A stretch of DNA of 43,804 bases from Bacteroidota bacterium (GTDB lineage: Bacteria; Bacteroidota; Bacteroidia; Cytophagales; Microscillaceae), in contig RDXZ01000023.1 in the NCBI GenBank assembly GCA_004293265.1, positions 1 through 43,804 of the forward strand, read 5' to 3'. Positions 1 through 43,804 of this stretch are shown piece by piece (positions within the stretch are counted from its first letter, which is position 1; each line of letters begins with the position of its first letter). The notes beneath the pieces were generated by a model that worked only from the letters and a program-made list of their open reading frames with translations, did not search any database and was not told the DNA's origin. The position numbers were made by a program, and so were the translations under genes.

Positions 1-1
1 T

Positions 2-385
2 ACACAATCAAAAGACAATGAAAATAATATCATAGTCAAATTTTCGAAGAAAAAAATATGGAAAATAAAACTCAATCCTTCATTTTTGATTATCATTGAT
101 GAAAAAAATCAATCACATACTTATTCTTTAGAAGAAGATTTTGCTCATCAAGAGGAAAAAATTTATGTTCAATATTCTTTAGCAGGAATTGGTGCTTTTT
201 ATTATACACCCTCTTTGGATGCTCCGCCAAAAGAGTTGAAAATTATCAAAAAACAAGCAGAAAACAGCATTTATGAGGCAATTTTTCCAAATAATGGTGG
301 AAAAGCAATGATTTCTTTTGACAACGATAAAAATATAATTGTCAAAAAAGAAAATGGAACTACAAAAAATTTTATACGAAAATAA
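2..385 (+). CDS. hypothetical protein, 3' part only (runs off left edge)
   Basis: The reading frame that ends with TAA at 385 is open all the way to base 2, so this is the C-terminal ~127 residues of a gene that starts before the window. A TTG near 86 is an arbitrary start; the sequence before it (…NNIIVKFSKKKIWKI…) continues in frame. The visible part is polar and rich in Lys and Ile, with alternating hydrophobic residues suggesting beta strands, and contains no recognised motif. It ends 15 bp before coaX and probably shares a transcript with it. No function is proposed. Confidence 0.6.
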   Translation, partial: TQSKDNENNIIVKFSKKKIWKIKLNPSFLIIIDEKNQSHTYSLEEDFAHQEEKIYVQYSLAGIGAFYYTPSLDAPPKELKIIKKQAENSIYEAIFPNNGGKAMISFDNDKNIIVKKENGTTKNFIRK

Positions 386-400
386 AACAATAAAAATCAA

Positions 401-1138
401 ATGAATACAAAAAAATATGCCACAGTGGACATCGGAAATTCTCGAATCAAAACGGGTATTTTTATAGAAGATAAATTAACAGAAGAAAATTATTTTTCTG
501 AATTGGCAGAAGTAGATATTTGGGTAAAAAAAACGAAACCAAACTTTACTATTTTTTCATCGGTTAAAAATATTTCAAGCCCTTATTTGAAAGAGATGGA
601 AAGTATTACTAATGTATATGTACTGAATCACGATTTGCCGATTCCTTTCAAAAACTTATACCAAACTCCCAAAACCTTAGGCTCGGATAGGTTGGCGAGT
701 GTGGCAGGAGCGATGTATTTGTATCCACACAAAAATTGTTTAGTTTTTGATTTAGGAACTTGTATTACTTCAGATTTTATCAACAAAAATGCTGAATTTT
801 TAGGTGGTAATATTTCTTTGGGAATGTTGATGAGATTCAGGGCTTTGCACGAATATACGGCTAAATTGCCTTGGCTACAAGCCACTGATAAAATTACTTT
901 GACGGGAAATCACACAGAGCAAGCCATCGAAAATGGCGTTATTCAAGGCATTGTTTGGGAAATGAAAGGTTGTATTGAAGCATACAGACAAAAATATTCA
1001 GAGGTAGAAATTATTTTTTGTGGTGGTGATGCAGATTTTTTTATCGAATTTTTTAAAGAAATAAATGTCAATTCTTTGCCTAATATCAATCTTTGGGGAC
1101 TTTATTTTATTTTGAAATCAAATTTAGAAGAAAAATAA
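401..1138 (+). CDS. coaX: type III pantothenate kinase (CoaX)
   Basis: Catalyses the first step of coenzyme A synthesis, ATP-dependent phosphorylation of pantothenate, in the cytoplasm. The 245 residues match the usual length of the ASKHA-fold CoaX family. Visible motifs are the N-terminal phosphate loop DIGNSRIK (residues 10-17), GSDR (94-97), the second phosphate loop DLGTCITSDF (117-126) with the acidic residue expected after the T/S run, and GGNISLG (135-141) in the pantothenate-binding region. The ATG at 401 follows the preceding gene by 15 bp, suggesting an operon. A strong hairpin at 1177-1218 follows. panB, which acts in the same pathway, lies about 13.5 kb away and is not linked. The identification is firm. 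Confidence 0.93.
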   Translation: MNTKKYATVDIGNSRIKTGIFIEDKLTEENYFSELAEVDIWVKKTKPNFTIFSSVKNISSPYLKEMESITNVYVLNHDLPIPFKNLYQTPKTLGSDRLASVAGAMYLYPHKNCLVFDLGTCITSDFINKNAEFLGGNISLGMLMRFRALHEYTAKLPWLQATDKITLTGNHTEQAIENGVIQGIVWEMKGCIEAYRQKYSEVEIIFCGGDADFFIEFFKEINVNSLPNINLWGLYFILKSNLEEK

Positions 1139-1176
1139 AACAAACAAAAAATACAACAAAGTGAAAGAAAAAATGG

Positions 1177-1218
1177 TAATAATCTTTCCAAAAGTTCTCA
1201 TCTTTTGGAAAGTTATTA
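1177..1218. terminator. bidirectional terminator hairpin between coaX and recJ
   Basis: Perfect 11-bp stem CTTTCCAAAAG / CTTTTGGAAAG around a short loop, extended by a nearly complementary TAATAAT / GTTATTA pair. It lies between the converging ends of coaX (plus) and recJ (minus), where a shared terminator is expected. Confidence 0.65.
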
Positions 1219-1268
1219 GTAAAATTTAGGTCAATGTATCAAACTAAAACAATATTTTCACAAAAAAT

Positions 1269-2981
1269 CTAATAATAAGTTCTTATATCTCTGGCTCTAA
1301 GTTGCAAAGTTGATTTATTTTGGAAAATATTTTCTTCTATCGAATAACACAAATCTATTGTTTTTGCCCTCGATAAATCGACATAAAAATCAATCAAACC
1401 AAAAGCAACTACCACAAAAGAAATACCTGTTTTTGGCTCAACAACTGTGAATTTTAAATGTTTTTCTTTCATAATCTGAACTTTCATCGGCACTAAATTT
1501 TCTGTTGAAAAAATAGGACGCATATTTTCAGGTCCAAAAGGTGCCATTTGTTTCAAAATTTTATAAAACTTTGGTGTAATTTGGTACAATTCTAATTTTA
1601 AATCTATTTCTTGTGGTGGAATGAGCATCGCAGGCGTGAGCGAATTTTCAGCGATTGTTTCGAACATATTTGTAAATTTTTCCAAATTTTCGATAGGCAT
1701 TGCCAAGCCTGAGGCTTGTTGATGTCCGCCAAATTCGGTCAATAAATCTACACATCTTCCTAACATTTCATAGATATTAAAATCAGGAATAGAACGTGCT
1801 GAACCCGTAATTTTTCCGTCTTGTAAAGTCAATACAATAGTTGGCAAATGATATTTATCGACGCATCTTGAGGCAATAATTCCCACAATTCCTTTGTGCC
1901 AATCTTCTTTGTAAATAATAATGGCTTTCAAATCAGGTTTCATTTTTTTTCGTTCTTCCACCATTTTAAAAGCCTCTTGGGTTGAGATGGTATCCAAATC
2001 TTGTCTATCATAATTGGTTTTGTTGATACTTAAAGCAAAATTTTCAGCCTCCTCTTTATTATGCGAAACCAATAATTCGACTGCTTTTTTGCCTTGCGTC
2101 AATCTGCCTACCGCGTTGATTCTGGGTCCGATTGTAAAGACTAAATTACTGATTTCGAGCATACTTTCTCGATGAAAACCTGACACATTCATCAAGGCAC
2201 GCAAACCAATTCTTGGATTTCTATTTAATTTTTCTAATCCAAAATAGGCTAAAACTCTGTTTTCTCCAACCATCAAAACCAAATCAGAGGCAATACTAAC
2301 GACTACCAAATCTAAAAATTCGAATAAAAAATCTATCGGAATTTGATTTTTGATAGAAAATGCTTGCATTAGTTTGAAACCAACTCCGCAACCTGATAAT
2401 TCTTTGAAAGGATATTGACAATCGGCTTGTTTGGGGTCTAAAACAGCAATGGCATTTGGAATTTCTCCTGCGGGCAAGTGATGGTCGCAAATCACAAAAT
2501 CAATGCCTTGCGTTTTAGCATAATCAATCATTTCGTTTGATTTGATGCCACAATCTAAAGCAATAATAAGGCTCACATTTTCGGTTTTTGCCCAATCAAT
2601 ACCTAATTTTGAAATACCATATCCCTCGATTTGTCTATCAGGAATATAAAAATCTATATGGGTATGAAATTTAGATAAAAAACCATAAACAAGTGCCACA
2701 GAAGTAGTACCATCTACATCATAATCACCATAGACTAATATTTTTTCTTTTTTTCGAATGGCTTTTTCGATTCTATTGACTGCGTTTTCCATATTTTTCA
2801 TCAAAAAAGGGTCGTGCAAATCATCAAGAGAAGGGCGAAAAAAAGTTTTTGCTTCATCAAAAGTAAGAATATTGCGTTGCACCAATAGTTGTGCTAATGA
2901 TATTTCTATTGTTAATTTTTCTGCTAAATTTTTTACTAAATCAGCATCAGGTAAAGGTTTATAAATCCAACGTTTCTTCAT
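1269..2981 (-). CDS. recJ: single-stranded-DNA-specific exonuclease RecJ
   Basis: 5'-3' single-strand DNA exonuclease acting in recombination, mismatch and base-excision repair. The 570-residue length is typical. The DHH phosphoesterase domain shows motif I GDYDVDG (85-91, metal-binding aspartates), DCGIKS (143-148) and the signature DHH (166-168). The DHHA1 domain carries GGHQQASG (418-425), and the C-terminal part corresponds to the RecJ OB-fold. The ATG at 2981 sits about 10 bp downstream of a good promoter, so the start is probably right. The gene is transcribed alone, converging on coaX and diverging from mpl. Confidence 0.95.
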   Translation of the reverse strand: MKKRWIYKPLPDADLVKNLAEKLTIEISLAQLLVQRNILTFDEAKTFFRPSLDDLHDPFLMKNMENAVNRIEKAIRKKEKILVYGDYDVDGTTSVALVYGFLSKFHTHIDFYIPDRQIEGYGISKLGIDWAKTENVSLIIALDCGIKSNEMIDYAKTQGIDFVICDHHLPAGEIPNAIAVLDPKQADCQYPFKELSGCGVGFKLMQAFSIKNQIPIDFLFEFLDLVVVSIASDLVLMVGENRVLAYFGLEKLNRNPRIGLRALMNVSGFHRESMLEISNLVFTIGPRINAVGRLTQGKKAVELLVSHNKEEAENFALSINKTNYDRQDLDTISTQEAFKMVEERKKMKPDLKAIIIYKEDWHKGIVGIIASRCVDKYHLPTIVLTLQDGKITGSARSIPDFNIYEMLGRCVDLLTEFGGHQQASGLAMPIENLEKFTNMFETIAENSLTPAMLIPPQEIDLKLELYQITPKFYKILKQMAPFGPENMRPIFSTENLVPMKVQIMKEKHLKFTVVEPKTGISFVVVAFGLIDFYVDLSRAKTIDLCYSIEENIFQNKSTLQLRARDIRTYY

Positions 2982-2988
2982 TTGATTA

Positions 2989-3019
2989 CAAAAATAGCTA
3001 AAAAACTATCAATTTACAA
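2989..3019 (-). promoter_or_regulatory. Bacteroidota-type promoter of recJ
   Basis: On the minus strand TTG, 20 nt, then TATTTTTG, matching the -33/-7 pattern TTTG-N19-21-TAnnTTTG. The -7 box ends about 8 nt before the recJ ATG, so the leader would be very short. The rest of the 311-bp recJ-mpl gap is AT-rich sequence in which I see only the mpl promoter. Confidence 0.6.
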
Positions 3020-3237
3020 GTTTTGTTTTATTTCTTTACTTTTTTTTATGAATATAAGAAGAAAATCGTACTATTTTTTTATATTTATGGTTGATTTATC
3101 TATTTTTTCATCATTTTTATTTTTTATAAAATATCAATCAAAAAAAATTATTTCAAAATATTTGATTAAAAATAATTGATTATATTAGGTCAAATTTTAT
3201 CTGTTTTTATTAAATTTAAAACAAAAATAACTTTTTT

Positions 3238-3269
3238 TTTGTAAAATAAAAAAATATCTAATATATTCG
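3238..3269 (+). promoter_or_regulatory. candidate promoter of mpl
   Basis: TTTG (3238-3241), 20-nt spacer, then TATATTCG (3262-3269), one base off TAnnTTTG, 23 bp before the mpl ATG. Confidence 0.4.
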
Positions 3270-3292
3270 CATAAAAAAATAAAACAAAAACA

Positions 3293-4657
3293 ATGCAATC
3301 GTCTAAAAAACACATACATTTTATTGCGGTAGGTGGTAGTATTATGCACAATCTTGCCTTAGATGCGCAAAAAAAAGGATATTTTGTAACAGGTTCTGAT
3401 GATGAAATTTTTGAGCCTTCTCGCTCAAGGTTGGCACAGGCAGGTATTTTGCCCGAAAAATTAGAATGGAATACAGATATAATTACACCCGAAACCGAAA
3501 TGGTTATCGTGGGTATGCACACACACGCGGACAATCCTGAATTAGCAAAAGCAGAAAAATTAGGGCTTAAAATATATTCTTATCCACAATATATTCGTGA
3601 ACATTCGAAAAATAAAAAAAGAATTGTTATTGGAGGCAGTCATGGCAAATCAAGTGTTACTTCGATGATAATGCACGTTTTGAAAGCCTGTAATTATGAT
3701 TTTGATTATTTGGTGGGAGCAAAAGTAGAAGGCTTTTCTGAAACTATCAAATTGACCGAAGAAGCAAAAATTATAGTCATTGAAGGTGATGAATATGCCA
3801 GCGCACCTTTTGATAAAACGCCAAAATTTTTAGCATATCAAGCCAATATTGCAGTCATTACAGGCGTGGCTTGGGATCATATCAATATTTATCCTACTTA
3901 TCAAGATTATATCAATGCTTTTCAAAAGTTTGTTGAAAACTTACCCAAAGACGGCACTCTCATTTATTGTCAAAGTGATAAAGAAGTGCAAGAAGTAGCT
4001 AATTTTGCTTCGCAACACATCAACGCAATTCCTTATCAAGCACACAAACACGAAATTTTAAACGGAATTACTTATTTGATTGGGCAAGGAAAAGAAAAAT
4101 TTGCTTTAAAAATCTTTGGCGATCATAATTTACAAAATATTGCGGCGGCGAAAAATGTTTGCACACAAATTGGCATCAAAGAAAAAGATTTTTTAAATGC
4201 TATTTCAAGTTTTAAAGGAGCAGGAAAACGTTTGGAGCGTGTGATTGAAACCGAAGATTTTATTTTGTTTAAAGATTATGCACATGCGCCCTCGAAAGTA
4301 AGTGCGACCACAAAAGCCGTAAAAGCACAATTTGAAGACAGAAAATTAGTGGCTTGTTTGGAATTACACACTTACAGCAGTTTGAATAAAGAATTTTTAC
4401 CACTTTATAAAAATAGTTTGAATCACGCTGATATTGCTTTTGTTTATTTTAATCCCAAAGCATTGGCACTCAAAAGAATGCCTGATTTGGATAAAACATC
4501 AGTTCAAAAAGCATTTGGAAACGACAAAATTATTATTTTTGATGATATAAATGCGCTTAAAAAACAACTTAAAAACCTTGATTTTGAAAATTCAAATCTT
4601 TTAATGATGAGTTCAGGGACTTTTGATGGATTAGATTTTGAGGAATTGTTAGCATAA
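3293..4657 (+). CDS. mpl: murein peptide ligase Mpl
   Basis: UDP-N-acetylmuramate:L-alanyl-gamma-D-glutamyl-meso-diaminopimelate ligase. It re-attaches the recycled tripeptide to UDP-MurNAc and so returns cell-wall fragments to peptidoglycan synthesis. The 454 residues show Mur-ligase architecture: an N-terminal Rossmann-like UDP-binding region beginning HIHFIAVGGSIM (the Ile-Met where MurC has other residues is typical of Mpl), the ATP loop GGSHGKSS (114-121), the central domain with EGDEYASAPFD, and a C-terminal domain with DYAHAPSK. It presumably acts with a meso-DAP-type wall. It is a single-gene unit flanked by recJ and a restriction-modification locus. MurC is the nearest alternative, but the N-terminus and length favour Mpl. 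Confidence 0.9.
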   Translation: MQSSKKHIHFIAVGGSIMHNLALDAQKKGYFVTGSDDEIFEPSRSRLAQAGILPEKLEWNTDIITPETEMVIVGMHTHADNPELAKAEKLGLKIYSYPQYIREHSKNKKRIVIGGSHGKSSVTSMIMHVLKACNYDFDYLVGAKVEGFSETIKLTEEAKIIVIEGDEYASAPFDKTPKFLAYQANIAVITGVAWDHINIYPTYQDYINAFQKFVENLPKDGTLIYCQSDKEVQEVANFASQHINAIPYQAHKHEILNGITYLIGQGKEKFALKIFGDHNLQNIAAAKNVCTQIGIKEKDFLNAISSFKGAGKRLERVIETEDFILFKDYAHAPSKVSATTKAVKAQFEDRKLVACLELHTYSSLNKEFLPLYKNSLNHADIAFVYFNPKALALKRMPDLDKTSVQKAFGNDKIIIFDDINALKKQLKNLDFENSNLLMMSSGTFDGLDFEELLA

Positions 4658-4675
4658 AAAATATAATTATTTATT

Positions 4676-4709
4676 TTTGTTTATTTTTCGTAGATTTTTA
4701 GTAAATTTG
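4676..4709 (+). promoter_or_regulatory. promoter of the restriction-modification locus
   Basis: TTTG (4676-4679), 22-nt spacer and a perfect TAAATTTG -7 box (4702-4709), 17 bp upstream of the ATG at 4727. It would serve the truncated methyltransferase and the two genes behind it. Confidence 0.5.
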
Positions 4710-4726
4710 CAAAAAAATTAAAAAAT

Positions 4727-4960
4727 ATGCTTGGAAATATTTTTGTAGATAAATCTTGGAGTTTTACAGATTGTTCTGTAAAAGATACTTCTTATATCAC
4801 GCATAGTTACTATACTTATCCTGCTAAATTTATCCCACAATTAGCAAGTAGGTTAATATTAGAACATAGCCAAAAAGGAGATATTGTCATAGATCCTTTT
4901 ATGGGAAGTGGAACAACTATTTTGGAAAGTATTGTAAATGAACGAGTTGCCATAATATAA
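4727..4960 (+). pseudogene. truncated DNA methyltransferase fragment (SAM-binding end only)
   Basis: The 77-residue frame contains the YPAKF element (31-35) and the SAM-binding motif I DPFMGSGTT (56-64) of amino-methyltransferases of the PF01555 type. It then stops at …NERVAII, just where a full-length enzyme would continue into the conserved G-x-D-x-x segment and, further on, the catalytic S/TPPY motif. The catalytic half is therefore missing. The next frame begins 14 bp later and is a complete methyltransferase with its own motif I, so this is not simply its N-terminus. It may be a remnant of an older enzyme replaced by recombination, or a small expressed fragment. The promoter and start codon look intact. 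Confidence 0.6.
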
Positions 4961-4974
4961 ATAAGCTATAAATA

Positions 4975-5763
4975 ATGAATCCATTTTTTACCCATAACAA
5001 CGCAAAAATTTTTCAAGCAGATTGCTTGAATAAGACTATATTTGATAATGAATTTATTGATTTAATTGTAACCTCACCACCTTATAACGTTGGTATTGAT
5101 TATAATTCGAATAATGATGAGTTAAATTATGAACAATATTTAGAGTTTTCTCGAAAATGGTTATCTAATTGTTATAACTGGACAAAAACGCAAGGTAGAT
5201 TATTGATGAATGTTCCATTAGATAAAAATAAAGGAGGGCAAAAAGCAGTAGGGGCTGATTTGACAAAAATAGCACAAGAAGTTGGTTGGAAATATCACTC
5301 TACTATTATTTGGAACGAAGGTAATATTTCACGAAGGACTGCTTGGGGATCTTGGTTATCTGCCTCTGCACCTTATGTAATTGCACCTGTGGAGTTAATT
5401 GTAGTACTTTATAAAGATGATTGGAAAAAAACAACAGGTACACGTAAAAATAACATTACAAAAGAGGAATTTATGGCTTGGACAAATGGACTTTGGACTT
5501 TTAACGGTGAAAGTAAAAAACGAATAGGACACCCTGCACCTTTTCCAAGAGAATTGCCTCGTAGGGCTATTAAATTATTTAGTTTTGAGGAAGATATGAT
5601 TTTTGATCCCTTTTGTGGTAGTGGAACAACCTTAATTGAGGCTGAATTAAATAATAGAAAAAGTATAGGTTTAGATATAGATAGCAATTATTGTGAATTG
5701 GCTAAGAATAGGCTTGTAAAAGAAATAGGTTCTTTGCTATTTGTGAATAATTTAATCATTTAA
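4975..5763 (+). CDS. type II DNA methyltransferase, beta-class (N4-cytosine or N6-adenine)
   Basis: Transfers a methyl group from SAM to an exocyclic amino group in DNA, protecting host sites from the neighbouring HNH nuclease. The 262 residues carry the catalytic motif IV TSPPYN (33-38) before motif I DPFCGSGTT (211-219), the order of beta-class enzymes, with HPAPFP (186-191) and GLDID just after motif I. The S-P-P-Y form is commonest among N4-cytosine enzymes, but base specificity cannot be settled here. It is followed 11 bp later by the HNH gene. The recognition site is unknown. Confidence 0.88.
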   Translation: MNPFFTHNNAKIFQADCLNKTIFDNEFIDLIVTSPPYNVGIDYNSNNDELNYEQYLEFSRKWLSNCYNWTKTQGRLLMNVPLDKNKGGQKAVGADLTKIAQEVGWKYHSTIIWNEGNISRRTAWGSWLSASAPYVIAPVELIVVLYKDDWKKTTGTRKNNITKEEFMAWTNGLWTFNGESKKRIGHPAPFPRELPRRAIKLFSFEEDMIFDPFCGSGTTLIEAELNNRKSIGLDIDSNYCELAKNRLVKEIGSLLFVNNLII

Positions 5764-5774
5764 TACTTGAAATT

Positions 5775-6359
5775 ATGAAAATATCACAAGTTGATTTAAT
5801 TAAACAATATTTTGTGGAAAACCCCAACAGAGATATTGCACACCCTGAAATTGTCGATTGGGTAACGTTTGAATATGAAAAATTAACAGGTGAAAAGTTT
5901 AGAGACCCTGATAGATCAATTCGCAAATTAGCACAAGAAGGTTTTTTGATTAAAGTTTCAAAAGGAATTTATCGTTATGAGCCTGATGCAGCACACAAAA
6001 GAAACTTGGAAGATTTTACTCCTTCTCAAAAAAAAGCAATTTTTGAGAGAGATGGTTATGAGTGTGCAAGATGTGGAAAAACAAAAAAAGACTATCCAAG
6101 TACAGAATTTCATATTGATCATCTTGTTCCAAAAGATGATGGTGGAAAAGCCATTTTAGAGAATGGACAAGTATTATGTTCAAGATGTAATTTTATTAAA
6201 AAGAATACTAAACAAACAGCAACAGGTAAAAAAATGTTTGTTAATTTGTATGAATATGCAAAAAAAGAAGGTAACGAAGAGGTAAAACAATTTTGTGAAG
6301 ACTTGTTAAATGTTTTTGAAAAACACGATATAAATGGGCATATAGAATGGAAAAAATAA
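5775..6359 (+). CDS. HNH restriction endonuclease with N-terminal winged-helix-like region
   Basis: Probable restriction partner of the methyltransferase 11 bp upstream. Residues 1-70 are helical and end in a GIYRYEP wing-like strand, resembling a DNA-binding winged helix. Residues 90-145 form an HNH/beta-beta-alpha-metal module with zinc pairs C97-x2-C100 and C135-x2-C138, the catalytic motif FHIDHLVP (112-119, metal ligand and general base His) and a conserved Asn (N130 or N139). The 194-residue length fits small type II HNH nucleases. A role as a McrA-like methyl-directed nuclease is possible, but the adjacent methyltransferase favours classical restriction. Confidence 0.8.
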   Translation: MKISQVDLIKQYFVENPNRDIAHPEIVDWVTFEYEKLTGEKFRDPDRSIRKLAQEGFLIKVSKGIYRYEPDAAHKRNLEDFTPSQKKAIFERDGYECARCGKTKKDYPSTEFHIDHLVPKDDGGKAILENGQVLCSRCNFIKKNTKQTATGKKMFVNLYEYAKKEGNEEVKQFCEDLLNVFEKHDINGHIEWKK

Positions 6360-6496
6360 ATTTCAAAATATGTAAATTAAAAACCTTTAATTCTTGCCTT
6401 ACGCCCAAACAAATCAATAATTTTGAATACATCATCACAGATGAAATTCAAAAATTAGGTTTAAAAGTCATCAATGATAATCATCGAGGAAAGTGA
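6347..6496 (+). pseudogene. small ORF / decayed gene remnant behind the HNH gene
   Basis: A 49-residue frame begins at an ATG overlapping the last codons of the HNH gene and ends at TGA 6494-6496. In another frame, the sequence just behind it reads …DKVKMFDKFIPDLKKLVK up to a stop near 6550, which also looks protein-like. Together they resemble one short gene broken by a frameshift, perhaps the tail of whatever stood here before the restriction-modification genes arrived. No family is recognised. Confidence 0.3.
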
Positions 6497-6571
6497 TAAA
6501 GTTAAAATGTTTGATAAATTTATCCCTGACTTAAAAAAATTAGTAAAATAAAAAAAAATTAAAATAAAAAA

Positions 6572-8617
6572 ATGAATTATTTTTTGCGTATAATAGGCAC
6601 AATTGCCATCACTTGTTTAGTGTATGCGTGTGCTACTCCACTTAAAAAAGGTTTGGAAAAATACGAACAAGCCGAATACCAAAAAGCTATCGAATACTTT
6701 AATCAAGCATTGAAAGATGGCGGAAACCAAGCAAACATCAATGCTTTGATTGGAGAAGCATACCGAAAATCAAACCGAATCAAAGAAGCAGAAGCCTATT
6801 ATAAAACTGCCATCGATAGCAAAAGCAACAATGATGAAATTGGATTTTATTATGCAATGGCTCTCAAAACGAATGGAAAAATTGAGGAAGCAAAACAAGC
6901 TTTTGATTATTATGCCAAAAATGGTAAAACGAATGACCTTACCAAACGTGCAAAATCTGAAATCAAAGACTTTGAAAAAATTGAGGCAATTAAAAAAGAA
7001 AAAACTTACTATAAACTTAATAATTGTGAAGTGTTGAACACACAAGGCGATGAATTTTCTCCAATGCCTTACAAAAATAAATTATTGTTTAGCACCACAA
7101 GAAAAGAAACCGTATATGAAAGCACAGGCGGAAGATTTACAGGAATTTTCTCAGCAGACTTAAAAGAAATCGAAAAAACAGACGCAAAAGTGGAGGTTTT
7201 TGATGATAAATTATATAACACAACTTTCCACGAAGCTTCTCCTACTTTTTCTCCCGATGAAAACACAGTCATTTTTGCTCGAAGTGGTGCTGGAGGCAAA
7301 GGACAATCCAACGAAGTAGATTTGTATATCAGCAGAAAAAGTGGTACAGGCGAATGGCAGGAACCTGAAATTTTGCCTTATCCTATCAATATTAACAAAA
7401 CTTTAGCAGAATTAGGCAATTCAAATCTAAAAGGAAGTACCGAAAACGCTTGGACAGGTTGCCCTTTTATTCGCCCCGATGGTAAAAGATTATATTTTGT
7501 ATCTAATCGAAAAGGTGGTTATGGAGGTTTAGATATTTGGATTGCAGATATGAAAGGTGCAAAAATCACTAACATTCGTAATGCAGGAAAAGATGTAAAT
7601 ACCGCAGGAAATGAAATGTTCCCTTTTGTTTCTGATGATGGTGTGCTGTATTTTTCTTCTGACGGACATTTAGGTTTGGGCGGTTTGGATATGTTTTCTG
7701 CCACAGTTGAAAAAGGAACTATCAAAATAAAAAATTTAGGCGTGCCGATTAATTCTAATGCAGATGATTTTTCTTTGGTTTGGGATACCGACTCGACGGG
7801 CATAATGGCTTCCAATCGCGAAGGTGGAAAAGGTGGTGATGATGTTTATCGCGTCAGAGATATTACTCCTAAAAATAAAATCGTCAATTACAATCTGATT
7901 ATTCAAGTAGTAGGCATTGACCCTACAGACAAAGAAAGCAAAGAAACGATTTTAAGCAACGCAAAAATAGAATTTTTTGAAGGAACTGAACTCAAAAAAC
8001 AAGCAAAATTAAATGAGTTTGTTACCAATAATGAAGGAAAAACTAATAAATTTCCTGTCAAAATTCATCACGATTATGTCATTACCGCCAAAGCAACAGA
8101 CGAGTATTTTTTCAAAGAAATTGAATATACAACGCGTGGAAAGGCTTTGCGTTATGAGTTTTTGACAAAACCTGAAACAGATACGACTTTGGAGGCAAAA
8201 GTTATTTTGGAAAAAATTGTTGTCAGTGAAATTGCTTACGAATTAGAAATCAATTTTGATTTTAATATGTTCAATATTCGTGGTGATGCAGAAAACGAAT
8301 TAGATAAATTTGTTATATTTTTGAAAGCAAATCCACAAATTTCTATTGAACTATCTTCTCATACAGATGCGGTAGGTCCTGCGGATAAAAATCAAATCCT
8401 TTCTCAAAACCGAGCCAATTCTACTAAAAGTTATTTAGTCAATAAAGGAATTGATGAAGAAAGAATCAAAGCGGTTGGTTATGGTGAAACAAAATTAAAA
8501 ATTGATACACAACAAGCCGAAGAACGAAACAGACGTACAGAATTTAAAATTACGGACGTAAAAGGTGCAAAAGCACCTAAAAAAGAAGAAGAAAAAAAGA
8601 AAGAAGAAGAAGATTAA
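6572..8617 (+). CDS. PorE-like lipoprotein: TPR, PD40 propeller, CRD-like and OmpA domains
   Basis: Probable outer-membrane-anchored, peptidoglycan-binding protein of the type IX secretion/gliding apparatus. A lipoprotein signal ends in LVYAC with the lipidated Cys at 20. TPR-like helices (about 25-140, e.g. GLEKYEQAEYQKAIEYF) are followed by several PD40/WD40-like repeats (about 155-430, with FSPDEN, IRPDGKRLYFVSNR and FSSDGHLGLGG), then a beta-rich region like a carboxypeptidase regulatory domain (about 440-545). The C-terminus is an OmpA/MotB domain (about 555-665) with SSHTDAVG and an RxxxxxxYL-type helix, ending in a Lys/Glu tail. This domain order is that of P. gingivalis PorE. Generic TPR-OmpA paralogues exist in Bacteroidota, so orthology is likely rather than proven. 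Confidence 0.8.
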   Translation: MNYFLRIIGTIAITCLVYACATPLKKGLEKYEQAEYQKAIEYFNQALKDGGNQANINALIGEAYRKSNRIKEAEAYYKTAIDSKSNNDEIGFYYAMALKTNGKIEEAKQAFDYYAKNGKTNDLTKRAKSEIKDFEKIEAIKKEKTYYKLNNCEVLNTQGDEFSPMPYKNKLLFSTTRKETVYESTGGRFTGIFSADLKEIEKTDAKVEVFDDKLYNTTFHEASPTFSPDENTVIFARSGAGGKGQSNEVDLYISRKSGTGEWQEPEILPYPININKTLAELGNSNLKGSTENAWTGCPFIRPDGKRLYFVSNRKGGYGGLDIWIADMKGAKITNIRNAGKDVNTAGNEMFPFVSDDGVLYFSSDGHLGLGGLDMFSATVEKGTIKIKNLGVPINSNADDFSLVWDTDSTGIMASNREGGKGGDDVYRVRDITPKNKIVNYNLIIQVVGIDPTDKESKETILSNAKIEFFEGTELKKQAKLNEFVTNNEGKTNKFPVKIHHDYVITAKATDEYFFKEIEYTTRGKALRYEFLTKPETDTTLEAKVILEKIVVSEIAYELEINFDFNMFNIRGDAENELDKFVIFLKANPQISIELSSHTDAVGPADKNQILSQNRANSTKSYLVNKGIDEERIKAVGYGETKLKIDTQQAEERNRRTEFKITDVKGAKAPKKEEEKKKEEED

Positions 8618-8727
8618 TGTTATCAAATATCACTTCTTGAAACTGATGTAAAAAACGAGATTCTTACCTAATAATACACTAATATTTTTTAGTAATTTTG
8701 CAAAAAAATATTATTTTAAATATTTTT

Positions 8728-8848
8728 GGTTCTACTAAGATTTATACGGAAAATAAAAACTGTAGCACGCACTTTTAGTGTGTGGACACACACTAAAAGT
8801 GCGTGCTACAATTCTCAATAGAAAAATCGTATAAATCTTATTAGAACC
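8728..8848. repeat. MITE-like palindromic element, family 1, copy 1
   Basis: A 121-bp element with ends GGTTCTACTAAGATTTATA and its near-perfect inverted complement. The centre (8761-8810) is a perfect 24-bp-arm palindrome TGTAGCACGCACTTTTAG… around GA. It is flanked on both sides by ATATTTTT (8720-8727 and 8849-8856), a possible 8-bp target duplication. There is no coding capacity. It sits in the 584-bp gap between the PorE-like gene and rtcB. Other contents of this gap are an isolated TAATTTTG box at 8693-8700, the family 2 element at 9035 and a TATATTTG box at 9015. Confidence 0.8.
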
Positions 8849-9014
8849 ATATTTTTCAAAAAACGAGGTCTGACCTCTTTTTTTGAAAAATTACACACTT
8901 CTTTAAACTATCATTATCCCGAACTCACGTTAAATAAAATATTGATAATCAATGTTTTATAAATATTTTAAAAAAATAATTTATCTACGCAAGTATATTG
9001 CGTACAAAGGTATG

Positions 9015-9022
9015 TATATTTG
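9015..9022 (+). promoter_or_regulatory. candidate -7 box upstream of rtcB
   Basis: TATATTTG matches TAnnTTTG exactly, but no TTTG stands at the expected distance upstream. If used, transcription would run through the family 2 repeat (9035-9162) before reaching rtcB. Confidence 0.3.
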
Positions 9023-9034
9023 CATATAAAATTT

Positions 9035-9162
9035 AAAAGTAGTAAATACAGGTCAAAATAAAGTTATTTCAAAATATCATTCTCTTATTTTGGTGCAAGC
9101 GTGAACTCTTGCACGAAATTCAATAATGATTTTTATTGACTATAACCTAAACAACTACTTTT
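9035..9162. repeat. MITE-like element, family 2 (divergent copy)
   Basis: Bounded by AAAAGTAGT and ACTACTTTT. The core contains GGTGCAAGCGTGAACTCTTGCAC, an imperfect hairpin shared with the copies at 37.7 and 41.1 kb. The right part (…CACGAAATTCAATAAT…) matches the same position of the 41.1-kb copy. Confidence 0.55.
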
Positions 9163-9201
9163 ATATTAAAAAAATACCACAAAAAATAAACAAAAAATAA
9201 A

Positions 9202-10695
9202 ATGAAAAGAAGCGAAAAATTAGACAAAAAAGAATTGCATAATATTGGAATTTATGAAATATCTACTTTCAAAATTGCAGGGCAATTAGCCAAAAAATTA
9301 ATCCACGAAAAAAAATACAATAAAACCGAAATTTTAGCAATTTTTGAAACCTTAGTAGAAAATCCTGATAGTTTTTTGGAAGATGAAGTTTTGAATGAAT
9401 TAGCAAAAAACATCAAACAAAGTCAATTTCAAAATATAAAAATCAAACAAGAAAAAAAAGGTTTCGAACTCAAAACACAAACTCCTGAATATGCTATTTA
9501 TGGCAAACAAAATATCGAAGAAGGAGCCATCAAACAAATGGACGTGGCTATGTGTTTGCCAATTTCTGTCGCAGGGGCGTTGATGCCTGATGCTCATTTT
9601 GGTTATGGTTTGCCTATTGGTGGAGTTTTGGCAACAGAAATTAACAAAATTATTCCTTTTGCTGTGGGCGTTGATATTGCCTGCCGTATGTGTATGTCAA
9701 TTTTTCCGATGGAATTTGATTTTGTGCAAAAACACAACAAAAAATTTATGAATTTATTAGAAAAAAATACACTTTTTGGCACAGGAAAAGGGTTTTCTAC
9801 CCCAACTACTGATGATGTTTTTGATAGACCAGAATGGAAGGCAACCAAAATTATTCGTGAATTAAAATCAAAAGCACAACATCAAATTGGTACTTCGGGA
9901 ACAGGAAATCACTTTGTAGAATGGGGAATGATTACAATTTTAAGAGATGACAACGAAATAAATTTGCCAAAAGGAAATTATGTAGCCTTGCTTTCTCACT
10001 CAGGTTCGAGAGGTTTTGGGGCAACTATCGCAGGGCATTATTCAAAATTAGCGATGGAAAAAACTAAACTTCCTGACCACGCAAAACACTTGGCTTGGCT
10101 TGATATGGATACTCAAGAAGGACAAGAATATTGGATTGGAATGAATCTCGCAGGAGAATATGCCTCTGCAAACCATCACCAAATTCATAAAAAAATGGCA
10201 AACGATTTAGAAATGAAACCTTTGAAAATCATAGAAAATCATCATAATTTTGCTTGGAAAGAAAAATTACAAGACGGCACAGAGGTTCTTACCCACAGAA
10301 AAGGGGCTACTCCTGCCAACGCAGGCGAGTGGGGAATTATCCCGGGTTCGATGACCGCACCGGGTTTTTTGGTAAAAGGCAAAGGAAATGCTAATGCTTT
10401 GTTTTCAGCTTCGCATGGTGCAGGACGCGTGATGTCACGCTCACAGGCGTTCAAACAAATTACAAAAAGTGATTTGCAAAAAATGTTGTCGGATAATGGA
10501 GTCAATTTGATTGGTGGCGACCTCGACGAAGCCCCTAATGCGTATAAAAATATTCGTGAAGTAATGGCTTTTCAGTCTGATTTGGTAGAAGTGATTGGTG
10601 AATTTTATCCAAAAATAGTTCGAATGGCTGACAAAGAAAAAGCACCACATTGGCAAAAAAAGAAAAGAGGTGATTTAGATTTTACAGAATCCTAA
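9202..10695 (+). CDS. rtcB: RNA-splicing ligase RtcB
   Basis: Mn/GTP-dependent ligase joining 2',3'-cyclic phosphate and 5'-OH RNA ends, in tRNA or other RNA repair. The 497-residue protein has the RtcB hallmarks MPDAHFGYGLPIGG, the metal cysteine in VGVDIACRM, SGTGNHFVEW, LSHSGSRGFG, HRKGATPA and the guanylylation-site region SASHGAGR with His405. The N-terminal ~80 residues are additional to the core. No rtcA, archease or prfH gene is nearby. It stands alone, with a clear hairpin after it (10771-10819). The identification is firm; the RNA substrate in this organism is unknown. Confidence 0.93.
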   Translation: MKRSEKLDKKELHNIGIYEISTFKIAGQLAKKLIHEKKYNKTEILAIFETLVENPDSFLEDEVLNELAKNIKQSQFQNIKIKQEKKGFELKTQTPEYAIYGKQNIEEGAIKQMDVAMCLPISVAGALMPDAHFGYGLPIGGVLATEINKIIPFAVGVDIACRMCMSIFPMEFDFVQKHNKKFMNLLEKNTLFGTGKGFSTPTTDDVFDRPEWKATKIIRELKSKAQHQIGTSGTGNHFVEWGMITILRDDNEINLPKGNYVALLSHSGSRGFGATIAGHYSKLAMEKTKLPDHAKHLAWLDMDTQEGQEYWIGMNLAGEYASANHHQIHKKMANDLEMKPLKIIENHHNFAWKEKLQDGTEVLTHRKGATPANAGEWGIIPGSMTAPGFLVKGKGNANALFSASHGAGRVMSRSQAFKQITKSDLQKMLSDNGVNLIGGDLDEAPNAYKNIREVMAFQSDLVEVIGEFYPKIVRMADKEKAPHWQKKKRGDLDFTES

Positions 10696-10770
10696 CTAAA
10701 ATGTAGGTATTAAAAAGTAGTTTTGTCATATTTTAAAAATATTTTTTTTGATTTTAAATCATTGATTATC

Positions 10771-10819
10771 AAGATATTAAACCTATAAAATGTGAAAAAC
10801 TTTATAGGTTTGAAATCTT
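10771..10819. terminator. terminator hairpin between rtcB and the convergent minus-strand run
   Basis: Perfect 11-bp stem AAACCTATAAA / TTTATAGGTTT around an ~11-nt loop, with outer AAGAT / ATCTT pairing. It lies between convergent genes, so it can act in both directions. Confidence 0.6.
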
Positions 10820-10865
10820 AAAACTATTTTCTGATATTTATATAATATCTTTTTTTTACATTTTT

Positions 10866-11237
10866 TTAAGGCATTTTTTCCATTCTAAAACCATAAGACT
10901 CAGGAAAATAACCGATTTTATAAGTTTCCTCTACTTCATTCAAACGAATTGTAAACAAAATATAATGATTTTGAATGGGTAGAATTTCACCAATTTCCTT
11001 TTCTCTATTCAATACAATTTCTTGTCGGTTCATAATTCCCATGCGTAATTTTTGTAAATTATCTGCGTGAGATTTTTGGTTTTGTGCAAAAGCGACCGCC
11101 TCATCCCAAGTCAAAACTTCTTTTTCTAATACAGGTGGATTGGCTTCTAATTGTGCAATTTCAGTTAATTTTTGCTGAATTTCTGCTTTCAAAGTAATAA
11201 AATCTTTTACTTTGTTGGTAACACTTTGGTAGTCCAT
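10866..11237 (-). CDS. hypothetical protein with coiled-coil N-terminus
   Basis: A 123-residue protein of no recognised family. Residues 1-85 are mostly charged helix (e.g. FITLKAEIQQKLTEIAQLEA), likely coiled coil; the last 40 residues look beta-rich (HYILFTIRLNEVEETYKIGYF). No signal peptide or membrane segment is present. It is the last gene of the minus-strand run that starts at mrdA, 105 bp behind the serA-like gene. No function is proposed. Confidence 0.6.
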   Translation of the reverse strand: MDYQSVTNKVKDFITLKAEIQQKLTEIAQLEANPPVLEKEVLTWDEAVAFAQNQKSHADNLQKLRMGIMNRQEIVLNREKEIGEILPIQNHYILFTIRLNEVEETYKIGYFPESYGFRMEKMP

Positions 11238-11342
11238 ATTTTTTTATTGCTAATAAATAGTTGTTTTACTATTATACTTATTTTTGTTTTAAACTCACAC
11301 ATTTCAACATCACTCAAATTATATCAAATACAAATAATAAAA

Positions 11343-12296
11343 TTATGGACTAAATTTTTCTTTCATCAAATTATCAATTTTTTCTACCAAAACTTCATTG
11401 ATTCTTTGATAAGATTCATACGTCCAGCCCGCCACGTGAGGCGTTAAAATAACTTGATGAGAATGACTAAGATACTCAAAATTTTTTTGTTGAGAAACAG
11501 AAAGCGTATTTAATTTTTCGTTTTCTAATACATCTAAACCTGCCCCAATAATTTTTCCACTTTCCAAACCCTCAATTAAAGCCTCCAAAGATAATATTTC
11601 GCCTCTTGCTGTATTGATAAGCCAAATTGGTTTTTTAAATCTTGCTAAAAAATCTTTGTTTATCCAACCAAAATTTTCTTTGTCTAATGGAATATGCAAA
11701 GTCAATATATCAGTTTGTTCAAAAATTTCTAATAAAGTAGCTTCTTTTGCTTTTGTGTTCGAAAAATCTTTTTTATTTTTATCATAAGCCAATATTTTAC
11801 ATTCAAAACTTGATAATCTTTGAGCAACTTGTTGCCCAATATTGCCAAATCCGATAATTCCAATGGTTTTATTTTTGATTTCAAAACCTCTATTTTTTTC
11901 TCTTTGCCAAATTTTATTTCGTATTTCTTTATCTGACAAATTTATTTTATTCAATACATTTAGTAGCAAGCCTAAAGTATGTTCTGCTACGGCATCTCGG
12001 TTGCCTTCGGGTGCGTTCAACAAATGAATATTTTTTTTTTTTGCCAAATCAACATCAATCAAATCTAAACCTGCTCCTGCACGCGCAACAAAAGCAAGTT
12101 TTTGTGCGTGATTTAAAAATTCTTCATCAATTTTGGTTTTACTTCTTATAATAATTCCAAAAATATCTTTTAATTCTAAAAAAATTTCATTCCTTTGAAT
12201 ATCAGGCAAATATACTACCTCAAAATCTAACTTTTCCAACAAAGGTAAGATAGAAAGGTGCATGTCATCAATGATTAATATTTTTTTTTTTATCAT
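11343..12296 (-). CDS. D-2-hydroxyacid dehydrogenase, 3-phosphoglycerate dehydrogenase-like
   Basis: NAD-dependent oxidation of a D-2-hydroxyacid; the closest resemblance is to SerA, which begins serine synthesis from 3-phosphoglycerate. The roughly 317 residues show the NAD-binding GFGNIG, a downstream acidic residue (AYDKN), substrate-binding RAGAGLD and NTARG with the catalytic Arg, and the C-terminal catalytic His in LTPHVAG. It lacks an ACT domain. The ATG at 12296 gives a four-base ATGA overlap with the surE stop codon, so I prefer it to the in-frame ATG three codons upstream (12305). Translational coupling to surE is likely. The true substrate is uncertain within this broad family. Confidence 0.82.
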   Translation of the reverse strand: MIKKKILIIDDMHLSILPLLEKLDFEVVYLPDIQRNEIFLELKDIFGIIIRSKTKIDEEFLNHAQKLAFVARAGAGLDLIDVDLAKKKNIHLLNAPEGNRDAVAEHTLGLLLNVLNKINLSDKEIRNKIWQREKNRGFEIKNKTIGIIGFGNIGQQVAQRLSSFECKILAYDKNKKDFSNTKAKEATLLEIFEQTDILTLHIPLDKENFGWINKDFLARFKKPIWLINTARGEILSLEALIEGLESGKIIGAGLDVLENEKLNTLSVSQQKNFEYLSHSHQVILTPHVAGWTYESYQRINEVLVEKIDNLMKEKFSP

Positions 12297-13066
12297 AATT
12301 CCCATTCATTCAAGCCACTTAAAGCAAAATGTGCAGTTAAATCAAATAAACAAGGGACAACCGAAACATAATTATTTTTCAAAGCCCATTCGTCTGTGTC
12401 TTCACCTTTGTCTTGATTGACAAAATAGCCTGTAAGCCAAAAATATTTTCTATGATGTGGGTCAGTTCTTTCATCAAATTCCTCGCCCCAATGCCCCAAT
12501 GCTTGTCTTACAACTTTAATTCCTTTGATTTTTTCGTCTGATTTTTTAGGAATATTGACATTGAGTGCCACACCTTTGGGTAGTTTTTTATCTAATACTT
12601 GTAATGCTATCTTGCGAATAAACTCGTGTGTATGCGAAAAATCAGCCTGCGAACCATAATCACACAAAGAAAAACCAATTGAAGGCAAACCTTCTATGGC
12701 GGCTTCTATGGCGGCTGACATGGTTCCCGAATAAATCACACTGATAGATGAATTACTGCCATGATTGATTCCACTAACAACCAAATCAGGCGTTCTGTCT
12801 TTAAAAAGATGGTGTTTGGCTAATTTTACACAATCCGCAGGCGTTCCCGAACATTCAAAAGCGAGTATATCTTCTCCAAAAATAGTAGATTTATCGAGGC
12901 GGATAGGTTGTCCGATAGTGATGGCGTGTCCCATTCCTGATTGTGGTTTGTTGGGTGCGACCACTACAACCTCTCCAATTTCTTTCATGACTTCGACCAG
13001 ATTTGCGATGCCTTTGGCTGTAATTCCATCGTCATTAGAGATTAAAATTAAAGGTTTTTTTTCCAT
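12293..13066 (-). CDS. surE: 5'/3'-nucleotidase SurE
   Basis: Metal-dependent survival protein that dephosphorylates nucleoside monophosphates. The N-terminal ISNDDG motif holds the metal-binding Asp pair. SGINHGSN and the SGTMSAAIEA segment are further SurE signatures. The upstream ATG (13126) would add 20 Lys-rich residues and overlap the preceding gene; the family normally begins just before the SNDDG strand, so the start at 13066 is chosen (257 residues). It is followed without a gap by the serA-like gene. Confidence 0.92.
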   Translation of the reverse strand: MEKKPLILISNDDGITAKGIANLVEVMKEIGEVVVVAPNKPQSGMGHAITIGQPIRLDKSTIFGEDILAFECSGTPADCVKLAKHHLFKDRTPDLVVSGINHGSNSSISVIYSGTMSAAIEAAIEGLPSIGFSLCDYGSQADFSHTHEFIRKIALQVLDKKLPKGVALNVNIPKKSDEKIKGIKVVRQALGHWGEEFDERTDPHHRKYFWLTGYFVNQDKGEDTDEWALKNNYVSVVPCLFDLTAHFALSGLNEWEL

Positions 13067-13118
13067 TTTTTTTATAATTTTTTTATAATTTTTTTTGGTG
13101 AAAGTAATACACAAATCA

Positions 13119-13766
13119 CTAAGCAATCATATTTTTTAGGTCTTGGATACTAATTTCTGTTAAATTTTTGATGACAATATCTGCTTCGTGCAAAACCTCT
13201 TTTTCACCAATGCCAATGACTTTCATTCCTGCTCTTTTGCCTGCTTGCACACCTGCAACTGCATCTTCAAATACAACACATTTTTTTGGTTCAGTGTTTA
13301 ATGCTTTGGCGGCTTTTTCAAAAATTTCGGGGTGAGGTTTTCCGTTCACAATATCATTTCCATCAACAATAGCATCAAATTTTTCAAAAAGTCCTATTTT
13401 TTGTAGGATATTTTTAGCATTTTTACTTGATGAAGCCAAAGAAAACGGAATATTATTTTGTTTTAATTGATTTAAAAAATCAGTTACGCCTTCCAAAATT
13501 TCGTTTTCATTCATTTGATTGACAAATTCTAAAAAACATTCATTTTTATCTTCGAGTGCTTTGTCAAAAGCTTCTTTTGATAAAGTATGTTGGGCTAATT
13601 TTAAAATAATTTCTAACGATTCGGTACGGCTAACTCCTTTCAAATGTTCATTTTGTTCTTCTGTCAAATCAAAATTCCATTCTTTTGCCAAACGTTTCCA
13701 CGCTAAAAAGTGATATTTGGCAGTATCTACAATCACACCATCTAAATCAAACAAACAAGCAATCAT
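13119..13766 (-). CDS. pgmB: HAD-family beta-phosphoglucomutase
   Basis: Probable interconversion of beta-glucose 1-phosphate and 6-phosphate. The 215 residues show the HAD nucleophile motif FDLDGV (Asp7, acid/base Asp9), the beta-PGM cap signature LKGVSRTESL, the threonine/serine motif as ASSSKNA, the lysine in KPHPEIF and the metal site VFEDAVAGVQAG. The VSR and SSSKNA segments argue for beta-PGM rather than a generic phosphatase. No maltose or trehalose phosphorylase gene is adjacent, so the physiological role is inferred from the family. Confidence 0.85.
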   Translation of the reverse strand: MIACLFDLDGVIVDTAKYHFLAWKRLAKEWNFDLTEEQNEHLKGVSRTESLEIILKLAQHTLSKEAFDKALEDKNECFLEFVNQMNENEILEGVTDFLNQLKQNNIPFSLASSSKNAKNILQKIGLFEKFDAIVDGNDIVNGKPHPEIFEKAAKALNTEPKKCVVFEDAVAGVQAGKRAGMKVIGIGEKEVLHEADIVIKNLTEISIQDLKNMIA

Positions 13767-13862
13767 TTTTTATTATTCCTTTTGCTCAAAAAGGTTTTTT
13801 ATGTGTTTAAAAAAGCAACTGAGCCAATTACTTCTTTTTTTTAATTTCGTTTTGGATTTTTT

Positions 13863-14105
13863 TTATTTCTCGTCTTTTGTTTTTTTATCTTTTTTTTGCT
13901 TTTGAATTGACCAAACCAAAATAGCAAACCAAATCAATACAAAAAATGCCATAAATGGAATCACCCACATAGTTGCCCAACCCATCACAGCACTCACAAA
14001 CCAACCTGAAATAAAAAATAAAATGATATAAATTAAGCAACCATAACAACCGATTTTATTGGTGAGTGGGCTTGGCGTAAAATAATTACTTGGATTATCT
14101 TGCAT
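13863..14105 (-). CDS. small two-helix membrane protein
   Basis: An 80-residue protein with two hydrophobic segments (about 20-44 and 46-66) and a strongly basic tail KQKKDKKTKDEK, which should lie in the cytoplasm. Its start is 11 bp behind the macrodomain gene stop, so it is co-transcribed with it. No family is recognised. Confidence 0.6.
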   Translation of the reverse strand: MQDNPSNYFTPSPLTNKIGCYGCLIYIILFFISGWFVSAVMGWATMWVIPFMAFFVLIWFAILVWSIQKQKKDKKTKDEK

Positions 14106-14116
14106 TTTTTGTATTT

Positions 14117-14632
14117 TTAGGTTGATAAAATTTCTTGATAAATTTCAAAATTCTCCTCATCAAAACAAACAAATACTATTTTTTTTATTTGATTATTATT
14201 TTGAGATAAAAAATTTTGTACGCTTTGAATCGCAATTTGTGCGGCTTCTTTTTTAGGATAATGATAAATACCTGTGCTAATATTGGGGAAAGCAATTGTT
14301 TCACAATTGTTTTCGATGGCTAATGATAAAGAATTTTGATAACAATTGGCTAATTGTTGGGCTTGTTGGTCGTTATCACTACGCCAAATAGGTCCTACGG
14401 TATGAATCACAAATTTTGCGGGCAATCTTCCTGCACTTGTGATGACTGCTTCGCCTGTATCACAACCGCCTTGTCTGTTTCGAATTTTTATACATTCCTC
14501 CAAAATAATACCGCCGCCTGCTCGATGAATTGCTCCATCAACTCCACCCCCACCCAATAAAGAAGAATTGGCGGCATTGACAATGGCATCAACAGAAATC
14601 TTTGTAATATCGCCTTGTACTAATTCTATCAT
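14117..14632 (-). CDS. macrodomain protein, O-acetyl-ADP-ribose deacetylase-like
   Basis: A 171-residue single macrodomain that binds ADP-ribose and probably hydrolyses its O-acetyl or protein esters. The signature [22 protein letters not shown] near the N-terminus is complete, including the catalytic Asp and the glycine loop. [16 protein letters not shown] and [12 protein letters not shown] form the second part of the pocket, as in YmdB-type enzymes. It lies 12 bp behind panB and 11 bp before the small membrane protein. Confidence 0.9.
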
Positions 14633-14644
14633 TTTATTTTTTAA

Positions 14645-15463
14645 TTAATATTGTTCTTTTTCGTTAGGAAAATCAATTTTTCTTACATCATCAACATATT
14701 GTTTGATGCCACTTAATATAATAGTGTGCAAATCTGCATAACGTCTTAAAAAACGCGGTTTAAATTCTTTGTTGATGCCCAACATATCGTGTAAAACCAA
14801 AATTTGTCCATCAACTTCATTGCCCGCACCAATGCCAATAACAGGAATTTGTATCGTTTCTGCTACTTTTTTCGCTAAATGTGCAGGGATTTTTTCTAAC
14901 ACTAATCCAAAGCAACCCAAATCAGAGAGCATTTTAGCGTCTTCTATCAACCTTTCGGCTTCTTGTTCTTCTTTTGCTCTGACGGTATAAGTACCAAATT
15001 TATAAATAGATTGTGGAGTCAAGCCCAGATGCCCCATTACAGGAATTCCTGCGCTCAAAATTCTGACTACAGATTCTTTAATTTCTTGTCCACCTTCCAT
15101 TTTTACGGCGTGTCCACCCGATTCTTTCATAATTTTGATGGCTGATTTGAGTGCTTCCGTAGAATTTCCTTGATATGTTCCGAAAGGCATATCTACCACC
15201 ACTAAGGCACGTTTTACGGCTCTGACTACCGAAGAGGCGTGATAAATCATTTGTTCTAACGTAATTGGCAAAGTAGTTTCGTGTCCTGCCATTACATTTG
15301 AAGCCGAATCACCAACTAATATAGCGTCAATTCCTGCCTCATCTACAATTTTTGCTAACGAAAAATCATAGGCAGTAAGCATAGATATTTTTTCGTTTCT
15401 ATTTTTCATTTCTTGTAAAGTATGTGTAGTAACACGCTTTACTTCTGCGGAATAAGTGGACAT
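14645..15463 (-). CDS. panB: 3-methyl-2-oxobutanoate hydroxymethyltransferase (PanB)
   Basis: First step of pantothenate synthesis: adds hydroxymethyl from methylene-tetrahydrofolate to 2-oxoisovalerate. The 272 residues show [34 protein letters not shown] with metal and substrate ligands, [10 protein letters not shown], the KMEGG segment, [10 protein letters not shown] and PVIGIGAG. It is read from the mrdA side with an 18-bp gap. No panC or panD is present nearby. Confidence 0.94.
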
Positions 15464-15481
15464 AGGTTTGTTTTTTAGGTT

Positions 15482-17341
15482 TTAATCTTCAATAATTTTT
15501 TTATTTGTTTTGATTAGTTTCAAATCAATAATTTGTTTTTCTAAATATTCTCTTGAAATTTTACCTTTCAAATATTTTTCTATTAATAAAACTGCTACGG
15601 GTGCAGCTATAGCACCTCCAAATCCTGCATTTTCAACATAGACTGCAATAGCAATTTTTGGATTATCTTTGGGTGCAAAAGCAATAAAAACCGAGTGGTC
15701 TTCTCCTCTTGGGTTTTGTGCTGTTCCTGTTTTTCCACAAATTTCTAAATCTGGTATGATAGCCACAGGCGAAACAGTACCCATTCTATACGCATCACGC
15801 ATACCTGAGATAACGAGGTCAAAATGCTCTTTATCAATGCCTACTTCATATTTTTTTTGAAAAGCACTTCGAATTAATTTTTTTTCTCCGATAGATTTTA
15901 CCAAATGCGGTGTATAATAATAACCGCGATTAGCAATAGTAGCACAAACGTTTGCCAATTGCAAAGGCAATACTCCGATTTCTCCTTGCCCGATTCCCAA
16001 AGAATAAATATTAGAAAACTTCCATTGCGACTCGCCTCCAAATCTTTTGTTATAAAAATCAAGAGTAGGTACTTCGCCTTTTAGTTCGTGAACCAAATCT
16101 ATGTTAGTTTTTCGTCCTAAGTTAAATTTTGATAAATAATCTCGCCAAAGTGTATAACCTTTTTTTCCATCGCCATCAGCACTGACGGTCATCACACTAT
16201 CTTTCAAAACCATCTTTTTTTGGTAAATAATTCTTCGATAAACACTAAAATAATAAGGATTACAAGAATATTGAATCGAAGAATGAACTCCTCCTACGGG
16301 GTGTCCGTGGCATTTTACTAAAGAAATATCACAAGGAAAAACACTTTCAGGGCGTATAAAACTTTCTTGTAAAGCAATCAAGGCTTGAACGGTTTTGAAA
16401 GTAGAGCCGGGCGGATATAAAGCCGAAATAGTACGATTGAATAAAGGTTTATTTTCGTCTTGTGATAAAAGCCCATAGTTTCGAGAGGCACCACGACCAG
16501 CCAATAAGTTTGGATTATAAGTAGGAGCGGAAAGCATTGCCAAAATTTCGCCCGTAGAAGGCTCAATAGCCACAATTGCTCCTGCTTTTCCTTCCATTAA
16601 TTTTTCTCCATATTGTTGCAAATCTAAGTCAATAGTACTAACCAAATTTTGTCCTGCGATAGAAGCAGTATCTAATTTTCCATCTTGATATTTTCCTTTT
16701 TCCTTTCCTTTGGCATCTACCCAAATATGTGCGGCACCGCGTTGTCCACGCAATTCGTTTTCATAAGCGGCTTCTAAACCACTAATTCCAACATAATCGC
16801 CTTGTCTATAATATCCTGTTTTATCTTTTTCTAAGGCTTGTGGGCTAATTTCTCCTACATATCCTAAGACGTGTGCCAAGCTATTTTGTGGGTATCCTCT
16901 TAACGTTCTCGAAATCATAAAAAAACCTTGATATTCATCAATTCTTTCTTGTATTCGAGCATAATCTTCTTTGCTTAGTTGTTTTAAAAACGGAGCAGGT
17001 TGCATATCTGACGTAACTTGTTTGCGTGCTTTTCCCATATTTTGTTTAAATTCTTGGATAGTAATTCCCAAAAACTCACAAAAGCCCAATGTATCTTTTA
17101 ATTTTACCTTAGCAGGAATTACCATTACATCATATACGGGTGCGTTTGCAATCAATAATTTACCATTTCTATCTGTAATAATACCTCTGTGAGGATAAAT
17201 AACTACTTTTTTGATAGAAATATTAGCGGCGGCGGTTTGATAACTGCTGTCCCAAACTTGGATAAAAAATAATTTAACTAAAAAAATAAATCCAATGGAA
17301 ATAAAAATTCCACTGACTACCCATCTTCTATTATCGAGCAT
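15482..17341 (-). CDS. mrdA: penicillin-binding protein 2 (peptidoglycan transpeptidase)
   Basis: Class B transpeptidase of the elongation machinery, anchored in the inner membrane and acting in the periplasm. Residues 9-27 form the single N-terminal membrane segment. A dimerisation domain follows, with RGIITDRNG near residue 52 and GISGLEAAYE. The transpeptidase motifs are complete: SxxK as STFK (313-316), SxN as SCN (359-361) and KTGT (536-539). The 619-residue length fits PBP2. No rodA or mreBCD gene is adjacent in this window. It is the first gene of a minus-strand run and has its own promoter. Confidence 0.93.
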   Translation of the reverse strand: MLDNRRWVVSGIFISIGFIFLVKLFFIQVWDSSYQTAAANISIKKVVIYPHRGIITDRNGKLLIANAPVYDVMVIPAKVKLKDTLGFCEFLGITIQEFKQNMGKARKQVTSDMQPAPFLKQLSKEDYARIQERIDEYQGFFMISRTLRGYPQNSLAHVLGYVGEISPQALEKDKTGYYRQGDYVGISGLEAAYENELRGQRGAAHIWVDAKGKEKGKYQDGKLDTASIAGQNLVSTIDLDLQQYGEKLMEGKAGAIVAIEPSTGEILAMLSAPTYNPNLLAGRGASRNYGLLSQDENKPLFNRTISALYPPGSTFKTVQALIALQESFIRPESVFPCDISLVKCHGHPVGGVHSSIQYSCNPYYFSVYRRIIYQKKMVLKDSVMTVSADGDGKKGYTLWRDYLSKFNLGRKTNIDLVHELKGEVPTLDFYNKRFGGESQWKFSNIYSLGIGQGEIGVLPLQLANVCATIANRGYYYTPHLVKSIGEKKLIRSAFQKKYEVGIDKEHFDLVISGMRDAYRMGTVSPVAIIPDLEICGKTGTAQNPRGEDHSVFIAFAPKDNPKIAIAVYVENAGFGGAIAAPVAVLLIEKYLKGKISREYLEKQIIDLKLIKTNKKIIED

Positions 17342-17366
17342 TGTTTTATACGTTTATATCTATGTG

Positions 17367-17396
17367 CAAAAGTAATTTAAAATGATTAGAAAACAA
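17367..17396 (-). promoter_or_regulatory. promoter of mrdA and the genes behind it
   Basis: On the minus strand TTG, 19 nt, TACTTTTG, a perfect TAnnTTTG -7 box about 25 bp before the mrdA ATG. Confidence 0.6.
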
Positions 17397-17505
17397 TATT
17401 TTTTAGAAAAAAATAATGATACAAGAATGATAAATTTGGTCGATGATTTAAAATAAAATCTCAAATTATATTGATTTACAAAATATCAATATTTCAATAA
17501 TTTTT

Positions 17506-17625
17506 GGTTCTACTAAGATTTGTACGGAAAACTATCATAGAAAACACGCAGATAACGCGGGTTTTACAGATTAAATCAGTTTTTATTTTTATAAAATTTG
17601 TATTTGTATAAATATTAGAAGGGTT
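17506..17625. repeat. degenerate family 1 element with a foreign centre
   Basis: The left end GGTTCTACTAAGATTTGTAC is nearly intact. The right end (17605-17625) is a decayed complement. The usual palindromic centre is replaced by CACGCAGATAACGCGGGTTT and following bases, a motif that recurs at about 35390-35415 without family 1 ends. It lies in the 467-bp gap between mrdA and rpmF. That gap otherwise holds a half-copy of family 2 (GGTGCAAG…CTAAATAG, 17645-17663) and a TAATTTTG box at 17749-17756 that may serve rpmF. Confidence 0.5.
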
Positions 17626-17808
17626 AAAAATGTTCTTTTTCTTGGGTGCAAGTGGCTAAATAGATACAAAAAAATCAAAAAAATAATTTTTTTTTAATAA
17701 AAATCAAAAAAAAATTAAAAAAAAATAGTTATTACAAAAAAAATATTTTAATTTTGCACTCGTTTTCTAATTTATAATCTTAATTTGTGTTAAAACACAC
17801 TTAACAAT

Positions 17809-18021
17809 ATGCCAAATCCTAAACGTAAATTCTCGACCACGCGCCGCGATAAACGCCGTACTCATGATAGCATTGAGGCAAAACCATTTACTATTTGTAA
17901 AGTAACTGACGAAATACATTTGTATCACAGAGCATACGTACACGGTAACGACCTATACTACAAAGGTAAAGTTTTGATAGAAGGGTACATAAAACCAAAA
18001 AAATCTAAATCTGCACAATAA
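17809..18021 (+). CDS. rpmF: 50S ribosomal protein L32
   Basis: A 70-residue ribosomal large-subunit protein. The basic N-terminus PNPKRKFSTTRRDKRRTHD is characteristic. The C-terminal part (HLYHRAYVHGNDLYYKGKVL) keeps the L32 fold, but the two CxxC zinc pairs are gone, only one Cys remaining (TICK). This is the zinc-independent form common in Bacteroidota. It precedes plsX as in many bacteria. Confidence 0.92.
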   Translation: MPNPKRKFSTTRRDKRRTHDSIEAKPFTICKVTDEIHLYHRAYVHGNDLYYKGKVLIEGYIKPKKSKSAQ

Positions 18022-18155
18022 AAATATAATAATTATAATGCAGAAAAAAATGAGAAGATTTAGAGTAAAAAAATATTTTTTATTTTGAATCTTTTTTTTG
18101 TTTTATATTCAAAAAAAAACACTAATATTGTGCAAAAAAACAATATTCTAAAAAT

Positions 18156-19091
18156 ATGAAAATAGGAATTGATGTGATGGGTGGTGATTATGCACCTAAC
18201 GCTATTTTGGAAGGGGTAAAATTAGCCCTGCAAGCCATCGAGCCAGAAACAATTTTGGTATTAGTCGGAAAAGAGGACATAATTAAAGCCTTTTTTGAAA
18301 ATAATACTCCAAAAAATATTGAAATAGTCAATGCTACACAAGTCATTGAAATGGGTGAACACCCCACAAGAGCATTGCCACAAAAACCTGATTCGAGCAT
18401 TTCAGTAGGATATAAATTATTGCTTTCCAAACAAATTGATGCCTTTTGTAGTGCAGGCAATACAGGAGCAATGATGGTAGCGGCAATGTTTACGGTACAA
18501 ACTATCAAAGGACTTTCTCGCCCTGCTATCATTAGTTATGTTCCTAAATTAGACGGCAGGACTGGTATTATTTTAGATGTGGGAGCAAATACAGATTGTA
18601 AACCCGAACATTTACAACAATTTGCAGAAGTAGGTTCTATTTTTTGTAAAAATTATTTTGGTATGGAAAGCCCAAAAGTTGCTTTGTTAAACTTAGGAGA
18701 AGAAGCCGAAAAAGGTAATTTACAAGCACAAGCCACTCATAAACTATTAGCACAAAACACAAAAATAAACTTTGTAGGCAATATCGAAGGGCGTGATTTG
18801 TTCAATGAAAAAGCAGACGTAATCGTTTGTGATGGTTTTACAGGCAATATCGTCATCAAAATGGCAGAATCTTATTATGAAATTTTGCATAAAAAACAAA
18901 TCCAAGACGATTTTTTTGATAATTTTAATTTTGAATCTATCGGAGGAAGTCCAATTTTGGGAATTAACGGCAATGTCATTATCGCACACGGAATTTCAAA
19001 TGCAAAAACGATTAAAAATGTGGCTTTAATGGCTCAAAAAGTCGTAAAAGCAGATATTGTCAATAAAACAAAGGAATCTTTAGGACTTTAA
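18156..19091 (+). CDS. plsX: phosphate acyltransferase PlsX
   Basis: Makes acyl-phosphate from acyl-ACP for phospholipid synthesis. The 311 residues begin with the family signature KIGIDVMGGDYAPN and contain SAGNTGAMM, DVGANTDCKPEHL, LNLGEE and DGFTGNIVIK. It is downstream of rpmF (135 bp), but fabH does not follow; a terminator and then ppk do. A small hairpin (18124-18147, AATATTGT/ACAATATT) sits just before the ATG, next to a TAATATTG box that could be a plsX promoter. Confidence 0.93.
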   Translation: MKIGIDVMGGDYAPNAILEGVKLALQAIEPETILVLVGKEDIIKAFFENNTPKNIEIVNATQVIEMGEHPTRALPQKPDSSISVGYKLLLSKQIDAFCSAGNTGAMMVAAMFTVQTIKGLSRPAIISYVPKLDGRTGIILDVGANTDCKPEHLQQFAEVGSIFCKNYFGMESPKVALLNLGEEAEKGNLQAQATHKLLAQNTKINFVGNIEGRDLFNEKADVIVCDGFTGNIVIKMAESYYEILHKKQIQDDFFDNFNFESIGGSPILGINGNVIIAHGISNAKTIKNVALMAQKVVKADIVNKTKESLGL

Positions 19092-19153
19092 TTGTCATAA
19101 AAAACAAAAAAAATTATATCTATTATCCTCTATCTCGAAAGAAAAATAAAAAA

Positions 19154-19191
19154 TTTTGCCGTTGTTTGTATCCCTTCAAACAACGGCAAAA
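19154..19191. terminator. terminator after plsX
   Basis: Perfect 15-bp stem TTTTGCCGTTGTTTG / CAAACAACGGCAAAA with an 8-nt loop, preceded and followed by A/T-rich runs, about 60 bp after the plsX stop. Confidence 0.8.
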
Positions 19192-19350
19192 AAATAAAAG
19201 TCAAGCGTTTTTTGTTTATTGTTTTAGACTTATAATCCAATAAAATAAGCAAGTAATTGTATTTTTTTGATAAAAAATATGAGTAAAAACAAACTCTTTA
19301 CCTAAAAAAATCGTTTATAGATACATAAATGAAAAACCTTTTATAATAAA

Positions 19351-21564
19351 ATGATTATTACACACGAAAAAGCATCAAATTTAATTCATCAAAGTAATTA
19401 TGTAAGTCGAGATTTGAGTTGGTTAAAATTTAATTCAAGGGTTTTAGACCAAGCCAAATCAAATCATCGTTCTATTTTTGATAGACTTAAATTTTTATCC
19501 ATAACTGCTTCCAATTTAGATGAATTTTTTATGATTCGTTTAGGAAATTTATATAATTATTTAGATTTTGGACGTGATAAAATTGATTATTCGGGCTTGC
19601 GTGAAAAGCCTTTTGCAAAGATGTTATTGAGAGAAGCACAACATTTTTATCACTTACAACAAAAAACTTTTACACAACATTTAGCACCACATTTTGAAGA
19701 AAATGAGTTTAGAATAGGAAAATTGACAGATTTGACAGAGGACGAAATTACAGAAGTTTCTTTGTATTATATGAAAACAATTTTTCCAATGCTTACCCCG
19801 ATGGTTTTTGATAACTATCACCCTTTTCCGATTTTGATGAATAAAATGTTGATTTTTGGAGTCGTTACACGCGCTAAAACCGAAGTCGATGACAGAGATG
19901 ACAAACGAGTTTCTTTTGTTCAAATTCCTCAAAATTTACCTCGTTTTTATGAATTTGACAGAGAAGATGGTTTGCTTTTTTTACCTATTGAAGATATTAT
20001 TCGTTGGAAAATTGATAAATTGTTTAGAAATATAGAAATTTTGTCTATTGATTTGTTCAGAATCACAAGAAATGGAGATTTTGCCTTAGAAGAAAGTGAT
20101 GATTTAGAAGATGAATTTATTGATGAAATCAAACAAAAAGTAAAAACAAGAAAATCTGGGCGAGTAGTTCGAATCGAAATAGGTTCTAATTATTCAGAAT
20201 GGATGATGCGTTTACTCAAAAAAAGGTGGAGTGTTGATGAAGATAATATTTTTGTAACCAATAATTTATTAGATTTTACGAGCCTTTCACAAATATTTGG
20301 GCATGAAGATTTTGTCAATAAAATTAGTCATCCGCCTACGCCTGTATTGCCTTTGGGCGTAGATGAAGCAGATATTGATTTATTTGAACATCTCAAAAAA
20401 CGTGATATTTTAATTCATCACCCTTATAATTCTTTCGAATTTGCATTAAAATTATTGGAGAGAGCCGCAGAAGATTCGAGTGTGCTGGCAATAAAAATTA
20501 CTATTTATAGATTAGCAAAAAAATCAAGAATTACAAATGCTTTGTTAAAAGCCGCCGAAAATGGAAAACACGTTTCTGTTTTGTTCGAATTAAAGGCAAG
20601 ATTTGATGAAGAAAATAACATCAGAGAAGCAGAAAGGCTACAAAAAGCAGGCTGTTTTGTAATTCATGGTGTTGGACATTACAAAACTCACGCAAAAATG
20701 ATGCTCATTGTCCGAAAGGAAGATGTGGGCGTGGTGCGTTACGTACACATGTCGAGTGGAAATTATAATGAAATTACTTCAAAATTTTATACTGATTTAA
20801 GTCTTTTGACAACCAACGAAGGATATGCACACGATGTTTCTGAGTTTTTTAATGCGATAACAGGTCATTCTAATCCATTAAAATACAAAAATTTAATCAC
20901 TGCCCCAAGAGATATGCGTAATTCTTTGATTGCATTGATTAGAAACGAAGCAGAAAATGCCAAAAAAGAACTAAAAAGTGGTATTATTATCAAATTAAAT
21001 TCATTGGAAGACCAGCAAATTATTGATGAACTCTATTTGGCTTCGCAAGCAGGAGTAAAAATTGATTTAATTGTCAGAGGAATTTGTTGCCTCAGACCGC
21101 AAAGAGAAGGTTTGAGTGAAAATATCACAGTACGTTCTATTGTGGGCGATTTTTTAGAACACATGCGTATTTATTATTTTCAAAATCAAGAAAAACCGAA
21201 AATCTTTGTGGGCAGTGCTGATATGATGGTGCGTAGTTTTGATAGAAGAATTGAATCTTTATTTTTGATATTATCTGAAATCGTTACAAAACAAATTACT
21301 AATATTTTACACAATAATTTATTAGATAATATCAATACGTATATTATGAAAGAAGATAGTACTTATGTTAAACGTAAACCTATCAAAGGAGAAAAAAATT
21401 ATAGTATTCATCACGAGTTTTTTAATCTATATGCTAAAAAAGAGATTATTCAAATTTCTGATATTGTTACAGAAAGAAAAGAAGAAACTATTTTGGTGAT
21501 GCCTGAATATAGTGAGGAGATTATCGAATCAGAAACAAAGAAAAAAAATGCCTCACGAGATTAA
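19351..21564 (+). CDS. ppk1: polyphosphate kinase 1
   Basis: Reversible transfer of the terminal phosphate of ATP to polyphosphate. The 737 residues show the N-terminal SRDLSWLKFNSRVLDQA and the ITASNLDEFFMIR helix. The catalytic C-terminal PLD-like domains carry the autophosphorylated His447 in YKTHAKMMLI and the second His604 in DFLEHMRIYYF. The last ~50 residues form a charged tail. The gene stands alone, between the plsX terminator and a family 1 repeat that begins 9 bp after its stop codon. Confidence 0.94.
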   Translation: MIITHEKASNLIHQSNYVSRDLSWLKFNSRVLDQAKSNHRSIFDRLKFLSITASNLDEFFMIRLGNLYNYLDFGRDKIDYSGLREKPFAKMLLREAQHFYHLQQKTFTQHLAPHFEENEFRIGKLTDLTEDEITEVSLYYMKTIFPMLTPMVFDNYHPFPILMNKMLIFGVVTRAKTEVDDRDDKRVSFVQIPQNLPRFYEFDREDGLLFLPIEDIIRWKIDKLFRNIEILSIDLFRITRNGDFALEESDDLEDEFIDEIKQKVKTRKSGRVVRIEIGSNYSEWMMRLLKKRWSVDEDNIFVTNNLLDFTSLSQIFGHEDFVNKISHPPTPVLPLGVDEADIDLFEHLKKRDILIHHPYNSFEFALKLLERAAEDSSVLAIKITIYRLAKKSRITNALLKAAENGKHVSVLFELKARFDEENNIREAERLQKAGCFVIHGVGHYKTHAKMMLIVRKEDVGVVRYVHMSSGNYNEITSKFYTDLSLLTTNEGYAHDVSEFFNAITGHSNPLKYKNLITAPRDMRNSLIALIRNEAENAKKELKSGIIIKLNSLEDQQIIDELYLASQAGVKIDLIVRGICCLRPQREGLSENITVRSIVGDFLEHMRIYYFQNQEKPKIFVGSADMMVRSFDRRIESLFLILSEIVTKQITNILHNNLLDNINTYIMKEDSTYVKRKPIKGEKNYSIHHEFFNLYAKKEIIQISDIVTERKEETILVMPEYSEEIIESETKKKNASRD

Positions 21565-21572
21565 AACAAAAT

Positions 21573-21728
21573 GGTTCTACTAAGATTTATACGGAAATTA
21601 AAAACTGTAACACATACTTTTAGTGTGTGTCCATACTAAAAGTGTGTGCTACAATTCTCAATAGTCCACACACTAAAAGTATGTGCTACAGTTCTCAATA
21701 GAAAAATCGTATAAATCTTAGTAGAACC
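21573..21728. repeat. MITE-like palindromic element, family 1, copy 2 (with internal duplication)
   Basis: A 156-bp copy with the standard ends. It is longer than copy 1 because the right arm (CACTAAAAGT…GTGCTACA.TTCTCAATAG) is present twice, about 35 bp apart. The flanks AACAAAAT (21565-21572) and AAAAAAAT (21729-21736) agree in 7 of 8 bases. It lies between ppk1 and the DtxR-type gene. Confidence 0.8.
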
Positions 21729-21787
21729 AAAAAAATCCTTTGGCAGTTGAAAACTAAATTATTACTTTCATTTTATATTTTACAAAA

Positions 21788-22453
21788 ATGCAACTAAGTT
21801 TGACAGAAGAAGATTATCTTAAAACCATTTATCATTTATCTCAAAATATTGATAATCAAGAGATTAGTACCAATGATATTGCTAAAAAAATTGATATTAG
21901 TGCCGCTTCTGTCAGTGATATGATAAAAAAATTATCTAATAAAAAACTTATCAACTATATCAAATATCAAGGAGTAAGTTTGACTGAAATAGGAAAACTA
22001 ACCGCAGTAAAAATTATTAGAAAACATAGACTTTGGGAAACTTTTTTGGTAGAAAAATTAAAGTTTACTTGGGACGAAATTCATATTGTCGCAGAACAAT
22101 TAGAACACATTGATTCTGATTTGTTAATACAAAGATTAGATGAGTTTTTGGAATTTCCTCAATTTGACCCACATGGTGACGCGATTCCGAATGAAAAAGG
22201 AGAAATTACTATCATCAAAAAAATTTCATTAAAAGAAGCAAACACAGCAGAAGCTTTAAAAGTGGTAGCCGTAGAAGAAAATTCACCAACTTTTTTAAAA
22301 TATTTGAGTAAATTACAAATTAAGTTAGGAACAAATATAAAAATTATTGAAAAAAATGATTATGATAATTCGATAGAAATTGAAATTAATCAATCTAAAA
22401 TTACAATGATTACCAAAGAAGTCGCAGAAAATTTATATGTTATCAAAATATAA
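21788..22453 (+). CDS. DtxR/MntR-family metal-dependent transcriptional regulator
   Basis: Probable Fe(II)- or Mn(II)-responsive repressor. The N-terminal winged helix (about 3-65: LTEEDYLKTIYHLSQ, IAKKIDISAASVSDMIKKL) is followed by the dimerisation and metal-binding domain with RKHRLWETFLVE, EAEQLEH-like VAEQLEHIDSDLL, and PQFDPHGDAIP near residues 131-141. The final ~75 residues fit a FeoA/SH3-like domain. The metal cannot be decided. No metal transporter gene is adjacent, so its targets lie elsewhere. Confidence 0.9.
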   Translation: MQLSLTEEDYLKTIYHLSQNIDNQEISTNDIAKKIDISAASVSDMIKKLSNKKLINYIKYQGVSLTEIGKLTAVKIIRKHRLWETFLVEKLKFTWDEIHIVAEQLEHIDSDLLIQRLDEFLEFPQFDPHGDAIPNEKGEITIIKKISLKEANTAEALKVVAVEENSPTFLKYLSKLQIKLGTNIKIIEKNDYDNSIEIEINQSKITMITKEVAENLYVIKI

Positions 22454-22469
22454 AAAATTTCTGTTCATT

Positions 22470-22557
22470 AGACTTCCTGCGAAATTGTTTTTTTAAGCCT
22501 CACTCCCTGCCCTCTCTCCACTTTGAGAGAGGGAAAAGGTAATTTCGCAGGAAGTCT
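22470..22557. repeat. MITE-like element, family 3
   Basis: An 88-bp element with perfect 17-bp inverted ends AGACTTCCTGCGAAATT / AATTTCGCAGGAAGTCT and an internal hairpin CCCTCTCT…AGAGAGGG. The trinucleotide ATT stands directly outside both ends. It is the only copy seen in this window and lies 14 bp from the next family 1 element. Confidence 0.65.
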
Positions 22558-22571
22558 ATTGTTAAAAAAAT

Positions 22572-22687
22572 GGTTTTACTAAGATTTATACGATTTTTCT
22601 ATGGAGCAAATGTAGCACATACTTTTAGTGTGTCCACAATAAAAGTGTGTGCTACATTTTTTATTCCGTATAAATCTTAGTAGAACC
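22572..22687. repeat. MITE-like palindromic element, family 1, copy 3 (inverted orientation)
   Basis: A 116-bp copy, reversed relative to copies 1 and 2 (the CGATTTTTCTAT side is on the left). It is flanked by AAAAAAAT on both sides (22564-22571 and 22688-22695), an exact 8-bp duplication. The right flank touches the gldG stop codon at 22695-22697, so the element forms the immediate 3' end of the gldG transcript and could act as its terminator. Confidence 0.8.
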
Positions 22688-22694
22688 AAAAAAA

Positions 22695-24359
22695 TTATTT
22701 AGCGTATTTTCGTTTTCTCCAAAAAGTAAACATCATTCCAAAAATAATAATACAAATTACGGGCAAAACAGTGTTAAACAATTGCCAATAAGTACTTTCA
22801 GTTTCTATTTTGAGTTTATCCAAAGGTCGCAAAACAACTTCTTTATTTTTTGCTCCCATAATTCCTTTGTCGTCCAAAATATAATCTAAGGCATTGAGTA
22901 TAAAATCTGTATTAGAATGAATTGTTTTATATACTTTATCCAAACCTAACGGACTTTTGGGTTCGTTTCGTAACATATCACCATCAGCACAAACGATTAT
23001 TTTAGTAGGTTTTGACTCTGCTAAAAAATCTTTTTCTTCGCTTTGGCTTCGCGATTTGTATAAACTTTGAAATTTACCTTCTAATAAATAAGCCACAGGC
23101 AAACCGCCCAAATTATATTCTCTTGGATTTTGTTTTTTTTGTGCTTCGTTAAACTCAACTAACGCAGGAGTGCCTATTTTTTTGGAATATTTTGAACTAA
23201 AAAATAGAGGCGTTTTTTGTACGTTCAATGCTTTTACGGTATCAATAGTGCTGATAAATTTGGTTTGAATTGTTCCCAAACCTTTGGTAATTTGATGTTT
23301 TTGAAAATTGTTAATAATAGGATAATAAACCCAAGGAATTGGTTTGATTTGTGGTCTATCGCCCATATTTCCCACGACTAACTCAATAAAAGATGCCTGC
23401 AAATCTTTGATTAAATCACCATTGATACGCACACCGTATTTAAAAAATAAATCTGTTAGGTTATGGTCATAAGGAAAAGTAAACGAACTGCCTTTTTTAT
23501 TATACAAAACACTATCCATATATACTCCGACTGCATCTACACAAAAAATGGCTTTTCCACCTTTCATTACAAATTGATCGATTTTAAATTTTTCTTTGTC
23601 TGTAAATTGAGAATCAGGTTTGGCAACAATGATGGCATCAAGATTCAGAATTTCTTGTGATTTTGGTAAATCTACTTTATATACTTCATAATATTTTTGT
23701 AAACTTTTGACAATATCAGATTTTTCTGTATCATCTAATTCGCCATGCCCTTCAATAAAACCAATTCTTTTTCTATTTTTTTGTGTCAATTGTCTAATTC
23801 CTGTGATTAAATTATATTCTGCGTTTTCGACTGATTGATTTAAAATTTGTTCGGGGGAAAGTGAGCCTTTTAGTTTTTGGTCTAAGGTTTTGAACAAAGA
23901 AACTGTCAATTCAAATTCTTTATACATCAAAATAGCGGCAGGAAAAATCATTTTTTGCACTTGTTTATCGTCTTCATTGACAAAAATCTGTGAAGGTTGT
24001 ACGCCTTTTTGCACCAACTCACGATAAAATTTATTTTGGTCTTCTTTATTTTTTCCTACTTTTGTAGGGTCAATGAATTTATAGCGTAATTTTTTTCCAC
24101 CATATATTTTAAACTCGTCCAAAGTTTCTCTAATTGTTTTTTGCAAACGTCTAAATCCACTTGGAAAATCGCCTTCTAAATATACTTTTACAAATACTTC
24201 ATCTTCTAATTGTTCGAGGATACGTTTGGTAGGTTCGGTAATTGTATATCTTTTTTCTTCAGTCAAATCAATTCTAAAAAAATATTGAGTTGATATAATA
24301 TTCAATATAACAATAATTAAAATACCTAAAAAAAATTGTGTAAAATGTTTTTGTTTCAT
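22695..24359 (-). CDS. gldG: gliding motility-associated ABC transporter component GldG
   Basis: Membrane-anchored, periplasmic component thought to work with the GldA ATPase and GldF permease in gliding motility. The 554 residues have an N-terminal membrane segment (about 8-28) leading into RIDLTEEKRYTIT, the typical GldG start, a large soluble region including RKRIGFIEGHGELDD, and a C-terminal membrane segment (about 526-546) ending RKRKYAK. gldF, which often precedes gldG, is not adjacent; trpA is. It has its own promoter inside the end of trpA. Confidence 0.88.
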   Translation of the reverse strand: MKQKHFTQFFLGILIIVILNIISTQYFFRIDLTEEKRYTITEPTKRILEQLEDEVFVKVYLEGDFPSGFRRLQKTIRETLDEFKIYGGKKLRYKFIDPTKVGKNKEDQNKFYRELVQKGVQPSQIFVNEDDKQVQKMIFPAAILMYKEFELTVSLFKTLDQKLKGSLSPEQILNQSVENAEYNLITGIRQLTQKNRKRIGFIEGHGELDDTEKSDIVKSLQKYYEVYKVDLPKSQEILNLDAIIVAKPDSQFTDKEKFKIDQFVMKGGKAIFCVDAVGVYMDSVLYNKKGSSFTFPYDHNLTDLFFKYGVRINGDLIKDLQASFIELVVGNMGDRPQIKPIPWVYYPIINNFQKHQITKGLGTIQTKFISTIDTVKALNVQKTPLFFSSKYSKKIGTPALVEFNEAQKKQNPREYNLGGLPVAYLLEGKFQSLYKSRSQSEEKDFLAESKPTKIIVCADGDMLRNEPKSPLGLDKVYKTIHSNTDFILNALDYILDDKGIMGAKNKEVVLRPLDKLKIETESTYWQLFNTVLPVICIIIFGMMFTFWRKRKYAK

Positions 24360-24382
24360 TTTTTATGTAAAATTTCAAAATG

Positions 24383-24414
24383 CAAAGATACATTTTTATT
24401 TGTATTTATCCAAA
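24383..24414 (-). promoter_or_regulatory. promoter of gldG
   Basis: On the minus strand TTTG, 20 nt, TATCTTTG. The -33 box lies in the last codons of trpA; the -7 box is 23 bp before the gldG ATG. Confidence 0.6.
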
Positions 24415-25178
24415 AAAACAGCAATATCTGCGGCTAAATTTGTTTTATTTTCTTGTAAATGTTTCAAAAAAGCACTTCCAATAATTCCACCTGCGGCATA
24501 TTGACATACTTTTTGAAAATCTTGTTTGTCTTTGATACCAAAACCAATTAAAAAAGGATTTTTGAGTTCCATATTTTTTATCTTTTGAAAATAATCGGTT
24601 TGTTCTGTGGTAATAGAAGATGTTTTTCCTGTCGTGGACGATTGCGAAACTGCATAAATAAATCCATTAGAAAGTTGGTCTATTTTTTTAATTCTTTCAG
24701 TAGTGGTTTGTGGAGTAATCAAAAAAACAGCAGAAAGGTTATATTTTTCAAAAATATTTTGGTATTCATTTTCGTATTCTTCCAAAGGCATATCAGGCAA
24801 AATAAGTCCATCAATTCCTAATTTTGCAGCTTTTTGACAAAAATTTTCGATACCAAATTGCCAAACAGGATTTAAGTAGCCCATCAAAAGTATTGGTTTG
24901 TTTGTTTTGATAGGTGTTTTTTCTAATTGTTCAAAAAGTTTTTCGATAGACATTCCATTTTTGAGTGCGATTTGGTTTGTTTGTTGAATTACCTCGCCGT
25001 CAGCAATTGGGTCAGAAAAAGGCATACCAATTTCGATAATATCTGCTTGATTTTTGATAAGGGCTTCGAGAATAATACTCGTATCATCTAAATTTGGAAA
25101 ACCTGCGGTAAAATAAATGGTAAGTAAATTTTGTGAGTTGTTTTGTAAATATTTTGTAAGATTATTTTGTATTTTCAT
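24396..25178 (-). CDS. trpA: tryptophan synthase alpha chain
   Basis: Cleaves indole-3-glycerol phosphate to indole and glyceraldehyde 3-phosphate; works in complex with TrpB. The 260 residues form a TIM barrel with the catalytic Glu49 and Asp60 in the motif EIGMPFSDPIADG, exactly at the positions known from the Salmonella enzyme, and phosphate-binding GFGIKD and GGIIGSAF. No other trp gene is in the window, so trpA is separated from its usual operon here. Confidence 0.94.
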   Translation of the reverse strand: MKIQNNLTKYLQNNSQNLLTIYFTAGFPNLDDTSIILEALIKNQADIIEIGMPFSDPIADGEVIQQTNQIALKNGMSIEKLFEQLEKTPIKTNKPILLMGYLNPVWQFGIENFCQKAAKLGIDGLILPDMPLEEYENEYQNIFEKYNLSAVFLITPQTTTERIKKIDQLSNGFIYAVSQSSTTGKTSSITTEQTDYFQKIKNMELKNPFLIGFGIKDKQDFQKVCQYAAGGIIGSAFLKHLQENKTNLAADIAVFLDKYK

Positions 25179-25239
25179 TTTTTTTCTTTGAATATGATTT
25201 TTTTAGCGGTATTATTTAAGAAAGTAACATATTTATATT

Positions 25240-25959
25240 TTACCAACCTTCTGCCAAAACATCAATTAAGTGCATTATTTTTATATTTTTTTTATATTTT
25301 TCTACATAACTTTCCAAGTGCATCAAGCAAGAAGCATCGCTTGAAATCAAATATTGTGCTTGTGTAGAAGTCGCATTATCAATTTTTTGTTCAGCCATTG
25401 CCACAGAAATCGCAGGAAATTTGACTGCAAAAGTACCTCCAAAACCACAACAAGTTTCGTTTTCTGGGAGTTCTAACAATTCCAAACCTTTTACGTTAGA
25501 AAGCAATTTTCGGGGTGCTTCTTTAATTTGACATTCTCGCAAAGCACTGCACGAATCGTGATAAGTTGCAACGCCTTCTAATTTTGAGCCTTCAATATTC
25601 TCAACTTTTAAAATATCTACTAAAAATTCTGTAAATTCGAACACTCTTTGCTGAATTTCAAAATATTCTTTGGAATCTTTATCAAACAAATGCGAATAGG
25701 CGTTGCGAATCATACCCACACACGAGGCAGACGGCACTACAATATAATCGTTATTGTTTTGAAAATCTTTTACAAATTTTTCAGCAATTTTTTTTGCTTG
25801 TTTGTTGTATCCTGCGTTGTAAGCGGGCTGTCCACAACAAGTTTGAGATAAATTATAATTGACTTCACAAGATAATTTTTCTAATATTTTGACCATATTT
25901 ACTCCTGTTTGTGGATAAAATTGGTCAATAAAACAAGGAATAAATATTTCTACTTTCAC
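25240..25959 (-). CDS. LutA/YkgE-like protein with two CCG domains
   Basis: Iron-sulfur oxidoreductase subunit of the type that, with LutB and LutC, oxidises lactate, or related to the glycolate oxidase/heterodisulfide reductase CCG family. Two cysteine-rich motifs are visible, TCCGQPAYNAG and TCCGFGGTFAVK, plus a HDSCSALRE segment between them. Homologues start about at KVEIFIPC, so the GTG at 25959 is preferred; the in-frame ATG at 26001 would add 14 residues and overlap the upstream small gene. lutB and lutC are not adjacent. Confidence 0.82.
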   Translation of the reverse strand: MKVEIFIPCFIDQFYPQTGVNMVKILEKLSCEVNYNLSQTCCGQPAYNAGYNKQAKKIAEKFVKDFQNNNDYIVVPSASCVGMIRNAYSHLFDKDSKEYFEIQQRVFEFTEFLVDILKVENIEGSKLEGVATYHDSCSALRECQIKEAPRKLLSNVKGLELLELPENETCCGFGGTFAVKFPAISVAMAEQKIDNATSTQAQYLISSDASCLMHLESYVEKYKKNIKIMHLIDVLAEGW

Positions 25960-25984
25960 TGGTTTTGGTTTATTTTTGATAGTA

Positions 25985-26235
25985 TTAAGAAATAATTTCA
26001 ATAATTTCGGTTATGTTTTTGATAGAAGTATTTAGTTTTTCGGCTATTTCTTCTATTGAAAATTTTTGTTTGTGTAAAACAATAACAGATATAAAAAATT
26101 TTTTGTATTTTTTTCGACTTTTTCAATGCCTTCAAGATATCGAATATTCATTTCTACATCATATACAAATACTTGTGCAGTTAAAAGTTCATAGATAAAT
26201 AATTTTAATTCCTCAAGATTGTCTGGAATTTTCAT
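25985..26235 (-). pseudogene. small helix-turn-helix-like gene with a frameshift in a poly-A run
   Basis: The frame beginning with ATG at 26235 runs as MKIPDNLEELKLF… to RYLEGIEKVEK. There an A7 run (T7 on the plus strand near 26108-26114) sends it out of frame to a premature stop at 26053. One extra A would continue into YKKFFISVIVLHKQKFSIEEIAEKL and a helix-turn-helix-like end, stopping at 25985 and overlapping the LutA-like gene. Both halves look protein-coding, giving about 83 residues in all. It could be a pseudogene, a phase-variable gene or a sequence error. The tail resembles the C-terminal helix-turn-helix region of Rpn-type proteins, but the family is unknown. Confidence 0.45.
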
Positions 26236-26239
26236 ACTG

Positions 26240-26270
26240 CAAAATTACAACTTTTTTTTAATATTACAAA
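26240..26270 (-). promoter_or_regulatory. promoter of the frameshifted small gene (and LutA-like gene)
   Basis: On the minus strand TTTG, 19 nt, TAATTTTG: a perfect match to the Bacteroidota consensus. The -7 box ends only 4 bp before the ATG at 26235, so the mRNA would be nearly or fully leaderless for that ATG. Confidence 0.65.
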
Positions 26271-26360
26271 AAATAACTTAAATAGATACCAAAATATTTA
26301 TCCTCAAAAAAACCTTTTCAAAAACAAAAAGTTATCAAAATAAACATAAACACAAAAACA

Positions 26361-27365
26361 ATGTATTATTCTATTTTAACAGAATATAGACTCTTAGGTG
26401 ATGAAAAAGCAGATTTTTTGATAGAAAATACAACTCAAAATGATATTTTTGAACTATTAAAATCTATACAAACCAACGAAAGTTTTTTCAAAATTTATCC
26501 TAAAAATGATTTTATAGATTTTCCTGCGTGGGCAGATAAGGAAAAAATTAAAATTGCACAAACATTTTTTCGAAAAAATTTTAGAGTCATTTTATCTTTA
26601 TTAGGCTCACTTTCTTTGCCTTATTGTTATGCCGCCGCAGATGGTGCAAAGGTTTTGATGTATTCCCAAAGATTAGCAAAAGATACTAAAAAAAGATTAG
26701 CAGAAACTGCAAAATTTGTCTTAGAAATCATGGAAAATGATGCTTTTGAGGACACAGGAAAAGGTTTTGCTTTGTGTTTTCAGGTACGCACCATACACGC
26801 ACAAATACGCAATAAATCCAAAAAAAGTCCACATTGGAACTTAGATTGGGGCTTGCCTATCAATCAAGAAGATATGGCAGGTACAAATTTGAGTTTTTCG
26901 TTGATTATTTTGAGAGGAATGGAAAAATTGCAGTATAAAGTTACGGCTCAAGAGGCAGATGCTTTTTTACATTATTGGAATATCATCGGACATTTATTAG
27001 GTTTAAAACAAGAATTGTTGCCAAAAGATAGAAAAGAAGCATTTTGGTTGGATAAATGTATTGTAGATAGACAATTCAAAACGTCAGAAGAAGGTAAATT
27101 ATTGGCTAAAAATTTACTTATTTGTTTGAACGAAACTTTACCAAAAAATATTCCTGAGGGTTTTTTAGGTTCATATTTACGTTTTTTATTGGGCGATAAA
27201 ATTGCAAATATGATAAAAATCCCAACTTCTAATTGGACTACAAACTTACTAACGCCTTTGCCTCTAATAAGTTGGTGGCAAGACGCTACGCAAAATATTA
27301 CGCCTGAAACGATGAAAGAAATGATAGCACAAGAAACTGATACATTAGGAATTAATATTTTTTAA
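26361..27365 (+). CDS. MpaB-family (DUF2236) haem oxygenase-like protein
   Basis: A 334-residue member of the ER-bound oxygenase MpaB / rubber oxygenase (Lcp) superfamily, which uses haem b to cleave or oxidise hydrophobic substrates. Family features visible: helical throughout, with LPYCYAAADGAKVL, the conserved RTIHAQIR segment carrying the probable haem-region His and Arg, and WGLPINQEDMAGTNLSFS. The substrate is unknown. No signal peptide is seen. It is divergent from the small frameshifted gene and converges on the PadR gene. Confidence 0.78.
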   Translation: MYYSILTEYRLLGDEKADFLIENTTQNDIFELLKSIQTNESFFKIYPKNDFIDFPAWADKEKIKIAQTFFRKNFRVILSLLGSLSLPYCYAAADGAKVLMYSQRLAKDTKKRLAETAKFVLEIMENDAFEDTGKGFALCFQVRTIHAQIRNKSKKSPHWNLDWGLPINQEDMAGTNLSFSLIILRGMEKLQYKVTAQEADAFLHYWNIIGHLLGLKQELLPKDRKEAFWLDKCIVDRQFKTSEEGKLLAKNLLICLNETLPKNIPEGFLGSYLRFLLGDKIANMIKIPTSNWTTNLLTPLPLISWWQDATQNITPETMKEMIAQETDTLGINIF

Positions 27366-27428
27366 GATTGATTGTATAATTTTTAACGTCCTATTTATTT
27401 TATGAAAAACTAAAAAAGTTAAAAACAA

Positions 27429-27491
27429 AACTTCGCAAGCGTGATAAAAATGATATTTTGCTAACAAAATAAATACCACACTTGCGGAGTT
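27429..27491. terminator. inverted repeat between convergent genes, probable terminator
   Basis: Outer arms AACTTCGCAAGCGTG and CACACTTGCGGAGTT pair at 13 of 15 positions. An inner ATTTTG/CAAAAT hairpin lies in the middle. It sits between the oxygenase (plus) and PadR (minus) stop codons. The arms recall the GCAAGCG core of family 2 repeats. Confidence 0.5.
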
Positions 27492-27498
27492 AAATGCT

Positions 27499-27888
27499 TT
27501 ATGACAATATTTTAATGGCTTCTATTTGAATTTCCATAATTTTTTTGTATAAATCTGCATTTGTTTTTTTAATAATTTGGTTGGTTGATGCTATCAAATC
27601 TAACCAAGTTTCATTGAGTTTATCCAAAAAGTCTGAACCAATTTCTGTTAAAAAAAAATGTTTTTGAGGAGGTCCAGAGTTTGACTCTTTCCAATTATAA
27701 CCTAATAATTCTGAGTTTTTCAAACGTGTCAATAATGGATACAAAGTTCCTTCTACCACGATAATTTTTGCTTCTTTCAATTCTTTCAATATATCAGAAG
27801 AATAAATTTCTCCTCTGGAAATAATGTGCAAAATACAAAATTCTAAAATTCCTTTTCGCATTTGCACCTGCGTATTTTCTACATTCAT
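27499..27888 (-). CDS. PadR-family transcriptional regulator
   Basis: A 129-residue winged-helix regulator. The N-terminal part has the PadR signature MRKGILEFCILHIISRGEIYSSDILKEL in pieces, then VVEGTLYPLLTRLKNSELL (recognition helix and turn) and the wing GPPQKHFFLTEIGSDFL. The C-terminal helix serves dimerisation. Such genes often repress a neighbouring efflux or ABC gene, but none is present here. Confidence 0.88.
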   Translation of the reverse strand: MNVENTQVQMRKGILEFCILHIISRGEIYSSDILKELKEAKIIVVEGTLYPLLTRLKNSELLGYNWKESNSGPPQKHFFLTEIGSDFLDKLNETWLDLIASTNQIIKKTNADLYKKIMEIQIEAIKILS

Positions 27889-27966
27889 ATTCTTTGGTTT
27901 TTTATTTATATAAACGAAATTTATAATAAATAGTTCCTTGTATTACAAGCTATTATTAAAAATAAA

Positions 27967-28089
27967 AATTCTTCTAAGATTTATGCGTTTTTTCTATTGA
28001 ACAACTATAAGCACACACTTTTGGGGCGTGTCCACACACTAAAAGTATGTGCTACAGTTTTTATTTTCCATATAAATCTTAGTAGAACC
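27967..28089. repeat. MITE-like palindromic element, family 1, copy 4
   Basis: The right end (…ATAAATCTTAGTAGAACC) is intact; the left end is decayed (AATTCTTCTAAG in place of GGTTCTACTAAG). The centre contains GCACACACTTTTGGGGCGTG and its partner ACACTAAAAGTATGTGCTAC. Orientation is as in copy 3. No flanking duplication is recognisable. It lies between the PadR gene and the end of proS. Confidence 0.7.
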
Positions 28090-28159
28090 CAATTTTATTA
28101 CGTAGATAACGTATTTTTTCTTAAAATTTCAAACATATACAAAATTTTTAGCACAAAAA

Positions 28160-29656
28160 CTAATATGCCTGTGCAAACAAAACTCTTCTTTGAGAATCTT
28201 TTCCAGAGAAAATACATTTTCCTTTTTCTTCTTTTGTATCAAAAGCAATACAACGAATAGTGGCTTTGGTGGCTTCTTTGATTTTAAGTTCTGTTTCGGT
28301 TGTGCCGTCCCAATGTGCTGCCACAAAACCGCCTTTTGTTTGTAAAACCTCTTTAAACTCTTCCAAAGAATTTACTTCTGTGATATGAGAATCTCTGTAA
28401 TTTAATGCTTTTTGATAAATATTTGTTTGAATTTGTGCTAATAAATTCTCAATAAATTCAGCAATATTTTCTAATTTTTCGATTGTTTTTGCTCCCTCCT
28501 CCCCTCTCTCTTTATCACGTCTTGCGACTTCAATCGTTCCATTATCAATATCTCTTTCACCCAAAGCCAATCGCACAGGCACGCCACGCAATTCCCAATC
28601 GGCAAATTTGAAGCCCGGACTTAGATTATCACGAGTATCAAATTTGAAACGAATATTTTTTGATTTTAATGCTTTTTGAATTTCGATAACCTTTTGCTCG
28701 ATTTTGGCTAATTGCTCTTCGGTTTTTCCAATAGGAATAATTACGACTTGAAAAGGAGCAATCGCAGGCGGTAACACCAAGCCATTGTCATCAGAATGTG
28801 CCATCACCAACGCACCCATTAGGCGCGTACTCACGCCCCACGAAGTTCCCCAAACATATTCTTGTTGATTTTGCTTATTCAAAAATTTGACATCAAACGC
28901 TTTGGCAAAATTTTGTCCTAAGAAATGCGAAGTTCCTGCTTGCAATGCTTTTCCGTCTTGCATCAAAGCCTCAATACAATAAGTATCTTCTGCTCCTGCA
29001 AATCTTTCATTAGCAGTTTTTACTCCTTTGATAACAGGCAACGCCAAAAAAGTTTCTGCAAAATGTGCATATACATCAAGCATTTGTTTTGTTTCGATAA
29101 CTGCCTCGTCTGCCGTAGCGTGTGCTGTGTGTCCTTCTTGCCACAAAAATTCAGTAGTACGCAAAAATAGACGAGTCCTCATTTCCCAACGCACCACATT
29201 TGCCCATTGGTTAATCAACAAAGGCAAATCTCTGTAAGATTGTATCCAATTTTTGTAGGTATTCCAAATAACCGCCTCAGAAGTTGGTCTGACTATCAAT
29301 TCTTCTTCTAATTTTGATTCACTATCCACCATCAAAGCCCCTTTTTTGTCAGGATTTGCTTTCAAACGATAATGCGTAACCACTGCACACTCTTTGGCGA
29401 AGCCTTCGGCGTGTCCTTCTTCTTTTTCTAAAAAACTTTTTGGGACAAATAAAGGAAAATAAGCGTTGGTATGCCCTGTTTCCTTAAACATTCTGTCTAA
29501 TTCACGTTGCATATTTTCCCAGATTGTGTATCCATAAGGTTTGATAACCATACAACCTTTTACGGCAGAATGTTCAGCCAAATCTGCTTTTTTTACTAAT
29601 TCTTGGTACCATTCTGCGTAATTTTCGCTTCGTTTTGGTAATTTTTTGTCGCTCAT
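28160..29656 (-). CDS. proS: prolyl-tRNA synthetase, archaeal/eukaryotic-like type
   Basis: Charges tRNA-Pro. The 498-residue length without an inserted editing domain, and the N-terminus …[28 protein letters not shown], mark the short (type 3) ProS used by many Bacteroidota and archaea. Class II motifs are visible: motif 2 region with [20 protein letters not shown], and motif 3 [17 protein letters not shown]. Its ATG lies four bases after the stop codon of the HEPN gene, so in this genome this essential gene is read from the defence-like operon unless a promoter is hidden inside the HEPN gene. Confidence 0.94.
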
Positions 29657-29660
29657 ATTG

Positions 29661-30377
29661 TTATGTATTTCTAAATTCTTCTTTCAAATAAGTTTTATTT
29701 TCTATGGCTTTTTTAATTTTTTCAGATATTTGTTCGATTAAATAATTGACTAAAAAAATAAATCTATCGATATAAATTTCTGTTATTTCAGCATCTTGAT
29801 AAGAACTTGTATGAGAAATATCGTTTCTTATATCTACAAGATGCCTTAATTCATCTTCTATAGGATATTTTTGTGGGGTATTTGGAAAAAACTTATTTTT
29901 TATATCTATCGGAATATTATCTACCTGTTCAAATTCAGAAAATTCTATCAATCCTATATTTTTCAACATTAAATTTAAAGGTTTGAATTTTAAATTACTT
30001 TCTGTATTAACAACTATAGGAAGTTCTACAAATTGATTTCCAAATATTTTTTTTAATTTCTCTAAATATTCTAACTTTTTTAATTCCTTTTGTGGATAAT
30101 TTTGAATTTTTATTTCAGTATATTCAGCCACAAAAATCAACAAAGAGTTATTTATTTTATTAGTTTCTATTCCAATCTCATTAAGATATTTTAAATAAAA
30201 CTCAATGACAATCTGAAAAAAACCTTCCCACAAAGAATAAATAATTGGAATAGAATGAAGATAGTAAAATTTTTTATCAACAAGATTAAAACGATAACGA
30301 AATGGAATAGTTTTAATTTTTGTTAATGTATCTTTTTTGTTGGTACACTCATCTTCAATTTTTGTATAAAGTTCCAT
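29661..30377 (-). CDS. HEPN-domain protein, MAE_28990/MAE_18760-like putative RNase
   Basis: A 238-residue, largely helical protein. An early helix [19 protein letters not shown] matches the first HEPN helix of the MAE_28990-type family, and RNDISH (184-189) is the Rx4-6H catalytic motif of HEPN ribonucleases. Such proteins cleave RNA in toxin-antitoxin and abortive-infection systems. The gene starts 3 bp behind the DUF262 gene and ends 4 bp before proS. DUF262-HEPN pairing is known from conflict systems; activity here is inferred. Confidence 0.78.
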
Positions 30378-30380
30378 TTT

Positions 30381-31475
30381 TTAAATGTTACCAAAAATTT
30401 CTTTGGCTATTTTTAATCTATTTTTTACTCTTTGAAATTGATTATTACCTCCTTTGCGTGAGAATTTTAATAAAATTTTGTGTTGTCTAACTTCGTTCCA
30501 TATTTTATCTTCGATAATTTTTATGTCTTTGTTTTCGTATAAATTGATATGTTCTGCAACTCCTATCATAATTGTATCGTACAAGGCAGTAGCAAAACTT
30601 CCGTCTTTTTGTCTAAATATATCTTTTTTTAATGGTAAAAGAATTTCAACTACTTTATTAAAGATATTTTCATGCAAATTATAATTAAAGTTTTGATTTT
30701 CAATAGATTCTCTCATAAACTTACTCATATATTGAGCAATACTTTGGTTTATCTTACCATTATTTTTATAAAGAGATAAAAATCTTAAAATTAATTCTTG
30801 GTCAAATAACTCATTTTTTTGTTTTTCATTCAACCCAATCAAAGTTTGAAAATTTGTATTCTTTGATAATTTTTCCAAAAAATCATTAAAAACAGGTGAA
30901 ATATCTCTATAAATGGCATTTCTAATTTCTTGTGGAGTTAAGTGTGTTCCGCCTGTATTCAATCTATTAAATAACTCAAAACGCATATCATAATCACTAT
31001 TCCAACGAATAATCTCCACTCTACAAACATATCTTTTGATTGTAAAACGTAATTTTTGGGGTAAAGTATCCCATTGCAAATCCTTCAAAGCAGGTAATCT
31101 ATCGCCCTGCCCCAACTTCCATTTATTTTTTTTAACCATTTTTTCATTACCTTTCAACACACCAAAAAAAGATAAAACGGTTGATAATCTTTGTAATCCA
31201 TCTACTACTTCCCAAATTCTTTCATCATTTTCTTTAGGAACTTCTGCTACAAAAATAGGAGGAATAGGAATACCTAATAATAAACTTTCAATGAAACGTG
31301 TTTTTTGGTAATCATTCCAACGAAAATGTCTTTGAAAAGCAGGTCTAATTTCTATTTCTCCCGCTTCATACATACTTATCAGCTCACCAAAAGACATATC
31401 TAACCTATCATTAATAAGTTTATTTTTTTGTTCATTTATCTGGCTATCCAAATCTGTCATTTGTACTGCATTCAT
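30381..31475 (-). CDS. DUF262 (ParB/sulfiredoxin-fold, GmrS-like) protein
   Basis: A 364-residue protein with the DUF262 core: RPAFQRHFRW (44-53), the nucleotide-binding DGLQR motif (92-96) and FNRLNTGGTHLTPQEIRNAI (169-188). DUF262 occurs in the nucleotide-dependent GmrSD restriction enzymes and other phage-defence genes. The DUF1524 HNH domain of GmrD is absent, so the effector is probably the HEPN protein encoded 3 bp downstream. The start at 31475 lies just behind a promoter; a second in-frame ATG at 31460 is also possible. Confidence 0.85.
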   Translation of the reverse strand: MNAVQMTDLDSQINEQKNKLINDRLDMSFGELISMYEAGEIEIRPAFQRHFRWNDYQKTRFIESLLLGIPIPPIFVAEVPKENDERIWEVVDGLQRLSTVLSFFGVLKGNEKMVKKNKWKLGQGDRLPALKDLQWDTLPQKLRFTIKRYVCRVEIIRWNSDYDMRFELFNRLNTGGTHLTPQEIRNAIYRDISPVFNDFLEKLSKNTNFQTLIGLNEKQKNELFDQELILRFLSLYKNNGKINQSIAQYMSKFMRESIENQNFNYNLHENIFNKVVEILLPLKKDIFRQKDGSFATALYDTIMIGVAEHINLYENKDIKIIEDKIWNEVRQHKILLKFSRKGGNNQFQRVKNRLKIAKEIFGNI

Positions 31476-31490
31476 TTTTTTATTTATTTG

Positions 31491-31583
31491 TATTTATTGT
31501 GCAAAAATAATCTTTTTTGATAAAAAACAAAAAAAAGTTTGTTGTTAATTTTTTTTATTTTCATAAAAAATGAAAAAAGTAAA
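31491..31583. repeat. 93-bp direct repeat, copy A
   Basis: Identical over all 93 bases to 35256-35348 (offset 3765). The two copies enclose the histidine kinase/response regulator pair. Copy A lies directly upstream of the DUF262 gene and contains its promoter. Confidence 0.9.
31502..31531 (-). promoter_or_regulatory. promoter of the DUF262-HEPN-proS operon
   Basis: On the minus strand TTTG, 18 nt, TATTTTTG, 27 bp before the DUF262 ATG, inside copy A of the 93-bp repeat. Confidence 0.55.
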
Positions 31584-31674
31584 CCAAAAAAAGTAACTAT
31601 TTAGTTTCCAATTCCCAAGAGGAAAATGAATACTTTAATAATATTGAAAAAACAACCCTATTTTTAGTAATTGT

Positions 31675-32628
31675 TTAAGAGGTAATATTAGCCTGCTCCA
31701 TTGAAGATTTAAACCATATCAACACTTCTAAAAGAGCAAAAAGCATACTTTTATAAGCATAATTATCTACATTTTTAGGATAACTATGAGAATTGATAGC
31801 AGTTACTTCTTGAAAACATTTTATAAGATTACTGATGTGTTCTGGGAAAAGAAAAGGTAAATTAGCGGGAGCAACTTCTATTGTATTGGCACGTCTATCA
31901 ATTATCACCTGCTTTCCGCTTAAATAAAGCCAACACCAGTCTAAATTGACAGATGTTCTATCTCTTCCATAAAAAACATTATCAGGAATAGTATTATTAT
32001 CCGCTTTGATTTTTAAATAAATTGCCTCTATAATTTTTCTCAACGAATTGAATTTATTTTTGATGTCAGTTTTATCGTCTAATTTTTTTAGAATATTCAT
32101 CAAATCAGTTTTCAATTCAATACTTAAAAAACCTCTTTCAAAAATCTCAAAAACATCTTGATATTCTTTTTCTAAGCCAATATCCTGAGCGTTTTCCATT
32201 GATGTTAATAAAAAAATCAATAAATTACTCGAATCTTCCATTTTTCTAAAAAGTTTACCTTTTTGCTTAGCAACGCTTGCATCCATCATTTTAAGTTCTC
32301 TTTCGCCAATATAACCCGTATTGACTACAAAAGGAATATGTCTTTTAGTAATTTGTTCATATTCTTTTAGGGCTTCTAAGGCTTGTGGTAAGAAATTAAA
32401 ATCTTCAACCTCTTGTGTTTCACTGACCAAACATTTTGCATCTAAGATAACTGCGTGAAAATAATTTTCTTTCAAAAACTTCAATCCTTGTGCAAGATTT
32501 AAAGCGTGGATAAATTTAAAAGTAGTATTAAGTTCTACTTCGGCATATTCTATAGCAAAGGTGATAAATTCTTGTGTGTAATCTTTGCTATCATCAATAA
32601 TTAAAATTTGATAAGTCATATTTTCCAT
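31675..32628 (-). CDS. response regulator with a non-DNA-binding helical output region
   Basis: Partner of the histidine kinase encoded 86 bp upstream. Residues 1-150 form a receiver domain: acidic pair D12-D13 in LIIDDSKD, phospho-acceptor D63 in VILDAKC, T104 in VVNTGY and a lysine at 125 or 129 (KGKLFRK). The remaining ~165 residues are helical, with SLRKIIEAIYLKI and a final SMLFALLEVLIWFKSSM helix. No helix-turn-helix, GGDEF or AAA motif is visible. The region recalls HEPN/DUF4145-like domains, but no clear RxxxxH motif is present, so its activity is open. Alternative start at Met4. Confidence 0.75.
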   Translation of the reverse strand: MENMTYQILIIDDSKDYTQEFITFAIEYAEVELNTTFKFIHALNLAQGLKFLKENYFHAVILDAKCLVSETQEVEDFNFLPQALEALKEYEQITKRHIPFVVNTGYIGERELKMMDASVAKQKGKLFRKMEDSSNLLIFLLTSMENAQDIGLEKEYQDVFEIFERGFLSIELKTDLMNILKKLDDKTDIKNKFNSLRKIIEAIYLKIKADNNTIPDNVFYGRDRTSVNLDWCWLYLSGKQVIIDRRANTIEVAPANLPFLFPEHISNLIKCFQEVTAINSHSYPKNVDNYAYKSMLFALLEVLIWFKSSMEQANITS

Positions 32629-32661
32629 GTGAATATTTAAAATTTATAAAAATAAAATTAA

Positions 32662-32693
32662 AATCTAACAAACTTTTTTAAATCTGTTAGATT
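32662..32693 (-). terminator. hairpin between the kinase and regulator genes
   Basis: Perfect 9-bp stem AATCTAACA / TGTTAGATT with a 14-nt loop and T-rich sequence behind it on the minus strand. It could lower read-through from the kinase gene into the regulator gene. Confidence 0.45.
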
Positions 32694-32714
32694 TATTTAA
32701 AAATGATAAAACAC

Positions 32715-35135
32715 TTATTTTTTACCATTTAAAACGGGAAAAGCCATTTTAAAACAAGCTTTGAAACCATTTTGTGTGCCAATATAATCAAATGTACCTT
32801 TGTGTAATTCGACCATTTTATTGATATAATAACCACCCAAACCTGTACCGTTGGATTCTCTTGCACGTTCACCCAAACGAATATAACTTTTGAAATCAAA
32901 ACCTTTCGGCAGACCTTTTCCGTTATCCATATACAATATTTCTAAAGTCGTAGATTTCTGGTTCGAACCTTCTTTGAATGATAATATTCTAAAAATAATT
33001 TTGATAAGATTATTTTCAAAACTATCTTTAAAAGCGTGTTTTTTAGAATTTTCAATCAAATTTCTAAAAACCTCTTCCATAGATTCGATATTCCACTCGA
33101 TTTGTGTATCGATATGATTGCCCTCGATAGCAATATCGATAACAAATGGCTCTTGTAAATAATCTAACTTCACAGCTTCCAAAGACGTTATAATTTCTTT
33201 GACTGATTTATTTTCTAACTCAATCGTATTTTTTTGCAAATAATCCTGTGTTTTTTGCAAGGTTTTGCCCAAATTAAGTATGTTAGTTTTGACTCGATTT
33301 GCAAAATCTCTGATAGTAGAATTGGTAGTTTCTGAAAAAATAGTAAAATCAAAGTGATTTTTTTTCAACAAAAGTAATAAAGTATCATATTGGCTTTTGA
33401 GTACGCCGAATGTATGCGATAAATTATGCGTAATCGTGCCTACTACATCATATTCAGACTCTTTGACTTGCTTTTTGAGCATATCAATATTTTCCAACAA
33501 AGATTTTTCTTTGGCTAAGGTTTCTTTGAAAGTCAAAATAGCCAACTTTTGTTGCCCCAAATCAGGAACAATTATATCTAAATTAAGCACATCATCAGTA
33601 GTAAGTTCGGTTTCACTTCCTGTAAATATCTCTAATTGCAATCTTACAAAAAGAGAATGAAGATGTGTAACCAAATATTCATAATAAACCTTAGACTCAT
33701 CTTTTAGTTTGAGTGCCATAAATCCCACAAAGGCAAAAGGTTGGTCATAATGCGGTAGATAGCAACATTCTAAACTTTGTTTAAGTGTTTCATTATCTTT
33801 TTCAACATTCAAAAAGATAATAGGAGCTTCCACCATCACAAATTCGGTACGTTCAGTAACATATCCATTCACGCGACCCGCAAGCTGTGTTTCATCAAAG
33901 TGTAAATAAAAGTCCTCTCCGTCATCATCTTGTCCAGCAAGAAATAATCCTCTATCATATACGTTACTTTTTAACTTGTCAATATCGATGTTAAAAATAT
34001 CACTGTCTTCATCTGCTTTTCTAAAAGCAAATATATTATCTTCACTATCAGAAATAATAGTACGTACTCGGGTATCAAAAACCCCAAAAATAGATGTATC
34101 ACTATTATTTTTAACAATTACTTCATCGACAACATCTTTAAGCTTCATCACTTGGTTTTTGTTTTGGTCTTTGAGGTCTTTGATGATGCTTTTGTTGGGT
34201 AGAAAATGATAATTATATCTCAAATTATAATTTTCTTCTTTGATAACCTCAAAAGATAATGTTTTAGATTCGACAAAAGAAGAGGAAAGGTTTTGATAAA
34301 GCAAAAAATCATTTTCCTCAAATGCTTGCTCATCAATTCTATAATAGGTAACCGCTGTATTGGGTTCTTTGGATAACTCCGCAAAAATTACTTTGTTATT
34401 TTTTTTGCTCAAACCAATCGTTTTCAAAAGTTTTGCATCTGTGATAAAACGAGCAAAATCTTTATCATTCAAACAACTAACATCATTTACAATATAAAGC
34501 GTACCATTTTCAGTGAGCATATTCAAAATTCTTTGTATATCTGAAATATGGAAAAATTTTTGAATGAGAATAGCAAAATCCATTCTATCGTTATATTCTT
34601 CACAACTTTCAATGATTTCTATTTTAATATTGTCTTTTTTGAACAATATGGCATATATATTTGAAAATATACTTTCTGTGTCCCACCAATTACTACCTAC
34701 AAACGAAAATGTTTGAGTGGGAAAAGCATTTTGCATATCCTCGAAAATATTACCATACCCACAATTTTGTATATAAATATGGGAAATATTTGTAAAGTTG
34801 GGAAGCAGCTTTAAGATTTTTTTATGAAGTTCCTTGATACGTTCTATGTAATAATCATCAATATTATCGTCACGTAAAACATTGAATAGTATTTGTAGAA
34901 AATTGTCAGAAAATGTTACTTTTGTGAAATCAAGATCTTTAAACAAATCTGATATTTCTTCGCCTTCGAACCTTTTTTGGTCTATTGTTGATAAATAGTC
35001 TTCTAATTGCTTTAAATCACAATTATTATATGATATTAGTTTGAATAGTTGTAGGAAGTTATTTAAAGCACCAAATCTAATTTTTCTAAAGTTAGAATTT
35101 ATAATGTCTATAAATGTATCAAGTGTATGTTCCAT
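32715..35135 (-). CDS. histidine kinase fused to methyltransferase-like and HsdS-like regions
   Basis: An 806-residue protein of unusual build. Residues 1-110 are helical. Residues ~115-260 look like a degenerate class I methyltransferase: IYIQNCGYGN (120-129) at the SAM-loop position, and MDFAILIQKFFH (185-196) where active enzymes have NPPY, so catalysis is unlikely. Residues ~305-545 resemble an HsdS target-recognition half: KLKDVVDEV (331-339), YLVTHLHSLFVRLQ (487-500), GSETELTTDDVLNLDIIVP (506-524) and a GQQKLAIL turn into a helix. Residues ~560-640 are the dimerisation helices with candidate phospho-accepting His570 or His574 (THNLSHTFG). The ATPase domain has N-box N692/N696, DNGKGLP (737-743) and GTGLGG (763-768). 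No transmembrane segment is seen, so it senses a cytoplasmic signal, perhaps DNA. Confidence 0.75.
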   Translation of the reverse strand: MEHTLDTFIDIINSNFRKIRFGALNNFLQLFKLISYNNCDLKQLEDYLSTIDQKRFEGEEISDLFKDLDFTKVTFSDNFLQILFNVLRDDNIDDYYIERIKELHKKILKLLPNFTNISHIYIQNCGYGNIFEDMQNAFPTQTFSFVGSNWWDTESIFSNIYAILFKKDNIKIEIIESCEEYNDRMDFAILIQKFFHISDIQRILNMLTENGTLYIVNDVSCLNDKDFARFITDAKLLKTIGLSKKNNKVIFAELSKEPNTAVTYYRIDEQAFEENDFLLYQNLSSSFVESKTLSFEVIKEENYNLRYNYHFLPNKSIIKDLKDQNKNQVMKLKDVVDEVIVKNNSDTSIFGVFDTRVRTIISDSEDNIFAFRKADEDSDIFNIDIDKLKSNVYDRGLFLAGQDDDGEDFYLHFDETQLAGRVNGYVTERTEFVMVEAPIIFLNVEKDNETLKQSLECCYLPHYDQPFAFVGFMALKLKDESKVYYEYLVTHLHSLFVRLQLEIFTGSETELTTDDVLNLDIIVPDLGQQKLAILTFKETLAKEKSLLENIDMLKKQVKESEYDVVGTITHNLSHTFGVLKSQYDTLLLLLKKNHFDFTIFSETTNSTIRDFANRVKTNILNLGKTLQKTQDYLQKNTIELENKSVKEIITSLEAVKLDYLQEPFVIDIAIEGNHIDTQIEWNIESMEEVFRNLIENSKKHAFKDSFENNLIKIIFRILSFKEGSNQKSTTLEILYMDNGKGLPKGFDFKSYIRLGERARESNGTGLGGYYINKMVELHKGTFDYIGTQNGFKACFKMAFPVLNGKK

Positions 35136-35205
35136 AAAAAATAAATTAAGAATGTGAAAAAGACTTTTATTTATTTGTTGTGTGTTACTTTTTAAGGAAC
35201 GAGTG

Positions 35206-35237
35206 CAAAGGTAAAAGGTTATTTTTTAATTTCCAAA
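35206..35237 (-). promoter_or_regulatory. proximal promoter of the kinase gene
   Basis: On the minus strand TTTG, 20 nt, TACCTTTG: a perfect match, about 70 bp before the ATG at 35135. Confidence 0.6.
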
Positions 35238-35255
35238 TATTTTTATATATTTTTT

Positions 35256-35348
35256 TATTTATTGTGCAAAAATAATCTTTTTTGATAAAAAACAAAAAAA
35301 AGTTTGTTGTTAATTTTTTTTATTTTCATAAAAAATGAAAAAAGTAAA
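35256..35348. repeat. 93-bp direct repeat, copy B
   Basis: Identical to 31491-31583. It carries the same promoter-like pair (minus strand TTTG-N18-TATTTTTG at 35267-35296), here about 130 bp upstream of the kinase gene and pointing into it. The rest of the 489-bp gap to the aldolase gene holds a CACGCGGATAATGCGG motif (35390-35405) and the aldolase -7 box. Confidence 0.9.
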
Positions 35349-35571
35349 TCAGACAATTATAAAGTATGGTTTTATATTTACAAAAAAACCACGCGGATAA
35401 TGCGGATTTTACAAATAAAAACGTTTTTTTTAAATGCTTTTTGATGCTTTTATTTTGTTTTATTGCTCAACATTACCAAAAAAAAGACATCTAAAAAATA
35501 TAAAAAAAAGATATATTCACTTTTTTTTCAATTTTTATATCTATAAATTTACAAATCTTAATTTTTTATTT

Positions 35572-35579
35572 TACCTTTG
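35572..35579 (+). promoter_or_regulatory. -7 box of the aldolase promoter
   Basis: TACCTTTG, a perfect TAnnTTTG match 45 bp before the ATG. The -33 position holds TTTA instead of TTTG. Confidence 0.4.
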
Positions 35580-35624
35580 CTTTTTTGAAATGCAGTTCAT
35601 AAAAATTTAAAAAAAATAAATAGT

Positions 35625-36698
35625 ATGTCATACAATAAAATTGTTGAATTATTAGGTGGTGATGCCGAAAAATTATTAGCACATCATTGCAAAACAATTG
35701 ATAAATCTCAAATTCATTTACCAAGTGCTGACTTTGTAGAAAAAATATTTATCAATACTAATCGCAGTACACAAACTTTAAGAAGTTTACAAAGCTTATT
35801 CGGAACAGGACGTTTGGCGAACACAGGTTATGTGTCAATTTTACCTATCGACCAAGGCATAGAGCATAGTGCAGGCGCATCTTTTGCTAAAAATCCAATT
35901 TATTTTGACCCTGAAAATATCGTAAAATTAGCCATAGAAGGCGGTTGCAATGGCGTAGCTACTACTTTTGGGGCTTTGGCAATGAACTCAAGAAAGTATG
36001 CCCACAGAATCCCTTTTATTGTAAAAATCAATCATAACGAACTTTTAACTTTCCCAAATAAAGCTGACCAGTTGATGTATGGCTCTATTCGTGAAGCGTG
36101 GAACTTAGGGGCTGTTGCGGTCGGTGCAACTATTTATTTTGGCTCTGATAACTCTGGTCGTCAAATTGTAGAAGTGGCTAAGGCATTCGAAGAAGCACAT
36201 AGTTTGGGAATGGCAACTATTTTGTGGTGCTATACACGTAACGATGCTTTCAAAAAAGACGGCGTAGATTATCACGTTTCTGCTGATTTGACAGGGCAAG
36301 CCAATCATTTGGGCGTTACGATTCAAGCTGATATTATCAAACAAAAATTACCTGAAAACAATGGTGGTTATAATGCTTTGAATATGGGCGGTTCGTCTTA
36401 TGGCAAAACAGACAAACGAATTTATACAGAATTAACTACTGACCACCCAATTGATTTATGCCGCTATCAAGTAGCCAATTGTTATATGGGACGTGCAGGG
36501 CTTATCAATTCAGGTGGTGCTTCTTCGGGAGAATCTGATATGGCAGAAGCAGTAAAAACGGCGGTTATCAACAAACGTGCAGGAGGAATGGGCTTAATCT
36601 CAGGACGCAAAGCTTTCCAAAGACCAATGAAAGAAGGCGTTGAAATTTTACAAGCAATTCAAGATGTATATTTGGAAAATCAAATTACTATCGCATAA
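35625..36698 (+). CDS. fbaB: class I fructose-bisphosphate aldolase (DhnA/FbaB type)
   Basis: Cleaves fructose 1,6-bisphosphate in glycolysis and works in reverse in gluconeogenesis, through a Schiff-base lysine. The 357 residues include [36 protein letters not shown] (an early lysine strand), [13 protein letters not shown] and the C-terminal phosphate-binding [11 protein letters not shown] and [15 protein letters not shown]. It is the archaeal-type class I family rather than the zinc-dependent class II enzyme. It is a single-gene unit followed by a long hairpin. Confidence 0.92.
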
Positions 36699-36714
36699 GT
36701 TTTGAAAATAAATA

Positions 36715-36775
36715 AATATATTGTATTTGTTTAGCTTCAACCCAAAAGTTGAAGGCTAAATAAATACAATATATT
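36715..36775. terminator. long hairpin after the aldolase gene
   Basis: Two ~27-base arms, AATATATTGTATTTGTTTAG… and its complement, pair with one mismatch and one bulge around CCAAAA. It lies 16 bp after the stop codon. The stem is longer than a simple terminator needs, so it may be a repeat element used as one. Confidence 0.65.
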
Positions 36776-36817
36776 AAAAAAACTACTTTTTTATATTAAA
36801 AATTTTTAAAATCAAAT

Positions 36818-37657
36818 ATGAAATTTCTCTTTCTTTTTCTTATTTTTTCTTGTTTATTTTTATTTAGTTGTGGCAACAATAAACCTACATCAAGCAATAA
36901 AGTTTTGGCTAAAGTTTATAATAAAGAACTGAAAATCAATGATTTAATTGGCTTTGTACCCTTAGGAACATCTAAAAATGATAGTGCTGTAATGATTCAA
37001 AAATATATCGAAACTTGGGTAAGAAAACAACTTTTGTTGGCAAAAGCAAACAAAGACGTAAAAATAGACGAAGGTGAAATTGAAAGAAAATTACAAGACT
37101 ATAAATTTGATTTGATTGCTTATCAATATGAAAAAAATTATATCCAAAAAAACCTCGACACACTCGTAAAACCCGCAGAAATTCAAAAATATTACGAAGA
37201 AAATCCTGCTAATTTTGAACTTAAACAAAATATTGTCAAAGGGATTTGGGTAAAAACAAGAAAGGACAACACAGACAAAGATAAATTAAAAGCCATGCTG
37301 AGCGAGCCAAAATTAGACATAGAAGCCATCGCAAAAGCCTCGACAGAAAACCAAATTTTGATAGATAAATGGATTGATTTTGATATATTTGTCAAAAATA
37401 CGCCTTTTCAATCGATTACTAACAAAATTAATTTTATTCAGTCCAACCGATTGGCAGAAAGCAATGAAGGTGAATTTGTGTATTATTTATATATCATAGA
37501 TTTTAAAATTACTAACCAAACTTCCCCTCTCGAATTTGTAAAAAAACGAATTATAAGTATGATTATCAATCAAAAAAAAGCACAATTGTTGAGAAATTTA
37601 GAAAAAAATATTTATGAAGAAGCAAAAAAAAATAAAGATTTTGAAATTTTTAAATAA
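36818..37657 (+). CDS. lipoprotein resembling SurA/PpiC-type periplasmic chaperones
   Basis: A 279-residue exported protein with a lipoprotein signal ending FLFSC (Cys about 18). The following region, with LAKVYNKELKINDL and a long run of helices (IQKYIETWVRKQLLLAKANK), looks like the SurA N-terminal chaperone domain, and VKPAEIQKYYEENPANFELKQ resembles the linker before a parvulin domain. A clear parvulin catalytic signature is not visible, so it may be chaperone-only. It converges on gldD across a small hairpin. Confidence 0.6.
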   Translation: MKFLFLFLIFSCLFLFSCGNNKPTSSNKVLAKVYNKELKINDLIGFVPLGTSKNDSAVMIQKYIETWVRKQLLLAKANKDVKIDEGEIERKLQDYKFDLIAYQYEKNYIQKNLDTLVKPAEIQKYYEENPANFELKQNIVKGIWVKTRKDNTDKDKLKAMLSEPKLDIEAIAKASTENQILIDKWIDFDIFVKNTPFQSITNKINFIQSNRLAESNEGEFVYYLYIIDFKITNQTSPLEFVKKRIISMIINQKKAQLLRNLEKNIYEEAKKNKDFEIFK

Positions 37658-37681
37658 AAACTAACTATTTTAGGTTATTTT

Positions 37682-37704
37682 GGTGCAAGCTGTACACTTG
37701 CACC
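37682..37704. terminator. GGTGCAAG hairpin between convergent genes (family 2 remnant)
   Basis: Perfect 8-bp stem GGTGCAAG / CTTGCACC with a 7-nt loop. The sequence on its left (CTAACTATTTTAGGTTATTTT) matches the left end of the family 2 element at 41062. It lies between the lipoprotein and gldD stop codons. Confidence 0.55.
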
Positions 37705-37737
37705 AGTTAGTGGAAATAAATTATATCCAATTAAAAA

Positions 37738-38313
37738 TTAGTTCCATTCCAAAGTATTCAATAAATGAATCACATCTTTTTTGATAAAATCAATCACAGG
37801 TGCCAAAGAATCGTTTTTGGTAGCCGTTCTGAAATACAAAGCACCTCTTAAAAAATGTTTTGTAGAATCTGACACATAAAACTGAAATTGACTTGGTACT
37901 TCTCCCTCTAAATCATACACTGCCACTGTTTTTTTAGAAGGCGTTTTGATAATACTTTCTTGTACGCCTGTTGCTTTTATCATGTGTTTGTTGATGAGTT
38001 TGTGCGAATCATCAATAAATTCTTTTAAAAATTTTTTATCTTTGGTAAAAGATTTATATGAAATCTGAACATCTGCTTTAAATTGTGGATAAATAATATG
38101 AATCCAATAAGGTTCTGCAATTTTTGATGAATCAGGTCTGATTTTAGCACTTGTTGATACCTCAAATTGATAAGGAAAATCTTTATCAAGTATTTTTTGA
38201 TAAGTTTGTGCAGGCAAATCGATGCGATTATAGCCTCTTGGTTTGGGTGAATAACTTTCTTCACTGCACGCAAAAAAAGACAACAAAAATAAAATACAGA
38301 TAATTTTTTTCAT
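37738..38313 (-). CDS. gldD: gliding motility lipoprotein GldD
   Basis: A 191-residue lipoprotein required for gliding in Flavobacterium-type Bacteroidota, envelope-associated. The signal peptide ends LSFFAC (Cys about 16), followed by the family signature YSPKPRGYNRIDLP. The rest is a mixed alpha/beta domain with AEPYWIHIIYPQFKADVQISY. gldE, its usual neighbour, is absent; the gene behind it in this cluster is on the same strand but unrelated (crtB is upstream). Confidence 0.88.
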   Translation of the reverse strand: MKKIICILFLLSFFACSEESYSPKPRGYNRIDLPAQTYQKILDKDFPYQFEVSTSAKIRPDSSKIAEPYWIHIIYPQFKADVQISYKSFTKDKKFLKEFIDDSHKLINKHMIKATGVQESIIKTPSKKTVAVYDLEGEVPSQFQFYVSDSTKHFLRGALYFRTATKNDSLAPVIDFIKKDVIHLLNTLEWN

Positions 38314-38383
38314 TTTTTTTAATGGAATATTCTTTTTTTATATTATTTTGAACAGATAAAATAGTAATTATGTTTTTATTTTT

Positions 38384-39217
38384 TTACCAAGATTGAAGTT
38401 TATAATTAAAATAAGTTTGTAACAATAAAGTAAATTTTCTGCTATCAGGAATTCTAATTCTTTCGTTTAAAATTACTTTTGGAGATAGTTTTTTTATTTT
38501 TTGAAATAATTTTTTGTAGTAAATAAACGCCAAATAAACGCCCATTCTTGCTCCTTTTGGTAGTTTGATAATACCTTTGTATGCGTCCTGAAAATCTTTT
38601 TCAATATCAGCCTCCACTTGTTTTTTGGCTGTTTCATCAAATTGATTGAAGTCAATTTTAGGAAAATACACACGCCCTCGCTCATCAAAATCACTTTTCA
38701 TATCTCTCAAAAAATTTACTTTTTGAAAAGCAGCTCCCAAACTTTTGGCTGGTGCTTTCAAATTTTGATACTCATCTTCATTGCCTTCACAAAAAACTCT
38801 CAAACACATCAAACCAACAACTTCTGCTGAGCCATAAATATATTCTTCATATCCTTCTTGGCTATAATTTGCTTTATGCAAATCTAATTCCATACTATAT
38901 AAAAACGCTTCAATCAATTCGTGTTCTATTTTATACTCATTGACAATTTTTTGAAAAGAATGTAAAACAGGATTTAAACTAATTTTTTCTTCGATGGCTT
39001 CGTAAGTGTCTTTTTTAAATCTATTTAAAAGTTTTGCTTTGTCGTGCGTGTGAAAAGTGTCCACAATTTCATCAGCATATCTCACAAAACCATAAATGGC
39101 ATAGATAGCTTGATGATATTTTTTGTGTAAAGTCTTGATTCCCATCGTAAAAGATGTACTATAATGCTTTGTAATCAATTCACTACAACCAAAAGTCGTT
39201 TTTTCGTAGAGTTGCAT
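38384..39217 (-). CDS. crtB: phytoene/squalene synthase family protein (CrtB-like)
   Basis: Head-to-head condensation of prenyl diphosphates, most likely geranylgeranyl diphosphate to phytoene at the start of carotenoid synthesis. The 277 residues carry both Asp-rich motifs: DEIVD in YGFVRYADEIVDTF and the second, DMKSDFDERGRVYFP, which matches the DxxxD pattern. No crtI or other carotenoid gene is in the window, so the product is inferred from the family. Confidence 0.87.
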   Translation of the reverse strand: MQLYEKTTFGCSELITKHYSTSFTMGIKTLHKKYHQAIYAIYGFVRYADEIVDTFHTHDKAKLLNRFKKDTYEAIEEKISLNPVLHSFQKIVNEYKIEHELIEAFLYSMELDLHKANYSQEGYEEYIYGSAEVVGLMCLRVFCEGNEDEYQNLKAPAKSLGAAFQKVNFLRDMKSDFDERGRVYFPKIDFNQFDETAKKQVEADIEKDFQDAYKGIIKLPKGARMGVYLAFIYYKKLFQKIKKLSPKVILNERIRIPDSRKFTLLLQTYFNYKLQSW

Positions 39218-39257
39218 AATAAATTTACTAAAAAAGTAAACAGTTTTTTTTCGAGTT

Positions 39258-39289
39258 CAAATGTAGTTATTTTTTTCTAAAAATTCAAA
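39258..39289 (-). promoter_or_regulatory. promoter of crtB
   Basis: On the minus strand TTTG, 20 nt, TACATTTG: a perfect match, about 40 bp before the crtB ATG. Confidence 0.6.
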
Positions 39290-39442
39290 AAAAATGGATA
39301 TAATTTTTATATTTGAGTAATGGAAGAATTTTAAAATATCATTTTATATTTGCAAAAAAGTACACAAATTCTATGACTTTAAACGTTTTTTTTGATATTT
39401 TTTGATATTTTTATCTTCCATTACTTATTCAAAAACAACAAA

Positions 39443-40912
39443 TTATCGGCTATAATTAGGTGCTTCTTTCACAATATGTATATCATGTGGATGGCTTTCG
39501 CGCATACCTGCGGCAGTAATTTTAACAAATTTTGCTTCTTGTAATGTTTCAATATTTTTAGCACCACAATAGCCCATTCCTGCTTTTAGCCCACCCACCA
39601 TTTGAAAAATAATTTCACTTACCAAACCTTTGTATGGCACTCGTCCCACAATTCCCTCAGGGACAAGTTTTTTGGCATCTTCTTCTTTATCTTGAAAATA
39701 TCTGTCTTTTGAACCTACTTCCATGGCTTCCAAAGAACCCATACCTCTGTATGTTTTAAATTTTCGTCCTTCATACAAAACCACTTCGCCGGGTGCTTCT
39801 TCTGTTCCTGCAAATAACGAACCCGCCATAATCAAGTTGGCTCCACCTGCAATTGCTTTGACTAAATCACCTGAAAAACGAATACCACCATCAGCAATCA
39901 CAGGAATATTCAATGATTTTAAGGCTTGTGATGCTTCCCAAACTGCAGAAAATTGTGGCATTCCTACACCTGCAATCACACGCGTAGTGCAAATACTTCC
40001 AGGTCCGATACCAACTTTTACGCAATCAGCCCCTGCTTTTGCTAACGCCAATGCTCCTTCGGCAGTAGCGATATTGCCTGCAATAAGTTGAATGTTTGGA
40101 AAAGTAGATTTGAGATTTTTGACGGCATCTAATACACCTTTTGAATGTCCATGTGCAGTATCGATGCTAATAATATCTGCACCTGCTTTCAACAAAGCAT
40201 CAACTCTTTGTGATAAATCAGGGACATTTCCTACGGCGGCACCCACTCTCAAACGTCCATATTCATCTTTGCAAGCCCAAGGCATATCTTTCTTTTTGAG
40301 AATATCTTTATAAGTTATCAATCCAACTAATTTTCCTTTAGCACTAACGATTGGTAATTTTTCAATTTTATATTCTTGTAAAATCTCTTCGGCTTTTTGG
40401 TAGTCAGTTTCTTCCAAAGCAGTAATTAAATTTTCTTTAGTCATAACTTCACCAACTATTACCAAGTCGTTTTTTTGAAAACGTAAATCTCTATTGGTCA
40501 AAATTCCTAATAAACTTTTGTCATTGTCAATGATAGGAATTCCACCAATTCGATGCTCTAACATCAATCTTTTTGCTTCGCCAATTGTGGCTGAGGGAGG
40601 CAAAGTGATAGGGTCTAAAATCAGTCCACTTTGGTATCTTTTTACTTTTCTAACTTGTTCGGCTTGTTTTTCGATACTCATACTTTTATGAATAATGCCC
40701 ATTCCTCCTTCTTTGGCAATAGCAATTGCCATTTCATACTCGGTAACGGTATCCATTGAGGCAGATAAAAGAGGTATATTTAATTGAATTTTTTGAGTCA
40801 AAAAGGTAGAAGTATTGACTTCTCTTGGTAAGACTTCAGAGTAGGCTGGCAAAAGCAACACATCATCATAAGTGAGTGCCTCGCCCAAAATTTTATCAGC
40901 AAAAGAATACAT
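39443..40912 (-). CDS. guaB: inosine-5'-monophosphate dehydrogenase
   Basis: NAD-dependent oxidation of IMP to XMP, the committed step to GMP. About 489 residues. [17 protein letters not shown] opens the barrel; two CBS domains are inserted ([12 protein letters not shown]…, [16 protein letters not shown]); the catalytic loop GPGSICTTR holds the active Cys; [10 protein letters not shown] and the flap [11 protein letters not shown] follow. The longer frame (to 40948) would start with TTG almost at the predicted transcription start, whereas the ATG at 40912 fits the usual N-terminus, so the latter is chosen. Confidence 0.95.
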
Positions 40913-40949
40913 AATCGTTCTTAGTATTTTAGTTTTATCTTTTGCCAAG

Positions 40950-40981
40950 CAAAATTAAACTAAAAACTTTTATTATCCAAA
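40950..40981 (-). promoter_or_regulatory. promoter of guaB
   Basis: On the minus strand TTTG, 20 nt, TAATTTTG, a perfect match to the consensus. It lies about 37 bp before the chosen ATG and excludes the TTG start. Confidence 0.65.
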
Positions 40982-41061
40982 CAAATAGATATTTTTTTTT
41001 TGAAATTAGGATTTTATAAAAAAAAAATTTAATTTTGCGAACACTTAAATATTAAAAAAAC

Positions 41062-41187
41062 TTGTAACTATTTAGGCTATTTTGGTGCAAACGTGGACGC
41101 TTTCACCAGTGATTATCTCGTGCAAGCGTCCACGCTTACACGAAGTTCAAATATAATAATTTTATTAAAATACCTAAATAGTTACAA
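41062..41187. repeat. MITE-like element, family 2 (complete copy)
   Basis: A 126-bp element with perfect 15-bp inverted ends TTGTAACTATTTAGG / CCTAAATAGTTACAA. Inside are two hairpins, around GGTGCAAACGTGGACGCTTT and CGTGCAAGCGTCCACGCTTA. It begins 25 bp after a TAATTTTG box (41030-41037) and ends 38 bp before the next ATG, so it would be part of that gene's leader RNA. Confidence 0.75.
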
Positions 41188-41225
41188 AAACTTAATAAAA
41201 AATCAATAAAAAAAAATTTTTAGAT

Positions 41226-41876
41226 ATGAAAAAAATAACTTTAATTTTTATGTTTTGTGTTTTCACTCAAAATATATTTGGCTTATCAAAAAATAATTTT
41301 AATATTTCAAAAAAAAATATTTCTGACACAATTTACTTAAAAAATGGACAAAAAATAGCTGGAAAAGTAGTAGAAATGAACGGAAAAATAGTTCGATATA
41401 ATCGAAACGGTTTAGCCACTATTTTTTCGGTAGATATATCAGAAATTGAAAATGTAAAAATAGATACTAAAGTAAATAGTGCCTTAGCGACAAATCCCGA
41501 TTTTGTGGAAACAGCACCAAGAATTACCGCTGAAAATACCCCTTTCAAAGATGATGTAACTATGTTTAAAAAAGGTACAAATGATGCAAATTTATATTAT
41601 ACGAGCTATTCTGATGCTTCTATATCTACATTCTGGCTTACTTTGTTTTATCCGCTTGTAGGTTTGATTACTGCTCTTGCTACTACTGCAAGTCCCGTTA
41701 AAGAGCATAATTTAGGTTATCAAGATGCAAACTTAATGAAAAATCCTGCTTATCGAAGGGGCTATACAAAAGAAGCACGTAAAATAAAAAGTAATAAAGT
41801 TTGGAAAAGTTTTGGTAATGGATTATTGGTAATAGTTGGTCTAATAGTAGTTTTAATTGCTTTACTAACAAGATAG
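41226..41876 (+). CDS. exported/membrane protein of unknown function
   Basis: A 216-residue protein. An N-terminal signal (KKITLIFMFCVFTQNIFG) is followed by a short beta-rich domain DTIYLKNGQKIAGKVVEMNG that recurs in Bacteroidota envelope proteins, then a hydrophobic segment at about 137-158 and a C-terminal one (about 195-214) after a basic stretch. The middle contains a GYQDANLMKNPAYRRGYTKEAR-like repeat of short charged helices. The function is unknown. Its leader contains the family 2 element. Confidence 0.65.
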   Translation: MKKITLIFMFCVFTQNIFGLSKNNFNISKKNISDTIYLKNGQKIAGKVVEMNGKIVRYNRNGLATIFSVDISEIENVKIDTKVNSALATNPDFVETAPRITAENTPFKDDVTMFKKGTNDANLYYTSYSDASISTFWLTLFYPLVGLITALATTASPVKEHNLGYQDANLMKNPAYRRGYTKEARKIKSNKVWKSFGNGLLVIVGLIVVLIALLTR

Positions 41877-41961
41877 TTACACATAAATTTATTATCAAAA
41901 ATATAAACATTATTTTCCTCATTTTTTTGAGGACTAAACAACTCATTTAATTTTCAATTGA

Positions 41962-42966
41962 TTGAAAACATCTGTCATTATTTTAAATTACAATGGTAAA
42001 AAATATTTAGAAAAATTTTTACCTATACTTATCGCACATACGCCTGATGTAGAGATTATTATTGTTGATAATGCTTCTGATGATGATTCTGTTTTATTTT
42101 TGAAACAACAATTTCCTTTGCTTAGATTGATAATTTTTTCAAAAAATTTTGGTTTTGCACAAGGTTATCGATTAGCTTTGCAACAAATTGAAAGTGATAT
42201 TTTTGTATTATTAAACTCTGATATTGAAGTTACAGACAATTGGCTTTCTCCTTTGGTTGATTTTTTAGCCCAAAATCACAATGTTGCCGCCGTTCAACCT
42301 AAGATAAAAAGTTATCATCAAAAACAATATTTTGAACACGCAGGGGCATCAGGTGGCTTTTTAGATAAATATGGTTATCCTTTTTGTAGAGGTAGAATTT
42401 TTGATTTTTGTGAAAAAGATGAAAAACAATATAATAAAAATATACCTATTTTTTGGGCGACAGGTGCTTGTTTGGTTATCAAAAAAAATGCTTATTTTGA
42501 GGCAGGAGAATTAGATGGATATTTTTTTGCCCACATGGAAGAAATTGATTTGTGCTGGCGGTTACAAAATTTGGGATATGAAATTTATTGTATTCCTGAG
42601 AGCGAAATTTATCACGTGGGCGGCGGAACATTAGACAAAAGCAATCCATTCAAAACCTATTTGAATTTTAGAAATAATTTAGTAATGATTTTTAAAAATC
42701 ACCCAAATTATTTGTTGATACTTTTTGTACGTTTTTTTTTAGATACTTTGGCTTGGCTTGTTTTTTTATTGAAACGAAAACCAAAACATTCTTGGGCAAT
42801 AACCAAAGCATATTTTGGTTTTTTTAAGTATATTTTTTCAACAAAAAATAAAAATATGACTATAAAAAAAGAAAAATTTAATACACAAATTGGTAAAAAT
42901 AAACTTTGGAAAAAAAGTATTGTTTGGGAATATTTTATCAAAAAAAGAAAAAAATTTGAAGGCTAA
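41962..42966 (+). CDS. family 2 glycosyltransferase
   Basis: Transfers a sugar from a nucleotide donor to a surface polysaccharide or glycolipid. The 334 residues show the GT-A fold: SVIILNYNGKKYLEKF, VDNASDDDS, FSKNFGFAQGY, the metal-binding DxD-like LNSDIEVTDNW, and AHMEEIDLCWRL with the ED catalytic region. A hydrophobic segment (about 255-272) may associate with the membrane. The only usable start is the TTG at 41962, since TGA lies directly before it in frame and the family N-terminus begins at once. Confidence 0.85.
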   Translation: MKTSVIILNYNGKKYLEKFLPILIAHTPDVEIIIVDNASDDDSVLFLKQQFPLLRLIIFSKNFGFAQGYRLALQQIESDIFVLLNSDIEVTDNWLSPLVDFLAQNHNVAAVQPKIKSYHQKQYFEHAGASGGFLDKYGYPFCRGRIFDFCEKDEKQYNKNIPIFWATGACLVIKKNAYFEAGELDGYFFAHMEEIDLCWRLQNLGYEIYCIPESEIYHVGGGTLDKSNPFKTYLNFRNNLVMIFKNHPNYLLILFVRFFLDTLAWLVFLLKRKPKHSWAITKAYFGFFKYIFSTKNKNMTIKKEKFNTQIGKNKLWKKSIVWEYFIKKRKKFEG

Positions 42967-43033
42967 AAAAAATCAAATAATTTCTCAAATATAGTCATCA
43001 TTATATTCACTATCAAAAAAAATACTTCAATCA

Positions 43034-43804
43034 ATGAAAGAATCAAAACAATATGATAAAATTTTTAAGGAAAATGTAGCAGAAATTTTTTTGAGTTTAT
43101 GCGAAAAATATCTCAATATCAAAATCGAGAAAACCGAAGAAATCAAAGATAAATTACAAACAACTTTAGAGCGTGAGCCTGATTTTTTGCAAATGATTTA
43201 TTCTCAAACAAGGGAAAAATTTATTTTGCACATAGAATTTCAGACCGAAGACGAAACCAATATGGTGTTGAGAATGCAAGAATATCACGCCATTTTAAAG
43301 AAAAAATATCAACTTCCTATTGAACAAATTGTGATTTATCTCAATGAAAAACCTTCCAAAATGAAAACACAACTGCTTGAAAATGAAATATATAGAGGTT
43401 TTAATTTGGTTAGTTTACATCAATTTAATTATGAAGATTTTTTAAATTCAGAAATTGCGGAGCAAGTTATTTTAGCAATTTTATGTGATTTTCGTGAGGA
43501 AGATTTAGAAGAAATTTTGAAAAAAATAATTAATACATTGCATAAAATAAGTAAGGATAAAATTACGTTACAAAAGTATATCAGACAAGTACTGGTTTTA
43601 TCAAGGTTAAGAAATTTAACAAAATTATTTCAACAAACAATAGAAAATAATATGGCAATCACATTAAACATTGATATTGAAAACGATATTTTTTATAAAA
43701 AAGGCATCGAGAAAGGTATCGAGAAAGGTATCGAGAAAGGTAAAAATGATAATATCAAAATTACTGCTATCAATATGATTCAAGAGGGTTTTGGTAATGA
43801 TATT
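43034..43804 (+). CDS. Rpn/PD-(D/E)XK nuclease-family transposase-like protein, 5' part
   Basis: The frame from ATG 43034 is open to the right edge, so at least 257 residues of an incomplete gene. It resembles Rpn-type (recombination-promoting nuclease) proteins: YDKIFKENVAEIF, PDFLQMIYSQTREKFILHIEFQ with the PD…hHhEhQ nuclease core (E/Q in IEFQ), YHAILKKKYQLPIEQIVIYL, and then three copies of GIEKGIEKGIEKG, a typical tail. It could be a mobile or self-propagating gene; function in this host is unknown. Confidence 0.75.
   Translation, partial: MKESKQYDKIFKENVAEIFLSLCEKYLNIKIEKTEEIKDKLQTTLEREPDFLQMIYSQTREKFILHIEFQTEDETNMVLRMQEYHAILKKKYQLPIEQIVIYLNEKPSKMKTQLLENEIYRGFNLVSLHQFNYEDFLNSEIAEQVILAILCDFREEDLEEILKKIINTLHKISKDKITLQKYIRQVLVLSRLRNLTKLFQQTIENNMAITLNIDIENDIFYKKGIEKGIEKGIEKGKNDNIKITAINMIQEGFGNDI
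43707..43742 (+). repeat. 12-bp tandem repeat inside the Rpn-like gene
   Basis: GGYATCGAGAAA occurs three times in a row and encodes G-I-E-K units. Copy number changes would stay in frame. Confidence 0.7.

Follow-up and report, generated by a model that had tools for sequence, protein, structure and literature searches.

A family of histidine kinases with HsdM-like and HsdS-like sensor parts, linked to type I restriction operons

A histidine kinase gene in a 43,804-nucleotide Bacteroidota contig (RDXZ01000023.1, the whole stretch of DNA analysed here and hereafter called the window) belongs to a family in which the sensor consists of HsdM-like and HsdS-like parts fused to a histidine kinase, and which is linked to type I restriction operons. 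The reading that we favor, with a probability of roughly 0.5, is that of a sensor shaped like a DNA clamp, recognizing a constant ligand and signalling by phosphorelay, whose input module would derive from a type I methyltransferase (HsdM and one target-recognition domain (TRD) half of HsdS). A first-pass annotation of this DNA had proposed a dead methyltransferase and an HsdS-like part joined to a phosphorelay, and this is borne out by the single chains of the relatives and by the regulator gene next to the kinase.

Architecture of the kinase and of its partner

The kinase ORF starts with ATG on the minus strand (32715..35135, as in the first-pass annotation) and encodes 806 aa, predicted to form a soluble protein with an HsdM-like part, half of an HsdS-like part and a DHp/CA kinase. 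In a Pfam scan, the only match was HATPase_c (2.5e-7, residues 685-800), and neither PAS, GAF nor any other annotated sensor domain was found, in agreement with what had been said of the front part. The kinase core occupies residues 564-803 (32727..33446, minus strand), as indicated by profile matches and by a structure comparison in which the model of the protein matches DHp-CA kinases over the same residues. His570 (33426..33428, minus strand), the putative phospho-accepting histidine, is invariant in 46 homologues, and together with Asn692, Asn696, the G1 box (DNGKG) and the G2 box (GTGLGG) it aligns with 45 relatives. Judged by its sequence, the protein therefore has the DHp histidine, the HATPase_c domain and the N, G1 and G2 boxes of a two-component sensor histidine kinase, so that the complete kinase core described earlier stands. 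In most relatives an N replaces the D of the G1 box, which is kept in the window copy, and this replacement leaves some doubt as to whether the family is active as kinases.

Residues 1-312 (34200..35135, minus strand) are predicted to form an HsdM-like methyltransferase domain with an N-terminal helical domain, inactive as an enzyme. The AlphaFold2 model of the protein, whose confidence is intermediate (mean pLDDT 69, pTM 0.49) and which, being guided by the alignment of the relatives, offers no independent evidence of homology, showed an HsdM fold over this range when compared with the crystal structure 7vs4_A (VIA, Z 19.7, 307 residues, rmsd 3.8). The fold search suggested by the first-pass annotation thus leads to HsdM crystal structures over residues 1-312, and the best Foldseek match was a type I methyltransferase crystallized with Ocr (E 4.9e-13, 668 columns). 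The profile check for N6_Mtase and Methylase_S, suggested as well, gave a divided answer: hhalign recovered the TRD, while neither HMMER nor hhalign detected the methyltransferase part above shuffles from the window sequence alone (residues 1-330, hhalign 24.2 vs a maximum of 25.7 in 40 shuffles). In a closer relative, L021, the HsdM-like part is significant (hhalign, 6e-7). The HsdM-like identity of residues 1-312 is therefore supported by the collinear relatives, by L021 and by the predicted model.

Both motifs expected of an active HsdM are lost in the window copy. SAM motif I is degenerate (residues 119-131, IYIQNCGYGNIF, 34743..34781, minus strand), with QNCGYG where the family has NPFAGLAS and HsdM has DPxxG. 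The alignment places a degenerate motif IV at residues 188-197 (34545..34574, minus strand), ending in ILIQKFF in place of NPPF/Y, with IQKF at the motif position itself. The first-pass annotation had assigned residues ~115-260 to a methyltransferase fold without NPPY. Both the fold and the absence of NPPY hold, but the domain extends over residues 1-312, and motif I is missing besides.

An HsdS-like TRD is located at about residues 430-545 (33501..33848, minus strand), based on hhalign, PADLOC Specificity_I and the family profile. In the window copy it is weak on its own (PADLOC Specificity_I E=0.007, residues 456-533), and hhalign aligned it to the family profile at 5.3e-8 and to the HsdS proteins of related loci at 3.5e-5, beside 1.9e-13 for the family TRD. 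An HsdS-like segment had been expected at residues ~305-545, of which the HsdS-like character stood and the extent was reduced; residues 343-430 are poorly predicted in the model. The TRD leads into a single continuous helix predicted at residues 526-592 (33360..33560, minus strand; DSSP on the AlphaFold2 model), which would run from an HsdS-type spacer into DHp helix 1 and carries His570. Sequence and model thus suggest the order of HsdS, a TRD and then a spacer helix. Unlike HsdS, with its two hypervariable TRDs, each kinase chain has one TRD, conserved like the other domains.

Directly downstream of the kinase, another ORF of the minus strand begins 86 bp after the kinase ORF and encodes 317 aa (31675..32628; model pLDDT 89.8). 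Its position and the pairing in related loci designate it as the cognate response regulator, and Pfam returned nothing credible for it. Residues 2-151 (32176..32625, minus strand) are modelled as a receiver domain (Z 17.1 to the PmrA receiver), in which D12 and D13 (acidic pair), D63 (phospho-site) and K129 are invariant in 39 regulator homologues. The predicted protein thus combines the (beta-alpha)5 receiver, the acidic pair, the phospho-Asp and the Lys of response regulators. The rest of the chain, residues 157-316 (31681..32160, minus strand), would form a helical output domain with invariant R197 and H281 and a near-invariant E201. This domain showed no significant relative in profile or PDB sequence searches, and the VIA list contained receivers only. 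For an assignment to HEPN/DUF4145, which we also considered, the pattern is only suggestive: the searches gave no significant match, and DUF4145 matched weakly in 1 of the 39 regulator members (0.057).

Relatives and their genomic setting

A search of genome contigs with the window protein alone as query returned no relative. Whole-genome searches revealed relatives with the same plan, 800-940 residues long, in which Pfam finds N6_Mtase, Methylase_S and HATPase_c within single chains (N6_Mtase at 1e-23 to 1e-45, best 1.8e-45; Methylase_S at best 4.1e-11), and viral contigs gave one weak locus only. A profile of 46 members matched, in register, solved structures of HsdM at 55-416 (4e-52), HsdS at 479-568 (1e-16, 3okg/5ybb_D) and histidine kinases at 592-817. 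PADLOC models of type I methyltransferases match 45/46 aligned members, and the model of the type I specificity subunit matches 42/46. The survey of homologues that the first-pass annotation had recommended therefore shows, by Pfam and by the 46-member profile, that the fusion is present throughout the relatives. Two of them (L028 and L050) also carry a HARE-HTH domain at kinase residues 1-45 (about 2e-5 to 4e-5).

Motif I has N for D in nearly all kinases of the family, and motif IV drifts among them (TPPF, HPPF, KPPF, QAPF), with many relatives keeping NPPF/Y, while the neighboring HsdM proteins mostly keep DPxxG and NPPF/Y. The change in motif I and the drift of motif IV are the pattern expected of a sensor and not of an enzyme. 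From their sequences, some of the relatives that retain NPPF/Y may still bind SAM or methylate.

The regulator gene adjoins the kinase gene in 65/67 related loci having a following ORF, and the 2 genes touch or overlap in 34 of these 65 pairs. Among 70 related loci, the stretch examined contained a WYL regulator in 60, hsdM in 55, hsdS in 50 and hsdR in 42, and the complete set in 36, a rate of linkage that describes one branch of the family, as the sample was drawn with patterns favoring an intact NPF(A/T)G motif. The usual order is WYL, kinase, regulator, hsdM, hsdS and hsdR. The window kinase belongs to a more divergent branch (100/100 support), which includes both linked and stand-alone pairs, and where the window copy and L021 have long branches. 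Most carriers belong to the Bacteroidota, while Balneolota, Fibrobacterota and a Leptospiraceae contig contribute one case each. A human-gut phage scaffold of unverified status (MT835483.1; L162:5518-16386) also has a WYL-kinase-regulator-type I operon.

On pFM-G13, a plasmid of Myroides odoratimimus, the genes are annotated as WYL, "N-6 DNA methylase" (the kinase), "hypothetical protein" (the regulator), class I methyltransferase, subunit S and, further on, subunit R. Such labels could explain why the fusion was overlooked, and other database entries may likewise name the kinase gene a DNA methylase.

Variations in gene content were seen as well. In one locus (L048:5857-13384), what comes after a divergent WYL gene, the M/S-kinase and the regulator is not hsdMSR but a pair of genes for an AAA_15 ATPase and a phospholipase-D-like protein. 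In 3 others (L027, L044 and L047), inspection by eye indicated large protein pairs resembling the DUF262/GmrSD type between hsdS and the downstream genes.

What the sensor may read

Closely related loci allowed a comparison of the kinase with the specificity of the system beside it. Between L054 and L055 the kinases are 97% identical, the regulators 98% and the HsdM proteins 94%, whereas the HsdS proteins are 41% identical, with both TRDs replaced and the linkers identical. The same behavior was found in L102/L108 and L063/L066. As the kinase stays the same where the HsdS TRDs are swapped, the sensor does not follow the target of the restriction system. Moreover, kinases that are 70-78% identical stand beside HsdM proteins that are about 25-37% identical. 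Across the family the TRD of the kinase is conserved to the same extent as the remainder of the chain and not hypervariable, with 61% identity at an overall identity of 50-65% and 78% at 65-85%. This absence of change with HsdS suggests that the ligand of the sensor is probably constant.

The first-pass annotation had suggested, as one reading, that this protein informs a response regulator of the sequence or the methylation state of DNA. In its natural form, in which the kinase would read methylation of the target sites of the linked restriction system, this proposal is largely refuted by the swapped HsdS TRDs and by the conservation of the kinase TRD, and in the window there is no hsdMSR beside the pair whose sites it could read. 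We therefore consider it the least probable of all readings, even though sensor and linked methyltransferase are composed of the same parts. What survives of it is a possible sensor with a fixed recognition sequence.

The reading that we favor, a constant ligand held by a clamp, could work as follows. The kinase would dimerize through its DHp helices, bringing together two HsdM-like and two TRD-like domains, which is the set of parts that makes up the clamp of an M2S methyltransferase. A ligand gripped by this clamp would change its conformation, the spacer/DHp helix 526-592 would transmit the change to His570, and the phosphate would pass from His570 to Asp63 of the neighboring regulator, whose helical output domain would then act. 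Type I methyltransferases clamp down on DNA, and the DNA mimics Ocr and ArdA bind to them as well (PMC9613975). The constant ligand might be a fixed DNA sequence or structure, or a DNA-mimicking anti-restriction protein, as opposed to the target of the linked system, which varies. The genes of the pair lie inside a type I restriction operon in most relatives, and the pair would presumably control or report on this operon. We propose tentatively, and with less confidence than the clamp itself, that these proteins are immune sensor kinases, in which a non-catalytic, methyltransferase-shaped clamp would detect either foreign DNA or the DNA-mimicking proteins by which phages counter restriction, and would switch a phosphorelay arming or backing up type I restriction, independently of its sequence specificity.

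Other explanations were weighed against the same data. The M/S-like module may be a bait for DNA-mimic inhibitors of phages or plasmids, of the Ocr and ArdA types, whose binding would set off the phosphorelay and with it a back-up response; the decoy is itself a version of the constant-ligand reading. A conserved, catalytically relaxed M/S module beside a real hsdMSR, a kinase portable across very different HsdM families and the binding of Ocr and ArdA to type I methyltransferases (PMC9613975) would all suit a decoy. The best Foldseek match, a complex with Ocr, would also fit, but it reflects the protein fold and not Ocr, and as the window copy and some others stand without a linked type I system we hold the decoy to be rather unlikely. 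We give somewhat less credit still to a sensor of assembly or stoichiometry, in which the kinase would swap subunits with HsdM, HsdS or HsdR, while the OB-domain regulator and WYL would control the operon, for instance delaying restriction in a new host. The position of the kinase ahead of hsdM, the WYL gene in first place and the S1/CSD-like OB domain of linked regulators, which could bind nucleic acid, are in its favor. However, a specific interface is hard to reconcile with kinases of about 70-78% identity beside HsdM proteins of about 25-37%, and stand-alone pairs exist (the window and L021).

Finally, the N-terminal domains could be debris or a dimerization scaffold, with the kinase answering an unrelated cytoplasmic signal. 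The extremely diverged HsdM-like part of the window copy, on its long branch, could be taken for such a relic, but in most of the family the TRD and M modules are conserved to about the same degree as the kinase, and their collinear order persists in many bacterial families and several phyla, so that this explanation seems very improbable to us.

Comparison with known systems places the family close to several of them. As in the type I M2S methyltransferases of HsdM and HsdS (EcoR124I, EcoKI, PacII), an HsdM-like fold, one TRD and a spacer helix come in the same order; unlike in those enzymes, they are fused to a histidine kinase, motifs I and IV are lost in the window copy, and there is one constant TRD per chain. 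Detocs is a defensive two-component system with DtcA-DtcB-DtcC genes and a nucleosidase effector, whose phosphorelay is thought to answer phage infection. The present family differs from it by the M/S module as sensor, by relatives in type I restriction operons and by a window cassette of two genes, and a general PADLOC scan of the window reported no such family. A link to restriction-modification genes has been described for the two-component-like pairs of HEF_HK (PF19191) and Response_reg_2 (PF19192) (Bellieny-Rabelo 2021, PMC8011034). They resemble our pair in having a soluble kinase-like gene beside a regulator with a divergent receiver, enriched near R-M genes, but are mainly linked to type II systems (C5 methylases), and the text of that paper (PMC8011034) contains none of the words "fused", HsdM and N6_Mtase. 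In Pfam, neither the window kinase nor its regulator matched PF19191 or PF19192 up to E=1. In Helicobacter pylori the two-component system ArsRS controls the type I gene hsdM1, its kinase being a general acid sensor, in contrast to a sensor itself derived from a restriction enzyme (PMC10810217). A fusion of N6_Mtase, Methylase_S and histidine kinase was not described in those open-access papers that the search covered, which is weak evidence as the subscription literature lies mostly outside them.

Restriction enzymes are usually regarded as working with no signalling system of their own. With a widespread WYL-kinase-regulator-hsdMSR operon, a phosphorelay would be built into many type I systems, and the fusion turns the control of restriction, and the possible sensing of phage countermeasures by the cell, into a testable question.

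The window cassette and variants of the regulator

In the window, the kinase and regulator genes are the only content of a cassette at 31536..35520, with blastn boundaries at 31535 and 35521. Both flanks align with a genome of the same genus (G001), up to 31535 and from 35521, at two different places, and roughly 4 kb between them are missing there. The pair thus stands by itself in the window, in a cassette of 4 kb that brings no restriction system with it. The genome has 19 N6_Mtase and 4 Methylase_S matches elsewhere, and none beside the pair.

At 28160-31475 of the window, directly ahead of proS, lie genes for a DUF262 protein (PADLOC NsnA/PD-T4-2_A, 5.8e-60) and a HEPN_MAE_28990 protein, which are kept in the same-genus genome and represent a candidate defense pair in an unusual place. 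We rejected the idea that they form one system with the kinase and regulator: proS-HEPN-DUF262 is intact in G001 without kinase and regulator, where the alignment stops at 31535, and G009 has the DUF262 relative on one contig and the kinase on another.

The output part of the regulator varies within its family. An S1/CSD-like OB domain, which the window regulator does not have, was found in 9/39 regulator members (best 2e-6), several of them longer regulators in restriction-linked loci. The regulator of L053 has a Schlafen/AlbA_2 output domain (6e-15) instead of the helical one, and in that locus (L053:343-6686) the M/S-kinase and this regulator are followed by an AAA protein and McrC, so that here the sensor of this family is joined to a McrBC-type locus. 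Conversely, short regulators of the family of the window regulator accompany a histidine kinase whose front part looks like a P-loop NTPase in L022 (84-2267) and L023 (9119-11661), the front being intact in L023, while the L022 sequence begins inside the gene. The regulator family thus appears to work with different sensors. Lastly, a type III CRISPR locus (L051:7759-12241), with Cas10/Csm1 upstream and a Csx1-like CARF protein downstream, contains a 763-aa HATPase_c protein together with a receiver protein that has the output domain of the window regulator.
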